Shown one piece after another: positions 1 through 64,000 of a DNA stretch of 64,000 nt. A model generated the notes under the pieces. It had not been told where the DNA came from, did no database searches, and saw nothing but the letters and a program-made list of their open reading frames with translations. The first letter of the stretch is position 1. Every line of letters begins with the position of its first letter. Source of the DNA: Rhodospirillaceae bacterium (GTDB taxonomy: Bacteria; Pseudomonadota; Alphaproteobacteria; Dongiales; Dongiaceae); NCBI GenBank assembly GCA_008012315.1, contig SSEL01000001.1, positions 62,001 to 126,000 of the forward strand, written 5' to 3'. The translations under genes and the position numbers were made by a program.

Positions 1-1
1 C

Positions 2-1018
2 ATGGCATCGCTGACCGTGGCCTTGCCAGCCGGCGCTGCACCGCGGACCATCGGTTTCTACATGGCGCAGGCCGGCCATCTGTTTGCCGATGCCGGGCTC
101 CAGGTCCGCTTCATCGCCGCGACCGACCGCCCGCCGGCGCAGATGCTCGCCGACGGCAAGGCCGATCTTGCGGTCGATATCATGTCCACCGCCTTGCGCC
201 TGCGCGAGGACGGGGCGCCGATCCAGCATATCGCTCAATTCTTTCAGCAAGCCGGGCAGGCGCTTTACTGCCGCCGGCCGATCAAGACGCCGGCCGATCT
301 TTCCGGCACCAGCATCGGCATCTGGCTGGGTCATCAGGAAAGTTCCTTCCATGCCTGGATGAACCGCCTCAATATCAGCACCTTCGGCGAGGAGAACGGC
401 GTCACCCTGTCGCAACAGGCCGACGATCTCCATGCCCTGGCCGATCATCGCCTGGATTGCATCACCTCGACGACCTATCTCATTCCCCGGCAGATGAAGA
501 TCGCCGGTCTCAAGCCGAAGGATCTGACGGCTTTCCGCTACGAAGATCTCGATGTCGCGACGCTGGAAGATGGCCTCTATGCCCGGGCCGAGGATCTGCG
601 TGATCCGGTGCGGCTCGATCTCTTCGCCCGCTTTTTGGCGGCATCCCGCCGCGGCTGGCGGCAGTTTCACGATAATCGCGGCGCGGCGCTCAGGCTGCTC
701 GCCCGCCTGCCGGCCGATACCGATCTGCAGGCGGCAAATCAGACCGGAACCGAACAGGCTGAAAAGACCCCCGGCAGGCCGGCCGACAGCCGGGCCGGCA
801 TCGATCGCGGCGCGCTGGCGGACAGCCTGAAAGCGGTGGATGCCCTGCTGCATGCCGATAACAAGCCGATCGGCAAGCTGGATCCGGCCGCCTATGATCG
901 CAGCATCAATGTGCTGCTCACCGGCGCGCCCGACCCGGTGCTGACCCGCGCCCCGGCCGGCGCCGTCAGCGATGCCGTCTGGCAGCGTCTCGGCGCCATC
1001 GACCGGCCGGAAAAATAG
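2..1018 (+). CDS. NMT1/SsuA/ThiY-like ABC transporter substrate-binding protein (5' end probably truncated by window)
   Basis: ORF 338 aa; '[21 protein letters not shown]...GKADLAVD' periplasmic binding protein pattern; starts at window edge. Confidence 0.7.
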
Positions 1019-1082
1019 CGTTGCCGGCCCGTCGCCGCTTTTGCCAGATCGCACCGCCTCTGCTATAACCCCCCTCGCCCGC

Positions 1083-1159
1083 GTCCCCGTAGCTCAGCAG
1101 GATAGAGCGTCGGTTTCCTAAACCGCAGGTCGGAGGTTCGAATCCTCTCGGGGACGCCA
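1083..1159 (+). tRNA. tRNA-Arg (anticodon CCT), CCA encoded
   Basis: Acceptor GTCCCCG/CGGGGAC, anticodon loop TTCCTAA, T-arm GGAGG-TTCGAAT-CCTCT, encoded CCA at 1157-1159. Confidence 0.95.
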
Positions 1160-1214
1160 ATTCCACAATCTGTTCACGATGTTGGGCGCCTTGGCAATGC
1201 GACTCGGGCGGCCG

Positions 1215-2048
1215 CTAGTGAAAGCGCGACGAGTGCCGGATTGCTTTTGCGTCGTTCCAATGTTGCAGCCTGGCGATTGGCCCGACGCCGGGCGCTCTAA
1301 AAAGATGAAAATCCGTTTCCACGATGAAATTTATATAACGCCTCGGCAGGAAGGATGGCCCGCGCGGCGAGACGCCGTGTACGGATATCGGAGAATTGAT
1401 AAAACAGACCAAGGTATTCTTATCATAGCCAACAGTGGACACTTTGCTGACGTCAGACGGCAATATCATGCGATTTACAAGGAAACGCGGCTCCCTTTTC
1501 CACGTGTAAAAATCAAGGTCGCCGCCCGCCGAGGTGTCGCCAGCTTCACGCATATAGAACAAGCCGGCCAATAATGTCTGCCGCTTGTCGACATGCGGTG
1601 TTTTTACGGACGATGTTTCACGGCTTGGCGTATTGATGACGAATTGGCACTCTAAACTGATATCCCTTTTGCCACTTGTGCCCCTGACGCCGACATCGAA
1701 GCCGGCTAACGGCTTTCCGATCCGCTTTTCAAGATTCGGATGCATCGCTCTAATCGCATCGCCGAACACCCGGACCAGCTCAATCCAATAATCATGGGAG
1801 GTATGTTCGGCGAAAAATTTCCGCCAATTCGAAGGGATCGCGTCGTGATTTAAGACATCTCGCGCGCCGAGGCGAACCGCTACATTGTCCGCGGTACGCT
1901 GTCGGCAATCCATCACCCCTTTCACGGGAAAGCTCCCTGACAAATCCTCGTACGCTTGGCTTGGGAGCGCATTCCGCACAACGACATGCGGAAAGGGATC
2001 TCGGACAACGGAATGCAGGTCCACCGCCTTGAGAACATTGTCTGCCAT
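1215..2048 (-). CDS. 2OG-Fe(II) oxygenase-like (prolyl 4-hydroxylase-type) protein
   Basis: 277 aa; HxD (TPHVDKRQ) ... distal H (SVHGVSPR) ... R (RRYINFIVE) double-stranded beta-helix pattern. Confidence 0.6.
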   Translation of the reverse strand: MADNVLKAVDLHSVVRDPFPHVVVRNALPSQAYEDLSGSFPVKGVMDCRQRTADNVAVRLGARDVLNHDAIPSNWRKFFAEHTSHDYWIELVRVFGDAIRAMHPNLEKRIGKPLAGFDVGVRGTSGKRDISLECQFVINTPSRETSSVKTPHVDKRQTLLAGLFYMREAGDTSAGGDLDFYTWKREPRFLVNRMILPSDVSKVSTVGYDKNTLVCFINSPISVHGVSPRGPSFLPRRYINFIVETDFHLFRAPGVGPIARLQHWNDAKAIRHSSRFH

Positions 2049-2063
2049 TGGACGGTCCCTTCT

Positions 2064-2764
2064 TCATGAGACGCGGACTTCACCTGAGCGGACTATTAGT
2101 TCTGCCTGAGTTTGCCCCTTGCCCAGCGCTACTGCAAATGTGAAACGCAAAATTGAGAACCCAGATGCGGAAATCGCTGCCGCCGATATTGACGGAACGA
2201 ACTTCAGTCGCCATTCGGCAATCTTTGGATATCGCAGTTTATCGTAAAGGTCTCGGCTGATGAAGGCGAAGCCTGCGAAGCTTCCGGCTGCGATCCCTTT
2301 TCGAATTAAGGAGCTTTCCGAAGCTGACGAACCAAAGCCGGTAGCGGGGAATGCCGAATCAGATAAGCCACTGAGACGTTCGGCGGCCGTCTTGGTAAAG
2401 TGATCTGCGTCGACATAAAGCGGTGTTCCGTCGATTGCGATATGACAGCCCTTTTCTTCGCAGAACACCGGCGTAGGATCGATTACCGTGCCGCCAAACC
2501 GGATTGCCTCTTGTTTCAAGATAGCCAATGCCCTCTGTAGATCATGTACCGTTTCAAGGCTTGGATTTAGGTCGGGCGTTGGCTTCCTCAAACCAGCCTT
2601 CACCAGCGCATAGGGACACCATGTCTGGGTTCCGGCACATCCATCACAATGACGGCATGAATGTTTCGTTTGCACAGCTCATCGAGCGTCTGATGTAGGG
2701 ACGCGCGGACCTGGCTGGGAGGATCGGCGATTTTATAGGATGCCTTATCGAAGAAGAGGTCTTC
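2064..2764 (-). pseudogene. Remnant of acyltransferase-3 C-terminal SGNH domain, frameshifted, with in-frame TGA upstream
   Basis: Frame A 'LFFDKASYKIADPPSQVRASLHQTLDELCKRNIHAVIVMDVPEPRHGV' must switch frame near 2612-2620 to reach 'PYALVKAGL...TPVFCEEKGCHIAIDGTPLYVDADHFTKTAAERLS'; TGA at 2765-2767 in frame A. Confidence 0.65.
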
Positions 2765-3032
2765 TCAGCCATATTCTGCGCTGAGCGCTTCTTTAGACCA
2801 TCGCGCGACCGGGAAGTTATGGACGAGCGCTTGCCTGGCCCGCTCCGCGGATCGAGACGGTTTCCCAACCGGCAGAGAATGGGTTATCATTTGATTCGGG
2901 TGCTGCCCGCGCCTCCCCCCTCCATCGGGAAAGTATCTGTCATGCAGGGTGCGTTGAAACGCTGAACCGACTGTTCGAGCATGCAGCATAAGGAGGGGTT
3001 GCGACCATCGCTCGCAATGGGAGGTTCTTTCG

Positions 3033-3746
3033 ATGAAACTGTCTGCACCCCTCTATCAGTTGAAGCGCAACGCAAGGCTCCTGTCACGCGACGCGGCTAT
3101 TCCGCTGCACGACGCGCTTGACCGCATGGCGGCTGAAGAAGGCTTCGGCAGCTGGAGTTTGCTTGTCGCAAAACGCGCCGCATCCGGACCGGCGAGCAAA
3201 TTGTTCCCCCGGCTGCAGCCAGGCGATCTCGTCCTGGTCGGTGCGCGCCCGGGCCAGGGAAAAACGCTTATCTGCCTGGAACTTGCCATAGAAGCCATGA
3301 AGGCCGGCCATCGCAGCCTGTTCTTCACGCTGGAATATACGAAGAGAGATGTTTCCGAGCGGTTCCGCGATCTCGGTGCTGACCAGGCCCGGTTCGAGAC
3401 GCTGTTCACCGTGGACTGCTCCGATGCCATCAATGCCGGCCATATCATCGAGCGCATGGGCGCGATGCCACGCGGCACCCTGGCGGTCGTCGATTATCTG
3501 CAACTGCTCGATCAGCGGCGGGACAGTCCATCCCTGATGGCGCAGATCCGCGCGCTGAAATCCTTTGCGCGCGACAGGGGGCTGATCATGGTTTTCAGTT
3601 CCCAGATCGATCGATCTTACGATCCCGCCATGAGATCTCTTCCCGATCTCGGCGATGTCAGGCTGCCCAATCGCTTGGATTTGACCCTGTTCAGCAAGGC
3701 CTGCTTCCTGAACGGCGGGGATGTTCAGTTTCGCGCCACCGGCTGA
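3033..3746 (+). CDS. Stand-alone DnaB-like/RecA-fold ATPase ('DNA helicase' family) with short N-terminal GRLP-like domain
   Basis: 237 aa; Walker A GARPGQGKT, Walker B TLAVVDYLQLLD; no N-terminal DnaB domain. Confidence 0.75.
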   Translation: MKLSAPLYQLKRNARLLSRDAAIPLHDALDRMAAEEGFGSWSLLVAKRAASGPASKLFPRLQPGDLVLVGARPGQGKTLICLELAIEAMKAGHRSLFFTLEYTKRDVSERFRDLGADQARFETLFTVDCSDAINAGHIIERMGAMPRGTLAVVDYLQLLDQRRDSPSLMAQIRALKSFARDRGLIMVFSSQIDRSYDPAMRSLPDLGDVRLPNRLDLTLFSKACFLNGGDVQFRATG

Positions 3747-3936
3747 CGGCGCTCCTGCCGCCTCCTGCGCTTCGCGCGTCACGGCTGCGAATGTGCCCGC
3801 GCAGATAAAAGATATTCGGTAACTTTCCTTTTATTTTCAATAAATTATAAGCGAATAAATTTGTTATACAGCGCATGATCGTGATACCCCGGTCGAGCTG
3901 TTTGGCCAGTCGCGCCGAATAAGCGGGGGCATCATC

Positions 3937-4350
3937 ATGCATGGACAGGCACGAGCCGCAAAAGACGGTGTGTGGTTCCGGCAATATCGCTGGGAACTCA
4001 CCGCGCTCGCCGTGATTGCGGCACTGGGTATTTTCATCGGCTGGGTGACACGGTCGGTACCGCCGGAAGCCGATGACGTGCTTTCCGCCTTGCATGAATA
4101 TGCAGCACTCTCCGGCGATTCCGCCTATGGCCCACCGCCGGCCATGCCGGCCGAGATGACATTGGGGGAGGTCGCCGCGCGCACCAGGGATGTGCAGCTT
4201 CTAAGCACGGAACAGCAAGGCGATCATTGGTTGGCGAATGTCGATCTGCTGACGACCTGGACCAATAACGAATTCATTCATCTCGAATTGCAACTCAAGC
4301 TGCGCCAGAAGGGCGTGAGCTGGATCATCACCGACGCCCGCCGCATCTGA
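3937..4350 (+). CDS. Hypothetical single-pass membrane protein
   Basis: 137 aa; one hydrophobic segment LTALAVIAALGIFIGWV then a soluble domain. Confidence 0.5.
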   Translation: MHGQARAAKDGVWFRQYRWELTALAVIAALGIFIGWVTRSVPPEADDVLSALHEYAALSGDSAYGPPPAMPAEMTLGEVAARTRDVQLLSTEQQGDHWLANVDLLTTWTNNEFIHLELQLKLRQKGVSWIITDARRI

Positions 4351-4378
4351 GGCTGTATGGCCCCTTGACCGCCCGCAT

Positions 4379-6472
4379 TTACACGATGCCCAGGGCCGTT
4401 TTACGGTTTGCGGCAGCGGCGCGCAGGATGCGATCGGCGATCATGCCGATCAAAGCCAGGCTGAGGCCGGCGATCACCCCCATGCCGGGATCGTTCTTGC
4501 CGAGGCCGATATAAATCTGCTGGCCCAGGCCGTCGGTGCCGACCAGCGAGGCGATCACCAGCATGCCCATGGCGAACAGGATCGTCTGGTTGATGCCAAG
4601 GAGGATTTCCGGAAAGGCATTGGGCAGTTTCACCTGCCAGAGAATCTGCGACCTGGTGCAGCCCATCGCCGTCGCCGCTTCGATCTGCGCGGCCGGAACC
4701 TGGCGCAGGCCGTGCTCGGTATAACGGATCGCCGGCACCACGGCGTAGAGGATGATGGCCAGCAAGCCGGTGAAATCGCCGACACCGAAGAACATCAGCA
4801 CCGGGATCAGGAAGACGAATTGCGGAATCGTCTGCAGCGTATCGTTGACCTGCCGCAGGACCGCCGATGCCCCATCCGATGCAGCGCCCCAGATACCAAG
4901 CGCCACGCCGATGACGATCGACAGGGTGACGGCACTGGCGCAGAGATAGACGGAGATCATCGCCTGCTGCCATTGCCCGGCGAGCAGAATAAAGACCTGG
5001 CTAACCAGCGCGAAGATCGCGACCGGCCAGCCCCCGCAGCGATAGGCGCAGGCGGTAACGAGGATGACGACCGCCAGCCAGGGCATGCCGGTCGTGCCGA
5101 CATAGAGGAAGCAGCCGATGACGAAGATCGCCGTGCCCGCGGTCATCGAGCGATAACGGGCAGCTGCCAGCGCAGCCGCCGCGAGCAGGGTCCAATAGGC
5201 GGCGATGACCGGCGGGGTCAGCGCGAAGCCCCAGCTGAACGGCGTGACGACGCGTTCCAGCCCGATCTTGACGGGCAGGATGGCGAAATACAGCAGGCTT
5301 GCCTTCAACCCATTAAGGAAAACGGCATAGGTCGAGGTCACATAGGCAAGACCGGCATTGATGGATTCGGACAAACCCATCAGTCGGCCCTGCGGCGTGA
5401 TCGACAGCCGGGTCATGAGCAAGCTGCAGATCGCACCCAGCATCACGGCACCGATTGCCGCGAAGAGGAAATCGCGGCGGCTGAGGCGATGCGCCTGGAC
5501 GGCCCCACCCTGGGGACCACCACCTTGTGCGGCATCGCTTTGCCCGGCCAGCCCCAGGGTGATGCGGTCGAGCGACATCGCCAGCAAGGCGATCACCAGG
5601 CCGGATAAGATGCTGTCACCGAAATTCGCCCGCCTGATATTCGACAGGACCTCCCAGCCGATATCGTTGAAGCCGCCGATGATCGCCGAAATGATGATCA
5701 TCGCGAAAGCCGCCATGGTGGTCTGGTTGATGCCGAGCTTCAGCTGCGGCATGGCCGAGGGCACGTCGACCCACCAGAATTGCTGGCCTGGCGCGCAGCC
5801 GCAGATCAGGCCGGCCTCGCGTATGTCGGACGGTACGCGTTGCAGGCCCAGCAGCGTGTTCCGCACCATCGGCGGCGCGGCGAAAACCGCGCTCGCAATC
5901 AAGCCGACCACCGGGCCGAAGCCGAAGAGCAGCAGGATGGGAATGAGATAGGCGAAAGTCGGGATGGTCTGCATCAGGTCGAGAACCGGATCCAGGATGC
6001 TGCGTACCGTGAAGTTCCGGTAAGCCCAGACGCCGAAACCAAAGCCGATCACCGCCGCCAGCAGGATCGCAATAGACACCAGGGAAAGGGTATTCATGCT
6101 TTGCGTCCAGTAGCCGGCAACCCAGATGTAAAGCAATGTGAAGAGGGTCAGCATCAGGCTGCGCCAACCGGCGGCCTGCCACGCGATCAGGGCGGATAAA
6201 AGGATGAAGACCGGCGCCGGTACCCAAGTGAGAAGCTGCTGCAACAGATCGAGCGGCCAGGTCAGGACGAGGCTGACGACCCGGAAGAACGGCTTGGAGA
6301 CATCGACGAAAGCCGCCATCGCCGCGCCGGTCCAGTGGGATAGGGGCATGACCCAGTCCGCCGGATAGGCAGCCATCCATGGCACCAGGGAACGCGCCAG
6401 GATGGCAAGGATAACCGCCGCGCCCAGCAGCAGAAACGGCGCCGGGTTTTCCGCCATCCCGTGCCGCTTCAA
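4379..6472 (-). CDS. Glycine betaine/proline-type ABC permease, two ProW-like domains fused in tandem
   Basis: 697 aa; two BPD_transp_1 repeats (QTIPTFAYLIP...GINQTTMAAFAMIIIS and QTIPQFVFLIP...GINQTILFAMGMLVIAS); start TTG at 6472 or ATG at 6457. Confidence 0.9.
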   Translation of the reverse strand: MKRHGMAENPAPFLLLGAAVILAILARSLVPWMAAYPADWVMPLSHWTGAAMAAFVDVSKPFFRVVSLVLTWPLDLLQQLLTWVPAPVFILLSALIAWQAAGWRSLMLTLFTLLYIWVAGYWTQSMNTLSLVSIAILLAAVIGFGFGVWAYRNFTVRSILDPVLDLMQTIPTFAYLIPILLLFGFGPVVGLIASAVFAAPPMVRNTLLGLQRVPSDIREAGLICGCAPGQQFWWVDVPSAMPQLKLGINQTTMAAFAMIIISAIIGGFNDIGWEVLSNIRRANFGDSILSGLVIALLAMSLDRITLGLAGQSDAAQGGGPQGGAVQAHRLSRRDFLFAAIGAVMLGAICSLLMTRLSITPQGRLMGLSESINAGLAYVTSTYAVFLNGLKASLLYFAILPVKIGLERVVTPFSWGFALTPPVIAAYWTLLAAAALAAARYRSMTAGTAIFVIGCFLYVGTTGMPWLAVVILVTACAYRCGGWPVAIFALVSQVFILLAGQWQQAMISVYLCASAVTLSIVIGVALGIWGAASDGASAVLRQVNDTLQTIPQFVFLIPVLMFFGVGDFTGLLAIILYAVVPAIRYTEHGLRQVPAAQIEAATAMGCTRSQILWQVKLPNAFPEILLGINQTILFAMGMLVIASLVGTDGLGQQIYIGLGKNDPGMGVIAGLSLALIGMIADRILRAAAANRKTALGIV

Positions 6473-7557
6473 GAGACGACCTTCATATGGCCGCCCGGGA
6501 GCTGGCCGCGACCTGAGGGCGTCCCGCCTCGCCGTCCCAGTATTTGCAGGATGCGGTTGAGCGTGACGATGCCAACCGGCCTGCCATCGGTATCGGCCAC
6601 GGTCGCGGCACTGAAATCATTGCCGAGGCTTTCCATGACCTGCTCGAGATTGGCGCTTGCCGCGACCACCGGCCGGGCATTCGGATGATCGCCCGGGGAC
6701 GGTAACGGCTCCAGGATATCAGCGGCATATTGCACCCGCGCGATCGGCACATCGGCGACGAACTGCGCGACATAGTCATCGGCCGGATTGAGGACGATCT
6801 CCTGCGGCGTCCCGACCTGCACGATGAAGCCGTCTTTCATGATGGCAATGCGGTGAGCGAGGCGGACCGCTTCCAGCACGTCATGGGTGACGAAGACCAC
6901 CGTCTTGCGCAGCTGTCGCTGCAGGCGCAGGAACTCATCCTGCAATTGCCGGCGGATCAGCGGATCGAGCGCGCTGAACGGTTCGTCGAGGAACCATAAT
7001 TCCGGCTGCACCGCCAAGGAGCGGGCGATGCCAACGCGCTGCTGCTGGCCGCCGGACAATTGGCGCGGATAGGCGTCTTCGCGCCCGTCGAGTCCGACCA
7101 GGCGAATCATCTCGTCGGCCCGGGCATGGCGCTTCGCCAAGGCGACGCCCTGCGTCTTCAACGGAAACGCGACGTTCTCGCGCACCGTCAAATGCGGCAA
7201 CAGGCCGAAATTCTGGAACACCATGCCGATGCGATGCCGGCGGATCTGGATCAGTTCCTTCGGCGAGGCCGCCAGCAGGTCCTGTCCGTCGAGCAGGATC
7301 TCGCCGGCTGTCGCATCGATCAGCCGCGACAGGCAGCGAATGACGGTCGACTTGCCCGAACCGGACAGCCCCATGATGATGAAGATCTCGCCTTCCTCGA
7401 CCTCGAAGGAGACATCGGCGGCGGCGGGAATATGCCGTTCGTCGCGCAACCGCCGGGCAAGCGCCGGCGGATCGATCCGATAGCCCGCCGTGTCGAAATA
7501 GACTCCCGGCCGGCGGCCATAGACTTTCCAGAGATTGCGGCAGGCGAGCTTGATCAT
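6469..7557 (-). CDS. proV: Glycine betaine/proline-type ABC transporter ATP-binding protein (ProV-like)
   Basis: 362 aa; Walker A GLSGSGKST, signature LSGGQQQRVGIAR, Walker B LWFLDEPFSALD, C-terminal CBS-like region. Confidence 0.9.
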   Translation of the reverse strand: MIKLACRNLWKVYGRRPGVYFDTAGYRIDPPALARRLRDERHIPAAADVSFEVEEGEIFIIMGLSGSGKSTVIRCLSRLIDATAGEILLDGQDLLAASPKELIQIRRHRIGMVFQNFGLLPHLTVRENVAFPLKTQGVALAKRHARADEMIRLVGLDGREDAYPRQLSGGQQQRVGIARSLAVQPELWFLDEPFSALDPLIRRQLQDEFLRLQRQLRKTVVFVTHDVLEAVRLAHRIAIMKDGFIVQVGTPQEIVLNPADDYVAQFVADVPIARVQYAADILEPLPSPGDHPNARPVVAASANLEQVMESLGNDFSAATVADTDGRPVGIVTLNRILQILGRRGGTPSGRGQLPGGHMKVVS

Positions 7558-7569
7558 CCGTCGATGGAC

Positions 7570-7968
7570 CTAGAATCGGTAATACTGCGTCTCACGCGGC
7601 GCATAGATCATGTAATACTGCTTGAAATGATCCAGGATATGCCAAGTGGTGGTCTGGTCGCGGGGGATGAAGAACAGATCGCCGGGCGCGAAGATATCCG
7701 CGCGCCCCGCCGCATCGACCAGCTTCAGCCGGCCTTCGATCACGATGCCGAGCTCATCATAAGGAAAGCTGATCGTTTCTCGGAACGGCGTGCATTCCCA
7801 GAAACCGACCTGCACATTGCGTTCGTCATTGTTATAAAAGAAATGGCCCTGCTCATCGGCCCGCCCTTCATCGATCCATTCGGGCTTGATGAAATCGGTT
7901 TTGACCAGCGGCAAGGTCCGATGCGCCGAAGGCTGCAACCGGATGAAACCCTTCAACGCATCGGACAT
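7570..7968 (-). CDS. Cupin domain protein
   Basis: MSDALKGF...; 'FPYDELGIVIEGRLKLVDAAGRADIFAPGDLFFIPRDQTTTWHI' cupin motifs; ORF-track start 8070 would overlap proX. Confidence 0.75.
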   Translation of the reverse strand: MSDALKGFIRLQPSAHRTLPLVKTDFIKPEWIDEGRADEQGHFFYNNDERNVQVGFWECTPFRETISFPYDELGIVIEGRLKLVDAAGRADIFAPGDLFFIPRDQTTTWHILDHFKQYYMIYAPRETQYYRF

Positions 7969-7999
7969 CGGTCTTGTCTCCCCTCGGATATAAGCAATG

Positions 8000-8992
8000 C
8001 TACTTCTGCGCGGCATCGATCCAGGGTTGCCAGACCGCCTGATGCTCGGCAATCCAGCGATCCGCGACATCTTCCACCTTCTGGCCTTTGCTTTCGATCT
8101 CGTAGGAAAGTTCCATGTCTTCCTTGTTGCCGATCTTGAAAGCCTGGATGAGCTTATAGGCTGCGGGCCACTTTTCCTTCATGCCCGGCCAGACCACCTT
8201 GACGATATCGCCGGCGGCCTCGCCGCAATCATAGGTCTTGTCCGAATTGGGACCCCATTTCGGATCGCTGTAGCAAGGATCGGCATATTTCGGCAGGTCG
8301 ACGACCTTGAGGTCGAGCTCGACGAAGATCGGATGCGGCCACCAGAAATAGACCAGGGCCGGCTTGCCGCTTTTCACCGAGGAGCGCAGCTCGGACAGCA
8401 TGGCGCCCTCGCTGCCACCGGAGACCGGCTTGAAGTCGATCCCCAGCGATGCAAGCCGGTCGGCGGTATGCATGTTGCCCCATTCAGGCGGAAAATCGAC
8501 CAGGCGGCCCTGCGGCATGGTCTCCGGCGTGGCGAAGGCATCGGGGCATTTCTGCAGCGCCTTGTAATCGGGCAGGCCGGGGCACAGCTTCTCGGCAAAG
8601 GCAGGATAGACCCAGCCGCCGCCGCCTTCGAGACCGGTGCTGCCCAGGCTTTCCAGCTTGCCGCTCTGGAGCATCGGCTGGAACCCTTCGCCGACATTGA
8701 CTTCCCAGATTTCCATGGAAGCGGTGAGTTCGCCGGCCGAAAGCGGCGTGAGCTGCGCGGTATAGCCCGCCGTCACATAATCGACGTTATAGCCCATCTT
8801 CTTCAGCAGCCGGCCGGTGATCTGGGTCAGCAGGTTCTGGCTCGTCCACTCGTTCATCGCCAGCTTGATGGGATCCGTCGATTCCGGAATGGTGGCGGCC
8901 GCAGCCTGTCCGGCCTGCAGCGCCAGCGACGCCGATCCCGCAATCAGAACGCAACTCAGCCACCGCCGCATGAAAGCTGCTGGATTTTTCAT
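8000..8992 (-). CDS. proX: Glycine betaine/choline-type ABC substrate-binding protein (ProX/OpuAC-like)
   Basis: 330 aa; signal peptide; 'KLAMNEWTSQNLLTQITGRLLKKMGYNVDYV' OpuAC pattern; same operon as permease and ATPase. Confidence 0.88.
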   Translation of the reverse strand: MKNPAAFMRRWLSCVLIAGSASLALQAGQAAAATIPESTDPIKLAMNEWTSQNLLTQITGRLLKKMGYNVDYVTAGYTAQLTPLSAGELTASMEIWEVNVGEGFQPMLQSGKLESLGSTGLEGGGGWVYPAFAEKLCPGLPDYKALQKCPDAFATPETMPQGRLVDFPPEWGNMHTADRLASLGIDFKPVSGGSEGAMLSELRSSVKSGKPALVYFWWPHPIFVELDLKVVDLPKYADPCYSDPKWGPNSDKTYDCGEAAGDIVKVVWPGMKEKWPAAYKLIQAFKIGNKEDMELSYEIESKGQKVEDVADRWIAEHQAVWQPWIDAAQK

Positions 8993-9158
8993 CTTACTCT
9001 CCCACGTTGCGTTGGTTTTTAGATAGCAGCTGGCGAACCCGATGACGGCAACGACGTCGAGCGGGCGTTAGTCATTGATCCGTGGTCCCACGGGATCGGC
9101 GCGATATGGCTGTTTCAGCCTAGCGGCGAAAGTCTGACATCGGGGTGGGCGCTTTTCC

Positions 9159-9178
9159 ATGGACCCTTTAGGGCCCAT
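9159..9178. promoter_or_regulatory. Palindrome ATGGACCC-TTTA-GGGCCCAT, candidate LuxR-type operator 1
   Basis: 8-bp arms with 1 mismatch, 4-nt spacer; between divergent proX and luxR-type gene. Confidence 0.7.
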
Positions 9179-9237
9179 GCCGTAGCCTGCCAAAAAACCG
9201 CATAAGCGGCGCGTGTAGCCAGTTCGCGGGGGGACGG

Positions 9238-10071
9238 ATGGCCGGGAAGGACGAGCGGGGTCTATATCCGTTGCTGACGCAACTCGGCATGGTTGCCGAG
9301 CGCGCCGGCGATCCGGTTTTCTACCGCGATCTGCTGATGGTGCTGGGATCGCATCTGCGCGCCGATCTCGCCATGGTGATGCGCTATTCCCGCCATCATG
9401 CGCCGGAATATCTCATTCACGATGGACTTTTGCCCGGCCATATGGAGTTTTATCTGCGCGGCCTCTATCGCGTCGATCCGATCTATCGGCTGTGCCGCGA
9501 TGAAAATGGGCGCGGCGTGAAAGATCTGACCGAAGTCAGCACGCCGGCCGAGCGCGCGGGCGACTATTTCAATATTTTCCTGCGCCTGACCGGCATGGCG
9601 GACGATCTCGCCTTGCTTTTCCCGATCGGAGGCGACGCCTCGATCGGTCTCGTCTACGAACGCAAGTCGCCGTTTCTCAAAACTGAGCTTGCCGCGATGC
9701 GGGGATTGTTCCCGTTGCTGGAAAGCCTGCACCGCCTGCACCAGAAGCTGAGCGAGGCGCAGCTGCGGGCGACCATCCGGCAGATCGGCGATATCGACGA
9801 AATGACCCGCAGCCCTGCCAAGCCTGGCCTGCCGCCGATCGATTACAAAACCGCTTTGGACGGATTCCTGCGTGATAAGCTGACCCCGCGCGAGCGTGAC
9901 ATCGTGCGGTTGATTCTGGTCGGGTATCCCAATGCCAAGATCGCCGAGCGGCTGGAGCTCAGCCTGAACACGGTGAAGAATCACAAGAAGCGGATGTACC
10001 TCAAGCTCGACATCACCACCGAACGCGAGCTCTTCCTCAATTTCGTCAATTTCCTGTTCCAGGACATCTGA
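9238..10071 (+). CDS. LuxR-family transcriptional regulator (C-terminal GerE HTH)
   Basis: 277 aa; 'KLTPRERDIVRLILVGYPNAKIAERLELSLNTVKNHKKRMYLKLDITTERELFLNF'. Confidence 0.9.
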   Translation: MAGKDERGLYPLLTQLGMVAERAGDPVFYRDLLMVLGSHLRADLAMVMRYSRHHAPEYLIHDGLLPGHMEFYLRGLYRVDPIYRLCRDENGRGVKDLTEVSTPAERAGDYFNIFLRLTGMADDLALLFPIGGDASIGLVYERKSPFLKTELAAMRGLFPLLESLHRLHQKLSEAQLRATIRQIGDIDEMTRSPAKPGLPPIDYKTALDGFLRDKLTPRERDIVRLILVGYPNAKIAERLELSLNTVKNHKKRMYLKLDITTERELFLNFVNFLFQDI

Positions 10072-10082
10072 TGTGGCGAGAT

Positions 10083-10108
10083 CCAATGGACCCGATAGGG
10101 TCCATTGG
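10083..10108. promoter_or_regulatory. Perfect palindrome CCAATGGACCC-GATA-GGGTCCATTGG, candidate LuxR-type operator 2
   Basis: 11-bp perfect arms, 4-nt spacer; shares ATGGACCC-N4-GGGnCCAT core with 9159-9178; 78 bp upstream of SnoaL gene. Confidence 0.8.
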
Positions 10109-10185
10109 CTTTGCCCCGGCAATGCTCAATCCTCCGTCAAGTCGATCGGCTATCGCGGCCGACAGGTTGAATGGAGTGACCTTTC

Positions 10186-10599
10186 ATGAGCCTACAGGCC
10201 CAACTCGAATCGTATTGCACGGCCTTTAACGACCGTAACCTCGATGCCGTCTTGTCGCTGTTTACCGAGCAGGCGCTTTTCGAGATGCCCTTGCTCGGCC
10301 AGCGCCTGATCGGCAAAGGCGAAATCGCCGCCGGCTTCCGCCGCATCTTCGAGGTGAGCCAATCCGCCACCATCACCCTGTCCGCCACCAGGGAATCGAA
10401 CCAGGTCGCCATCGCCGAGGGCAAAATGGTGGCGAAACTCCATCGCGACAAGACACCGGTCGAACTGCCGCTCGCCATGACGCTGGAGGGGCGAGGCGGC
10501 GAGATCGCACGGCTGTCGACCTATCTCGATGCGCGGCCCTATCGGCTCTGGGCCGACGGGCCGATCTTCGCCGCCACCAATTCTGCCGCCAATCAGTGA
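10186..10599 (+). CDS. SnoaL/NTF2-like protein
   Basis: 137 aa; 'YCTAFNDRNLDAVLSLFTEQALFEMPL...GKGEIAAGFRRIFE'. Confidence 0.75.
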   Translation: MSLQAQLESYCTAFNDRNLDAVLSLFTEQALFEMPLLGQRLIGKGEIAAGFRRIFEVSQSATITLSATRESNQVAIAEGKMVAKLHRDKTPVELPLAMTLEGRGGEIARLSTYLDARPYRLWADGPIFAATNSAANQ

Positions 10600-12116
10600 G
10601 CATGCCCATGTCGACGACCTATACTGCCGGGACTTATACCGCCGGAGGGGCACTCCGCGCCTATTGCGACGCCTTCGAGCGGCGCGCCGAGGCGGATTTC
10701 GCCGATCTCTTCGCCGAGGATGCGATCTTCGATCTGCCGCTGCATGACGGCCGGATCATCGGGCGCCAGGGCATCCTGAAGGAAATCCAGGTCGCCCTGA
10801 ACGGCTTGAAGAACATCCGGGTCATTCTCGATCACGTCATCGAAAGCGGATCGCAGGCTTTTGCCGAAGGCATGCTTCATGCCGAACATATCGGCATTCC
10901 ACCCCATGTCGATGGCACGCCGATGCGGCTGGATTTCAAGTTCGTCGCCATCGTCGAGGTGAAGAACGGCAAGGTGACGCGCTGGTCGGAATATTTCGAT
11001 ACCAAGCCGCTGAAACCGCGCGAGCGAACCCATCTTTATCCGATTTCGCGCCGCTCGCCTTATTGGGACGGTGCGGTGGCGGCCGGCGTTTCCGAATTCA
11101 TGGTCTATAACCACACCTACTTCCCGCTGATCTATCATCACTCGCCTTCCGAGGAATACACGGCTTTGACCGAGCGCGTGACGCTGTGGGATGTCGGCTG
11201 CGAGCGGCAGACCGAATTGCGTGGCCCTGACGCGGTGAAATTCGCCCAATACCTGACGACACGAGATCTGTCGAAGCTGAAGGCGGGTGATTGCAAATAC
11301 ACGCTGGTCTGCGATCCGGATGGCCGGATCATCTGTGACCCGGTCCTGCTGCATCCGATGAAGGATGTGATCTGGCTGTCCCATGGCGATGCCGATCTCA
11401 CGCTCTGGGCCAGGGGTATCGCCCTGCATGGCGACTTCGATGTCGCGGTCTGCGAGCCCGATGTCGCGCCGCTGCAAATCCAGGGACCGAAAGCTTTGGA
11501 GATGCTGCGCGACCTCGTCCAAGCACCGCTCGACGAACTCGGTTTTTACAAATGCACGCTGACCAAGGTAGCCGGCATCGATGCCGTGGTCTCGCGGACC
11601 GGCTGGAGCGGCGGTCTTGGCTATGAGGTTTTCCCGCTCTCCAGCAGCCGGGCCATGGAGCTTTGGAACAGCCTGATCGCTGCCGGCGAACCGCATGGCC
11701 TGATGGTCACCGGGCCGAATGTGTTCCGTGCCGTGGAAAAGAACGTCACCGATACGGCCTACCACTCGAATTCCGACATGAATCCCTATGAGGCCGGTCA
11801 TGGCCGCCTCGTCGACCTCGAGAAGGGCGATTTCATCGGCCGGCAGGCGCTGCAGCAGGTGGCCAGGGAAGGGGCCAAACGCAAGACCGTCGGCCTGCTG
11901 ATCGATGGTGAGCTACCGCTGCTCGAATGGTACTGGCCGATCACCGACCGGCGCGGCAATCCCGGCGAGGTGCGCTGGGCGGTTCATTCCTTCGAGCTCA
12001 AGCAGAATATCGCCATCGCCATCGCCGATGCGTCGCTGGAAGTCGGCGACAAGGTGACCATCCGGCATCAGGCAGGCAGCAGCGAGGCGACGGTGACTTC
12101 CCTGCCCTTCGTCTGA
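10596..12116 (+). CDS. SnoaL-like domain fused to GcvT-family aminomethyl/methyltransferase domain resembling DmdA
   Basis: 506 aa; N-terminal SnoaL-like region then 'YNHTYFPLIY...VTLWDVGCERQTELRGPDAVKFAQYLTTRDL...LAIQGPKA'-type GcvT/DmdA motifs. Confidence 0.8.
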   Translation: MSMPMSTTYTAGTYTAGGALRAYCDAFERRAEADFADLFAEDAIFDLPLHDGRIIGRQGILKEIQVALNGLKNIRVILDHVIESGSQAFAEGMLHAEHIGIPPHVDGTPMRLDFKFVAIVEVKNGKVTRWSEYFDTKPLKPRERTHLYPISRRSPYWDGAVAAGVSEFMVYNHTYFPLIYHHSPSEEYTALTERVTLWDVGCERQTELRGPDAVKFAQYLTTRDLSKLKAGDCKYTLVCDPDGRIICDPVLLHPMKDVIWLSHGDADLTLWARGIALHGDFDVAVCEPDVAPLQIQGPKALEMLRDLVQAPLDELGFYKCTLTKVAGIDAVVSRTGWSGGLGYEVFPLSSSRAMELWNSLIAAGEPHGLMVTGPNVFRAVEKNVTDTAYHSNSDMNPYEAGHGRLVDLEKGDFIGRQALQQVAREGAKRKTVGLLIDGELPLLEWYWPITDRRGNPGEVRWAVHSFELKQNIAIAIADASLEVGDKVTIRHQAGSSEATVTSLPFV

Positions 12117-12141
12117 GGCAATTCACGCATTAAAGCCGATC

Positions 12142-12167
12142 CGGGCGGCATGCCGGCATGCCGCCCG
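12142..12167. terminator. 26-bp perfect palindrome CGGGCGGCATGCCGGCATGCCGCCCG, candidate terminator
   Basis: 13-bp perfect arms, 25 bp after the GcvT-like stop; no clear U-tract. Confidence 0.45.
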
Positions 12168-12257
12168 ATTGGCGTCCAGGCCAGTACGAATGGCCAGCGG
12201 CGATGAAAAATGCTAAGCCTGCCGGGCTTATCAGTCACAGCCAGACGCATCGCCCGC

Positions 12258-13457
12258 ATGACGCAACCCGGCATTCAGCAACAGGAAAATGCTTCGGCAA
12301 GCCGCGATGTCCTGCACGGGGATGCGGACCGATCCGCCGCGCCGCGGGTCTGGCTGCTGACCGGCTTTCGTGCCGGCGACAAGGCGCAGATGCTGGCGCT
12401 GGCCGAAGCCTTGGGCTGGCCCTTCACGGTCAAGCGAGTCGCCTATCGGCCCTACGAACTCGTCACCAATATTCTGCTGGGCCCCAATCTTGCCGGGATG
12501 AAGCGCCATGAGTCCGATGCGTTGACGCCGCCCTGGCCCGATCTGGTGATCAGCGCCGGCCGCCGCAACGAGCCGATCGCCCGATGGATCAAGGCGCGAT
12601 CCGGCGGGCGCACACGCCTGGTACATCTCGGCCGCCCCTGGGCCGAGTCGCGGCATTTCGATCTGGTGATCACCACGCCGCAATATCATGTTCAGCCACG
12701 CGACAATGTACTCTGCATCGCCGCACCTTTGCATCAAGTGACGGCAACGCGGTTGGGCGCCGCGGCTGAACGCTGGCGCGATCTCGTCGCCCCGCTGCCG
12801 CAACCGCGCATCGCCCTGCTGGTCGGCGGCAGCAGCCCGCCTTACGTTTTCGATCCCGAGATGGCTGCCCGCCTCGGCCGGGTGGCATCGGCGATGGCGC
12901 GCCAGTCTCGCGGATCGTTGCTGGTCTCGACCAGCCCGCGCACCGGTTCCGCAGCCACCGCCGCCTTGCGCGACGCCATCGATGTGCCCTGCCAGTTCTA
13001 TGCCTGGCAGGCCGACCCCGAGACCAATCCCTATCTCGGCTTCCTGGCTTTGGCCGACGCCGTCATCGTCACCGGCGACAGCATGTCGATGGTGGCCGAG
13101 GCCTGCGCCACGGAAAAGCCGGTCTATCTCTTCGATATGGGCAAGGGCTGGAGCCGGATGCGGGCGGATCCGCCGGCCGTGCCGGAGTCAGTGCCTTGGG
13201 CCGAGCACGTCCGGCCGAAGCGGGTTTTGCATTGGCTGATCGCCCATTGCCTGCCACGGCGGGTCCGCCGCGACATCCGCCGGATCCTGCGGGCGCTGGT
13301 GGCCAATCAGCAAGCGTCGTGGCTAGAAGAGGAGAGCGGCTCGGATCGGCAGCAGCAGCCGCTCAAGCCGTCAGCCTCGACCGACCTGCCGCGTGCCGTC
13401 GCCGGCGTGAAGGCACTCTTCGCGATCCCCGCCGAGAGAAATTCGGCCGGCGACTGA
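12258..13457 (+). CDS. ELM1-family (mitochondrial fission ELM1-like) protein
   Basis: 'RVWLLTGFRAGDKAQMLALAEALGWPFTVKR...PPWPDLVISAGRRNEPIARWIK...VIVTGDSMSMVAEAC'; ORF opens at 12210. Confidence 0.85.
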   Translation: MTQPGIQQQENASASRDVLHGDADRSAAPRVWLLTGFRAGDKAQMLALAEALGWPFTVKRVAYRPYELVTNILLGPNLAGMKRHESDALTPPWPDLVISAGRRNEPIARWIKARSGGRTRLVHLGRPWAESRHFDLVITTPQYHVQPRDNVLCIAAPLHQVTATRLGAAAERWRDLVAPLPQPRIALLVGGSSPPYVFDPEMAARLGRVASAMARQSRGSLLVSTSPRTGSAATAALRDAIDVPCQFYAWQADPETNPYLGFLALADAVIVTGDSMSMVAEACATEKPVYLFDMGKGWSRMRADPPAVPESVPWAEHVRPKRVLHWLIAHCLPRRVRRDIRRILRALVANQQASWLEEESGSDRQQQPLKPSASTDLPRAVAGVKALFAIPAERNSAGD

Positions 13458-13481
13458 TCCGGCCGGCACCGCAGCCGGTCC

Positions 13482-14421
13482 TCAGGCCGCCGGCTGCAGG
13501 ACCTGTGCCGGCGGGCGGCGCAGCAGATCCAGCGAGTCGTGGCGAATGTGGTTGAGCCGCATTTCCTCGCGCAGCTGTGCTTCCGTCACGATGCCGGCAT
13601 CGAAGCATTCGCGCAGCAGGTCGAAGAAGAGTTTTTCCTGATCCGGATCGGGATGCGGCTGATAGCGGCCCATCAGGCCGTAATCGCCGAACAGCTTGCG
13701 CCGCGCCCGCATCAACCAGGCCCAGGGCGGGAAGAAGACCACCCGGTCGACCGGCGAGAAATCGACCTTCAGCCCGGTTTTCCAGGGCTGCGTCTTGCGC
13801 TTGGTGTTGTGCACCATCTTGGTCGCCGGGGTCAGGCGATCGAAATCGTTCCATTCATTTTCCAGCGAGCCGATCGTGTCCTGCCGTTCGGTGGCGAGGC
13901 CGGTCCATTCGATGTAGTCGCGCTTGAGCTCAAACATCTCATTGAACTGGGTTTCGACATGCCAGTGCTTCAGCTTGGCGCAATCGAGCACCATCACGCT
14001 GGTCGCATGTGCCTTTCGCGCGCCGCGGGCACGGCACAGGACCGCCTTGCCCTGCATGTCGCGCGACAGCAATTCGCAGATATCGCCGACGGCGAAAATA
14101 TCGGGATCGATCACGACGGCCCGCCCCCCGATAGCCCATCAGTTCCGGCGGCATGAAGCGCAGCGGCGTGAAGGATTGCAGGTCGTCATTGCGCCAGATG
14201 CGCTTCATCCCGTCGCGCAGATAGACCTTGTTTTCCTTCGCCCGAAAAAAATCGTGATCCTCGAGATGCATGATCTGCACGTCGAAAGCATCCGGCGTCG
14301 CCGAATTCCGTTTCAGCGCATGCGCCGCGACCAAGGCGCCAACCAGTTGCTTACGGTTGGTTTGAATGAAGACGCAAGGTTTGGGTTCCACCATTTCCGC
14401 CATCCCAGTCCGGTCCATCAT
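13482..14421 (-). pseudogene. Glycosyltransferase-like gene split by frameshift at a six-base C/G run
   Basis: ORF 13939..14421 (…FTPLRFMPPELMGYRG) continues in frame of 13482..14114 (VVIDPDIFAVGDI…) if one base of C-run 14124-14129 is removed. Confidence 0.75.
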
Positions 14422-15360
14422 GATGCTTTGCGTTCGGTCGTCGGCGATGCATCATTGCCATAGCCGAAGACCGGATCGAGATTTGCGGCGACATAGTCGT
14501 CGATCTGCCGCGTTTGCGCGTCGTCGAAGTAATCGTGATAACCGCCGATCTTGGCGCGGCGCACTTTGTAGGAGTTGGTATCGCCCTTCTTGCCGGGGGC
14601 CAGGCGCTTGCCCGACAGCCAGGACCTGGGCCGTTCCTCCAGCTTGCGCATGTTCTCGAAGGCGGCGAATTCCACGCTCTGGCTGATCTCGCTCTCGGTC
14701 GGCGACTGCTTCATCCAGTTCAGCATGCGCTGCATTTCTCGGTTGGGGTCGCGCCGCATATCCTCATACCGCACGATGAGCACGTTCTTCATGCGCGGCA
14801 ATTCCTTGGCCCATTCGTTCAGGAACCGCACCGCGCGCGGCAAGCCGGCATCGGCATGCAGGACAAAGTCGGCAACCGATATATCCGCGCCATGGGCCGG
14901 ATATTCGTTCAGCACCTTCTTATGCGCCGGCATGCGATGCTGCCATTGGAAGAATTGCGAGACAGAAACATCGGCGGGATGGCGCACCAGCAGGATCGTC
15001 GGCTTGTCATAGAAGGCCACCTTGGTCGAGCCGGCGCCCGTATAGTCCCGGATATAATTGTCATGGGTGAACAGGATCTTCGGAATCGCCTTGTTCTGGC
15101 TATGCAGGTTGTCGAAGTAAATCAGGCTATGCGTGGGGAGGTTATGCCGGAGCTGGAAGAAGCGCGACAGCATGACATTGAGCCAGGTGCGGCCGCTTTT
15201 CCCATAGGATACGATCGCGTAGTCCGACGCCCGCAGCCTGAACGTATCCTCCCGGCCCCGTGCGCGCCGTCGGATCAGCCGACGCCGTTCGGCAGGCGCC
15301 AGCGCGGCGGCGGCCATGACGATTTCGCGCATCATGCGATGTAATACCCGTTCGATCATC
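14418..15360 (-). CDS. Sulfotransferase domain protein
   Basis: 'YAIVSYGKSGRTWLNVMLSRFF' 5'-PSB loop, 'ILLVRHPADVSVSQFFQW', 'VLIVRYEDMRRDP'; start MIERVLHR chosen. Confidence 0.85.
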
Positions 15361-15406
15361 TTAACTCCCCGCGGCCGGTGTCGCGGCCGCGTCCTGCAAC
15401 AAACCC

Positions 15407-15428
15407 CGCCGTCGATCACCCGACGGCG
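15407..15428 (-). terminator. Hairpin CGCCGTCG-N6-CGACGGCG downstream of double-ELM1 gene
   Basis: 8-bp perfect stem, 6-nt loop, followed on minus strand by GGGTTTGTT. Confidence 0.45.
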
Positions 15429-15501
15429 TTCCCACCGGCATCCCGGCGATTCTCTCTAATGCAACGGTTCCTGGCAAGGGCGATGCTTTCCGGCAGGCCA
15501 G

Positions 15502-17907
15502 CTAAGGCTGTTCGACCAGCTTGGCGATGCGGCCCGCAACCCGTGCCAGATCATCCGGCGGACGGCGCCCACCGTCCCTGAACGGCTCGCCGAACCAGAC
15601 TGCCAAGCCATCCTCGACCAGCCGCCGGTGCACGGCCGTCAGGTCGCGATCATGGCCGATTGCAGCGAAGCGCGCCATCCAGTCCGCCAGCTTGCGCCGC
15701 CAGCGGCGCGCCGCCTGGCTTGGCAACAGCCCGGTCAGCCGATGCGCCCAGCGGCTGGCGCCGCCTGTTTCCGAGATGGGATAAATTGCCATTGGCCGGC
15801 CAAGACGGGCGATCTCCATCAGCATCGAAAGGCTGTCACTGGTCACCACGAAACGCGCGGCGAGGCCAAGCAGGGCGCGGTAGGGATTATGCAGGCCATC
15901 CGCCCGCCAGGGATAGAGCACGGCGCCACGCGGCAACTCACGCTCCAGCACGGCGATCGCTTCCGCTGGCGTGCGGCGGCTGGTGGTAACGACCAGCGAG
16001 CCGCCCTGCGTTGCCGCCAGCTTTCCAAGATCCTTGGCAAGGCGGCTTGCCGCCGCCGCATCGAACGGCACCGAGCCGGTCTGTCCGCCCACCAGCACGG
16101 CCGTCAAAGGCTGCGGCAGGGGCGCGAAGATATCACGCCAACGATCGGCCTCGGCAGCGATCGCGGTTTCGTCGATGCGTTGCAGCGGATAATCGATGCG
16201 CATCAGATTATCGCCGCGACAACGCCGGTAATGACCTGCCAGAACCGCCAGATCGAAACGCTCGATATGCCGCTTCGGCAGGCCGATCAGCACGATCTTG
16301 CTGCGCCCGTCCTTGCTGCTCCGGTCGGCTGATCCGGCGGCAGCCTGCGATTGCTCCTGGATCCAAAGTGCCACCATCGACATGCGCCGCCCGCTGGTGA
16401 TGACCAGATCCGGCCAGGGCGCTTCCAGGCTGTCGGACTGGGCCGGATCGATATGATCCAGCGAGGCGGTGACCTGCGGCTTGCCGAGAACATAGGGCTC
16501 GCGCACCTGGAGGCGCTTGATCTCATAGGGCCAGGGCAAGGCATCGGCGACGGCGCGGACCTGGGCATTGTCACCGGCCTTGTCGGCCAGGATTACCCAG
16601 ATGCGCGGTGTCTGTCTGGCCTCGCGCGGTACGGCGGTCGCGAAATCGACCACTGCATGATCGGCACCTTCGCCGGGGCGCGCTGCCGGGGCTTCCGCCG
16701 ACAGGCCCATCATCCGCCGCACGCGCCGGACGGCCTGCTGCAGATCGTCCATCGGCACCATATTCGCTACCTTGGCATCGGCCGCCGGAAGCTGCGGCGG
16801 ATCGGTCAGCCATTTGGCGCGGCCCGACCTGATATAGAGATCCTGCACCCGGCGGATGTCGCGGCTGCGGTTGAAGCGCTGGGCCGGCCGGCCGATCCAC
16901 CAGGCATAAGGCAGCCCCAGAATGCCCTGGTCCAGCAGTTGCGACAGGCGCCACCATTGGCGCACCCGCTTGTCGCGGCCGCGCGGCCCGTGCATCGCTG
17001 CCGGACCGCCGCCGAATTCGAACATATAGACCGGGCGATGCGCGTGGCAGGCTTCGGCCAGCATCGACATGCTGTCCGCCGTGACGATGAAGGCGTCGGC
17101 CAGGGCCAGGAAGCCGTGATAGGGGTTCTCGTCGTCATTCGCCCGCCAGCGGTAAAAATAGCAAGGCCGGTCGATCGCGCGCTCCAGCGCCGCCATCGCC
17201 CCACGCCCGGTCCTGGCGCTGGTGCAGACCAGAAGAGAGGCGCCCATGGCGCGGGCCAGCGCGCTCGCTTCCCGGCCCAGGCGTCGCGCCGTCCGGCGGC
17301 TGAAAATATAGGGGCCGCTGGAACCGCCGACCATCACCGCCAGATAAGGCGCAGCCAGCCCGCTCAGGCGCGGCACCCAGATTTCCGCTGCTTCATCCAG
17401 GCGCTTCGGCGTCACCGGATGCAACGGGAAATTATTGTGCAGCACATTGGGATGCGGCGGCAGGCGGAATTGCGGCGTCGTCACCACCAGATCCAATTCG
17501 GCCGGCGGCGTCCAGTAGCGGCCGAGCACGACGATCCGGGTGCGCCCCTCCGATTGTCGGCGAATCCACTTGGCCGGGGTTTCATTCTGCCGGCCGGCCA
17601 TGATGATAAGGTCCGGCCAGGGCGGCGTCAGCGGGCTCGAACGTCGCTTATTGAGGCCGATCATCGTCACCGCCCCCGGCAGCGCGAAGAACGCCTCATA
17701 CCAGTGATATTTGGTTTCCTTGACGGTGAACGACCAGCCGAGCGCGCGCGCCAGTCCCAGGCTTTGCGCGTGGTCCCCGGCCCGATGGCATTTCAGCACC
17801 CAGACCGTGGGTTGCCGTTCGACGTCCGGGTATCCGCCGGGATCGGCGTCGGACATGCGTTGGATGGGATTATAGGCTTTGGCTTCGTTGTCGGCTTGGT
17901 CGAGCAT
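15502..17907 (-). CDS. Tandem double-domain ELM1-family protein
   Basis: 801 aa with two ELM1 repeats (TVWVLKCHRAGDHAQSLGLARALGW... and RIWVILADKAGDNAQVRAVADALPW...). Confidence 0.85.
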   Translation of the reverse strand: MLDQADNEAKAYNPIQRMSDADPGGYPDVERQPTVWVLKCHRAGDHAQSLGLARALGWSFTVKETKYHWYEAFFALPGAVTMIGLNKRRSSPLTPPWPDLIIMAGRQNETPAKWIRRQSEGRTRIVVLGRYWTPPAELDLVVTTPQFRLPPHPNVLHNNFPLHPVTPKRLDEAAEIWVPRLSGLAAPYLAVMVGGSSGPYIFSRRTARRLGREASALARAMGASLLVCTSARTGRGAMAALERAIDRPCYFYRWRANDDENPYHGFLALADAFIVTADSMSMLAEACHAHRPVYMFEFGGGPAAMHGPRGRDKRVRQWWRLSQLLDQGILGLPYAWWIGRPAQRFNRSRDIRRVQDLYIRSGRAKWLTDPPQLPAADAKVANMVPMDDLQQAVRRVRRMMGLSAEAPAARPGEGADHAVVDFATAVPREARQTPRIWVILADKAGDNAQVRAVADALPWPYEIKRLQVREPYVLGKPQVTASLDHIDPAQSDSLEAPWPDLVITSGRRMSMVALWIQEQSQAAAGSADRSSKDGRSKIVLIGLPKRHIERFDLAVLAGHYRRCRGDNLMRIDYPLQRIDETAIAAEADRWRDIFAPLPQPLTAVLVGGQTGSVPFDAAAASRLAKDLGKLAATQGGSLVVTTSRRTPAEAIAVLERELPRGAVLYPWRADGLHNPYRALLGLAARFVVTSDSLSMLMEIARLGRPMAIYPISETGGASRWAHRLTGLLPSQAARRWRRKLADWMARFAAIGHDRDLTAVHRRLVEDGLAVWFGEPFRDGGRRPPDDLARVAGRIAKLVEQP

Positions 17908-19086
17908 TCACCGGCCGAGCGTCAATTGCGTCATGGCCTGACGGTCCTCCCCCCGGACACCACGGCAAAGATGATTGGTGGCGGCGATCGCGATGAAAGC
18001 GAGCAGCAGGCCGACCGGCAGATCGATCAGGTAATGCCAGCGCGAGGCCACCGATTCGATGACGATCCAACAAAAGGCGATTGCGGTGACCGGTGCAACC
18101 CAGAGGCGCGCCCTGATCGCATAATACAGCATGATGAAGGACGCACCGACATGGAGCGATGGCATCGCGGCGAGGGGCTGGGCGAAGAACTGCCCGCCAT
18201 GCTGTGCGATCCAGGCCGCGCCGCCGTCCCGCACCTGCTGGTACACATCATACATATGCAGTTCGGCATCGGTCGCCGCCTTGTTGACGCCCTGCTCGTA
18301 GATGAAGGGGCCAACGGCCGGCCGCACGAAATAGGCAAGCGGCCCAAGCATTTCGAAAATCAGCAGGGCCACCATGTTGTGGTAGTGCCACAGCCGGCGG
18401 CCGAGCGCATGGGCGAGGAACGACAGGACGAAGATCGCCATAAAGGCGGCCTGGTACCAGACGTCGACCGCCGGGAGGAACTGGCCGATACCGGTACGCA
18501 GCGACATGAAGAGATCGACAACCGGCCGCAAGGCCTGATCGATCGCAAAGTATTCCTGATCATGCAAGGATGGGTTGATGACCGGAATCCACATCTTCAT
18601 ATTGAAGTGGACATAAATGACGCCGATGAAGATGCCGAGCAGCAGGTAATCGTTGACGGCATGGGCGCCGATTTCACGCCAGGTTTTTTTCTCGGCACCG
18701 ACGAACCGCGCCATGACCTGCAGGATCAGATACCCCAGAGCGGCGGCGATCGGTGGCACCCAGTAATTCGTCTTCAGCCCGGGGATATTGCCCGGCATCG
18801 GCACCGTGAAAGGAATATTTTCCAAGGTCGAGATCGTTACGGCAATGGCGACAAAACCCAGCACCATCAGGGGAACGAAGGCCAAACCACTGAGCGGCAG
18901 AAATCTCCAAACGGGCTGGGGAACAGCCAAAGCCATCGGCGCCACTGCGCTACTTCCTGATTTTTGCCGACTCAGCACATTTGGCCTCTTGCTCAATCTT
19001 ACCCTTGGTCTGACGGCAACGGCTCGCGGACCGCATGCCATCGATGGCATGTTTGCAAAGACGCCGGTCGCCAGGCATCCCTGCAA
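17908..19086 (-). CDS. PAP2 superfamily membrane phosphatase/transferase
   Basis: 392 aa; multiple TM segments, 'MPSLHVG' and 'SRWHYLIDLPVG' PAP2 motifs; stop TGA directly abuts next gene's ATG. Confidence 0.85.
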   Translation of the reverse strand: MQGCLATGVFANMPSMACGPRAVAVRPRVRLSKRPNVLSRQKSGSSAVAPMALAVPQPVWRFLPLSGLAFVPLMVLGFVAIAVTISTLENIPFTVPMPGNIPGLKTNYWVPPIAAALGYLILQVMARFVGAEKKTWREIGAHAVNDYLLLGIFIGVIYVHFNMKMWIPVINPSLHDQEYFAIDQALRPVVDLFMSLRTGIGQFLPAVDVWYQAAFMAIFVLSFLAHALGRRLWHYHNMVALLIFEMLGPLAYFVRPAVGPFIYEQGVNKAATDAELHMYDVYQQVRDGGAAWIAQHGGQFFAQPLAAMPSLHVGASFIMLYYAIRARLWVAPVTAIAFCWIVIESVASRWHYLIDLPVGLLLAFIAIAATNHLCRGVRGEDRQAMTQLTLGR

Positions 19087-19695
19087 CTTGATTCGTTACC
19101 ACGCCATCCGGTTAACCATGATGGATGGCGCAGGAGCATATCATTCCCTTTACCCCATCTGCCCCCGTAACGCCAGCGAGCGCCCCCATCGAATCATTAT
19201 CAATTCGGGTCACAACGAGGCGTACCGCAGTTTGCATGACATCAACATTACGTCTTCATACTTTCCGCGAACTGACCACCCCCAAAACAACCCAGGATGG
19301 GAAAACGGATCGGTGAACATGCAAACGCCCATGTCCAATTACAACAACAATGCGTCACCATTGTGACATCACGAAACGGTGACCCCAAATTGGCAACGGC
19401 GCGGGTGAACGTGTCGCGGCGGGCCTGCCGTCACCTGGGCAAATGAGGGAGCGAAGCTTTGCAAACGACAACATTAACGAATTCCCCGCCCGCGCCCGGC
19501 ACCCTCAATCCTTCCATCGGCGGCTTACATTTCATTGGCCGAGCGATCGCCCCGCCGCACCGCCATCTCCATTGTTCCTGGAATGTGCGCTCGCTCACGC
19601 AGCTCTCCCCCGTGACACTCTTTCTCAGTCGGCAATAGCGATACGGTGGTAGGATGTATATCCAGTCCGCCGCATCGGAAGCCGGAGATCGTGAC

Positions 19696-20277
19696 ATGCG
19701 TTCGCTCGTTCCGGGGCTCTTTGCCGTGCTGCTCATGTTGAGCGCCTGCGCATCACGGCCGGATATCACCACCGACTACGATCACAATACGAACTTCTCC
19801 CACTACCGCAGCTTCGCCTTTGAGCCGAAACTCGGCAGCGAGGCTGCCGGCTATACCAGCCTGACAACCCAGCGGATCAAAGCCGCCACCCAGCGCGAAA
19901 TGACGGCGCGTGGCTATGTCTATGACGAAGCCAATCCGGATCTCCTTGTGAATTTCTCGGCGAAACTAGAAGACAAGGTGAACGTTACACAGACGCCGGT
20001 GCCGATGAGCTACTACTACGGCTATTACGGCTACCGTGCCGGCCTTTACGCCCCTTGGCCCGGCTACGCGCTCGATACCAATGTCGATCACTACACCGAG
20101 GGAACGATCAATATCGATCTCGTCGACCGGCAGCGCCGGCAGATGGTGTGGGAAGGCGTGGCCGTCGGCCGCCTCAGCGAGGGCAAGAAGCAGATACCGG
20201 AAGAGAGCATCAACCAGGCGGTCACCGATATTTTCGCGCAGTATCCCTTCCGACCCGGCGGCACGGCCGCGCAATAG
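19696..20277 (+). CDS. DUF4136-type lipoprotein
   Basis: 'MRSLVPGLFAVLLMLSACAS' lipobox; 'DITTDYDHNTNFSHYRSFAFEP'. Confidence 0.8.
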   Translation: MRSLVPGLFAVLLMLSACASRPDITTDYDHNTNFSHYRSFAFEPKLGSEAAGYTSLTTQRIKAATQREMTARGYVYDEANPDLLVNFSAKLEDKVNVTQTPVPMSYYYGYYGYRAGLYAPWPGYALDTNVDHYTEGTINIDLVDRQRRQMVWEGVAVGRLSEGKKQIPEESINQAVTDIFAQYPFRPGGTAAQ

Positions 20278-20975
20278 ACAGGCATGTCATCTAGCGACAC
20301 ATCACCGCATGATGCGTGATGTGATCGGACATCGATAGCCATGAGGTCGATAGCCACGGTGCTGCAGAGGATATTGACGGCGAGGGTCACGCCCTGCTCG
20401 CCCTCGAAGTCGCATCATTTCGAATGACACGATCTCAAGAAGCTGTCGGAAGAGCTATCAAACAGCCGATGCTCGCCGCAGTCCGCTTCACCGCCGGAAA
20501 CGGAGCATCTGCGCACTATTTTATGCCTGTGTGAAAGCGTGGCAAGCGCGGATTTCGGCCCGTGGGCGGGAAAAGCCGCAAATTGTGGGGCGATTCAGCG
20601 CCGTTCAATCGTCACCATGACGTGACCGACCGATGCAACTTCAGTCAGCTTTCGCGGTTATCCCTCCGGTCATGCGGTACTGCAAACGGCTAGGTGGGCG
20701 CGCTGAGGGAAAGGACAACCGCTTCTCTATATTTCGTGCTTAAGCCCGATCGGAGGATTCAGCCCGTGTGATTTCGTGGTAAGATGTATTAGCGACTCGC
20801 GATTTAGATTGCGCCTTTGAGTGACGCAATCATCTTGAAACTGCAGAGCAGCAACACCTTGTTAGTAGAGATGGTGTTGAATAGGACGGTCGCATCACAA
20901 GTTCATCACAGGGGAACGAAGCGCAAGAGCAGTATCGGGGAGTGCATCGGCGCTACAGCCTTTGGAGGCTAAGAG

Positions 20976-22907
20976 ATGGCGGAACAGAAGGACGGATTTG
21001 CCGACATCATCGGCAAGGACCACGCCAAACGCCAGGAGCAGCACTGGCAAGGAAATCTTCTCGCTTACCTGGATCTGCTGCGTGAAAATCCCGGCATACA
21101 CAAATTGGCGCATGCGCATCTGCATGATGTGGTCATGCGGTCCGGGATCAGCAAAGCCGACGAGGCCGATGCCGCGCGACAGGCGAAGATCTGGGGCGGC
21201 GAACCGCCGACAACTTATGAATTCTTCAAGAATGACTTTTTCGGCATCGAAGATGTCATCGAAAAAGTTGTGCATTACCTGCATGCGGCTGCGCTGAAGG
21301 GCGAGGAAAGCCGCCAGGTTCTGTATCTCATGGGCCCGGTCGGTTCCGGCAAGAGTTCGCTCGCCGATCGGTTGAAGGAAGGGCTCGAACTCGCCGACCC
21401 GATCTATGTCATCGACGGCTGCCCGATTCATGAAGAACCGTCGCATCTGATTCCACGCCATCTGCGGCGCGAATTCGACAAGATGCTCGATGTGCATATC
21501 GAAGGAGAGCTCTGCCCGGTCTGCCGCTATCGGCTGGAGCACGAGTTCAACGGCCGGTACGAGGAAATGCCCGTAACGACGATGCAGTTTTCCCGCAACC
21601 AGCGGCGCGGCATCGCCGTCGTCCCGCCGGTCGACCCCAACAACCAGGACACATCGGTGTTGATCGGCTCGGAAGATATTTCTAAGCTCGACCGTTATGC
21701 CGAAGGCGATCCGCGCATTCTCGATCTCAACGGCGCGTTCAATGCCGGCAATCGCGGCTTGGTGGAATTCATCGAGGTCTTCAAGAACGAGACTGAATAT
21801 CTGCATGCCATCATCACGGCGACGCAGGAAAAATTCGTGCCGGCGCCCGGCCGCCACGGCACGATCTACACGGATACCGTGATCGTCGCACATTCCAATG
21901 AAGCGGAATGGCGGAAATTCAAAGCCGATCATACCAATGAAGCGATCATGGATCGCATCGTCGCGATCCGCGTACCGTATAATATGCGCCTCAACGAGGA
22001 AGTGCGGATCTACGACAAGATCTATCGCCGCTCCGGCTTCCGCACCCATATCTCGCCGCATACGATCGAGATCGCGGCCATGTTCGCCATCCTTACCCGC
22101 CTGCAGCCGTCGGCGAAATGCGATCTGCTGACCAAGCTGAAGCTCTATAACGGTGAAGAGGTTGTCGAGAAGGGCCATACCAAGAAGGTCGATCTGGCCG
22201 AACTGAAGGAAGACGCGAAATCCGAAGGCATGAGCGGGATTTCGCCGCGCTTCGTGATGAAGGCATTGGACAGCGCCCTCACCCGCCATCCCGAAGGCAT
22301 CACGCCGATTCATATCCGCGAAGTGCTGATCAAGATGGTGAAGGAAGCCGATCTGCCGGATGATACGCGCAAACGCTATCTGGAATTCCTGCAGGATACG
22401 ATCCACAAAGCTTATCTGGAGATTCTGGAACGCGAGATCACCAAGGCCTTCGTCTTCGCTTATGAAGAACAGGCCGAAACCCTGTTCCAGAATTACCTCG
22501 ATCACGCCGAGGCCTATGTCAACAAAACCAGGGTCAAGGATCGCAATACCCGTGAGGAACTGGAGCCGGATCTCAGCTTCCTGAAATCGATCGAGGAGCA
22601 GATCGCCATCATCGGCTCTTCGGCCGAGGGTTTCCGCCAGGAAGTGATCGCCTATCTCTGGTCCGCCAATCGCCGCGGTGAAAAGGTCGGCTATTCGAGC
22701 TATGAGCCGCTGAAGGAAGCCATCGAGAAGAAACTGATGGGCTCGGTTCGCGATATCAGCCGGATCATCACCAAGACGCGGACCCGGGACGAGGAGCAGA
22801 AGAAGAAATACGAGGCACTGGTCGAGAATCTGCTGGATAGCGGATATAACGAGCATTCCGCTGAGGTGGTGCTGAAATATGCAGCGAACCATCTATGGAA
22901 GGATTGA
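20976..22907 (+). CDS. prkA: PrkA family serine protein kinase
   Basis: 643 aa; 'GPVGSGKSSLADRLKEGLE', 'NRGLVEFIEVFKNETEYLH', C-terminal PrkA region; RBS GGAGG upstream. Confidence 0.95.
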   Translation: MAEQKDGFADIIGKDHAKRQEQHWQGNLLAYLDLLRENPGIHKLAHAHLHDVVMRSGISKADEADAARQAKIWGGEPPTTYEFFKNDFFGIEDVIEKVVHYLHAAALKGEESRQVLYLMGPVGSGKSSLADRLKEGLELADPIYVIDGCPIHEEPSHLIPRHLRREFDKMLDVHIEGELCPVCRYRLEHEFNGRYEEMPVTTMQFSRNQRRGIAVVPPVDPNNQDTSVLIGSEDISKLDRYAEGDPRILDLNGAFNAGNRGLVEFIEVFKNETEYLHAIITATQEKFVPAPGRHGTIYTDTVIVAHSNEAEWRKFKADHTNEAIMDRIVAIRVPYNMRLNEEVRIYDKIYRRSGFRTHISPHTIEIAAMFAILTRLQPSAKCDLLTKLKLYNGEEVVEKGHTKKVDLAELKEDAKSEGMSGISPRFVMKALDSALTRHPEGITPIHIREVLIKMVKEADLPDDTRKRYLEFLQDTIHKAYLEILEREITKAFVFAYEEQAETLFQNYLDHAEAYVNKTRVKDRNTREELEPDLSFLKSIEEQIAIIGSSAEGFRQEVIAYLWSANRRGEKVGYSSYEPLKEAIEKKLMGSVRDISRIITKTRTRDEEQKKKYEALVENLLDSGYNEHSAEVVLKYAANHLWKD

Positions 22908-22955
22908 GCGGACTGAGGACAGGTGCATCAGCCCTAACCGATGGCGGGATGAGCG

Positions 22956-24167
22956 ATGACGACCGTTTTCAGAAATTACTCTTCCAGCGAAGCCCTGCAA
23001 TCCGACCGCAGTTCCGGCGATCGTCTGCGGCACCGGCAGAAGGTGCGCGAAGCGATCCGCGATAACATCGCCGATATCGTCGCCGAGCAATCGATCATCG
23101 GTCGCAGCCGGGATACCATCATCAAGGTGCCGTTGCGCGGCATCAAGGAATACCGCTTCGTCTATGGCGATAATAGCGGCCGCGCAGGCCAGGGTAACGG
23201 CGACAGCCAGCCGGGCCAGGTGGTCGGCCGCAATCAACAGGAAGGCGAAGGCATCGGCAAGGCCGGCGACCGGCCCGGCGTCGATTACTACGAGACCGAT
23301 GTCACCCTGGAAGAACTGGTCGACATGATGTTCGAGGATCTGGAATTGCCGGATCTCGAACGCAAGGCTTTGCGCGAGACGATCAGCCACAGCGCCACCA
23401 AGCGCAAGGGATACCGCAAGGTCGGCATCCACGTGCAACTCGATAAACGCCGCACCGTGCTGTCGCGCATCCGGCGCAAGGTGGCGACCGGCGCGGAGAG
23501 CGACGAAACGGCGGAGCGGCCGGAAGCCGGGCCGCCGGAAGGACGGGCCCGGTTTCCCTTCATCCAGGGCGACCTGCGTTTCCGTCGTCGCACCGAGGAC
23601 GTGGATTACGAATCGAATGCCGTCGTCCTCTGCCTGATGGACACTTCCGGCTCGATGGATACGATGAAGAAGTATCTCGCCCGCAGCTTCTTCTTCCTGC
23701 TCTATCAGTTCGTCCGCACCCGCTATCAGCATGTCGAGCTGGTTTTCGTCGCCCATGACGCGGAAGCCCGCGAAGTGAGCGAGGAAGACTTCTTCCACAA
23801 AGGCGAATCCGGCGGCACGCTGATTTCCTCTGCCTATGCCAAGGCCCTGGAAATCATCGACCAGCGCTATCATCCGTCACTGTGGAACGTCTATGCCTTC
23901 CATTGCTCCGATGGCGACAACATGTCGAGCGATAATCCACAGGCGCTGAAGCTGGCGGCAGAACTCTGCAAGACCTGCAATCTCTTCGGTTACGGTGAAA
24001 TCAAGCCGCATGGCGGGTATCACGAGAGCGACGCCATGATCTCCGTCTTCCGCGACCTGGAGGCGGAGAATTTCCAGGCGGTCCGGATCGGCGACAAGAG
24101 CGATATCTGGGCCGGCTTCAAAAGCTTTCTCACCAAGGATAAGGCGACGGCGAGCCCGACGGATTGA
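22956..24167 (+). CDS. yeaH: YeaH/YhbH family protein (DUF444)
   Basis: 403 aa; 'VVLCLMDTSGSMDTMKKYLARSFFFLLYQFV' vWA-like; follows prkA. Confidence 0.93.
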   Translation: MTTVFRNYSSSEALQSDRSSGDRLRHRQKVREAIRDNIADIVAEQSIIGRSRDTIIKVPLRGIKEYRFVYGDNSGRAGQGNGDSQPGQVVGRNQQEGEGIGKAGDRPGVDYYETDVTLEELVDMMFEDLELPDLERKALRETISHSATKRKGYRKVGIHVQLDKRRTVLSRIRRKVATGAESDETAERPEAGPPEGRARFPFIQGDLRFRRRTEDVDYESNAVVLCLMDTSGSMDTMKKYLARSFFFLLYQFVRTRYQHVELVFVAHDAEAREVSEEDFFHKGESGGTLISSAYAKALEIIDQRYHPSLWNVYAFHCSDGDNMSSDNPQALKLAAELCKTCNLFGYGEIKPHGGYHESDAMISVFRDLEAENFQAVRIGDKSDIWAGFKSFLTKDKATASPTD

Positions 24168-24199
24168 AAGCCGGAAGCTGAAAAAGGAGTCCGGACCAT

Positions 24200-25624
24200 A
24201 TGGCGGCAGTTTGGGACATTCGCGATCTCGAATATTGGGACGCGCGCATCCGGGAAAAAGTTCAGGAATTCGGCCTCACCTGCTATCCCCAGGAATTCGA
24301 GCTCTGCGATCATACGCAGATGCTGAGCCTGATGGCCTATTCCGGCATGCCGTCGCATTACCCGCACTGGTCCTACGGCAAATCATTCGAACGCCAGAAG
24401 ACGCTCTACGATCACGGCGTTTCCGGTCTGCCATACGAGATGGTGATCAACAGCGATCCCTGTCTTGCTTATCTGATGCGCCAGAATTCGCTCGCCTTGC
24501 AGATCCTCACCATCGCTCATGTCTATGGGCATAACGATTTCTTCGCCAACAACTTCACCTTCAGCCATCTGCATGCCGGCTTGGTGGTCGAGACGTTCAA
24601 GAACCACGCCAATCGCGTGCGCGGTTATATTGCCGACCCATCTATCGGCCAGGAGGCGGTCGAGCTGGTGCTGGATGCAGCACATGCCCTGTCACTGCAA
24701 TGCCGACGTAATCCGGCGATTCGCCAGCGCAGTCCCGCCGAACAAAGACGCGCCGCGCTGGAAGCCGCCGGGCCGTCACCCGATCCGTTCCAGTCGATTC
24801 ACAAGCGCCCCGGTTACGAGGTGCCGGAACTCAGCCGCATCCCGCTGGAGCCGGAAGAAGATCTGCTGGCATTTCTCCGCGACTATTCGCCGAAACTGGC
24901 GGATTGGCAGCGCGACTTGCTGGCCATCGTGCATGAACAGACGCAGTATTTCATGCCGCAGATCGAAACCAAGATCATGAATGAGGGCTGGGCCTGTTAC
25001 TGGCACCGCACGATCATGAACAGCCTCGACCTGCCGGCCGATCTGCAGATGGAATTCATCATCCGGCATAACCAGGTGGTGCGGCCGATTCCCGGCGACA
25101 TCAATCCCTATCACCTGGGGCTGAAAGTCTGGGACGACATCGTCCGGCGCTACGACGACCCCACGCCTCAGGAGATCGAGGAGTTCGGGAAGCCGGATCG
25201 CAGCGGTCGCGACGCGATCTTCCAGATACGCGACGTCGACCGCGATGTCTCTTTCCTGCGTCGCTTCCTGACCCAAAAGCTGATGCGGGAGATGGATATG
25301 ATCGAAGTCGAGCCGGAAGGCGATGACCTGGTCGTTTCCCGCATCTCCGATGAGAACGATTGGCAGCATGTCAAACGCACCCTGCTCTCTTTTATCGGCA
25401 TGGGCAGCACGCCGGTGATCCGGGTGATCGATGCCGATCACAGCGGCAACCGCACCCTGCTGCTGCGGCATGAATATGATGGCCGCGAACTGCTGCTGGA
25501 TTACGCCGAGAAGACCCTGCGTTTCGTACATCAGCTCTGGGGCCGCCGGATCGATCTGCAAACGATGCTCGATGGTCGCGAGGTTTGCCTCTCCTGGGAC
25601 GGCCAGGATTTCATCCAGAACTGA
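24200..25624 (+). CDS. spoVR: SpoVR family protein
   Basis: 474 aa; 'EGWACYWHRTIMNSL', 'NPYHLGLKVWDDI' SpoVR motifs; prkA-yeaH-spoVR order. Confidence 0.95.
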   Translation: MAAVWDIRDLEYWDARIREKVQEFGLTCYPQEFELCDHTQMLSLMAYSGMPSHYPHWSYGKSFERQKTLYDHGVSGLPYEMVINSDPCLAYLMRQNSLALQILTIAHVYGHNDFFANNFTFSHLHAGLVVETFKNHANRVRGYIADPSIGQEAVELVLDAAHALSLQCRRNPAIRQRSPAEQRRAALEAAGPSPDPFQSIHKRPGYEVPELSRIPLEPEEDLLAFLRDYSPKLADWQRDLLAIVHEQTQYFMPQIETKIMNEGWACYWHRTIMNSLDLPADLQMEFIIRHNQVVRPIPGDINPYHLGLKVWDDIVRRYDDPTPQEIEEFGKPDRSGRDAIFQIRDVDRDVSFLRRFLTQKLMREMDMIEVEPEGDDLVVSRISDENDWQHVKRTLLSFIGMGSTPVIRVIDADHSGNRTLLLRHEYDGRELLLDYAEKTLRFVHQLWGRRIDLQTMLDGREVCLSWDGQDFIQN

Positions 25625-25642
25625 GCCATATGATATGCGGCC

Positions 25643-26542
25643 TCAGTCGGGCGTATTTGCGAAGCCCTGCTGCAGCCCCTGGTGGAGTTCCTCGATCGGC
25701 CCCTTGAGCCGGCCGGGCTCCGGCCGATGCACCAGCCAGCCATTCACCTGCGTGGTGAAATCCGCGATCTCCAGCACCTGCAGCGATTTGCGCAACGGAC
25801 TTGCCTGCAGCACCGTCGATGTCGTGATGCCGATGCCAAGGCCGCGTGCCACCAATGAGAGGCGCAAGTCCGGGCTCAACACTTCGATCGCGATATTGAA
25901 AGGCAGATCGGCATCTTCCAATGCACGGCGGATAGCGCGGCGATAACCGCAGCCGCCCTGGTTGAGGACCCAGGGCAGATGCGCGATCTCCCGCAATGTC
26001 ACGCGCTTCGGCAGGCCGAGGCTGTGCGGCGCCACCACCAGCACGGGATGCCGGCTGAGATGGCGGCGCGCCAGATGCTCGGGCGGGTCCATCTCCTCGG
26101 GCACGAAGACGGCCGCGGCATCGAGGCCGTTATCCTCGATCTGCCGCACCAATTCGCCGGACCAGGCGGTGGTGACATGCATGGTCAGTTTCGGATACCG
26201 ATTGCGCAGGTGGTCGAGCGGTGAGGCCAGCGCGGCATCCGACAAAAAGGGCGTCAGGCCCAGCCGGAAGGAGCCGGTCACCTCCCCCGCCGGCGTCAGG
26301 TTGCGGCGGAATTCACCCACCGAATGGGCGACCCGGCGGCCGAGCTCATAGGCTTCCCGGCCGGCGGCGGTCGGCTTCAGCGGCTTCGATTGCCGGTCAA
26401 GCAGCTCGACCCCCAGCAATTCCTCCAAATTCTGCACCCGCCGGGTGACGCCGGGTTGGGTCAGATGCAGGCGCTGGGCAGCGGAGACGATGGAGCCGGT
26501 CTCCACCACCGCCAGGAAGGCATCGATGTCCCGTGTGTTCAT
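25643..26542 (-). CDS. LysR-family transcriptional regulator
   Basis: 'MNTRDIDAFLAVVETGSIVSAAQRLHLTQPGVTRRVQNLEELLGVELLDR'. Confidence 0.92.
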   Translation of the reverse strand: MNTRDIDAFLAVVETGSIVSAAQRLHLTQPGVTRRVQNLEELLGVELLDRQSKPLKPTAAGREAYELGRRVAHSVGEFRRNLTPAGEVTGSFRLGLTPFLSDAALASPLDHLRNRYPKLTMHVTTAWSGELVRQIEDNGLDAAAVFVPEEMDPPEHLARRHLSRHPVLVVAPHSLGLPKRVTLREIAHLPWVLNQGGCGYRRAIRRALEDADLPFNIAIEVLSPDLRLSLVARGLGIGITTSTVLQASPLRKSLQVLEIADFTTQVNGWLVHRPEPGRLKGPIEELHQGLQQGFANTPD

Positions 26543-26640
26543 GCTTATCTCGCATAAAAACAATAAAGATAATTTAATAGTATTATATTGTGTCAGCCGC
26601 TACCTCTCAAGGCAGTTCAGCTTGCAAAGGATTCCCGACA

Positions 26641-27924
26641 ATGGATGGGCAATTTCCCGACCCCGCGGCAGGGATCGCCGTGGAAGCCATGCCGGCCGCG
26701 GCGGCCGGCATCGGCGGCAACCGGGCGGTCTCGACCTGGTTCTTCGCCATGGCCGGGGCGGTCGTGGTGCTCAACCTGTTTTCCGCCCAGCCGCTGGTCG
26801 ATGTGATCGGGCCGGCGATCGGCCTGGCGCCTAGCGCCTATGGCCTGGTCTCGATGCTCACCCTCCTCGGCTATGCCGCCGGCCTGATCCTGCTGGTGCC
26901 GATGGTGGATCTCACCGAGAACCGCCGGCTCATCCTGCAGATGCTGGTCGGCGATGTCCTTGCCTTGACGGTCGCCGCTTTGGCGCAGCAGTCCTGGATC
27001 TTCCTCGCCGCCAGCTTCGCCCTCGGCATGACCATGAGCGTCATCCAGATGCTGGTCCCGCTGGCCGCGTCGCTGAGCCCGGAATCCCAGCGTGGCCGCG
27101 TGGTCGGCAATGTCATGAGCGGCCTGATGCTCGGCATCATGCTGTCCCGCCCCTTGGCCAGCCTGATTGCCGAATATCTCGGCTGGCGCAGCGTCTATGG
27201 CCTGTCGGCCATTGCGGTGGCGCTGCTGGTCGTGGCACTGACCTTGCGGCTGCCGCGGCGGCGCCCGGCGCCCGGTCTCTCTTATGCAGCCTTGATCGGC
27301 TCGCTCTGGACCTTGATGCGATCTGAGAAAGTGCTGCGCCTGCGCGCTGCCACTGCGGGCCTGTGCTTCGGCAGCTTCAGCCTGTTCTGGACCGCCATTG
27401 CCCTGCGCCTGCATGCGGCCCCCTTCCAGCTATCGGCCAATGGCCTGGCCGCCTTCGCCCTCGCCGGTGTCGGCGGGATCGTCATGGCGCCTTTGGCCGG
27501 CCGGCTCGGCGATCGTGGCTGGGGTGAAGCCGCCGCCGTCATCTCCGATCTCCTGGTCATCGGCGCCATGGCCCTGGCCTGGCTGGCCGGCAGCGATGGT
27601 CTCGCCAGCCATCCGGCCTGGGCGCTCGGCCTCATGGTGGCCGCGGCTTTGCTGCTCGATCTCGGCGTGGTCGGCGACCAGACGCTGGGTCGGCGCGCAA
27701 TCAATCTGCTCAATCCGGCGGCACGCGGCCGGCTGAACGGCCTTTTCACCGGCAGCTTCTTTATCGGCGGCGCCTGCGGCTCGCTGGCGGCAGGTGCCGC
27801 CTGGGTCTGGGCCGGCTGGAGCCTGATCTGCCTGCTGGCGATCCTGGCCGGCGCGGCCGCCTGCTTGCTCTCACTCCTGGATTGGTTCGGCACCAAAAGC
27901 CGGTCGGTGCGAAAAATCGGCTAG
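26641..27924 (+). CDS. MFS transporter
   Basis: 12 TM-type hydrophobic pattern; divergent from LysR gene; start MDGQF. Confidence 0.88.
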   Translation: MDGQFPDPAAGIAVEAMPAAAAGIGGNRAVSTWFFAMAGAVVVLNLFSAQPLVDVIGPAIGLAPSAYGLVSMLTLLGYAAGLILLVPMVDLTENRRLILQMLVGDVLALTVAALAQQSWIFLAASFALGMTMSVIQMLVPLAASLSPESQRGRVVGNVMSGLMLGIMLSRPLASLIAEYLGWRSVYGLSAIAVALLVVALTLRLPRRRPAPGLSYAALIGSLWTLMRSEKVLRLRAATAGLCFGSFSLFWTAIALRLHAAPFQLSANGLAAFALAGVGGIVMAPLAGRLGDRGWGEAAAVISDLLVIGAMALAWLAGSDGLASHPAWALGLMVAAALLLDLGVVGDQTLGRRAINLLNPAARGRLNGLFTGSFFIGGACGSLAAGAAWVWAGWSLICLLAILAGAAACLLSLLDWFGTKSRSVRKIG

Positions 27925-27935
27925 TGGCCTCCTTG

Positions 27936-27993
27936 ACCTCCGACTGTATTTCGATATATCTAATTCACGATATATCGAAATACAGTCGGAGGT
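27936..27993. promoter_or_regulatory. Perfect inverted repeat (25-bp arms, 8-nt loop) overlapping the padR RBS
   Basis: ACCTCCGACTGTATTTCGATATATC-taattcac-GATATATCGAAATACAGTCGGAGGT; GGAGG at 27988-27992, ATG at 27998. Confidence 0.9.
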
Positions 27994-27997
27994 TTGG

Positions 27998-28588
27998 ATG
28001 TTTTGGCATCATTCCCACAAAGATCCTTTCCAAAAAAGTGGCGAGCAGCGCCATGCGCGCGACGGCTTTGGCCGCATGTTCGGCCACGGCCATCACCATT
28101 TCGGCGGCAAGTTCGGCCGCGGCCGCATGGGCCGGTTCTTTGAACACGGCGATCTGCGCTACGTCATGCTGCAGCTGATCGCCGACAAGCCGCGCTACGG
28201 CTATGAAGTGATCAAGGAGATCGAAGAAAAACTGCACGGCGCCTATAGCCCCAGCCCCGGCGTCGTCTACCCGACCCTCACCCTGCTGGAAGAACTCGGC
28301 TATGCCTCGGTCAGTGCCGCCGAGGGCAGTAAGAAGCTCTATGCCATTACCCCCGAAGGCACCGCGTTTCTCGAGGCCAATCGCCCGACGGTCGACAACA
28401 TCTTCAACCGCATGGCGGAAAACCGTGCGGCCCATGGCGGCGCGCCGGCGCCGCAGGTGTTGCGGGCGATGGAGAATCTGAAAATGGCCATCCGCCTGCG
28501 CTTCATGCAGGCACCCCTCACCGAAGAACAAATCCGCCGCGTCGCCGCCGCGATCGATGCCGCTGCCCAAGACATCGAAAGGATCTGA
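27998..28588 (+). CDS. PadR-family transcriptional regulator
   Basis: 196 aa; 'LRYVMLQLIADKPRYGYEVIKEIEEKLHGAYSPSPGVVYPTLTLLEELGY'. Confidence 0.93.
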   Translation: MFWHHSHKDPFQKSGEQRHARDGFGRMFGHGHHHFGGKFGRGRMGRFFEHGDLRYVMLQLIADKPRYGYEVIKEIEEKLHGAYSPSPGVVYPTLTLLEELGYASVSAAEGSKKLYAITPEGTAFLEANRPTVDNIFNRMAENRAAHGGAPAPQVLRAMENLKMAIRLRFMQAPLTEEQIRRVAAAIDAAAQDIERI

Positions 28589-28589
28589 G

Positions 28590-28931
28590 ATGACAGTATC
28601 GACCGACCAGACCGCCAATCAATCTGCGGCCCAACAGCCGGCCATCGCCGCCTTCACGTCGGAAGCCCGCATCGCAACCGGATCCGCGACGCGCTATCTC
28701 GGCCAACTCTGCAAGCATTTCGGCCATAAGGTGCCGGCGGCGCTGGAAGGCGATCACGGCTGGATCGCCTTCGATTTCGGGCGCTGCCATCTGGCGGCAA
28801 GCGACAGCGAACTCAGCCTGCACAATGCCTCGGCGACAGCCGAAGACCTGCAACGGCTGGAACAGGTGATCGCCAGCCATCTGGAACGCTTCGCCTTCCG
28901 GGAGAAATTGCAGATCACTTGGCAGCGTTGA
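28590..28931 (+). CDS. DUF2218 domain protein
   Basis: 'ARIATGSATRYLGQLCKHFGHKVPA...GWIAFDFGRCHLAA'; directly downstream of padR. Confidence 0.85.
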   Translation: MTVSTDQTANQSAAQQPAIAAFTSEARIATGSATRYLGQLCKHFGHKVPAALEGDHGWIAFDFGRCHLAASDSELSLHNASATAEDLQRLEQVIASHLERFAFREKLQITWQR

Positions 28932-28970
28932 GTAACCGGCTTAAAGGACCGCGAAGACCGGGGGCGTTAT

Positions 28971-30206
28971 TTACGCTTGGCCGGCCGGCGCGGTCCGGTC
29001 GTTTTGCAGCGATAGCGTCAGCAAGGTCAGAATGACCGTCACGACGCCGACGCCGAGATAAAGCGTGTGCAGCTCACCGAACAGCGTCTTGCTGTAACCG
29101 CCCAGCAGGTTGCCGGCGATGCCGCCAAGACCGAGCATCACATTGCCGAAGCCGAAAACCATGCTGGAAAAGGGCAGGGCGATCATCCGGCTGATATAGG
29201 CCGGCAACAGGCCATAGATCGCGCCATAGCTGATGCCGAAAGCGGCGGCCGCGACGAAGGGCAGCCAGCCGACCGGATAGAAAGCCATCAGGAGCGCTGC
29301 CAACATCAGCAAGGCCAGCGTCACCATGATCGCGCGTCGGATGCCGATACGGTCAGCCAGAAAACCGAGGATGGCGCCACCCGCCGCCGCCGCGAGGCCG
29401 AAGATCGTCCAGAGCAGACCGGTCGCCTGAATCGAGAAGCCGAGCTCGTTTCTGAGATAGGCCGCAAGATAGGTCTGGAACGGCATGTAAGCGACGCTGA
29501 TGAAAAACATCATCAGCAAGAGCAGCAGGACCAGCCGGGATTTCAGCAGCGTCAGCGCACCACGCAACCGTACTTTATTGCCGGCCGTCGATACGGCTTG
29601 CTTGGTGAGGACGCCAAGGCGGCCAAGAACGATCGCACCGACGACCACCAGGGCCAGCGTACCCAGACCCATGGCCAGCCAGACCGATCGCCAGCCCAAG
29701 GCCACCAGCAGGGGAGGGACCATCATGCCGTTCACCATCGCGCCATAGCCGCCGGCGCTGGAGAAAATGCCGAAGACCATCGCCCGGCCGCGTTCGGGAA
29801 TGTAACGGCTGACCACCTCGACCGTCGGGACCCAGATCGTCGAGGCAGTGGCGCCGAGGATCGTCAGGCCGATGCCCAGGACCCAAACGCCTCGCACCAT
29901 CGACAGCAAACTCAAGGTGACGGCACAGATGACGATCGCCAAAAGAACCAACCGCCCGCCGCCGATTTTCGGCGTCAAGATGCCGGCGGCCAGCGCGGCG
30001 ATCATATAGCCGGCCTGCGCGGCACCGGAGATCAGTCCGACTGTCGTATAGCTGATGCCGAGTGCCGCCTGCATGTCCGGCAGCAGAACCGGAAAGAGAT
30101 AGAGGCCGAGACCATAGGCGGCCGCCAGATAACAGGTGAAGAAAAAGGTGAGCAGGACGGCCAGCACGCCCGTCCGTTGCAATCTCGCCGTAGCAGCCAC
30201 CGGCAT
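28971..30206 (-). CDS. MFS transporter
   Basis: Start MPVAATARL chosen; 12 TM-type MFS sequence. Confidence 0.88.
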   Translation of the reverse strand: MPVAATARLQRTGVLAVLLTFFFTCYLAAAYGLGLYLFPVLLPDMQAALGISYTTVGLISGAAQAGYMIAALAAGILTPKIGGGRLVLLAIVICAVTLSLLSMVRGVWVLGIGLTILGATASTIWVPTVEVVSRYIPERGRAMVFGIFSSAGGYGAMVNGMMVPPLLVALGWRSVWLAMGLGTLALVVVGAIVLGRLGVLTKQAVSTAGNKVRLRGALTLLKSRLVLLLLLMMFFISVAYMPFQTYLAAYLRNELGFSIQATGLLWTIFGLAAAAGGAILGFLADRIGIRRAIMVTLALLMLAALLMAFYPVGWLPFVAAAAFGISYGAIYGLLPAYISRMIALPFSSMVFGFGNVMLGLGGIAGNLLGGYSKTLFGELHTLYLGVGVVTVILTLLTLSLQNDRTAPAGQA

Positions 30207-30341
30207 AACCTCACCTTGCGACAGTTTCGGCCACAGCTTAGCCGCAAGCCAAGCGCCCCGGTAGAGGCGGAACCGACGGGAAGCGGTTTTACCGCGACAC
30301 GAATGCCAGGCCTGCGCAGTAGGCCCGTACCACAACCCGCC

Positions 30342-31472
30342 TCAGGAAATCCGCAAACCGGTTTCCGGATCGAACAGGCTGGCGCGGGACATGTCGGCGG
30401 CAAAGCGCGCAGTGCCGCCGGCCTGCTGCAGATCGCCGGGGCGCAGCCGCGCGGTGACCTGGTCGGCGCCCAGCCGCAAGGTGCCCAGGGTATCGGCCCC
30501 GGTCGGCTCCAGCACCTCGACCTGCGCCTCGAAGGACGCAAGATGCGGTGCGGCCGCCGTGCTGCTATTTGCCAGTGTCACAGTTTCCGGCCGGATGCCG
30601 AGAATGACCGGCCGGTCGATCCGCGCCTCAATAGCGGCATCCGCCGCCGCCAGATTAGCCGCTGCGAGCGGCAGGAAACTGGCGCCCGCCGCACCGGTCT
30701 TGCTGAGAATGCCGATCCGGCCGTCCTGGCGCCGCAGCTCGCCGTGAATGAAGTTCATGCCCGGCGAGCCGATGAATTCGGCAACATAGAGATTGGCCGG
30801 GCGCTCATAGATTTCCTGGGGTGCTGCGAATTGCTGCACCACGCCGTCGCGCATGATGGCGATGCGCGAGGCCAGGGTCATCGCCTCGATCTGGTCATGG
30901 GTGACATAGACGATGGTGGTGCCGAGGCGCTGATGCAGCTTTTTCAATTCGGTGCGCATCTCCACCCGCAGCTTGGCGTCGAGATTGGAGAGCGGCTCGT
31001 CGAACAGAAACACCTTCGGATCGCGCACCATGGCGCGGCCGATGGCGACACGCTGGCGCTGTCCGCCGGACAAGGCAGCCGGCTTGCGATCGAGCAGGTG
31101 ATCGATCTGCAGCACCGCCGCGACCTTCTCGATCGCCCGCTGCCGGTCCGCCTTGGCGACGCCACGCATCTCCAGGCCGAAGCCGAGATTGCGCGCCACC
31201 GTCATGTTGGGATAGAGCGCATAAGACTGGAACACCATGGCGATGTTGCGGTTCTTCGGATGCACCCGCACGATCGACTGGCCGTCGATCAGCACATCGC
31301 CGTCGCTGGGCTCGATCAAGCCGGCGATGATGTTGAGCAGGGTCGACTTGCCGCAACCGGATGAGCCGAGCAGGACCAGGAACTCGCCATCCTCAAGATC
31401 GAGATCGATGCCTTTCAGCGTCTCGACCGGACCGTAGCGCTTCTTGATGCCCTGCAAAGTCAGTGTCGCCAT
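30342..31472 (-). CDS. Sugar ABC transporter ATP-binding protein (UgpC/MalK-like)
   Basis: 'GSSGCGKSTLLNIIAGL', 'LSGGQRQRVAIGRA', 'VFLFDEPLSNLDAKLR', C-terminal TOBE-like region. Confidence 0.92.
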   Translation of the reverse strand: MATLTLQGIKKRYGPVETLKGIDLDLEDGEFLVLLGSSGCGKSTLLNIIAGLIEPSDGDVLIDGQSIVRVHPKNRNIAMVFQSYALYPNMTVARNLGFGLEMRGVAKADRQRAIEKVAAVLQIDHLLDRKPAALSGGQRQRVAIGRAMVRDPKVFLFDEPLSNLDAKLRVEMRTELKKLHQRLGTTIVYVTHDQIEAMTLASRIAIMRDGVVQQFAAPQEIYERPANLYVAEFIGSPGMNFIHGELRRQDGRIGILSKTGAAGASFLPLAAANLAAADAAIEARIDRPVILGIRPETVTLANSSTAAAPHLASFEAQVEVLEPTGADTLGTLRLGADQVTARLRPGDLQQAGGTARFAADMSRASLFDPETGLRIS

Positions 31473-31494
31473 AACCCGTTCGATCCCTTTCGTC

Positions 31495-32406
31495 TCAACT
31501 GGCGGCGTCGTCGCGCCGGGGCAGGGTGGAGACCGCGCGCGAGGCGACATTGACGCCGGCCGCGAGCGCGGCATCGATATCGGCACCCTGCGCCATCGCC
31601 GCCAGGTAACCGGCATTGAAGACATCGCCGGCGCCGATCGTATCGACCGGCGTCACTTTCGGCGCCGCCACCCGCACGATCCGGCCGAGATGCTGGCCCA
31701 TGGCGCCGGCCGCGCCAAGCTTCACCACCAGCCGCGCCGCCGACGGCAAAAGCCGCCCGATGCGCTCCAGCGCCGCCTCGACCGTCTGGGTGCCGGCCAG
31801 CGAGGTGATCTCCACTTCATTGACCAGGAAATGCGTGCAATAGGGCAGCCAGGCCCGCGTCATGGTCAGGATTTCCGGCGTCCAACCCTGGATCGGCCAA
31901 CCGGTATCGAGGGCAATCTCGACATCATGTGCCAGCAGCCAGGTGAACAAGGCGGCATAATCGGCGGTCAGCCGCTCGGTCAGATAGCAGCCGGCCATCA
32001 GCGCGATGCCGCCGCGCAAGGCCTCGATATCCAGGCAGCTTTGCACCTCGGCGAGACTGAGCAGCGGGATATGGCCCGGCATGGTGAAGAAGGTGCGCTC
32101 GCCATCCGGATGGGTGACGCCGACGGAAAAGGTCGTCGCCGTCTGCTCGACCGGCCAGGCCGCGCTGTGGATGGCAAAGCTTTCGCGCAGCCAGGCGCCG
32201 AAATGATCGTTGCCGGTATTCGCCGCGAGCTGGAACGGCACGCCCATCGCATCCAGCGCCAAGGCGGTGTTGCCGACCGCGCCGCCGACCCGGATCTCGC
32301 CGTGATCGACCATGATCTCGGTGCCGGGACGCGGCCAGGGCACGGCAGCACCGATGATGATGTCGGTATTGACGTTGCCGATGAGGGCGAGGGGACGCAT
32401 GGCCAT
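31495..32406 (-). CDS. PfkB-family carbohydrate kinase
   Basis: 'IRVGGAVGNTALALDAMG', 'VDTIGAGDVFNAGYLAAM'; start MAMRPLALIGNVNTD. Confidence 0.88.
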   Translation of the reverse strand: MAMRPLALIGNVNTDIIIGAAVPWPRPGTEIMVDHGEIRVGGAVGNTALALDAMGVPFQLAANTGNDHFGAWLRESFAIHSAAWPVEQTATTFSVGVTHPDGERTFFTMPGHIPLLSLAEVQSCLDIEALRGGIALMAGCYLTERLTADYAALFTWLLAHDVEIALDTGWPIQGWTPEILTMTRAWLPYCTHFLVNEVEITSLAGTQTVEAALERIGRLLPSAARLVVKLGAAGAMGQHLGRIVRVAAPKVTPVDTIGAGDVFNAGYLAAMAQGADIDAALAAGVNVASRAVSTLPRRDDAAS

Positions 32407-32425
32407 ATCCGCCGGTTCTTTCCGC

Positions 32426-33451
32426 TTACTCGACCCGCGTGACCTTGCCGCTGCGGATCGGCGTGCCGACATCGGCGACGCGGCGGCGGGCGATCTCGAT
32501 GACCAGGCGCTGCGCCGGTGGCAGCAAGGCAAGATTGGCGGCGAGGTCCCTGGCCTGGCCGACACTGACCTGCAAGGCGCCGGACTTGCTGTCCTGGCCG
32601 CTGGCATCGATCAGCACGGTCGGCGAGCCGGCCGCCACGGTCTGCCGCGCGAGGTCTTCGCACAGACCCGCCGCCGGCTCATCGCCGCGCACCACCACGA
32701 CGCCCACCTTGGGACCGAGGATTTCCAGCGGCCCGTGGCGGAACTGTCCGCCCTCCAGCGCATAGGCCGGCATGCGGGCCAGTTCCATCGCGCCCAGCGC
32801 CGCACCTTCGGCCAGGCCGCGCAGGCCGCGACCGGAAAAGACGATGGTCTCGCAATCCTGCAGCTTGTCAGCGGCGGCCGTGATATCCGGATCGATCGGC
32901 GCCTGCAGGATCTGCAACGCCGCGGCGGGATCGACGCCCAGTTCCGCCAGCACCCGCTGATGCAGGGCAAGGCTGATCAGCAGGCTGCGCGTCGCCGCAA
33001 AGGCCTTCTCCGACCCGCCCGCGCCGATCAGCGAGGGGCAGGTCCTGGCCAATGTCGAGCCGCCTTCCAAAGTCAGGCCGAATACATCCGCCCGCGCGCC
33101 GAAGCTCTCGAACAGGCGATGCACTTCGGCGGATTCGCCCGATTGCGAGGTGACGATGACGGTCGCATCGGCCAGATCGAGCGGCGTATAGAGCTGTTCG
33201 GACAGGGTCAGCGCGAGGCACCGTATGTCCTGCGCGCGGTAATCCGGCTCCGCCATGCGGTTGACCGCCTGCGAGCCGCCCATGCCGAGCAGGATGAGGC
33301 GCCTGGTCCGCTTGACCGAGGCGGCGATCTGCGCCGCGACCTCGCCATTGGCATGATAGGAGTCCAGGGCGTCACGATGCTGTTTCGACATTTCGTGATG
33401 GAGGGCGGCGAGGCCGGCCGGGATGGCGGCGTCGGCGGTAGGCGTGGTCAT
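32426..33451 (-). CDS. SIS-domain sugar isomerase/deaminase (GlmS/AgaS-like)
   Basis: 341 aa; 'ILLGMGGSQAVNRMAEPDYR', 'VIVTSQSGESAEVHRLF', 'LEGGQFRHGPLEIL'. Confidence 0.85.
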   Translation of the reverse strand: MTTPTADAAIPAGLAALHHEMSKQHRDALDSYHANGEVAAQIAASVKRTRRLILLGMGGSQAVNRMAEPDYRAQDIRCLALTLSEQLYTPLDLADATVIVTSQSGESAEVHRLFESFGARADVFGLTLEGGSTLARTCPSLIGAGGSEKAFAATRSLLISLALHQRVLAELGVDPAAALQILQAPIDPDITAAADKLQDCETIVFSGRGLRGLAEGAALGAMELARMPAYALEGGQFRHGPLEILGPKVGVVVVRGDEPAAGLCEDLARQTVAAGSPTVLIDASGQDSKSGALQVSVGQARDLAANLALLPPAQRLVIEIARRRVADVGTPIRSGKVTRVE

Positions 33452-33454
33452 GAT

Positions 33455-34303
33455 CTATCCTTTCACACCGCCGGTGGTCAGACCGGCGATCAGGGATTTT
33501 TGCAGGAAGAAGCCGATCAGCACGGGCGGCACGGCGGCCAGCACGCCGGCCGTGGCGATCAGCCCGTAATCGGAGACACGGCCGCCGGCGAGATCGGCGA
33601 TCGCGACGGGCAGGGTCTTGGCCCGCTGATCGGCGGTGAAAAGCAAAGCATAGAAGAATTCGTCCCAGGCCAGCAGGAAGGCGAACAGGCCGCCGGTCGC
33701 CAGAGCGGGACCGGCGAGCGGCAGGGTGATGCGGCGCCAGATCTGGTCCAGCCGCGCACCATCGATCATCGCCGCCAATTCGATTTCCTGCGGGATATTG
33801 TCGAAGCTGCTTTTCAGCAGCCAGGTGGTGAAGGGGGCGAGGATGCTGAGATAGACCACCGCCAAGCTGAAGACCGAATTGAGGGCGCCGAGCGCGGCGA
33901 GCGCAAAATAGAGCGGCACCACCAGCGCCACCGGCGGCAGCATATAGGTGGCGACCACGGCATAGAGCGCCAGCCGTTGCCGGCCCGGCGAGCGTGACAC
34001 CGACCAGGCCCCCGGTATCGCCACCAGCAAGGCGCCCAGGGTCGCCATGGTGGCGACGGCCAGGCTGTTGCGCATCGAGGCGAGGAAGGCTTCGCCGGCA
34101 CTGTTCTCGGCCACGGTCAGCAGTTCTACATAGCGATGGAAGTCGATATGACGAGGCATCCAGCGCAGCGGAATGGTGGTGAGATCGTTGGTGGTGCTGA
34201 CACTCATGATCAGCATCCAGAGGATCGGCGTCAGCAGGAACAGCGCCAGAAGCAAAGCGCAAAGATGCACGAAGAAGCTGAGCCAGGGATTTTGCCGTTC
34301 CAT
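33455..34303 (-). CDS. Sugar ABC transporter permease (MalG-type)
   Basis: 282 aa; 'EIELAAMIDGARLDQIWRRITLPLAGPALAT' EAA motif. Confidence 0.9.
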   Translation of the reverse strand: MERQNPWLSFFVHLCALLLALFLLTPILWMLIMSVSTTNDLTTIPLRWMPRHIDFHRYVELLTVAENSAGEAFLASMRNSLAVATMATLGALLVAIPGAWSVSRSPGRQRLALYAVVATYMLPPVALVVPLYFALAALGALNSVFSLAVVYLSILAPFTTWLLKSSFDNIPQEIELAAMIDGARLDQIWRRITLPLAGPALATGGLFAFLLAWDEFFYALLFTADQRAKTLPVAIADLAGGRVSDYGLIATAGVLAAVPPVLIGFFLQKSLIAGLTTGGVKG

Positions 34304-34322
34304 GCCGGGCGCTCCGTACCGC

Positions 34323-35207
34323 TTATTTCAGCTCGCCCTGCTTGCGCAGGATGGTGACATAACCGGCGATCAACAAGGCGCTGATCAACACCATGATGAG
34401 GGCGATCGATCCGCCGAGGCCTGCCTGTTGGAACGAAAAAGCCTGCTGATAGACCAGGATGCTGATCGTCTTGGTGCTGTTGGCCGGGCCGCCGCGGGTC
34501 ATCACCCAGATGATGTCGAAGACCTTGAAGGCCTCGATGATCCGCAGCACCACGGCGACGGTCAGCGGACCGATCAGATAAGGCAGGATGACGGCGCGGA
34601 AACGCGACCAGGGGCCTGCCCCGTCGATCACCGCCGCCGCGCGCAATTCGCGCGGCACCGATTGCAAGGCGGCCAGTGCAATCAGCGCCACCAGCGGGAA
34701 ATTCTTCCAGACATCGGCAAGGCAGATGGCATAGAGCGCACTGCCCGGTTCGCCCAGCCAGGAGCGATAGGCATCGATCAGGCCAACTTGGGTGAAGAGC
34801 GCATTGAAGGCGCCGAAATCGGGATTGTAGATGAGGCGCCACATCGTGGCATTAACCACCGTGGGCAGCGCCCAGGGCAGGATCATCAAGGCGCGGACGA
34901 TGCCGCGTCCGTGGAATTTCTGATCGAGCAGCAGGGCCGCCAGGAGGCCCAGCAGGAATTCCGCACCGACCGAAATCAGCACGAAGCGAATCGTCGTCCA
35001 GACCACCTCATAGAAGGCCGGCGCCGCCAGCACACGCTGGAAATTGGCCAGGCCCAGCCAATGCACATCGCCGCCCAGCAGTTTCGCATCGGTGAAACTG
35101 ACCGCGACGGTCTTGGCGAGGGGCCAGCCGATGATGAAGGTCATCAGAGCGAGCAGGGGGGCCAGCAACAGCCAGCTCCGCAGACTCATCCAATTTCCAT
35201 TCATCAT
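34323..35207 (-). CDS. Sugar ABC transporter permease (MalF-type)
   Basis: 294 aa; 'RELRAAAVIDGAGPWSRFRAVILPYL' EAA motif. Confidence 0.9.
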   Translation of the reverse strand: MMNGNWMSLRSWLLLAPLLALMTFIIGWPLAKTVAVSFTDAKLLGGDVHWLGLANFQRVLAAPAFYEVVWTTIRFVLISVGAEFLLGLLAALLLDQKFHGRGIVRALMILPWALPTVVNATMWRLIYNPDFGAFNALFTQVGLIDAYRSWLGEPGSALYAICLADVWKNFPLVALIALAALQSVPRELRAAAVIDGAGPWSRFRAVILPYLIGPLTVAVVLRIIEAFKVFDIIWVMTRGGPANSTKTISILVYQQAFSFQQAGLGGSIALIMVLISALLIAGYVTILRKQGELK

Positions 35208-35246
35208 CGGCTGTCCAGTGGAGCCCAGAAACTTACAACCCGCAAC

Positions 35247-36515
35247 TTACAACCCGCCGCCGGCCGCATCGGCCGCCGTCTGCAGGGCATCAGCCGGCGA
35301 AGCCGATTTCAGCAGCGCCGTATGGATCGCCTGCTGCAGCTGCGTCGAGAGCTGCTGATAGGTCGGCGTGGTCGGCCGCGGGAACATGATGCCCAGCGAC
35401 TGCTTGGCTGCCGCCACCAGGCTTTCCTGGCCCTTGGTCACCGCCGGGTCGCTATAGGAACTGGCCCAGATCGGCAGGCTGAGCTTGGCATATTTGTTCT
35501 GCACCTTCTGCGAGGTCATGAAGACGATGTATTTCCAGGCCTCGTCCGGATGCTTGCTGGTGCTGGTGATGCCAAGACCCATGGAACCGTTCACCGCCGA
35601 GGCCTTGCTCTTGCCCTCGATGCCCGGCGCCGGCACGACGCCGACCTTGCCGACGATTTTCGATTCCTTCGGATCGCCATTGGCCATGTTGTACATATAG
35701 GTCCAGTTGAGGGCGAAGGCCGCATCGCCGCTGGAGAAGACGCGGCGCACATCCTCTTCCAGATATTCCTTCGAATGCGGATTGGTCAGGCCCTTATCCG
35801 TGGTCTCCACCATGTATTTCAGCGCATCGACACCGCCATCGGTCTGGAAGGCAGGCTTGCCGGAGTCGTCCAGGAACTTGCCGCCATAGGCCGCAACCAG
35901 GGTCGTGTAGTCGCAGATCGCCGCTTCCGCCTGGGCCCAGCTCCAGACGATCGGGAATTCGACCAGCTTCTTTTCCTTGATGATCTCGGCCTGCTTCTCC
36001 AGCTCGGCCCAGGTCTTGGGCGGATGGGCGATACCGGCCTTCTTCAGGATCTCGGTGTTGTAGAAAAGATATTTGGTGTCGAGGATCCAGGGCATGCCAT
36101 AGCGATGGCCCTTATACTCGACCGTCGTCCAGGCGCCCGGCAGGACACCCTTCTGCATCTCCGGCGTGATCTTGTCGGTGACATCGACCAGCACCTTGTT
36201 CTCGGCGAATTCCGCCGGCCAGATCACGTCGAACAGCACCACGTCATAGCCGCTGCCGGCGCCCTGGGCGAGAGTGGTCTTGTCGTGCAGGCCTTCATAG
36301 GGCACGAATTCCGCGTTCACCTTGATGCCGGGATTGGCCTTTTCGAAATCCGCCGTCATCGCCCGCACATCGGATTCGCTGTAAGCCGCCTGGCTCATGA
36401 ACAAGGCGTTGATCGTGGTATCGGCAGATGCGCCGTGACCGATCATCTGGCCGCCGGCCAGCAGGCCGCCGCCGATAACCGCTTGCATGATCAGTGATCG
36501 AACTTTTCCTGACAT
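35247..36515 (-). CDS. Sugar ABC extracellular substrate-binding protein (family 1)
   Basis: 422 aa; signal peptide; 'FEKANPGIKVNAEFVPYEGLHDKTTLAQGAGSGYDVVLFD'. Confidence 0.9.
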   Translation of the reverse strand: MSGKVRSLIMQAVIGGGLLAGGQMIGHGASADTTINALFMSQAAYSESDVRAMTADFEKANPGIKVNAEFVPYEGLHDKTTLAQGAGSGYDVVLFDVIWPAEFAENKVLVDVTDKITPEMQKGVLPGAWTTVEYKGHRYGMPWILDTKYLFYNTEILKKAGIAHPPKTWAELEKQAEIIKEKKLVEFPIVWSWAQAEAAICDYTTLVAAYGGKFLDDSGKPAFQTDGGVDALKYMVETTDKGLTNPHSKEYLEEDVRRVFSSGDAAFALNWTYMYNMANGDPKESKIVGKVGVVPAPGIEGKSKASAVNGSMGLGITSTSKHPDEAWKYIVFMTSQKVQNKYAKLSLPIWASSYSDPAVTKGQESLVAAAKQSLGIMFPRPTTPTYQQLSTQLQQAIHTALLKSASPADALQTAADAAGGGL

Positions 36516-36609
36516 CCCTTCCTCCCAAGCTGCGCCGCGCCTTTTCGGCCGGCGATTTGCACCACCATGATCGGCCTTGCCGCGAAAGGCGCTTGCATCG
36601 CCTTTCGAA

Positions 36610-36632
36610 TTAAATCAATTTGTTTGAATTAA
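36610..36632. promoter_or_regulatory. Inverted repeat TTAAATCAA-N5-TTGAATTAA, candidate ROK operator
   Basis: 9-bp arms, 8/9 match, in AT-rich divergent region between SBP operon and ROK gene. Confidence 0.6.
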
Positions 36633-36699
36633 TGAGTTTCCGGGAATTTGTCCAGCCTGTCAATCCGGGGCGGCATGACCGAAGGGGAGCGAAGCAGGG

Positions 36700-37935
36700 G
36701 TGACACGGCGGATCAACGCGACGGCGGGGACCAATCTGGGCGGCGCCAGTGCCCATAACCGCCGCGTCGTCTTTGATGCCCTGCGCCTGAACGGCAGCCT
36801 GTCGCGCGCCGAGATCGCCCGGGCGACCCAGCTCACCCCGCAGACCGTCAGCAATATCATCGACCAGTTCGTGGAAACCGGCCTGGTCGCTGCCGATGCG
36901 CCGATCCGGGGCGGCCGCGGCCAGCCGGCGACGCCCTATCGCATCGTCGCCAGCGGCGCCTATTCGCTCGGCATCCATATCGACCGCCATCAGATCCTCG
37001 GGATCGGCGCCGATCTCAGCGGCCGCACCCTCAGCCGGCATTGCCACCGCCTGCCCAAAGGCGGGCCGAAAAAGGGCTTTGCCATTCTGCTCGATCTCAT
37101 TGCCGCGATCCGCCGGGACATCGATCTCGCCGCCCCGCCGGGCGCACGCCGGCTGCTCGGCCTCGGCGTCGCCATGCCGGGACCGTTCGGCCTGTGGTCG
37201 GATCCGCAGCATCCGCCGGCCGATACCCTGATCGATCCCTGGGTGATGCGCGAATGGCATGAATTCCCGCTGACCGAGCAATTGACCAGCGAAACCGGCC
37301 TGGAAGCGGCACTGCAGAACGATGCCGGCGCCGCGGCCATGGCGGAAAAGATGTATGGCGCCGCCAGCGGGCTCGATCATTTCGTGCATCTCTATATCGG
37401 CTACGGCATGGGCGCCGGGCTGATCATCCAGGGCGAGATCTATGCCGGCACGGCCGGCAATGCCGGCGAGATCGGCCAGCTACCGGCAGCCGGATTCGGT
37501 GACGAGGAGTCGGAGGGCGCAAAGACGCTGGAGCATTATGTCTCCGTCCTCTCCGCCTGCCGCGCCCTCGATCTCGATCCCGGCACCGCCAATCTCTTTC
37601 CCAAGCTGGAAGCCTTGCTGGCGGCGGGCGATCCGCGCCTCGATGCCTGGACGGTGCAGGCCGGCCGCCATCTGCGTCAGGCGATCCAGATCGTCGAAGC
37701 TTTGTTCGATCCCCAGACGGTGGTGGTCGGCGGACAATTGCCGCCGGGCCTGCTGCTGGCGATCACCCGCCATGTCGAGCCGCTGCTCTCCTCGGTCTCG
37801 CATCGGCCCGGCCGCTCTTTGCCACGCTTGACGGTCGGCACCGCCGATCTCTGGGTGGTCGCCCAGGGTGCGGCCATGGAGCCGATCTCACGGACTTTCG
37901 ATCCGCAATTCCGCGCCTTGCTGAAATCGGCCTGA
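36700..37935 (+). CDS. ROK-family transcriptional regulator
   Basis: 411 aa; N-terminal wHTH 'LSRAEIARATQLTPQTVSNIIDQFVETGLV', ROK domain 'GYGMGAGLIIQGEIYAGTAGNAGEIGQ'. Confidence 0.9.
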   Translation: MTRRINATAGTNLGGASAHNRRVVFDALRLNGSLSRAEIARATQLTPQTVSNIIDQFVETGLVAADAPIRGGRGQPATPYRIVASGAYSLGIHIDRHQILGIGADLSGRTLSRHCHRLPKGGPKKGFAILLDLIAAIRRDIDLAAPPGARRLLGLGVAMPGPFGLWSDPQHPPADTLIDPWVMREWHEFPLTEQLTSETGLEAALQNDAGAAAMAEKMYGAASGLDHFVHLYIGYGMGAGLIIQGEIYAGTAGNAGEIGQLPAAGFGDEESEGAKTLEHYVSVLSACRALDLDPGTANLFPKLEALLAAGDPRLDAWTVQAGRHLRQAIQIVEALFDPQTVVVGGQLPPGLLLAITRHVEPLLSSVSHRPGRSLPRLTVGTADLWVVAQGAAMEPISRTFDPQFRALLKSA

Positions 37936-37945
37936 CAATCGGGCG

Positions 37946-39055
<1,110 letters not shown>

Positions 39056-39108
39056 GATGTTTTCCTGAATGTGCCGGATTGTTATCTATGCCGTATTCCG
39101 CGCGACCG

Positions 39109-40524
39109 TCATTCGGCGGGTCCGCCCGGCTTCAATTCCGACAGCCAGCGGGTGACGGCGCCCGGTGTCTCGTTGCGGATTTCCAGATCGTTGCGCCGCC
39201 GGATCGCCGCCCGCACCAATCTGGCGCCGAGATAGCGAAAAGGTTCCGGCGGCAGCTTACCACGCCGGCCGATACCGACGAGGCCGCTGGCGCTCCAGCG
39301 ATCCTTCCGCTCCAGCACCAGGCTGGCAAGGATGCGCCCGGCAACCGGCGTCTGGGCGATGCCGGTGCCGTTGAAGCCCATGCCGAAGACGATATTGGGG
39401 TGACCCTGCAGATGATCGAAGACCGGCACATGTTGCGGCGTGCAATCGATCGGACCGGCCCAGTCATACGCGATCTTCACCTCGCGCAGGCTGGGATAGA
39501 CCCGGTGCAGCTCGCGAACATTATCGCGCCCGTGTTGCGGGCTGCGGTTGAAGCTGGCGCCGAAATCGCCTCGGAAGGCAACATTGCCGCTGCCCCGGCC
39601 GAAGACGACGCGGCCTCTCGGCGTGCGCTGGTAATAGAGCACATGGGCCTGTGAATCGCAGATCGAGGCGCCATCGCGCCAGCCGATCCGGTCGAGCAGA
39701 TCCGGCGCCTCGGCGGTGGCGATCACCTGGCTTGCGACCACATAGAGATGGCGGCGCAATTCGGGCAAGGCGGAGAGCCAGGCATTCGCCGCCAGCACCA
39801 CTTTCTCCGCGCGCGCCGTGCCGCGCACCGTGCGCAGGGTGCAGATCCGCCCCGGCACGATATCGATGACCGGACTGCGTTCATGGATGACGACGCCGCG
39901 GGCAATCGCCAGATCGCGCAGGCCGATCGCAAGTTTTGCCGGATGAACGGTACCGGCATGCGGCTCGACGATGCCGGCATAGGAGGCCGAGGAGCCGGTA
40001 CGCTGCTCGATTTCCTCGGCGGTCAATTGCCTGAACCGTTCCGCACCGGCCGCCTCGGTCATCGCTACGGCGCGCGACCAGGCGCCCTCCTGGGCTTTGG
40101 AGCTCGCCGTCCACAGCCAGCCATCGAGCCGCAGATCCATGTCAATCATGCCTTGCTGCTGGAACTGTTGCAGCTCGCCGATCGCATCGACCGTATCGGC
40201 GCAAAGCTGCCGCGCTTCCGCCGCGCCGACCACGGCGCTGATCTGGTCCAGTTCGGCGAACCAGGAATGGACCTGACCGCCATTGCGGCCCGAGGCGCCC
40301 GAACCGCAAAGATCGGCTTCGAGAATGACGACACGCATCTCCGGCGCGAGGTCGCGGAGACGCAAGGCCGTCCACAGCCCGGTGAAGCCGCCGCCGACTA
40401 TGGCGACATCTGCCCGCACCTCGCCCTGCAGGCTTTCGGTCACCGCTTGCGCCGCGACATCCTGCAGCCAGAAGGACCGGTCGCCCGGTGCCGCGACGGC
40501 TGGCTGCCGCAAACGAAAGCTCAT
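39109..40524 (-). CDS. FAD-dependent oxidoreductase (DAO family, amine/amino-acid type)
   Basis: 471 aa; 'ADVAIVGGGFTGLWTALRL' Rossmann, 'CGSGASGRNGGQVH', 'GMGFNGTGIAQTPVAGRILASL'. Confidence 0.88.
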   Translation of the reverse strand: MSFRLRQPAVAAPGDRSFWLQDVAAQAVTESLQGEVRADVAIVGGGFTGLWTALRLRDLAPEMRVVILEADLCGSGASGRNGGQVHSWFAELDQISAVVGAAEARQLCADTVDAIGELQQFQQQGMIDMDLRLDGWLWTASSKAQEGAWSRAVAMTEAAGAERFRQLTAEEIEQRTGSSASYAGIVEPHAGTVHPAKLAIGLRDLAIARGVVIHERSPVIDIVPGRICTLRTVRGTARAEKVVLAANAWLSALPELRRHLYVVASQVIATAEAPDLLDRIGWRDGASICDSQAHVLYYQRTPRGRVVFGRGSGNVAFRGDFGASFNRSPQHGRDNVRELHRVYPSLREVKIAYDWAGPIDCTPQHVPVFDHLQGHPNIVFGMGFNGTGIAQTPVAGRILASLVLERKDRWSASGLVGIGRRGKLPPEPFRYLGARLVRAAIRRRNDLEIRNETPGAVTRWLSELKPGGPAE

Positions 40525-40528
40525 TGCC

Positions 40529-41389
40529 TCATTCCTCTTTCCGGTCGATGTAATCGGCGTATTTGCCGAGCAGCCAGCCGGGGATCGGGCGCGGCGGCTG
40601 GGGGAATCCGCCGAGATGCAGGCAGGTCTGGGCAGCGGCCGTCGTCGCTTGGTCGAGCGCTTCGGCCGGCACCCGTTTCTCGCCGATCAACGCCGCCAGA
40701 AATGAGGCGATGAAACTGTCGCCGGCCCCGCAGGTATCGACGACATCGATCGGGACGGCCGCGACATGACGAATGGCATCGCCGTCATGGAAGAAGGCGC
40801 CGCGCCGGCCGCAGGTAAGAACCACCTGCTGCGCACCGGCCTGACGCAGGGCGTCCAGCAGCGGCTCGACCGGTTCATTTTCATCCTCCGGTCCCGACGC
40901 AAAAACCAAGGGCACGCCGGACAGCGGCAGCGCCAGATGTGCGGTCGAGACATCGATGCTGAAGGGAGCGCGCGCATCCACCAGCCGTCGCACCAGATCG
41001 GGATTGGCGTTGGTGCCGAGATGCACCCAATCGGCGGCGGCGATTTCCTGGTAAAGCGCGGCTGCCGGCATGTAGCTTTCACCGACACCGAAGGATTCCA
41101 GCAGGAATTTCCGATCGCCGGATTCTTCGCGCAGCAAGGTGACGGCCGTGCCGCCGGGACGGCGTTCGACATCCGCCGCCGAGAGGCCGAACCGGGTGAC
41201 TTCCGCCAGCAACATATCGCCTTCCGGATCGTTCCCCACCGCGCCGAAATACCGCGCCGGCCAGCCGAGGCGCCGCCATTGCACGGCGACATTCAGCGCA
41301 TTGCCGCCGACGGTCATGAAATCCTTGGTCAGATAGACGTCGAGACAGTTGTCGCCGACCGTGACGAGCCTGGGCGATGCCGTGTTCAT
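40529..41389 (-). CDS. PfkB-family kinase resembling fructoselysine 6-kinase (FrlD)
   Basis: 'TVGDNCLDVYLTKDFMTVGGNALNVAVQWRRLG...VDTCGAGDSFIASFL'. Confidence 0.75.
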   Translation of the reverse strand: MNTASPRLVTVGDNCLDVYLTKDFMTVGGNALNVAVQWRRLGWPARYFGAVGNDPEGDMLLAEVTRFGLSAADVERRPGGTAVTLLREESGDRKFLLESFGVGESYMPAAALYQEIAAADWVHLGTNANPDLVRRLVDARAPFSIDVSTAHLALPLSGVPLVFASGPEDENEPVEPLLDALRQAGAQQVVLTCGRRGAFFHDGDAIRHVAAVPIDVVDTCGAGDSFIASFLAALIGEKRVPAEALDQATTAAAQTCLHLGGFPQPPRPIPGWLLGKYADYIDRKEE

Positions 41390-41393
41390 GTGC

Positions 41394-42239
41394 TCACCGC
41401 CCGCGATCGAGATAGGGCTCGATGCCGGCAAGGCAGCGCTGCCAGGCCTTGACCGGATCCAGCGCATAGGATCCGTCACCGAAGGGCTCGAAGGTGAGCT
41501 TGCCGGCATAGCCGTGTGCCGCCAGCTCCATCATATATTGGCCGAGCGGCAGGTTGCCATCGCCCCAGACCAGATGGCCGGCCGGCTTGCCATCGACCAC
41601 CTGGACATGCGCCAGCCGGGCGCCAAACAGGCGGAAATAATCCGCCACCGTATCGCCTGCCGCAGCCATGGCGACGGTATCGAGGACGACATCGATATTA
41701 TCGGCGCCAATCTCGTCCAGCATGCGGCGCACACCTTCGGCGTTCAGCAGGATATTCGTCTCGACCCGTTGCAGCGGCTCGAGCAGGCAGCGAATGCCGT
41801 TGTGGCCGGCATAAGCGGCGATCTCGCCGATCGCATCGACCGACCGCTTCCAGGCCGAGTCCTGTGGTTCCGTCTCATAGCCGCGGCCGGAGGTGAGGAA
41901 GAGATAGCGCGCACCCAAAGTGGCGCAGATATCGGCGCCACGGCAGAACCGGTCGATGCTGGCGCGCCGCAGCTCGGCATCGCCCGAGGCGATATTGATC
42001 GGATAGAGCACCTGTTCCGGAGTGAAGCACAAGGTGGAGATGCCATTATCCGCTAGCACGCGGCGGACCCGCTCGATGCGGGCCTCAGTCGCGTGATAGA
42101 GATCGAGATGCTGGGCAGTCCCCCATAATTCGATCTCGCGCAGGCCGAAATCCCGCAGCACCTCCACGACCTTTTCGAAGGGGAAATGTTGGAAGCTGAA
42201 ATTGGCGCCGATCAACTGGCTGGATGCAAGCTGCTGCAT
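41394..42239 (-). CDS. Sugar phosphate isomerase/epimerase-type TIM barrel (FrlC-like)
   Basis: 281 aa; 'FPFEKVVEVLRDFGLREIELWG', 'LEPLQRVETNILLNAEGVRRMLDEIGADNIDVVLDTVAMA', 'HVQVVDGKPAGHLVWGDGNL'. Confidence 0.8.
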   Translation of the reverse strand: MQQLASSQLIGANFSFQHFPFEKVVEVLRDFGLREIELWGTAQHLDLYHATEARIERVRRVLADNGISTLCFTPEQVLYPINIASGDAELRRASIDRFCRGADICATLGARYLFLTSGRGYETEPQDSAWKRSVDAIGEIAAYAGHNGIRCLLEPLQRVETNILLNAEGVRRMLDEIGADNIDVVLDTVAMAAAGDTVADYFRLFGARLAHVQVVDGKPAGHLVWGDGNLPLGQYMMELAAHGYAGKLTFEPFGDGSYALDPVKAWQRCLAGIEPYLDRGR

Positions 42240-42261
42240 GAACCTCCCTTTCGGAAAACCG

Positions 42262-43131
42262 CTATTTGCCGATACCGTCGGACAGGCCGCGGATGAAATA
42301 GCGCTGGGCGGCGAAGAAGACGATCACGATGGGCAAGGCCGAGATCGTCATCGCCGCGAAGACTTCGGCGTAATTGGTGCCATGCGTCGCCATGATCGAG
42401 GTCAGGCCGACGGGCAATGTCTGCGCCCCGACGCCACTGGAAAAGATCATGGCGAAGAGATATTCGTTCCAGGCGAAGAGCACATGCAGGATGACGCAGG
42501 AAACGACGATGGGGCGGCAGAGCGGCAAAGTGATGCGCCAGAAGATCTGCCCCTCGCTGGCGCCATCCATCACCGCGGCTTCGTCGAGGTCGCGCGAAAG
42601 ATCGAGCATATAAGCGCGAATGAGGAAGGTGCTGAAGGGCACCCGGAACGCCGTGTAGAGAATGATCAGCGCCCAATAGGTATTATAGAGGCCGAGCGCC
42701 TGCATCATCCTGACCAGCGGAATCACCGCCACAGTCGGGCTCAGCATGAGCCCGCCCAGCACGAAGCCGACGACCAGAGGCTTTGCCGGCATCTTCGTGC
42801 GTGTCAGGCCGAAGGCGGTCCAGGCGCTGACCAGCACCGTGCAGAGACCGGAGGCGACGGTCACCAGGAGGCTGACGGACACATAATCGCGCACCCCCTG
42901 GTTCCAGGCCTGGACATAATTCGCCCAGGACCAGCCGATCGGCAGAGCAAAGGGATTGCCGAAGATCTGCGCATTGTTCTTGAAGCCGTTCAGCGCCATC
43001 CAGATCAGCGGATAGATGACGACGATGCCGAGACAGATCAGGAAGGCATGCAGGAAGGTCTTGCTGATGACAGCCCAGACATTCATCCGGGATGCCGGCC
43101 GGAGAGGCCGGATGGCAGACAGCTTCGTCAA
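42262..43131 (-). CDS. Sugar ABC transporter permease (MalG-type)
   Basis: 289 aa; 'DLDEAAVMDGASEGQIFWRITLPLCRPIVVS'. Confidence 0.9.
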   Translation of the reverse strand: MTKLSAIRPLRPASRMNVWAVISKTFLHAFLICLGIVVIYPLIWMALNGFKNNAQIFGNPFALPIGWSWANYVQAWNQGVRDYVSVSLLVTVASGLCTVLVSAWTAFGLTRTKMPAKPLVVGFVLGGLMLSPTVAVIPLVRMMQALGLYNTYWALIILYTAFRVPFSTFLIRAYMLDLSRDLDEAAVMDGASEGQIFWRITLPLCRPIVVSCVILHVLFAWNEYLFAMIFSSGVGAQTLPVGLTSIMATHGTNYAEVFAAMTISALPIVIVFFAAQRYFIRGLSDGIGK

Positions 43132-44087
43132 AACTGCACCCTCCGCCGCCTGGTATAAAGAAGCTGGGCGATGCCGGTCACCATGGTGACGACGAAGATC
43201 ACGCCGGCGATCGCCGCGCCATAGCCGAAATTGTTCTCGATGAAGCCCTGCTGATAGAGCCAGGTGCCGAGGACCTGGCTGCTGTTATTGGGGCCACCCG
43301 CCGTCATCACCATGACCTCGTTGAAGACCTGGAAGGCGCCGGTGATGGTGATGATGATCATCAGGCCGGTCATTTCGCGGGTCAGGGGAAAGGTGATGCT
43401 CCACAGCCGCCGCGACGGGCCGGCCCCGTCGATGATCGCCGCGTCATAAAGCTCACGGGGAATCTTCTGGATGGCGATGGCGAAGAGCAGCGTCGAATAG
43501 CCGAAACCCTGCCACTGGCTCATGGCGATGATGGCATAGATCGCCGTCTTCGGATCGCCCAGCCAGGGTTTCACCAGCGCATCGAGGCCGACCGATCTCA
43601 GCGCCGCATCCAGCAGGCCGATCTCCGGCTGGTAGATGAAATAAAAGAGGAGGCCGGTCACAGTGATCGAGATCGCCGAGGGGACGAAATAGATCGCCCG
43701 CCAGAACCGGCGCAGGCGCTCCGAGCCGAGGCCCTCGATGATCGCCGCCAGGAGGAAGGCACCGAACACCTGGAAGACGATGGAAATCACCGCATAGAGG
43801 CTGTTGTTCCAGAGCGATGTCCAGACCACCGGATCATGCAGGAGACGGTCGTAATTCGCCAGCCCGACATCGCTCACCTCGCCGGTGAAGATATCCTGGT
43901 CGGTGGTGCTGACGATGAAATTGTCGACGATGGGGTAATAGACGAACCAGCCGATCAGGATCACCGCGACCGCCACCCAGCGGAACGACAGCAGATTGCG
44001 CAAGCGGGATCTGGGAGTCCCGCTTGCGCCCTGGCCAGTCGCGGCGCCGTAGGTCACAGCACCGCTATTAACCCCGGTTACCGCCAT
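43128..44087 (-). CDS. Sugar ABC transporter permease (MalF-type)
   Basis: 319 aa; 'RELYDAAIIDGAGPSRRLWSITFPLTREM'. Confidence 0.9.
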   Translation of the reverse strand: MAVTGVNSGAVTYGAATGQGASGTPRSRLRNLLSFRWVAVAVILIGWFVYYPIVDNFIVSTTDQDIFTGEVSDVGLANYDRLLHDPVVWTSLWNNSLYAVISIVFQVFGAFLLAAIIEGLGSERLRRFWRAIYFVPSAISITVTGLLFYFIYQPEIGLLDAALRSVGLDALVKPWLGDPKTAIYAIIAMSQWQGFGYSTLLFAIAIQKIPRELYDAAIIDGAGPSRRLWSITFPLTREMTGLMIIITITGAFQVFNEVMVMTAGGPNNSSQVLGTWLYQQGFIENNFGYGAAIAGVIFVVTMVTGIAQLLYTRRRRVQF

Positions 44088-44105
44088 TGCGTTAGCGACA
44101 GCGCG

Positions 44106-45434
44106 TTATTTCTTCGCATCCGCTACGGCAGCCTCCTTGACCTGGTCCATGACCTGTTCCGGGCTCATCGATCCGCCGGACAGCGCTTGCAGGCTGGACA
44201 GCCAGGCGGCCGCCACGCGCGGTGAATTCGCCGTATCGAGCCAGGGCATCAGATAGGAAGCCGATTTCAGGACCTTCAGGCCATCGACGAGCGCCGGGCT
44301 CATATTCGCTTCGGACGCCCCACCGACCGTTGCGCTGGGCTGGCCGTAAGGCGGCGCCGAGAGAACCTGGCCATGCTCCTTCGAGGTCACGAACTTCATG
44401 AAGTCGATCGCCAGCGGGATATTCTTCGAGGCGGTGTTGATCATGTAGCCTTCGGGGGCACCTTCGACCGCTTTCGGATCACCCTTGGCGCCCGCCGGCA
44501 CCGGCAGGACGAAGAACCCGAAATCGGCCTGCTTGAGCGCGGAATCCGGCCCGGCGCTCTGATCGAATTCGATGATCTCCTGGTAATACATGGCCGACTT
44601 GCCGTTGCTGAAAGCCTGCAGGGCCGAGGCATAGGATTCGCCGTTCATCGTCGCGCCATTGGTGCAGCGATCGGCCAGTTCCTTGAACTGCGCCAGCGCC
44701 TCGACATAACCGGGATCGTCGAATTTCGCGGTCTTCGGATTGAAATCGCGTTCCAGCGTCTCGCGCGGCACGTCATAGGCCAGGAGCTGGCCGATGAAAT
44801 GCACCACCGGCCAGGCTTCCTTGTTGCCGAGGGAGATCGGCTCGATGCCGGCCTTTTTGATGGTGTCGCAGCTCGACAGCAACTGCTCGAAATTGGCGGG
44901 CGCGCTGAGGCCGAGCTTGGAGAAGATCTGTTTGTTATAGCCCATGAACTTGGCATCGAGATAAAGCGGGATGCCGTAATATTTGCCGTTATACTGGAAG
45001 GCCTGCACGGCGGCCGGCACCAGCGACTTGCCCCAATCAGTATCGGGGCCGATCACCTTGCTGAGATCGACGGCACGATTGCCGCGGACGAAATTGCCGC
45101 CCCAGCTGCCGGTCCAGGAGAAATAGACATCGGTCAGCGAATTCGAGGCAACCAGCGTCTTGGTCTTGCCTTTGACGCTGTCATCGCTCTCCTGGATGAG
45201 CTCCACCTTCACGCCGGGATGGAGCTTCTCATATTCCTTGGCGAGGTCGATGAAATACGGCGACAATTGCTGCAGGCCGAATTTCGTCAGCACCGACAGG
45301 GTGCCGCTGTACTCGACCTTGGCGGCGGGATCGGCCTCGACGGCCTTGCCGGCGCTGTAGCTTTTGCCGGCCGAGAGACCGAATGCGGATGCCGCAGCCA
45401 CCGTCAATGCAACGGCTTGTAATGAACGCTTCAT
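44106..45434 (-). CDS. Sugar ABC extracellular substrate-binding protein (family 1)
   Basis: Start MKRSLQAVALTVAAASAFGLSA; 'YEKLHPGVKVELIQESDDSVKGKTKTLVASNSLTDVYFSW'. Confidence 0.9.
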   Translation of the reverse strand: MKRSLQAVALTVAAASAFGLSAGKSYSAGKAVEADPAAKVEYSGTLSVLTKFGLQQLSPYFIDLAKEYEKLHPGVKVELIQESDDSVKGKTKTLVASNSLTDVYFSWTGSWGGNFVRGNRAVDLSKVIGPDTDWGKSLVPAAVQAFQYNGKYYGIPLYLDAKFMGYNKQIFSKLGLSAPANFEQLLSSCDTIKKAGIEPISLGNKEAWPVVHFIGQLLAYDVPRETLERDFNPKTAKFDDPGYVEALAQFKELADRCTNGATMNGESYASALQAFSNGKSAMYYQEIIEFDQSAGPDSALKQADFGFFVLPVPAGAKGDPKAVEGAPEGYMINTASKNIPLAIDFMKFVTSKEHGQVLSAPPYGQPSATVGGASEANMSPALVDGLKVLKSASYLMPWLDTANSPRVAAAWLSSLQALSGGSMSPEQVMDQVKEAAVADAKK

Positions 45435-45458
45435 GAGCAAATCCTCCTGTAGAGTTTC

Positions 45459-46472
45459 TTAGTATTCGACGCGTTTGTAATAGCGCCGCGTCGTCAGCGG
45501 ATGATTGCGCAGCACCTCGAGATGAGCGCTGAGGCGTTCCAGCAGGGTGGCGAGCACGATCTGGGAAATCAGCCCGCGCACCTCGGTGGATATGCCCGGC
45601 AGTTTGACATCGGCGGTATCGAGGATGCGGACCTTGTCAGAGTAGCGCTTGACGAAATTTTCCACCCGGTCGCCCAGCGGCCGCGTCGCGTCCTCGCCTT
45701 TGAACAGGAAAACACTGACGCCGGGTTCGACCAATTCCAGCGTGCCGTGGAAGAAATCCGCCGCATGCACCGGGCGGGTGCGGATCCATTGCATCTCTTC
45801 CAGGATGCACATGCCGTAATAATGCGCCTCCGGCCAGACCGAACCGGCACCGGTGAAGATGTGATAGGTCTCGTCCTTGATGGTCGCGGCAAGCTCGGCG
45901 GCCTTCGGCTCGAAAGCCTCCTTGGCATCGACCAGCAGCTTCGGCAGCTGCTTCAGTTCGGCGACGATCTTGTCATAGTCGCCATAGTCACCGCGCTCGG
46001 CCAGCAAGGCCAGGACGATCAGCAGGGTCTGCAGATAGAAGGATTCCGAGGATGTGTCGTCTTCGGCGAAATTGGTGAAATTGAAATCCGATTCCTGGGC
46101 CAGCGGCGTATCCTTGTGGCCGGTGAGCGAGATCGTCCGGACACCGCGCTGCTTCAGGAAGGAGAGGAGCTGCACGCTTTCCTTCGTCGTACCCGACAGC
46201 GAGGGGATGACAACGAGCGCTTTCTGATCAAGGCCGGCCGGCGGATTGAGCACGACCTGGGCCGGATATTGCCAGCTCACCGGAAAGACGGAATGGCGCT
46301 GGGCCAGTTCGATCGCCGGCAGGGTCAGCAATTGCACGCCGCCGGTGCCCATGAAATAGAGCCGCTCAACACCCTCCGACAGCAGCTTGCGCATGAGCGT
46401 CCGAACATCGGCGGCGATCGCCACGGCGCCGCTTTGAATGCGCATGAAGCGGTCCTTGTCGAAATTGAGCAT
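45459..46472 (-). CDS. SIS-domain protein resembling fructoselysine-6-phosphate deglycase (FrlB)
   Basis: 'VEPGVSVFLFKGEDATRPLGDRVENFVKRYSDKVRILDTADV...RNHPLTTRRYYKRVEY' recalls FrlB C-terminus; start MLNFDKDRFM. Confidence 0.75.
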   Translation of the reverse strand: MLNFDKDRFMRIQSGAVAIAADVRTLMRKLLSEGVERLYFMGTGGVQLLTLPAIELAQRHSVFPVSWQYPAQVVLNPPAGLDQKALVVIPSLSGTTKESVQLLSFLKQRGVRTISLTGHKDTPLAQESDFNFTNFAEDDTSSESFYLQTLLIVLALLAERGDYGDYDKIVAELKQLPKLLVDAKEAFEPKAAELAATIKDETYHIFTGAGSVWPEAHYYGMCILEEMQWIRTRPVHAADFFHGTLELVEPGVSVFLFKGEDATRPLGDRVENFVKRYSDKVRILDTADVKLPGISTEVRGLISQIVLATLLERLSAHLEVLRNHPLTTRRYYKRVEY

Positions 46473-46540
46473 GTGATCTTCCTCATTATCGCTGCGGCGG
46501 GGCATCCCCCGGCCCGGCACACAGTTGGTGCAAAATAGCC

Positions 46541-46560
46541 ATGTGAGATCGATCTCATAT
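46541..46560. promoter_or_regulatory. LacI-type operator copy 1, ATGTGAGATCGATCTCATAT
   Basis: Palindrome core TGAGATCGATCTCA at 46544-46557. Confidence 0.75.
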
Positions 46561-46573
46561 CGGCCAAATCCCG

Positions 46574-46591
46574 TGTGAGATCGATCTCACA
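46574..46591. promoter_or_regulatory. LacI-type operator copy 2, TGTGAGATCGATCTCACA
   Basis: 18-bp perfect palindrome; centre 32 bp from copy 1. Confidence 0.8.
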
Positions 46592-46664
46592 GTAAGGTTA
46601 GGCGCGATGGCCGCGGCTTGGCAAGCGGATTTAGCGGGCTGCCGGCGAAAAGGCCCTGCTGACC

Positions 46665-47696
46665 TCAGCGCTTCTTCGGATGGGAGACCGATCCGCGCAC
46701 GATCAGCCGGGTCGGGAAACGCTTGAGCCGGGGGGCGGCTTTCTTGCCGGCGAGCCGTTCGAGCAGCATTTGCGCCGCCAGCGGCCCGATCTCCGCGATG
46801 GGCTGGGCCATGACGGTGATCTGCGGATCGGTGAAAGTGGCAAGGTCGAAATCGTCGAAGCCGACCAGCGACACATCCTGGGGGATCGACAGCCCCATCG
46901 ACCGCAAGGCCAGGAGCGCCCCTTGCGTCATCAAGCTGTCGACGGTGAAAAGCGCCGTCGGGCGGTTGCGGCGGGTGAACAGGCGAATGGTCGCTTCGAT
47001 CGCCTGTTCGACGGTCGAGCGCGACACGCCGATCAGCGACTCGTCGAGCTCGATGCCATGCGCCTGCAGGGAATGCTGATATCCGGCCAACCGTTCCTGC
47101 GCCGTGAAGATGCGGGAATCGTCACGCAGCAGCGCGATGCGGCGATGGCCGTTGGTGACCAGGTAGTCCACCACCTCCCGCGCACCACCTTCGTTATCGA
47201 CCAGGACGCTGTCGCAGCGCGCATTCTCCGCAACGCGGTCGATCAACACGATCGGCGCGCCTTCGCGGGCGAGCTGCAAGATATGCTGGTTGTCGGTCGC
47301 CGAGGTAGGCGCCAGGATGAAACCGCGCACGCTGAGCGAGCGCAGGCTTTCCAGAAGCTCTCGCTCCTGCTCGACATCCTCCTCGCTGCTGGCGATCAGC
47401 AGGTTGTGGCCGTGTTTCCTCAGCTCGACCTCGAGGTCGTGAGCGATGCGGGCGAAAAAGGGATTCTGGATATCGCCCGGCAGATAGCCGACGATCGGCA
47501 ACTGCCCGCTGCGCAGGGCCTGGGCCACCCGGTTCGCGCGGTAGCCCAGCGCATCGGCTGCCTCGATGACGCGCAACGCCGTCTCGTCGCCGACATAGCC
47601 ATAGCTGTTCAGCGCGCGCGCCGCCGTGGCACGCGACACATTCGCGGCGGCGGCGACGTCCTTCAGGGTGACCCCCTTGCGTGTCAAAGTCCTCAT
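46665..47696 (-). CDS. LacI-family transcriptional regulator
   Basis: 'VTLKDVAAAANVSRATAARALNSYGYVGDETALRVIEAADALGYRANRVAQALRSG'. Confidence 0.95.
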   Translation of the reverse strand: MRTLTRKGVTLKDVAAAANVSRATAARALNSYGYVGDETALRVIEAADALGYRANRVAQALRSGQLPIVGYLPGDIQNPFFARIAHDLEVELRKHGHNLLIASSEEDVEQERELLESLRSLSVRGFILAPTSATDNQHILQLAREGAPIVLIDRVAENARCDSVLVDNEGGAREVVDYLVTNGHRRIALLRDDSRIFTAQERLAGYQHSLQAHGIELDESLIGVSRSTVEQAIEATIRLFTRRNRPTALFTVDSLMTQGALLALRSMGLSIPQDVSLVGFDDFDLATFTDPQITVMAQPIAEIGPLAAQMLLERLAGKKAAPRLKRFPTRLIVRGSVSHPKKR

Positions 47697-47981
47697 CCTC
47701 CCGATGCCCCGGGCCGCCATCCGAGGAGCCTATCCTGTTTGGCATCGACCCAGGGTTTTGCCACATCTTCGCCAGGTTTCAAACTGCAAGGCCGGGCCGT
47801 TCGCATCCGTGGGTGCCATTTAGTTTCCAGCCGTCGGGAGGCCGTCGGCAGAGCAACATTCCGCGTCTGTTGAAATGGCCCCGGAAGTGCTACAAGGCCA
47901 TCCCCGGCGGGGCGCAGTCGATTAACGTTGCGGCCCTGACGGCAGGATGGAAATTTCCGCCACGATCAGAATTGCATATCG

Positions 47982-48509
47982 ATGTTCGCCTTGATTTCCC
48001 GGGACCAGGTAAGGTCCGCCCGCATCCATCAATTATACGATTACTGGTACGAAAAATGCGCCGGCCGGGCCGTTCCGGACCGGTGCGACATCGACCCTGC
48101 TGAGCTGACGAGCCTGCTGCCTTACCTGCTGATCGCCGAAGCCGAAGCCCAACCGTTCCGCATCTTGTACCGGCTGGTCGGCACCAAGGTGGTCGATATG
48201 AACGGCGCCGAATTCACCGGACTCTATCTCGACGAGATGACCGGTGAGCAATACAACTATATCGACCGGGGGACAGAGGCCTATCGGCATGCCTGGTCGC
48301 AACAATGCCCGGTCTACGGCATCTATGACTGGCCGGCCAAATCTGGTGCCATCTATCTGGTGGAATTCTGCATTCTTCCCGTCACCCGGGCTGGCAGCGC
48401 GGGGCAGTTCATCGCCCTGGAAGATTGGCAGATCAGCGATGCCGAGCTGCCGTGCCATGATCCGCCACTGCCCTTCATCACGCCGCAACGCCGGGCGGAA
48501 GATCAATGA
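47982..48509 (+). CDS. PAS-domain protein of the small alphaproteobacterial type
   Basis: 175 aa; 'LYDYWYEKCAGRAVPDRCDIDPAELTSLLPYLLIAEAE...FRILYRLVGTKVVDMNGAEFTGLYLDEM'. Confidence 0.75.
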   Translation: MFALISRDQVRSARIHQLYDYWYEKCAGRAVPDRCDIDPAELTSLLPYLLIAEAEAQPFRILYRLVGTKVVDMNGAEFTGLYLDEMTGEQYNYIDRGTEAYRHAWSQQCPVYGIYDWPAKSGAIYLVEFCILPVTRAGSAGQFIALEDWQISDAELPCHDPPLPFITPQRRAEDQ

Positions 48510-48529
48510 AATAGCCTGTCCGTTGCGGA

Positions 48530-50314
48530 TCAGGCCATTTTCACCAGCCGGTCCTCGGGCAGGGTCACGGTGGCGGTGAGGCCCTTGCCCGGCGCCGTCT
48601 CGATATCGAGCCGGCCGCCATGCAGATCGACGATGCGCTGCACGATCGCCAGGCCGAGCCCGGTGCCGCCGACCTTCTTGGTGTAGATATTCTCGATCTG
48701 ATGGAATGGTTCGAGGGCGCGCACCGCCTGCGCCGGCTCCATGCCGATGCCGCTGTCCTTTACCTTGAGCGTCGGCTGCTGCCCCGTGACGCCGCAATTG
48801 ATTTCGATGCGCCCCTCATTCGGCGTGTATTTGATCGCATTGCTGACCAAGTTCGTGAGCAGCGACCGCAGCTTGATCCGGTCGCCGCGCAGCTGCAGGT
48901 CGGGCGATACCTCGCAAATCAGCCGGTGCCGCCGTTGCTCCAGATCGCGGCGGCAGATATTCGCGACCTCGTGGCAGAGCTCGGCGGCATTGACGACGTC
49001 ATTGCTGATGTCATTGGCGTTGGCCGCCAGGGCGGCATGCTCGAGTACGCCGTTGATGAGATCGAGCAAGGCCCGCCCGGCATCGTGGATGATCGATAGA
49101 TATTCCTGCGACGTCTCATTGGCCGGCACTTGGTCCGGCGCGCGCTGCCGCAGCAGATCGGAAAAACCGATGATGGCATTGAGCGGCGTGCGCAGTTCAT
49201 GGCTCATATTGGCCAGGAACTCCATCTTGGCGCGGCTCGACGCCTCGGCCTGCTGCTGTGCCTGATGCCGGTGCTCGGATTCGAACAGCACCGACATCAG
49301 CGAGGCGATGGCGATGCAGAAATTGATTTCTTCCGGCTGCCAGCTGCGATCGGCCGCGCTGCGTTCGATACAGAATGTGCCGTAGTCATGGCCATAAGCG
49401 GCAATGGCGACGCAGAGGAGGGCGCCGATATTGGTGCCGCTGTAATAGCTGTCGCTGAATTCGCGGATGCGCGGATCGCTGGTGACATCGTTGACGATGA
49501 CGACCCGTTCCTTCTCCAGCGCCGCGCGATAAACCGGCATATCCGCAATCTTCATTGCTTCCAGCGGTTCCTGGGTCAAGGTGCAATAGCGGGCGATGCA
49601 AAGGACATGGCGGCGGTCTTCATCCGGCACCCAGACGCTGCAGCGTTCGACCTGCAGGCCCTTGGCGGCACCCTCGCAGATGCGGCTGAGCGCGTCGGAT
49701 AGCGGCATCCCCGCCGGCTGGCCGTCCTTGAGGATCTCGATCAGGGCGGCATTGAGGCGCTCCTCGCGCTGCCGGCGCTTCTGCTGTTCCGCCGATTCCG
49801 AGATGCGCTGCAATTCGATCGCCGCCCGGTCGGCAAAGAGCTCGAGCAGGCTGAGCGCGTTATGCCCTGGATCGAACGGCAGGCGGCGCAGGGCGACCAT
49901 CAGCCCGATCGGCCGGTCGCTTTGATCGCGCAGCATGACGCCGGCATAACCACGTATGCCCATGTCGGCCAGCATGTGATCGTCGGGAAAGAGCCGCTGG
50001 ACGTCATCGGGAATGAAACAGGCGCCACCTTCGATAGTGTTGGCGCAGGGCGTCCCGTTCAGCGCATAGATGATCTCCACCGACGGGTTTTCCATGCCGG
50101 CGAGGCTGACGATGGTAACCAGGCGTTCGGGCGCGCCGGCTTGCGCATGGTTCTGGGGGGCGATGCCGAGGCGCCCGATCATCAGGTAATCGGCCGGGAT
50201 GAGCGGCGCCAGGGTTTGCGCCAGGCGATCCAGATAGACCTGCTTATGGGCGCCGGAGAGCTGGTCGCTCAAACGACGGATCAGGGTCGCGGCGTCATCG
50301 GCGGTGTGGTCCAT
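48530..50314 (-). CDS. GAF-domain sensor histidine kinase
   Basis: '[25 protein letters not shown]' H-box, '[15 protein letters not shown]' N-box, '[19 protein letters not shown]'; two GAF-like regions; start [11 protein letters not shown]. Confidence 0.9.
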
Positions 50315-50390
50315 GCCCAACGCTCCTATTCTCTTCACTCGCCGCGCAGCGGGGCGGTCGCCGGCCGGATGACCGTGTCGCGCCGATGCC

Positions 50391-50435
50391 GGGCGAATCG
50401 ACACGAGGCGAATCGAGACCGGGCGAATCGCCCTG
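50391..50435. repeat. Three tandem 15-bp repeats, core (G/A)GGCGAATCG
   Basis: GGGCGAATCGACACG / AGGCGAATCGAGACC / GGGCGAATCGCCCTG. Confidence 0.7.
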
Positions 50436-50609
50436 GGACCAGGCGACGCCGCCGAGACGCCGGCCGGGCGGACCCATGATGCACCTGCGTTCCGGCTCTG
50501 GCCGGCTTGACGCCGCGTCGATAGATCGGTGGCATAATCAGCTTGGGGTCATTCCCTGTTCGGGTCATTCCGGGGAACTTTTCTTCCGGGCAGCAAATCG
50601 GAGCGCAAA

Positions 50610-51323
50610 ATGGGCAACCATGTCAATTACCTCGGTCAGCCGATCGGATTCCCGGTGCCGGATTGGACCGCCAGGCCGAGGCCGCCGCGCAGCGCGGTGG
50701 AGGGCCGGTTTTGCCGTATCGAGCCGCTCACGGCGGATCGCCACGCCGCCGATCTCCACGACGCCAACCTGCTTGATCGCGATGGTGGGAATTGGACCTA
50801 TCTGCCCTATGGTCCCTTCAACAACCTGGCGGAGTATCGGGCCTGGATGTTGCAGACCTGTGAAGGCGACGATCCTTTATTTCATGCCATCATCGATCTT
50901 GCATCCGGAAAGGCCGTCGGTATCGCCAGTTACCTGCGGATCGAGCCGGCTGTCGGGGTGATCGAGGTCGGCCATATTAACTATAGCCCTGCACTGCAGC
51001 GCCGGGCGGCGGCCACCGAGGCCATGTATCTGATGATGCGCCGGGTCTTCGATGAACTCGGCTATCGCCGCTATGAATGGAAATGCGACGCCCTGAACGG
51101 ACCTTCTTGCGCCGCCGCCAAGCGCCTCGGCTTCCGTTTCGAGGGCATCTTCCGGCAGGCGACGATCTATAAGGGCCGCAACCGCGACACAGCCTGGTAT
51201 TCAATCACCGACCGGGAATGGCCGGCCCGTAAGGCCGCCTTCGAAGCCTGGCTGGCGCCGGACAACTTTACCCCAGCCGGCGATCAGCGCCGCTCGCTCG
51301 GCGCCTTCATGCCAGCGGACTGA
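50610..51323 (+). CDS. GNAT-family N-acetyltransferase
   Basis: 237 aa; 'VGIASYLRIEPAVGVIEVGHINYSPALQRRAAATEAMYLMMRRVFDELGYRRYEWKCDALNGPSCAAAKRLGFRFEG' RimJ-type. Confidence 0.9.
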   Translation: MGNHVNYLGQPIGFPVPDWTARPRPPRSAVEGRFCRIEPLTADRHAADLHDANLLDRDGGNWTYLPYGPFNNLAEYRAWMLQTCEGDDPLFHAIIDLASGKAVGIASYLRIEPAVGVIEVGHINYSPALQRRAAATEAMYLMMRRVFDELGYRRYEWKCDALNGPSCAAAKRLGFRFEGIFRQATIYKGRNRDTAWYSITDREWPARKAAFEAWLAPDNFTPAGDQRRSLGAFMPAD

Positions 51324-51361
51324 CGGCCCTCTATCTTATTGAAGAGAGGCGGAGTCAGCTC

Positions 51362-51393
51362 ACAAATGCAATCGCTCCAGCGTTTCCATTTGT
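51362..51393. terminator. Hairpin ACAAATG...CATTTGT between convergent genes
   Basis: Outer 7-bp arms with inner CGCT/AGCG pairing; between GNAT and HisM-type permease. Confidence 0.5.
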
Positions 51394-51405
51394 AAGCATC
51401 CGACT

Positions 51406-52140
51406 CTAGCGGGTGGCCAGCGCGCCTTCCTGGGGCGCGTCGGCCGGCCGCTCGCCGAGATGGCGCATCAGATGCTGCTCCCATTTCTTGAACAGCCAGA
51501 TGATGCCGTAGGTGAGGGCGAGATAGATCAGCGCAATGGTAATGAAGAGTTCATAAGGCGCGAAGGTGCGGGCGATGATGACCCTGGCGACACCGGTCAG
51601 TTCCAGCAAGGTCACCAGGCTGGCGATCGAGGTCGCCTGCAGCATCAGCACCACCTCGTTGGAATAGGCCGGCAGCATGATGCGGAAGGCCTGGGGCAGG
51701 ATGATCCGCCGCAGCACTGTGAAGCGCGACATGCCGATGGCGCGCGCCGCCTCGACCTCGCCATGCGGCACGTTCTGGATCGCCCCGCGCAGGATCTCCG
51801 TCGTATAGGCGGCGGTATTCAAGGTGAAGGCGATCAAGCAGCACCAGAAGCCTTCGCGCAGGAAATCCCACAGGAAGGTGCTCTTGATCCAGCGGAACTG
51901 GCCGAAGCCGTAATAGATCAGGAAAAGCTGGATCAGCAGCGGCGTGCCGCGGAAGACATAGGTGTAGATATAGATCGGCTTGGAGATCCAGGGATTGCGC
52001 GAAGCGCGCAGGATGCCCAGCGGCACGGCAAGGCACAGCCCGACCAGCACCGACAGCACGGTCAGCTGAATCGTCAGGACGAGGCCACGGCCAAGAAGGT
52101 CGGGGAGGCTGTTCCAGATCAGGGGAAAATCGAAGCTCAT
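51406..52140 (-). CDS. Basic amino-acid ABC permease (HisM/ArtM-type)
   Basis: 'MSFDFPLIWNSLPDLLGRGLVLTIQLT', 'VEAARAIGMSRFTVLRRIILPQAFRIMLP'. Confidence 0.9.
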   Translation of the reverse strand: MSFDFPLIWNSLPDLLGRGLVLTIQLTVLSVLVGLCLAVPLGILRASRNPWISKPIYIYTYVFRGTPLLIQLFLIYYGFGQFRWIKSTFLWDFLREGFWCCLIAFTLNTAAYTTEILRGAIQNVPHGEVEAARAIGMSRFTVLRRIILPQAFRIMLPAYSNEVVLMLQATSIASLVTLLELTGVARVIIARTFAPYELFITIALIYLALTYGIIWLFKKWEQHLMRHLGERPADAPQEGALATR

Positions 52141-52153
52141 GATCTTGCTCCCC

Positions 52154-52846
52154 TCAGATCTGCCGGATGCCGGCCGCGGCACGGCGCTCGAAGCGGTGTC
52201 GGAACACATCGGATACCGCGGTCATGATCAGATAGAGGGCAGCGGCGATCAGGAAGACCGTGAACGGCTTGCGCGTGGGATTCATGACGATGGTGGACTG
52301 GCGCGTCAGCTCCGGCAGGCCGATCACCGAAATGATCGCCGTCGCCTTCAGCAGCACCAGCCAGACATTGCCGAGGCCGGGAATGGCGAAGCGCCAGACC
52401 TGGGGCAGCTTGATGCGCCAGAAGACCTGGCCCTTGCTCATGCCGCAGGCCATGGCCGCTTCGATCTGTCCTTTGGGGATGGACTGAAAGGCACCGCGGA
52501 AAACCTCGGTGGCGAAAGCGCCATAGACGAAACCGATCACCAGCACGCCGGCGACGAAATTATTGATGTCGATCGGCTCCTCATGACCGAACAGCCGGGC
52601 AGCAATGGTTTGCAGCAGCACCGTGCCGCCGAAATAGATCAACAGCAGCAGGACCAGCTCCGGCACACCGCGGATGACGATCGTGTAGGTGTTGGCGACG
52701 AAATGGGCGACGGGATTCCTGGAAAGCTTGCCGGCGGCGCCGACCAAGCCAAGCGCGATCGCCACGATCATGGCGCAGATCGCCACCTCGATGGTGACCA
52801 GGGCGCCTTCGAACAGAAGATGGCCGTAGCCTTTCAAATCAAACAT
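52154..52846 (-). CDS. Basic amino-acid ABC permease (HisQ/ArtQ-type)
   Basis: 230 aa; 'IEAAMACGMSKGQVFWRIKLPQVWRFAIPGLGN'. Confidence 0.9.
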   Translation of the reverse strand: MFDLKGYGHLLFEGALVTIEVAICAMIVAIALGLVGAAGKLSRNPVAHFVANTYTIVIRGVPELVLLLLIYFGGTVLLQTIAARLFGHEEPIDINNFVAGVLVIGFVYGAFATEVFRGAFQSIPKGQIEAAMACGMSKGQVFWRIKLPQVWRFAIPGLGNVWLVLLKATAIISVIGLPELTRQSTIVMNPTRKPFTVFLIAAALYLIMTAVSDVFRHRFERRAAAGIRQI

Positions 52847-53063
52847 GCCGTCACCTTAAAATCCGGATGCTTTCATTTCGCGGCGACATTCCGCTATGCG
52901 GAAATCTGCCGCCCGCCGGGCAGCGCTCGCGTGATCCGAACTATATCGCGAAAACCCCGCCGTCACAGGAAAGACGGTGTCAAAAGCATCTTAAAAAGAA
53001 CAGGCCGGGAAACACTGGCCGCCGGTCGTCCCAGGAACCGGCGGCCAGGTCCTTGCGTCGACC

Positions 53064-53849
53064 TCAGTCGCCGTAAGCGTCGAAGTTGAAATACTTGTCG
53101 TTGATCTTCTTGTAGGTACCGTCGGCGCGGATTTCCTGGATCGCCTTGCTGAATTCGTCGCGCAGCTTGGTATCTTCCTTACGCACGCCGATGCCGACGC
53201 CTTCGCCCAATTCGCCGCCGACGAAGCCCTTGCCGTAGACCTTGAAATCATCGCCGCCTTCAGCCTTCAGGATGCCTTCCTGCAGAGCGAGGATGTCATC
53301 CATGCGGGCATCGATGCGACCGTTGACCAGATCGAGATTGGCGTTGTCGGCAGAATCATAGACGACGATCTCGGAATCCTTGAAATGCGCCCGGGCATAG
53401 TTCTCGTGAATGGTCGAGCGCTGCACGCCGATCTTCATGCCCTTCAGGCCTTCGTCGGTCGGGTTGCCATTGGCATCGACGGCGATCTTCGCGTCCTTGC
53501 GGGCGACGATCACGGCCGGGGTATTGTAGTATTTCTCCGAGAAATCGATCTTCTGTTTGCGCTCGGCCGTAATCGACATCGAGGCGGCGATGGCGTCGAA
53601 CTTCTTCGCCAGCAAACCGGGGATCATGCCGTCCCATTCCTGCTTCACGATCTCGCAATCCGCCTTCATCTTTTCGCAGAGGGCCTTGGCGATATCGACG
53701 TCGAAGCCCTGCAGGCTGCCGTCATCGGCGACGAAATTGAACGGCGCATAGGCGCCTTCGGTCGCGATCTTGATCTTTTCCGCGGCACTGGCAGCGCCGC
53801 TGCTGAGCGCCAAAACGGCCACCGACATCAGAATGGTAAACTTCTTCAC
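53064..53849 (-). CDS. Lysine/arginine/ornithine-type ABC substrate-binding protein
   Basis: 261 aa; signal peptide; 'KIKIATEGAYAPFNFVADDGSLQGFDVDIAKALCEKMKADCEIVKQEWDGMIPGLLAKKFDAI'. Confidence 0.93.
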   Translation of the reverse strand: MKKFTILMSVAVLALSSGAASAAEKIKIATEGAYAPFNFVADDGSLQGFDVDIAKALCEKMKADCEIVKQEWDGMIPGLLAKKFDAIAASMSITAERKQKIDFSEKYYNTPAVIVARKDAKIAVDANGNPTDEGLKGMKIGVQRSTIHENYARAHFKDSEIVVYDSADNANLDLVNGRIDARMDDILALQEGILKAEGGDDFKVYGKGFVGGELGEGVGIGVRKEDTKLRDEFSKAIQEIRADGTYKKINDKYFNFDAYGD

Positions 53850-54001
53850 TTACGCCTCCTTGCGATATGCGATCTTTTAGGTCCTAGCGAGCTGCGGCGC
53901 CGATCGCTTCACGGCCGGCTCGCGGACCGGCGCCAGCGCTCTATCGCGGCAGCGTCGTCCGATCCGTTGAAAATCAGAAAATGAATAATAGAGGAAGGAG
54001 C

Positions 54002-54020
54002 CCGCATGCATAGCATGCGG
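54002..54020. promoter_or_regulatory. Palindrome CCGCATGC-ATA-GCATGCGG upstream of the amino-acid SBP gene
   Basis: 8-bp perfect arms, 3-nt spacer, about 150 bp upstream of 53849 start. Confidence 0.45.
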
Positions 54021-54306
54021 TTGCGGGATGCAATCCATGGTTGATTGCGGTGAATCGGGAGCCCCGACCATTGAACCCTAATTTCCTCCCGCCTGGCCGC
54101 TTCCTGGTTGGAATTTGGCGATCAGGCTATGTTCCGGCCGGGCCGGTTTGGATCATCCCGAACCGTGATCCTCTTCGCAGGTCTTCTCGGCTGTTCGCCG
54201 CTTTTTTTACGGCTTTCCACTTTTTATGCAACGGCGCAGGGTTACTTGCCAAGGCTAAAACCACCCGCGCCGTTCAGTCGGGTTTCGTTTCGGCGAAACG
54301 CCAGGA

Positions 54307-54331
54307 TTCAGCCGGCGATCCGCCGGCTGAA
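54307..54331. promoter_or_regulatory. Hairpin TTCAGCCGGC-GATCC-GCCGGCTGAA upstream of SDR gene
   Basis: 10-bp perfect stem, 5-nt loop, about 54 bp upstream of start. Confidence 0.45.
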
Positions 54332-54384
54332 CCGGGATGGGGCGAGGCGGGGTGGACGGCTTACGACAGCGAACGGAAAGGGGG

Positions 54385-55152
54385 ATGGAAATGGAAATCG
54401 CAGGCCAGGCCGTTTTGGTCACAGGCGGAGCTTCGGGCATTGGTGCCGATGTCGCCCGTCATTTCGCAGCGCTGGGCGCCCGGGTAACGGTTATCGACAT
54501 CGATCGCGAGGCCGCAGGGGCGGTGGCAGCCGAGATCGGCGGCCTGGCGCAGGACTGCGACATCACCGACCCCGCCCAGGCCGAAACGGCGATTACGGCG
54601 GCAAGCCAAGTCCACGGACCGGCCCGTATCCTGATCAATGTCGCCGGCATTTTGATTCCCGGACGGATCCTCGGCCGAGACGGGCCGCTGGCCCTGGAGG
54701 CTTTCGCCAAGGTCATCAATGTAAATCTGATCGGCACCTTCAACATGATGCGTCTGGCCGCCGCCGGCATGGCCGGCCTTGAACCGCTGGCGGATGGTGA
54801 GCGGGGCGTTATCGTCAACACGACCTCGGTCGCCGCCTATGAGGGACAGATCGGCCAGATCGCTTATGCCGCGTCGAAAGCCGGCATCGTCGGCATGACG
54901 CTGCCGGCGGCCCGCGATCTTGCCCGCAGCGGCATCCGCGTCCTCGCCATCGCCCCCGGTCTCGTCGCGACACCGATGATGCTGACCTTGCCGGATGAGC
55001 TGCAGCAGGCCCTGGGCCAGTCCGTGCCCTTCCCGCAGCGCCTTGCCGCGGCGCGCGAGTTTTCCCGTCTGGCCCAGCATATGGTGGAGAACGTCATGCT
55101 GAACGGCGAAGTGATCCGGCTGGACGGGGCGTTGCGCCTGGCGCCCAAATAA
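54385..55152 (+). CDS. Short-chain dehydrogenase/reductase (SDR)
   Basis: 'VLVTGGASGIGADVARHFAALGARVTVIDID', 'YAASKAGIVGMTLPAARDLA' YxxxK. Confidence 0.93.
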   Translation: MEMEIAGQAVLVTGGASGIGADVARHFAALGARVTVIDIDREAAGAVAAEIGGLAQDCDITDPAQAETAITAASQVHGPARILINVAGILIPGRILGRDGPLALEAFAKVINVNLIGTFNMMRLAAAGMAGLEPLADGERGVIVNTTSVAAYEGQIGQIAYAASKAGIVGMTLPAARDLARSGIRVLAIAPGLVATPMMLTLPDELQQALGQSVPFPQRLAAAREFSRLAQHMVENVMLNGEVIRLDGALRLAPK

Positions 55153-55164
55153 AGCCGCAACCGG

Positions 55165-55470
55165 CTATCGACCCTGGCTTTCGTCCAAAATGGCATTGAT
55201 CGCCTGAGCCAGCTTCACGTCGCGCTGGCTTAGCCCGTCGCAATCATGCGTCGATAGCAGGATGTCAACGCGGTTATAGACATTGCTCCATTCGGGGTGG
55301 TGATCCTGCTTGTCGGCGAGGAGGGCGACCCGTGTCATGAAGCCCCAGGCGGCGTTGAAATCCGCGAATTTGACTTTGCGGCGGATGGCATCGCGGCCAT
55401 CCACGGCTTCCCATCCGGATAGGGATGCGAGCGCGGCCGACCGTTCCGCCGCTGTCAGTTTCGCCACCAT
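55165..55470 (-). CDS. phhB: 4a-hydroxytetrahydrobiopterin dehydratase
   Basis: 101 aa; '[72 protein letters not shown]'. Confidence 0.93.
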
Positions 55471-55630
55471 GAAACCCTCCTGAATTCGTTGGACCCGTCG
55501 ACTATCCGGCTAACAGACCGGCCGCCCGCATCGTTCCACATCCGCCCGGGGCGGGAAAGCGCGGGGCTGAAACATGACCCGACTCCTTCATGGCGGTCGC
55601 GCGGCAGATCAGGCCAAAATTTTTCATCTC

Positions 55631-55651
55631 TGCAAATGAGAATGAGTTGCA
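55631..55651. promoter_or_regulatory. Fur-box-like element TGCAAATGAGAATGAGTTGCA
   Basis: TGCAA...TTGCA ends with AATGAGAATGA core resembling Fur boxes. Confidence 0.35.
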
Positions 55652-55684
55652 ATATCGTTTAAAGCCTGTTAGGGTCTGTCTTGT

Positions 55685-55755
55685 TCGCGAGGTGATGGTC
55701 ACGACATCGCGGTCGGCGTGTTCGGCCCACGCCGGGGTTGGCCATCACCTCGCGG
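55685..55755. other. Predicted two-stem structured element (candidate leader RNA or operator)
   Basis: Outer CGCGAGGTGATGG (55686-55698)/CCATCACCTCGCG (55742-55754), 13 bp perfect; inner GGCGTG (55715-55720)/CACGCC (55728-55733). Confidence 0.45.
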
Positions 55756-55879
55756 CGAATCTCCGCAGTCACCGGCCGCCGGCCTTGCCATGCCGGTCTC
55801 ACCCTGACGCCGGGTTGGCAACGAACAGCCACGGTCCGGCGCGATACCTGCCCCTTCCCGCAATCAGACTGGATCTCAG

Positions 55880-56464
55880 ATGAGCCATTGCGCCAATGAC
55901 AATCCCCGCAGCGATCTCGACCACGCGGCGACGGATCATCCGCAGTTGCATCAATTGCCGTTCTCGGCGCAGCTCCTGGTCTGGGGTATGCGAAGCTGGG
56001 TCACGGCATTGAAGACCGAGCAAAGCTTCGATGCATTGACGGGCGATGGTTTCGCGCAATTCGACCTGGGCTCGGCCGGCCGGTCGCTCGACGAGGTGTT
56101 TCAGATCCTGGCGGTCGCGGCCTCCCGGCCGATCGACATTCGCTGTGTCAAATGCCGGAATCTCAGTGAGGACGAACGCTTGCTCCTCGATGTCACCGCC
56201 GCCGGTCAGGCGGACAGCCATCACCTGGTCTATGCCGGCCTCAGCGAACTATTGCCGCCGGCCGCCGTGCGCAATGCCTTTCCCTCGGTCGTCTCGCTTG
56301 CCAAGCTGCTTGGTCATGCCGGCCTGCATCTGACGGTTCCGCCGCGCGCGGACTCCAGCGCGTCGCCTGGGGCAGCAGCAGCCGGGGCGGCCCATCGGGC
56401 CAGCCTGTTGCAGCGCGCCGCCCAGCGCCTGCCGGCGCATGACATGCCGGCGCTCATGCATTGA
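55880..56464 (+). CDS. Hypothetical protein
   Basis: 194 aa ORF downstream of the structured element; no family recognised. Confidence 0.6.
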   Translation: MSHCANDNPRSDLDHAATDHPQLHQLPFSAQLLVWGMRSWVTALKTEQSFDALTGDGFAQFDLGSAGRSLDEVFQILAVAASRPIDIRCVKCRNLSEDERLLLDVTAAGQADSHHLVYAGLSELLPPAAVRNAFPSVVSLAKLLGHAGLHLTVPPRADSSASPGAAAAGAAHRASLLQRAAQRLPAHDMPALMH

Positions 56465-56483
56465 CGATAACCACCGTCTCGGA

Positions 56484-57038
56484 TCAGCGCACCGCCGCCA
56501 TCGGCATCGACAAAGCGTAAGAGCGTTCCGCCGAATAGATCGCATGTTCGCCGCCGATGAAGCTGGAGAACAGCGTGAAATGCGTCACCTCGAAACGCTC
56601 GGTACGGAACAGGCTGTGCGACGCGAGGAATTGCTGCACCTTGCTGATCGGCGGATCCTTGGGATAGCTCAAGGTGACATGGGGCGTGTATTTCTGCCCG
56701 TCCGGTTCGAGCCCGGCCCGAACCACAGCGGATTCCACCTTGTCATGCAGATGCTGCAGCGCCGGCTCTTTCTCCACCCCCGCCCAGATCGCCCGGATGC
56801 GCGAGGCATTGCCGAAATGCCCGACGCCATTGAGGCGGATCGAGAAGGAGGGCACCCGGATGCCGGCCAGGGCCGCATCGACATAGTCGAGATCGCGGCC
56901 GTCAAGATCGCCGAGGAATCGCAAGGTGATGTGGAAATTTTCCGGCGGCACCCATTTGGCGCCCGGCAGGCCGCCGCACAGCAAACGCAACTGCCAGCGG
57001 ACATTCTCCGGCAAAGTTAGGGCGACGAACAGACGCAT
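56484..57038 (-). CDS. thpR: RNA 2',3'-cyclic phosphodiesterase
   Basis: 'MRLFVALTLPENVRWQL', HxT motifs 'FHITLRFLGD' and 'PHVTLSYPKD'. Confidence 0.93.
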   Translation of the reverse strand: MRLFVALTLPENVRWQLRLLCGGLPGAKWVPPENFHITLRFLGDLDGRDLDYVDAALAGIRVPSFSIRLNGVGHFGNASRIRAIWAGVEKEPALQHLHDKVESAVVRAGLEPDGQKYTPHVTLSYPKDPPISKVQQFLASHSLFRTERFEVTHFTLFSSFIGGEHAIYSAERSYALSMPMAAVR

Positions 57039-57188
57039 CTTGCCCTCACATGGTCCCGTTGCCGCGACTCGAAATTGCGGCCGACTCGATGATAGCAGCC
57101 ACCCGCCATGCTGGCCAGAAATCCGCAAACTGTCATTTTCGCGGTCGCTGTCAGCTTGGATACGGTTAATGCATCTTAAGATGTGAGG

Positions 57189-57221
57189 TGGCCGGGACGG
57201 TAATCAAGCCCGTCCCGGCCA
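57189..57221 (-). terminator. Hairpin TGGCCGGGACGG-N9-CCGTCCCGGCCA downstream of aldo/keto reductase
   Basis: 12-bp perfect stem, 9-nt loop, 51 bp after stop at 57272; no strong U-tract. Confidence 0.5.
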
Positions 57222-57271
57222 AGAGAGTCGTTATGCCCTTTACCGATCGATCGATGGATCGATCAGGGAGT

Positions 57272-58312
57272 TCAGGGGCAGGGAATCGTGTGCTCGTGAT
57301 GCAGCGCGTCGATTTCCGCCAGCAGCTCGCCGGACAGGTTGAGATCGGCGCTGGCGATATTGCTTTTCAACTGCGCCATCGTGGTCGCGCCGATGATATT
57401 GGCGGTGACGAAACGGCGGCTGTTGATGAAGGCGAGGGCCATCTGCGCCGGATCGAGGCCGTGACGGCGGGCGAGATTGACATAAGCCCTGGTCGCCGCT
57501 TCGCCGCGCGCACTGCGATAGCGCTTGAAGAAACCGTAAAGCGTCAGCCGCGCCCCCGCCGGCTCGGCGCCGTCGAGATATTTGCCGGAGAGCACGCCCA
57601 TGCCGAGCGGCGAGAAGGCGAGCAGGCCGCAATCTTCGCGAATGGCGACCTCGGCGACGCCGACTTCGAAAGCGCGGTTGAGCAGGCTATAGGCGTTCTG
57701 GATGCTGGCCATGCGCGGGCCCTTGCCCTGTTCGGCCAGCTTCAGCCAGGACATCGCACCCCAGGCCGTTTCATTGCTGAGGCCGACCTGGCGCACCTTG
57801 CCCGCCTTCACCACCTCCTGCAACGCATCCAGCGTTTCTTCGAACGGCGTCCAGTCCTGGTCCTCGCCATGCTTGTAGAGCAATTGCCCGAAGACATTCA
57901 CCTCACGCTCCGGCCAATGCAGCTGATAGAGATCGATATAATCGGTCTGCAGCCGCTTCAGGCTGGCATCCACCGCCGCCTGGATGTTCTTGCGGTCGAA
58001 GCGCGGATTGCCGTCGCGCACATAGGGGAAACGCTCATCCGGCCCGACGATCTTGCTGGCGAGAATGACCTTGTCGCGCTGGCCGCGCGATTTGAACCAG
58101 GTGCCGATGATCTCTTCGGTCCGGCCATAGGTCTCGCGCCGCGGCGGCACCGCATACATCTCCGCCGTATCGAAAAAGTTCACGCCGTGATCCAGCGCGT
58201 AATCCATCTGCTGATGGCCGTCGGCTTCGCTGTTCTGTTCCCCGAAAGTCATGGTGCCGAGGCAAATGACGCTGACGCGCAGATCGCTGCGCCCAAGACG
58301 CCGGTACTCCAT
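57272..58312 (-). CDS. Aldo/keto reductase
   Basis: 'MEYRRLGRSDLRVSVICLGTMTFGEQNSE...FDTAEMY...DYIDLYQLHWPE'. Confidence 0.94.
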   Translation of the reverse strand: MEYRRLGRSDLRVSVICLGTMTFGEQNSEADGHQQMDYALDHGVNFFDTAEMYAVPPRRETYGRTEEIIGTWFKSRGQRDKVILASKIVGPDERFPYVRDGNPRFDRKNIQAAVDASLKRLQTDYIDLYQLHWPEREVNVFGQLLYKHGEDQDWTPFEETLDALQEVVKAGKVRQVGLSNETAWGAMSWLKLAEQGKGPRMASIQNAYSLLNRAFEVGVAEVAIREDCGLLAFSPLGMGVLSGKYLDGAEPAGARLTLYGFFKRYRSARGEAATRAYVNLARRHGLDPAQMALAFINSRRFVTANIIGATTMAQLKSNIASADLNLSGELLAEIDALHHEHTIPCP

Positions 58313-58474
58313 GCGAGATCCTTTCAATGCATAACGAGATATGTGCGGTTGATTGGCACAGTCGGTTGGTCGAATTGAGAAATAGGTAAGAGATAACCGG
58401 AATGGTCGTGAAGCGGTGAGGATTAATTCACGATCGACGCGAAATCCGCAAGCCGGATCTCAGCCCGCAGGATC

Positions 58475-59239
58475 TCAGCCCGCACCGGACCCCGATTGGC
58501 TGGCGCCTGGCTTGTCCGCCGGCTGCACGGTATCCATCACCTTGACCAAACTAGGCAGGAGCCGCTTGACGATGATCGCGACCCCCTCGGCGTTGGGATG
58601 GATGCCGTCGGCCTGGTTGAGCGCCGGATCGCCAGCGACGCCATCGAGGATGAAGGGATAAAGCGGCAGGTCCTGCGCCTTCGCCAGATCGGGATAAATG
58701 GCGTCGAAATCACGCTGATAATCGGCGCCGAGATTGGCGGGCGCGCGCATGCCGATCAGCAGGATCGCGGTATTGGCCGCCTTGGCCTTGGCGATGATCT
58801 GCTCCAGATTGGCCCGCGCCGCCGCCGGCGGCAGGCCGCGCAGCATGTCATTGGCGCCCAGTTCCAGCAGCACGATCTGCGGCTTGTCGGCCAGCGCCCA
58901 GTCGATCCGCGCCAGCCCCCCGGCCGTGGTGTCGCCGGAAACGCCGCCATTGATCACCTCAGCCGGGCGCCCCATTTTAGCAAGAGCCTGTGCCAGTTGG
59001 ACGGTGAAGCCTTCCGCCTCGGAAAGGCCATAACCGGCCGTCAGGCTGTCGCCGAAAGCCAGGATTCGCAGTTTCGGCTGGGTTTCTTGCGATCCTGCGG
59101 GCGGTGATATTGTGTCTTGTGCATAGGCCCGGCCGGCAGCCAGGATGCCGTCAGGAAGCCAGTCGAAGGGAAAACCGGTCAGGCAGGCCAGCGTCAGCAG
59201 GCATGCCAGCGACAAAAGAAAGGCCCGGACCGTCCGCAT
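58475..59239 (-). CDS. tesA: GDSL arylesterase/lysophospholipase (TesA-like)
   Basis: 'ILAFGDSLTAGYGLSEAEGF', 'VLLELGANDMLRGL', 'DGIHPNAEGVAII'; signal peptide at MRTVRAFLL. Confidence 0.9.
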   Translation of the reverse strand: MRTVRAFLLSLACLLTLACLTGFPFDWLPDGILAAGRAYAQDTISPPAGSQETQPKLRILAFGDSLTAGYGLSEAEGFTVQLAQALAKMGRPAEVINGGVSGDTTAGGLARIDWALADKPQIVLLELGANDMLRGLPPAAARANLEQIIAKAKAANTAILLIGMRAPANLGADYQRDFDAIYPDLAKAQDLPLYPFILDGVAGDPALNQADGIHPNAEGVAIIVKRLLPSLVKVMDTVQPADKPGASQSGSGAG

Positions 59240-60038
59240 GAATATCGACTCCCTCTCTCCGCACGCGCCATCTTCCCGTCGACCCGTTCCTTCCGACCCC
59301 GCTTCGGCCACCCCCGTCCCGGCTGTCGAGCTCGCTGGCATTCAACTGACACTGGCGAGCGATGCCGGTGAGGTCAATATCCTGCGCGGCATCGATCTCG
59401 CCGTTGCGCCCGGCGAGACCGTCGGCATCGTCGGCCCGTCCGGCTCCGGCAAGACCAGCCTGATGCTGCTGATCGCCGGGCTGGAAAAGCCCAGCGCCGG
59501 CAGCTTGCGGGTCGCCGGCCAGGATCTCGCCGGCCTCAGCGAGGATCGCCTCGCTTTGTTCCGCCGCCAGGAGATCGGCATCGTCTTTCAGGCCTTTCAT
59601 CTCATTCCCACCATGACGGCATTGGAGAATGTCGCCGTGCCGCTGGAGCTGGCCGGCCGGCGGGATGCCTTCGACGTCGCCCGCATTGCGCTTGACTCGG
59701 TCGGGCTCGGCCATCGCCTTACTCATTACCCGTCGCAGCTTTCCGGCGGCGAACAACAACGCGTGGCCCTGGCCCGGGCCATCGTCGGCAAGCCGAAACT
59801 GCTGCTGGCCGATGAACCGACCGGCAATCTCGATCTCGAGACCGGCGCCGTGATCGTCGAGCTGATCTTCGATCTCGCCCGCGAACATGGCTCGACCCTG
59901 ATGCTGATCACCCATGATCCCGCCCTGGCAGCGCGCTGCTCGCGCATCGTGCGGCTGGCCGATGGCCGCATTCAGGAGGACCGCCCGTCGGCGCAAATCG
60001 GTCCTGCCGCCGGATCGAAAATCAGTATCCTCACGTGA
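59238..60038 (+). CDS. ABC transporter ATP-binding protein (YbbA/LolD-like)
   Basis: 'GPSGSGKTSLMLLIAGLEKP', 'LSGGEQQRVALARAIVGKPKLLLADEPTGNLD'; start MNIDSLS. Confidence 0.88.
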   Translation: MNIDSLSPHAPSSRRPVPSDPASATPVPAVELAGIQLTLASDAGEVNILRGIDLAVAPGETVGIVGPSGSGKTSLMLLIAGLEKPSAGSLRVAGQDLAGLSEDRLALFRRQEIGIVFQAFHLIPTMTALENVAVPLELAGRRDAFDVARIALDSVGLGHRLTHYPSQLSGGEQQRVALARAIVGKPKLLLADEPTGNLDLETGAVIVELIFDLAREHGSTLMLITHDPALAARCSRIVRLADGRIQEDRPSAQIGPAAGSKISILT

Positions 60039-60050
60039 GCCCGCGCCAGC

Positions 60051-62621
60051 ATGAACGCGCTCGACATCGCTGTCTTTAAGTTCGCCTGGCGAGATCTGCG
60101 CAGCAGCCTGACCGGCGGGCTGCGCGGCTTCCGCATCTTCCTCATCTGCCTGATGCTGGGCGCCGCCGTCATCGCCGCGATCGGATCGCTGGCCGCCGGC
60201 ATCGATGCCGGCCTGCGCACCAATGGCAAGGCCATCCTCGGCGGCGATCTTGAATTCCGCCTGATCTATCGCCCCGCCAGCGACGACGAACGCAACGCCC
60301 TCAATCTCGGCGGCGCCGTCACCCATAGCGAGGAATTGCGGGCGATGGTGAAGGGCGAAGCGCCGGCGGATGGCGGGACGGCAGCCAATGACGGCAATCC
60401 GGTCCTGGTCGAGGTGAAGGCGGTGGACCGCCTCTATCCGCTCTATGGCACAGCCGTCATCGATCCGCCGCAGGCTTTGCAGGCGGCCTTGGAACAGCGT
60501 GCCGACGGCCGCTTCGGCGCCCTGGTGGAGCCGACATTGCTGCAGCGCCTCGGCATCCAGCCGGGCGCCAACCTGCAACTCGGCAAGGCGAAACTGGTGG
60601 TCAGCGGCGCGATCACCCATGAACCGGATCGCGGCTCGCAGGTCTTCAATCTCGGCCCGCGCCTGATGATCTCGCCGCAAGCTTTGGCGGCCAGCGATCT
60701 CGCCCAGCCGGGCAGCCTGATCTATCACGTCTACCGGGTGAAATTGCAGCCGGGCCTCGATGCCGCTCGCTTCAAGCAACAGATGATCGAGCGCTTCCCC
60801 CAGGCCGGCTGGCGCATTCGCGGGGTCGAGGATGCCGCCGCGGGGTTGCGCAATTTCCTCGACCGTACGGCGCAGTATCTCAACCTTGTCGGCTTCTCGG
60901 CATTGCTGATCGGCGGCCTCGGCATCGCCAATGCGGTGCGGGCCTTTCTCGAAGGCAAGGCCCGCAGCCTGGCCGTCCTGAAATGCCTCGGCGCCAGCAG
61001 CGGCCAGCTCCTGACCCTCTATCTGCTGCTGGTCGGCGCGATGGCGCTGATCGGCACGGTGGCAGGGCTTGTCATCGGTGCCGTCGCACCTTTCGTGCTG
61101 GCCAATGCGCTAGCCCGCTTCGATGTGCCGATCCTGGCCGGCATCTATCTTCAGCCTCTATTGTTGGCGGCCGGGATCAGCCTGCTGACCGCCTTTGCTT
61201 TTGCGCTGCCACCCTTGCTGCGGGCGCGCCGTGTTCGCCCGGCCCAGCTTTTCCGCGCCGGCCCGGTGGAGCTGGGCGGTCTCAGCCGCTTCGATCTCGG
61301 CACGCTTGGCGTTACCGCCTTGATCCTCGCCGCGGCCGCGGTGCTGACCGCCGGCAGCTCCAAGCTCGCTGGCGGTTTCGTGGCCGCGACCATCGTCACG
61401 CTGGTCGCCTTCGCCCTTCTTGCTGGCGGTTTGAAGCGATTGGCGGATTGGAGCCGCAGGCGGCTCAGCCAGCACAGCCGGGCCCTGCGTTTTGCCCTGG
61501 CCGATATCGCCCGGCGCCAGTCGCCCACCGCCAGCATCGTGCTTTCGGTCGGGCTTGGCCTCACCGTGCTGGTGGCGATCGCGCTCATCCAGCGCAACAT
61601 GCTGCGCGATCTCGACGAGACGATCCCGCGCCAGGCGCCGAGCTTCTATTTCATCGACATCCAGCCGCAGCAGGTCGCCGCCTTCGACAAATTCGCCGGC
61701 AGCTTCCCGCAAGCCAGCGAATTCGAACGCGTGCCGATGCTGCGCGGCAGGATCGTGCGGATGAACGGCGTGCCCGCGGAAAAGATCGTGCCGCCGCCCG
61801 ATCTCGCCTGGGTGCTGAAAGGCGATCGCGGCATCACCTGGTCGGCGACGACACCGCGCAATGCCAAGATCGTCGAAGGCCAATGGTGGCCGGCCGATTA
61901 CAGCGGACCGCCGCTGATCTCGATGGATGCCGAGGCGGCGCGCGGTTTCGGCCTCAAGATCGGCGACAGCATCGCCGTCAATGTGCTGGGCCGCGAGATC
62001 AGCGGCAAGATCGCCAATCTGCGCGAGATCGACTGGTCTTCGCTCGGCATCAATTTCGTCATGGTGTTCTCGCCCGGCCTCCTGGAACACGCACCGCAGA
62101 CCTATATCGCCACCTTGCGCATTCCGCCGGACCAGGATGGCGCCTTGCTGGGGGCCGTCTCACGCGACTTCCCCAATGTCTCGGCGATCCGCGTCAAGGA
62201 AGCGCTGGCCAGCGCGATCGAGATCCTGCAGGCGGTCGCCGCCTCGATCCGCACCACCGCCGCCGTCACCCTGGCGGCCGGCATGCTGGTGCTGGCCGGC
62301 GCCATCGCCGCCGGCCGCGAGCGGCGCATCTATGAAGCGGTGCTCTTGAAGATGCTGGGCGGCACGACCGGCGATATCGCGCGCGGCTATCTCTGGGAAT
62401 ATGGTTTGCTGGCGGTGATCAGCGCCGTCATCGCCTTGGCGATCGGCAGCCTCGGTGCCTATATCTTCCTCACCCAGGTGCTGCATGTCGGCTGGTCCTT
62501 CCCGCCGCTGCTCGCTTTCGGCATCATCGCCCTCAGCCTTGCCGCCACACTTTCAGTCGGCTTCCTCGGCAGCTGGCGCGCCTTGCGTGCCAAGGCGGCG
62601 CCGTATTTGCGGAATGAGTAG
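60051..62621 (+). CDS. FtsX-like ABC transporter permease (YbbP-like)
   Basis: 856 aa; FtsX domains at 'LRNFLDRTAQYLNLVGFSALLIGGLGIANAVRAFL' and C-terminus. Confidence 0.9.
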   Translation: MNALDIAVFKFAWRDLRSSLTGGLRGFRIFLICLMLGAAVIAAIGSLAAGIDAGLRTNGKAILGGDLEFRLIYRPASDDERNALNLGGAVTHSEELRAMVKGEAPADGGTAANDGNPVLVEVKAVDRLYPLYGTAVIDPPQALQAALEQRADGRFGALVEPTLLQRLGIQPGANLQLGKAKLVVSGAITHEPDRGSQVFNLGPRLMISPQALAASDLAQPGSLIYHVYRVKLQPGLDAARFKQQMIERFPQAGWRIRGVEDAAAGLRNFLDRTAQYLNLVGFSALLIGGLGIANAVRAFLEGKARSLAVLKCLGASSGQLLTLYLLLVGAMALIGTVAGLVIGAVAPFVLANALARFDVPILAGIYLQPLLLAAGISLLTAFAFALPPLLRARRVRPAQLFRAGPVELGGLSRFDLGTLGVTALILAAAAVLTAGSSKLAGGFVAATIVTLVAFALLAGGLKRLADWSRRRLSQHSRALRFALADIARRQSPTASIVLSVGLGLTVLVAIALIQRNMLRDLDETIPRQAPSFYFIDIQPQQVAAFDKFAGSFPQASEFERVPMLRGRIVRMNGVPAEKIVPPPDLAWVLKGDRGITWSATTPRNAKIVEGQWWPADYSGPPLISMDAEAARGFGLKIGDSIAVNVLGREISGKIANLREIDWSSLGINFVMVFSPGLLEHAPQTYIATLRIPPDQDGALLGAVSRDFPNVSAIRVKEALASAIEILQAVAASIRTTAAVTLAAGMLVLAGAIAAGRERRIYEAVLLKMLGGTTGDIARGYLWEYGLLAVISAVIALAIGSLGAYIFLTQVLHVGWSFPPLLAFGIIALSLAATLSVGFLGSWRALRAKAAPYLRNE

Positions 62622-62709
62622 ACCGCGCCATTCGTGCCGACTAGCCACCAACGAGGCTCTCACCAACGCCGTTGGCGATGATCACCGCACATCGTGAATG
62701 CATACCCGC

Positions 62710-62840
62710 TTGTCACCCCGGCCTTGAGCCGGGGTCCACGGGTGAGGCCGTGTCGGATATTGATGATGATGAATCCGGCGCAACGCAGCCAACAATCTTC
62801 AGTTGCCACGGTGGACTCCGGCTCAAGGCCGGGGTGACAA
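62710..62840. repeat. REP/BIME-like inverted repeat pair flanking 71 bp
   Basis: TTGTCACCCCGGCCTTGAGCCGGGGTCCAC (62710-62739) vs reverse complement of 62811-62840, 29/30 match. Confidence 0.85.
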
Positions 62841-62956
62841 CCTCGCTTGCTGTCGCGAGCCTGCAATGATCCTCAACAGAGTTGATGACAAGCCAGTTTG
62901 TAGAAACAGCGTGCGATGATTGTCACGTCGCACAACCGGCTCGTCTATACCAACCT

Positions 62957-64000
62957 TTATCGCACAGTCGCCGATGACCGCGTCCGCCGGCGGTTGGCGG
63001 CCAGCATGTCGGTGACGGCGGGAGCATCGCTTTCGCCTTCGTGCAGCACCGCCATCAGCACCGCGCGGATCGTCTTCAGCCGGCTCTCGGCTTCGACCTT
63101 CAGGCCGAACTGATCCTTGACATAGAAGCTGTCGATGGCGCGATGGCCGAAGGTGGAGATCTTCGCGTTGGAGATCTGCAGGTTCTGGGCGGTGAGGGCG
63201 GCGGTCAGGGCATAGACCAGGCCGCGCCGGTCGCGGCCATTGACCTCGATCAGCGTATGGGTGGCACTGGCCTTGTTGTCGATCAGCACGCGCGGCGCCA
63301 CCGGGAAGGCCTGCACCGCCGGATTGGCGAGGCGCGGCAATTTCGCGATCTCGGCCGGAATGCGCTGCGGCGCATCCAACATGCGGCCGATCGTGCTCGA
63401 TAGCCGGGCCAGGCGTGCCGGCTTGTCGAACGGGCCGCCTTGGGAATCCTGGATCGTGAAGGTATCGAGCGCCATGCCGTTGGACAGCGTCAGGATGCGG
63501 GCATCGACGATGCTGGCACCCGACAGCGCGAAGGCGCCGGCGAGATGCGAGACCAGGCCCTTGCGGTCGGCGACATAGATCGTCACCTCGGTCATCGAGC
63601 GATAGTGATCGACATTGTAATCGACCGAGAGCGGTCGCTGCTCCAGCTCCGCCTCGCGAATGAGCCGCGCCTGGCGCGCCAGCAGCGGCACCGGGAAGGA
63701 CAGCCAGTAGCCGCCATGGCCGCGCGCCAGATGTTCCTCGATCGCCGCGGCCGGCCAGTCGCTGAGCTGCGTTTTCAGATCATCCAGCATGGCGGCGATA
63801 CGCGCTTCGCGGCCGGCAGTGATCAGGCCGCCGGACAGCTGCTCTTCCGTGCGATTATAGAGCTCGCGCAGCAGCTGCGCCTTCCAGCCATTCCAGGTCT
63901 TCGGCCCCACCGCGCGGATATCGCAGACCGTGAGGACCAGCAGCAAACGCAGCCGCTCGATCGACTGCACCTGATCGGCGAAATCGGCGATGGTCTTCGG
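62957..64000 (-). CDS. glnD: [Protein-PII] uridylyltransferase/uridylyl-removing enzyme, C-terminal part (runs off window)
   Basis: 'LRLLLVLTVCDIRAVGPKTWNGWKAQLLRELY', two C-terminal ACT domains ('TEVTIYVADRKGLVSHLAGAFA', 'LIEVNGRDRRGLVYALTAAL'); frame open to 64000. Confidence 0.95.
   Translation of the reverse strand, partial: PKTIADFADQVQSIERLRLLLVLTVCDIRAVGPKTWNGWKAQLLRELYNRTEEQLSGGLITAGREARIAAMLDDLKTQLSDWPAAAIEEHLARGHGGYWLSFPVPLLARQARLIREAELEQRPLSVDYNVDHYRSMTEVTIYVADRKGLVSHLAGAFALSGASIVDARILTLSNGMALDTFTIQDSQGGPFDKPARLARLSSTIGRMLDAPQRIPAEIAKLPRLANPAVQAFPVAPRVLIDNKASATHTLIEVNGRDRRGLVYALTAALTAQNLQISNAKISTFGHRAIDSFYVKDQFGLKVEAESRLKTIRAVLMAVLHEGESDAPAVTDMLAANRRRTRSSATVR

Follow-up and report, generated by a model that had tools for sequence, protein, structure and literature searches.

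A candidate locus for uptake of a quaternary ammonium compound and its folate-dependent demethylation, carrying a SnoaL-GcvT fusion of the DmdA clan, in a Rhodospirillaceae bacterium

The locus described here occupies positions 4379-12116 of a 64,000-nucleotide stretch of DNA from a Rhodospirillaceae bacterium (contig SSEL01000001.1; the window) and comprises genes of a binding-protein-dependent importer, a LuxR-type regulator and two proteins with SnoaL domains, one of them fused to a GcvT-family domain (Table 1). The minus-strand operon runs in the order proX, EutQ-like cupin, proV and tandem proW; on the plus strand the open reading frame of the fusion overlaps snoaL by 4 bases. This gene set had been proposed in the original prediction, and domain and profile matches bear out all of its open reading frames, domains and coordinates. 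No N-terminal domain was recognised in the regulator. A further suggestion, that the cupin might be a DMSP lyase (DddL/Q/W/K/Y), is ruled out: the HxH metal motif of the first cupin motif is missing from the translation, the best description of the protein is an EutQ-like Cupin_3 match, and the gene is absent from the related loci of two other genomes (G004 and G008, see below).

Table 1. Genes and operators of the locus (positions in the window)
Feature	Position	Strand	Matches and remarks
Tandem/fused ProW-type permease, 697 aa	4379-6472	-	BPD_transp_1 x2; TIGR03416 choline permease, 397 bits (cut-off 363)
ProV-type ATPase with CBS remnant, 362 aa	6469-7557	-	TIGR01186 proV, 340 bits (above cut-off)
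EutQ-like cupin (Cupin_3)	ORF 7570-8070; start more likely 7968 (7570-7968)	-	
ProX/OpuAC-type substrate-binding protein, four-Trp box	8000-8992	-	OpuAC, 5e-41
Operator 1, ATGGACCCTTTAGGGCCCAT	9159-9178	none	proX-luxR divergent gap
LuxR/GerE-type regulator, 277 aa	9238-10071	+	GerE, 7e-14
Operator 2, CCAATGGACCCGATAGGGTCCATTGG	10083-10108	none	luxR-snoaL gap; perfect 11-bp arms
Stand-alone SnoaL-like (NTF2-fold) protein, 137 aa	10186-10599	+	SnoaL_2, 3.5e-12
SnoaL-GcvT fusion, 506 aa	10596-12116	+	SnoaL ~1-140; DmdA-clan GCV_T and barrel domain 152-506

The GCV_T and GCV_T_C domains of the fusion score 118 and 32 bits, respectively, both above the Pfam cut-off. Its best NCBIfam match is DMSP demethylase (NF009133, 267 bits, which does not reach the curated cut-off of 410) and, of solved structures, it matches DmdA best (3tfh, E 1e-49). 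A maximum-likelihood tree built from 49 sequences unites the six fusions (100/100); their clade has a long stem and is placed beside all DmdA and DmdA-like proteins. This combined group, 40 sequences in all, is separated from the domains of GcvT and dimethylglycine-dehydrogenase type (100/100), and genuine DmdA (3tfh and the proteins of Marinovum and of Phaeobacter, the latter encoded beside dmdD) falls in a clade apart from the fusions. The tree and the best matches agree with the claim of a GcvT-family domain of the DmdA type. The C-terminal GcvT domain of Tdm is also like that of the fusion (116 bits to 9q59), however the fusion does not contain the N-terminal domain of Tdm. A scan of the genome contigs with the fusion as query returned a single relative (30% identity), and a search of the literature on DmdA or tetrahydrofolate demethylases combined with SnoaL found no such protein described.

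Fusion and DmdA (3tfh; NF009133) belong to the same fold family and clan, are about 33% identical and have the Y-N, E-R-Q, D-P, R-x-G-W and E motifs in common. Residues present in the fusion and in DmdA but not in GcvT include Y171-N172, E203-R204-Q205, P249, W260 and S262, while D248 is common to DmdA and GcvT; D248-P249, R-T-G-W337-S and E344 are also kept. Both residues that mark DmdA membership are found, the conserved Asp (D108) as D248 and the Trp of R-S-G-W as W337. The fusion differs from DmdA, however, by its N-terminal SnoaL domain, its separate clade, the lack of dmdBCD neighbours and changes at DmdA-constant positions, which include N107 to C247, K199 to G339, E238 to R378, R239 to A379, S246 to D386 and S323 to W461. 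Because of these changed positions the fusion is not considered DmdA and, as far as its sequence tells, it is a DmdA-clan enzyme distinct from both GcvT and DmdA. Loss of the folate pocket had been named as a finding that would speak against demethylation; as judged from its sequence, the fusion retains the catalytic Asp D248 and most residues of the DmdA clan, although the Arg of the R-x-E motif (R239) is replaced by Ala379. This position is Ala in all six fusions and Arg in every other sequence of the comparison, a replacement that may be a sign of changed chemistry towards folate or the substrate.

Two other activities have to be considered for an enzyme of this kind. One is that of DmdA itself, in a system for demethylation of DMSP or another sulfonium compound: the top NCBIfam and PDB matches of the fusion are DmdA, and it keeps the Trp of R-S/T-G-W, reported as the key DMSP residue (W171 in the numbering of PMC7487153). 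That Trp is not diagnostic of DMSP, since Tyr replaces it in two of the DmdA proteins of the tree, and the sub-cut-off score, the position outside the clade of 3tfh and dmdBCD-linked DmdA, the many altered constant positions and the absence of dmdB, dmdC and dmdD from the neighbourhood all argue against a DmdA equivalent. The other is transfer of a methylene instead of a methyl group, as in GcvT and dimethylglycine dehydrogenase, with the oxidase encoded elsewhere and SnoaL shaping the intermediate. The GCV_T and barrel domains are complete and the genome, which contains 21 GCV_T matches, encodes many oxidative N-demethylases that include a GcvT module, but the fusion groups with DmdA, whose members need no oxidation step, and neither a flavin domain nor an H-protein gene was recognised at the locus; methylene transfer is accordingly given a low probability.

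Both SnoaL units mostly keep the acidic residue before P-L, the E-G pair and the Y-(L/F)-D-(A/T)-(K/R) motif, hence both may have functional pockets, and the stand-alone SnoaL may pair with the SnoaL domain of the fusion. AlphaFold2 models of the fusion and of SnoaL, computed without an alignment, had mean pLDDT values of 32 and 47, respectively, too low for use.

The proX, proV and fused proW genes were predicted to encode a quaternary ammonium compound (QAC) importer, an assignment that profile matches and an aromatic cage support: an OpuAC protein, a ProV-type ATPase, a ProW-type permease and the cage, the features of an OpuA-type QAC transporter, are all present. Among solved structures ProX is closest to TmoX (4xz6, 200 bits), with 28-29 bits to DmpX and 29 to ChoX. 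Pocket residues were mapped from published work on TmoX (PMC8918994) and DmpX (PMC10030565). The four Trp that make up the TmoX cage are all present (W49, W96, W171 and W217), whereas Glu131 of TmoX, which hydrogen-bonds the TMAO oxygen (PMC8918994), corresponds to Gly125, Phe220 to Tyr215, and the PN motif to PH, as in OpuAC and ChoX. Apart from ChoX, all other ProX proteins of the comparison, those of G004 and G008 among them, have Glu at the Glu131 position, and the ligand may therefore differ between related loci. Of the DmpX pocket residues Thr64, Glu113 and Tyr200, which align with Tyr77, Gly125 and Tyr215, the Tyr alone is retained; since Tyr200 contacts DMSP (PMC10030565), this residue favours a sulfonium ligand, but the overall similarity of ProX (200 bits to TmoX, 28-29 to DmpX) does not. 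Together with the score, clade and constant positions of the fusion, this similarity removes a DMSP system as the leading reading and leaves it quite improbable. The sulfonium substrate envisaged originally is likewise not upheld, the fusion lying outside the DmdA clade and the binding protein being far nearer to TmoX and to proteins of carnitine clusters than to DmpX.

That TmoX is the nearest solved structure might suggest import and demethylation of TMAO. This option is rejected and has a nearly negligible probability because of the pocket changes, above all Gly in place of Glu131, and because the genome encodes elsewhere a genuine Tdm (1158 bits, cut-off 1100) and a TmoX-like paralogue (L086) with REDWWYP and FNW motifs and the full TmoX pocket motif apart from Phe106. 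Including L086, the genome encodes three TmoX-family proteins besides the ProX of this locus.

Of the six regions examined that hold the nearest plasmid-borne relatives of the importer (ProX 39-47% identical), four carry enzymes of carnitine/betaine type. Those of Shinella, Roseovarius THAF8 and Mesorhizobium contain genes for BKACE and 3-hydroxyacyl-CoA-dehydrogenase-type enzymes, which we take to correspond to cdhC and cdhA, as well as aminobutyraldehyde dehydrogenase, a ring-hydroxylating oxygenase, GlxA-type regulators and, in one of the three, a choline sulfatase; the fourth, of Roseovarius pelagicus, contains a choline dehydrogenase gene. Carnitine/betaine-type neighbours are lacking in the importer regions of Pseudohalocynthiibacter and Ruegeria THAF33. 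The Pseudomonas carnitine operon caiX-cdhCAB-hocS also opens with a binding-protein gene (PMC5806209). The Roseovarius, Shinella and Mesorhizobium plasmid importers resemble that of the window in ProX (42-47% identity), gene order and permease length (about 2.1 kb), however they are accompanied by GlxA-family or LysR regulators and by Rieske, BKACE and dehydrogenase enzymes, in contrast to the LuxR and SnoaL-GcvT of the window.

The two halves of the locus had been described as joined by shared operators, and these are real: luxR is flanked on either side, at 9159-9178 and 10086-10105, by a near-perfect palindrome with the structure ATGGACCC-N4-GGGYCCAT. Dinucleotide shuffles gave an expectation of 0.73 matches per window at up to three mismatches; the two observed sites have none or one. 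As judged by pattern search for GGACCCNNNNGGGNCC alone, this core has only three occurrences in the 5.7-Mb genome, of which two belong to this locus, and the palindromes flanking luxR are thus essentially confined to it. The LuxR-type protein is their putative binder and would control its own gene, the enzyme operon and, in the window genome, the divergent transporter operon. Between luxR and snoaL, GGGTCCATTGG is identical in the window genome, G004 and G008, and each of these genomes has a related palindrome upstream of luxR, the weakest being that of G008. The surroundings of proX in G004 and G008 showed no operator, so that LuxR control of the transporter is supported in the window genome only.

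Lack of co-conservation of the transporter and enzyme halves had been set out as evidence that would count against a joint function; the two halves do occur together in two genomes of another genus. Of 143 relatives, these two (G004 and G008, which share a genus within the family of the window genome; fusion 70-71% identical) have the fusion, and their proX, proV, tandem proW, luxR, snoaL and fusion genes all fall within about 11 kb and are oriented to one another as in the window. Identity to the window counterparts is about 46-59% for proX, proV and tandem proW and about 46-71% over the whole set. EamA and SMP-30 genes separate the two halves in both genomes, G004 has a third binding-protein gene as well, and a second, choXWV-like importer adjoins (binding protein of ChoX type, 378 bits against a cut-off of 379). 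A 385-genome sample of the class yielded one further fusion and relatives of that genome two more, all in a second family, f35 (G351, G757 and G766). The stand-alone snoaL gene lies directly 5' of the fusion in all six loci. In f35, whose context is drawn from two genomes of one genus (G351 and G757), the enzyme pair occurs with an Opp-type transporter and a TetR regulator, has no ProXVW neighbour, and is near genes for PhyH, a luciferase-like monooxygenase and BKACE; G351 also has an L-carnitine-dehydrogenase-like gene near the pair (319 bits, below the cut-off of 414). The carnitine-type enzyme genes of f35 are on the strand opposite to the pair. Since the pair is constant while transporter and regulator differ, snoaL and the fusion form the constant unit, importer and regulator are exchangeable, and the coupling of transporter and enzyme is not universal.

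These observations bear on the possibility that transporter and enzyme are uncoupled, ProXVW serving osmoprotection or general nutrient uptake and the SnoaL and SnoaL-GcvT proteins acting on another O- or N-methyl group, e.g., of a secondary metabolite. GcvT relatives are able to demethylate aromatic ethers and methylenedioxy rings (PMC5547118), and both the f35 loci and the transporter of G004 and G008, more than 2 kb away and with no operator of its own, are in line with such a separation. The divergent promoters of the window share one operator type, however, and the same gene set recurs in two genomes of another genus, by which separate functions appear unlikely, albeit with appreciable weight.

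In the explanation preferred here, to which we assign a little less than an even chance, the locus would be a locally regulated unit for import of a carboxylated QAC and its folate-dependent demethylation. From the reading of uptake and demethylation first put forward, the importer, the DmdA-clan domain and the operators are retained, and the cupin lyase and sulfonium substrate are given up. ProXVW would import a QAC, most likely carboxylated and of the betaine/carnitine kind; the fusion, probably with the stand-alone SnoaL, would move one N-methyl group to tetrahydrofolate, and the two NTF2-fold units could pair. The demethylated product would feed the many dimethylglycine/sarcosine-dehydrogenase-type GcvT fusions of the genome, and the folate C1 pool would take up the methyl-THF. 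Enzymatic activity, folate use and substrate class are predicted features of this scheme, as is catabolic use rather than osmoprotection. Several points count against it: the residue difference at the Glu131 position, the Ala of R-x-E, the missing proX operator in G004 and G008, the Opp-type/TetR context of f35 and its carnitine genes on the opposite strand, and the sub-cut-off carnitine dehydrogenase. Direct folate-dependent demethylation of a quaternary ammonium is, moreover, chemically harder than that of a sulfonium.

A more specific and rather doubtful proposal is that SnoaL and SnoaL-GcvT make up a two-subunit, cobalamin-independent, folate-dependent demethylase acting directly on a quaternary ammonium osmolyte (e.g., glycine betaine or a carnitine-derived betaine), with SnoaL forming part of the active site. 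The enzymes known to date to take a methyl group from such osmolytes are Rieske oxygenases, betaine-homocysteine methyltransferase and cobalamin methyltransferases. As sources of carbon and nitrogen, glycine betaine and related osmolytes are of major importance. A main aerobic route of glycine betaine demethylation, the cobalamin-dependent MtgBCD, was resolved in 2025 (PMC12478193), and betaine-homocysteine methyltransferase is another known route (PMC3160333). A DmdA-clan enzyme that carries a SnoaL domain and is encoded beside a betaine-type importer suggests another route, light in cofactors; should the substrate indeed be a carboxylated quaternary ammonium, the enzyme type would be new for such compounds and the DmdA clan would extend beyond DMSP to further substrate classes. 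With its operators and minimal gene set, the locus is directly testable.

The nearest single-domain relatives found are DmdA-like proteins of Phaeobacter, Loktanella and Lichenihabitans (40-42% identical to the fusion), which differ from it in having no SnoaL domain and in neighbours and regulators unlike those of the window. The Phaeobacter and Loktanella genes are linked to OsmC, enoyl-CoA hydratase and acyl-CoA synthetase genes, while the Lichenihabitans gene (40% identity) has metF (methylene-THF reductase), purU and folD as neighbours, a setting that fits a demethylase producing methyl-THF.

The methylated-amine repertoire is unusually rich in the genome that contains the window (G000), in two genomes of another genus of the same family (G004 and G008) and in two f35 genomes (G351 and G757). 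All five encode a genuine trimethylamine N-oxide demethylase (Tdm), and the Tdm profile retrieves approximately 16–24 further matches in each of them, many of which are GcvT-domain demethylase modules.

Single-domain DmdA-like relatives occur on plasmids. In Phaeobacter inhibens P51 (L056) and Loktanella salsilacus (L057) the gene is accompanied by an Lrp regulator and shares a conserved operon with genes for OsmC, enoyl-CoA hydratase and acyl-CoA synthetase. These proteins form their own clade in the tree, apart from DmdA, and may act on a different substrate, since other DmdA genes of Phaeobacter adjoin dmdD. The Lichenihabitans psoromatis relative (L058) lies in a plasmid-borne C1 cluster, where its flanking genes encode methylenetetrahydrofolate reductase, PurU, FolD, an FAD oxidoreductase and a pair of ABC importers.

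The closest ProXVW relative, on a Roseovarius pelagicus plasmid (L077), neighbors an ABC importer as well as genes for a luciferase-like monooxygenase, choline dehydrogenase and a 2OG-Fe(II) oxygenase, a setting similar to the surroundings of the SnoaL-GcvT pair in f35.

Between the operator and luxR, G004 alone carries a block in which GTCATCCCCGCGAAAGCGGGGATC and its complement form an inverted repeat (L039:5590-5700).

The window also holds an ELM1-like gene and, nearby, a longer frame that looks like two more copies; the tandem appearance of the longer frame is based on PPWPDLII.AGR motifs.

ELM1-like gene and apparent further copies in the window
Feature	Position	Strand	Remark	Basis
ELM1-like (Mito_fiss_Elm1) gene	12210-13457		next after the SnoaL-GcvT fusion	domain search
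801-aa ORF	15502-17907	minus	apparent tandem of two further ELM1-like copies	by eye

Follow-up and report, generated by a model that had tools for sequence, protein, structure and literature searches.

What does a pair of matching palindromes do when it brackets a regulator gene? In the window analyzed here (the whole stretch of 64,000 nucleotides), a LuxR-type gene is flanked by two such palindromes, one in each of its adjoining intergenic gaps (Table 1). The original prediction likened them to classical lux boxes and placed the divergent uptake genes, the regulator gene, and the downstream enzyme genes in one regulon. Based on the sequence comparisons described below, the palindromes are very probably landing sites for the LuxR-type regulator encoded between them, and related bacteria have conserved them.

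The palindromes, the regulator, and the neighboring genes

Both palindromes were found at the positions originally given, and their sequences do match. The core of palindrome 2 (10086-10105; ATGGACCCGATAGGGTCCAT) is a perfect dyad whose pairing continues outward to 10083-10108, and it matches perfectly the search pattern ATGGACCC-N4-GGGTCCAT (16 scored positions). Palindrome 1 has one mismatch to this pattern and one broken arm pair. The center of palindrome 1 lies 69 bp 5′ of the luxR ATG and ~176 bp 5′ of the proX ATG, and that of palindrome 2 lies 90 bp 5′ of the SnoaL ATG. With up to three mismatches, the pattern has three matches in the window; shuffling predicts 0.25, and a count of three was not reached in any of 100 shuffled windows. 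When the intergenic region around each palindrome was dinucleotide-shuffled, the palindrome also proved rarer than 1 in 2000. The genome scan that had been proposed found that the motif is not abundant in the host genome (5.72 Mb), with matches at only three places when up to two mismatches were allowed (reversed-pattern control: one). The third match (C17:129973) was rejected as a chance coding match inside an ORF for a pyruvate dehydrogenase E1-alpha type protein (name read from the translation), such that palindromes 1 and 2 are the two intergenic matches of the genome. A near-identical dyad upstream of luxR, the lack of a T-run after palindrome 2 (the sequence from 10109 is CTTTGCCCCGG), and conservation of the sequence itself beyond mere pairing make a role of palindrome 2 as a terminator or RNA hairpin for the luxR transcript very improbable, despite its being a G+C-containing perfect dyad shortly 3′ of the luxR stop codon.

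Table 1. Features of the locus, with positions in the window.
Feature	Position	Strand	Details
Double-length ProW-like permease	4379..6472	-	Two PF00528 stretches; TIGR03416 397 bits (cut-off 363)
ProV-like ATPase	6469..7557	-	TIGR01186
EutQ-like cupin protein	7570..7968	-	PF05899 6e-11; listed ORF to 8070, scanned part 7573-7968
ProX-like substrate-binding protein	8000..8992	-	PF04069 OpuAC 5e-41; divergent from luxR
Palindrome 1	9159..9178	.	ATGGACCCTTTAGGGCCCAT; proX-luxR divergent gap
LuxR-type regulator, 277 aa	9238..10071	+	N-terminal domain related to 5xhx (VqsR); C-terminal GerE
Palindrome 2	10083..10108	.	CCAATGGACCCGATAGGGTCCATTGG; luxR-SnoaL gap
SnoaL-like protein, 137 aa	10186..10599	+	PF12680 3.5e-12; first gene of downstream operon
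SnoaL-GcvT-type aminomethyltransferase fusion, up to 506 aa	10596..12116	+	PF12680 6e-15; PF01571 4e-34; PF08669 1e-7

The regulator belongs to the LuxR/GerE family, with a GerE helix-turn-helix at residues 214-265 (PF00196 7e-14; 51.6 bits, curated cut-off 23.5). Its N-terminal domain, which was considered unassignable in the original prediction, can now be placed: a profile of six regulator relatives matched PDB 5xhx, the nearest solved relative, over the N-terminal domain (1.5e-14, ~157 positions). VqsR of Pseudomonas aeruginosa has its place in virulence and quorum-sensing control. It is also a LuxR-type regulator with a related N-terminal domain, whereas the window regulator adjoins uptake and demethylase genes. 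The identity of 5xhx as VqsR follows its citation in PMC9144697. A single-sequence structure model of the regulator was poor (mean pLDDT 44). Between the N-terminal and DNA-binding domains, a stretch of ~65-75 residues that is present in the G013 and G014 proteins, the paralogs, and the G320 protein is absent from the window regulator.

Lux boxes (LuxR) and tra boxes (TraR) are dyads of 18-20 bp that are bound by GerE-domain dimers. The proposed likeness of the palindromes to lux boxes holds for length and dyad form only; the sequence of the arms differs. The 20-bp dyad length and the GerE domain would suit a quorum-sensing LuxR protein with acyl-homoserine lactones as ligands and lux boxes as targets, and two of six family members match the autoinducer-binding model PF03472 very weakly (0.019 at best). 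However, this model has no match in the window protein (E<=1), the dyad sequence is not that of a lux box, and the adjoining genes are catabolic and transport genes, which together make such a role highly improbable, slightly more so than a terminator at palindrome 2. The regulator is probably not a quorum-sensing one. A search of the genome for a LuxI-type synthase gave no match, but neither did any control genome.

Among the neighboring genes, the ProV-like ATPase scores above the cut-off of the betaine/proline/choline ATPase model (TIGR01186, 339.9 bits; cut-off 326.6). The SnoaL-GcvT fusion is likely a folate-dependent demethylase. Its top named model is the DMSP demethylase (NF009133) at 267.4 bits, under the 410-bit cut-off and thus outside DmdA as defined by this model. 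It shares the GcvT-type folate domain with DmdA and the TMAO demethylase Tdm (267 and 172 bits, respectively), but neither score reaches its curated cut-off (410 and 1100 bits, respectively), and the window enzyme is fused to a SnoaL domain. Nothing direct on this fusion was found in the papers searched. The fusion together with a separate SnoaL protein occurs in only a few of the searched genomes.

Conservation of the palindromes with the regulator

Among the 17 genomes of the order that were searched, only two besides the host have an ortholog of the regulator (G013 and G014, which represent another genus of the same family as the host). Two scans of genome contigs, one using the single regulator sequence and one using an alignment, yielded no confirmed relatives. 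Overall, the orthologs are 59% (G013) and 55% (G014) identical to the window regulator, rising to 72-73% within the DNA-binding part, and in both genomes the regulator gene is followed by the SnoaL and SnoaL-GcvT genes (enzymes ~70% identical). As the original prediction would have it, the palindromes are kept at both positions in these loci. Counterparts of palindrome 1 lie upstream of luxR (L013:9844 and L014:8426), and those of palindrome 2 (L013:8566 and L014:9597) are both centered 68 bp before the ATG. The two flanking gaps score 14/16 and 14/16 in G013 and 13/16 and 13/16 in G014. Taking the window and both orthologous loci together, all six gaps contain a site that no more than 1 of 2000 dinucleotide shuffles could equal, and the three species share an unchanged half-site GGGTCCATTGGC ahead of the SnoaL gene. 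Across the G013 genome, the two regulator-flanking sites are the only matches with up to two mismatches. This conservation represents few lineages, because the only two orthologous loci found belong to one genus. Genes for ProXVW homologs, an EamA-type transporter, a BetI-like TetR protein, and a pirin-like protein also occur near both loci, and the G013 locus has a creatininase-like gene as well.

Orthologs of the SnoaL-like protein and the SnoaL-GcvT fusion are found together in G013, G014, G351, G397, and G403, and the last three were the only genomes with the fusion in wider searches beyond the order. In these three genomes, which belong to another family, the same gene pair lies beside a divergent TetR gene, and the palindrome is absent from the TetR-side gaps (7/16). 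G351 (L036) and G397 (L040) have a different dyad there (AAGGTAAGCATTAACTTACCTT), as well as peptide-type ABC transporter genes. The palindromes are thus tied to the regulator, being kept in orthologous loci, rare in the genome, and absent beside the TetR-linked operon. Could they be operators of another DNA-binding protein that controls the region? The BetI-like TetR gene downstream of the fusion gene in G013 and G014 could regulate there. However, the ORF list of the window has no BetI-like gene beside the operon, three species have the LuxR gene bracketed by the sites, and related regulators have similar dyads beside their own genes (see below). We therefore regard control by another protein as unlikely, and binding by the LuxR-type regulator is the reading that we follow here.

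Control of uptake has only partial support. A gene other than proX lies beyond the first palindrome in both G013 and G014, and at proX itself, several kb from the regulator, the best scores are 9/16 and 10/16, no better than shuffles. Consequently, the first site stays with luxR, and a role in uptake in the window is suggested by position. Control of proX by the regulator is plausible in the window, given that distant family members have sites before uptake operons, but it is not conserved. The proposal of a single regulon thus fits for autoregulation and the SnoaL/GcvT genes and fits only in part for uptake.

Dyads in the wider regulator family

Family regulators adjoin other operons for nitrogen compounds or small molecules (names at unannotated loci were read from translations). 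These include a creatinase-like M24 protein (G320), a trimethylamine-monooxygenase-like flavoprotein (G296), an amidase with an Xaa-Pro peptidase (Salipiger and Paracoccus), polyamine-type transporters with an amidase (Neorhizobium, Shinella, and Rhizobium), and acetone-carboxylase-type genes (Sinorhizobium medicae and Shinella). Paralogs of the regulator in G013 and G014 lie beside a Rieske-type oxygenase, and these Rieske-side loci have their own dyad (L015:8122 and L016:7216; ATGGTTCCCCGGGGCACCAT in L016). A dyad related to ATGGTGAC-N4-GTCACCAT is found in many family loci and is perfect in Salipiger, and the consensus of the distant relatives is ATrGTGAC-N4-GTCACyAT.

This family consensus was set from the loci inspected first, Salipiger, G320, and G296 among them, before it was tried on eleven loci that were retrieved afterward. 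Matches of at least 12/16 were found in 5 of the 11 regulator upstream regions, whereas the remaining segments of these loci gave 15 of 451 (Fisher p 3.5e-5). The five positive regions are not independent because four of them come from similar amidase loci. Among the annotated new loci, 9 of 13 matches at this threshold are intergenic, whereas intergenic DNA accounts for 11.5% of bases (p 1.6e-6); when one of the similar amidase loci was kept, the ratio was 6 of 9 (p 1.2e-4). The layout of the window recurs in Shinella and Rhizobium (L064 and L066), with one site in the divergent gap between an uptake operon and the regulator gene and another in the regulator-amidase gap. L063, L068, and L069 have this two-site layout with weaker, partial matches. 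In Mesorhizobium (L061), a 15/16 site precedes an SDR-ProXVW uptake operon, and two sites lie between two enzyme genes, a flavoprotein-like gene and an SDR gene, where 15/16 is also reached. No clear site was found upstream of the regulator in L060, L065, L067, L053, and L057. When palindromicity was tested with sequence ignored, most of the distant family members showed no signal, and the argument for these sites is carried by the sequence-specific tests. The general family consensus has matches with up to two mismatches at 12 places in the host genome; with these matches and with some members lacking a site, it is not specific alone and serves as a guide rather than proof.

The window regulator and its two orthologs form a strongly supported group in the tree and have the recognition helix NTVKNHKKR or NTIKNHKKR. 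Helix forms such as GTVKNHR or GTVRNHK predominate among relatives whose half-sites are TGAC or TGCC. The operator may have changed together with the recognition helix.

A predicted regulon for a betaine-like compound

Similar to LuxR-type operators, the window sites are inverted repeats of ~20 bp near the regulator gene and the candidate target promoters, and they are conserved with the regulator. A regulator dimer would bind each 20-bp dyad via its GerE domains, probably in response to a small metabolite sensed by the N-terminal domain. From the second site, the regulator would most likely activate the SnoaL/SnoaL-GcvT operon, with the half-site GGGTCCATTGGC located at or beside the -35 region. 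The dyad centers lie 68-90 bp before the target start codons, which leaves room for the dyad over the promoter -35 region, and overlap with -35 is the usual position for an activator of the LuxR type. At the first site, the regulator would control its own gene and, in the host genome, perhaps also the divergent ProXVW-type uptake operon. Such a regulon would allow the cell to take up and demethylate a quaternary, methylated, betaine-like compound. Taken as a whole, this scheme of dyad binding, control of its own gene, activation of the enzyme operon, and perhaps control of uptake appears likely, and the predicted regulon is solid as a prediction from sequence.

DmfR of Paracoccus aminophilus, described in PMC4543880 as a LuxR-family activator of dimethylformamide genes, resembles in its description what is proposed for the window regulator, namely, a LuxR-family activator for a methylated nitrogen compound. 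The regulators of the trimethylamine pathway in Ruegeria are of the AraC (TmaR) and GntR (TmoR) types (PMC13390433), not LuxR.

More broadly, a wide non-quorum-sensing LuxR subfamily with VqsR-like N-terminal domains may govern how methylated and other nitrogen compounds are taken up and broken down, via paired 20-bp dyads that share one general form, with the half-sites of the window regulator and its two orthologs shifted from TGAC to ACCC along with a recognition helix of NTVKNHKKR rather than GTVKNHR-like form. We put this forward tentatively, at somewhat below even chances. The papers searched contain no direct description of this regulator type, and for this family our results provide a specific, testable predicted operator and its likely targets. 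The predicted operator ties the regulator to a rare SnoaL-GcvT enzyme that resembles demethylases of betaine-like compounds. Finally, the same two-site layout in distant relatives suggests a route to regulon prediction for many uncharacterized alphaproteobacterial LuxR-type proteins.
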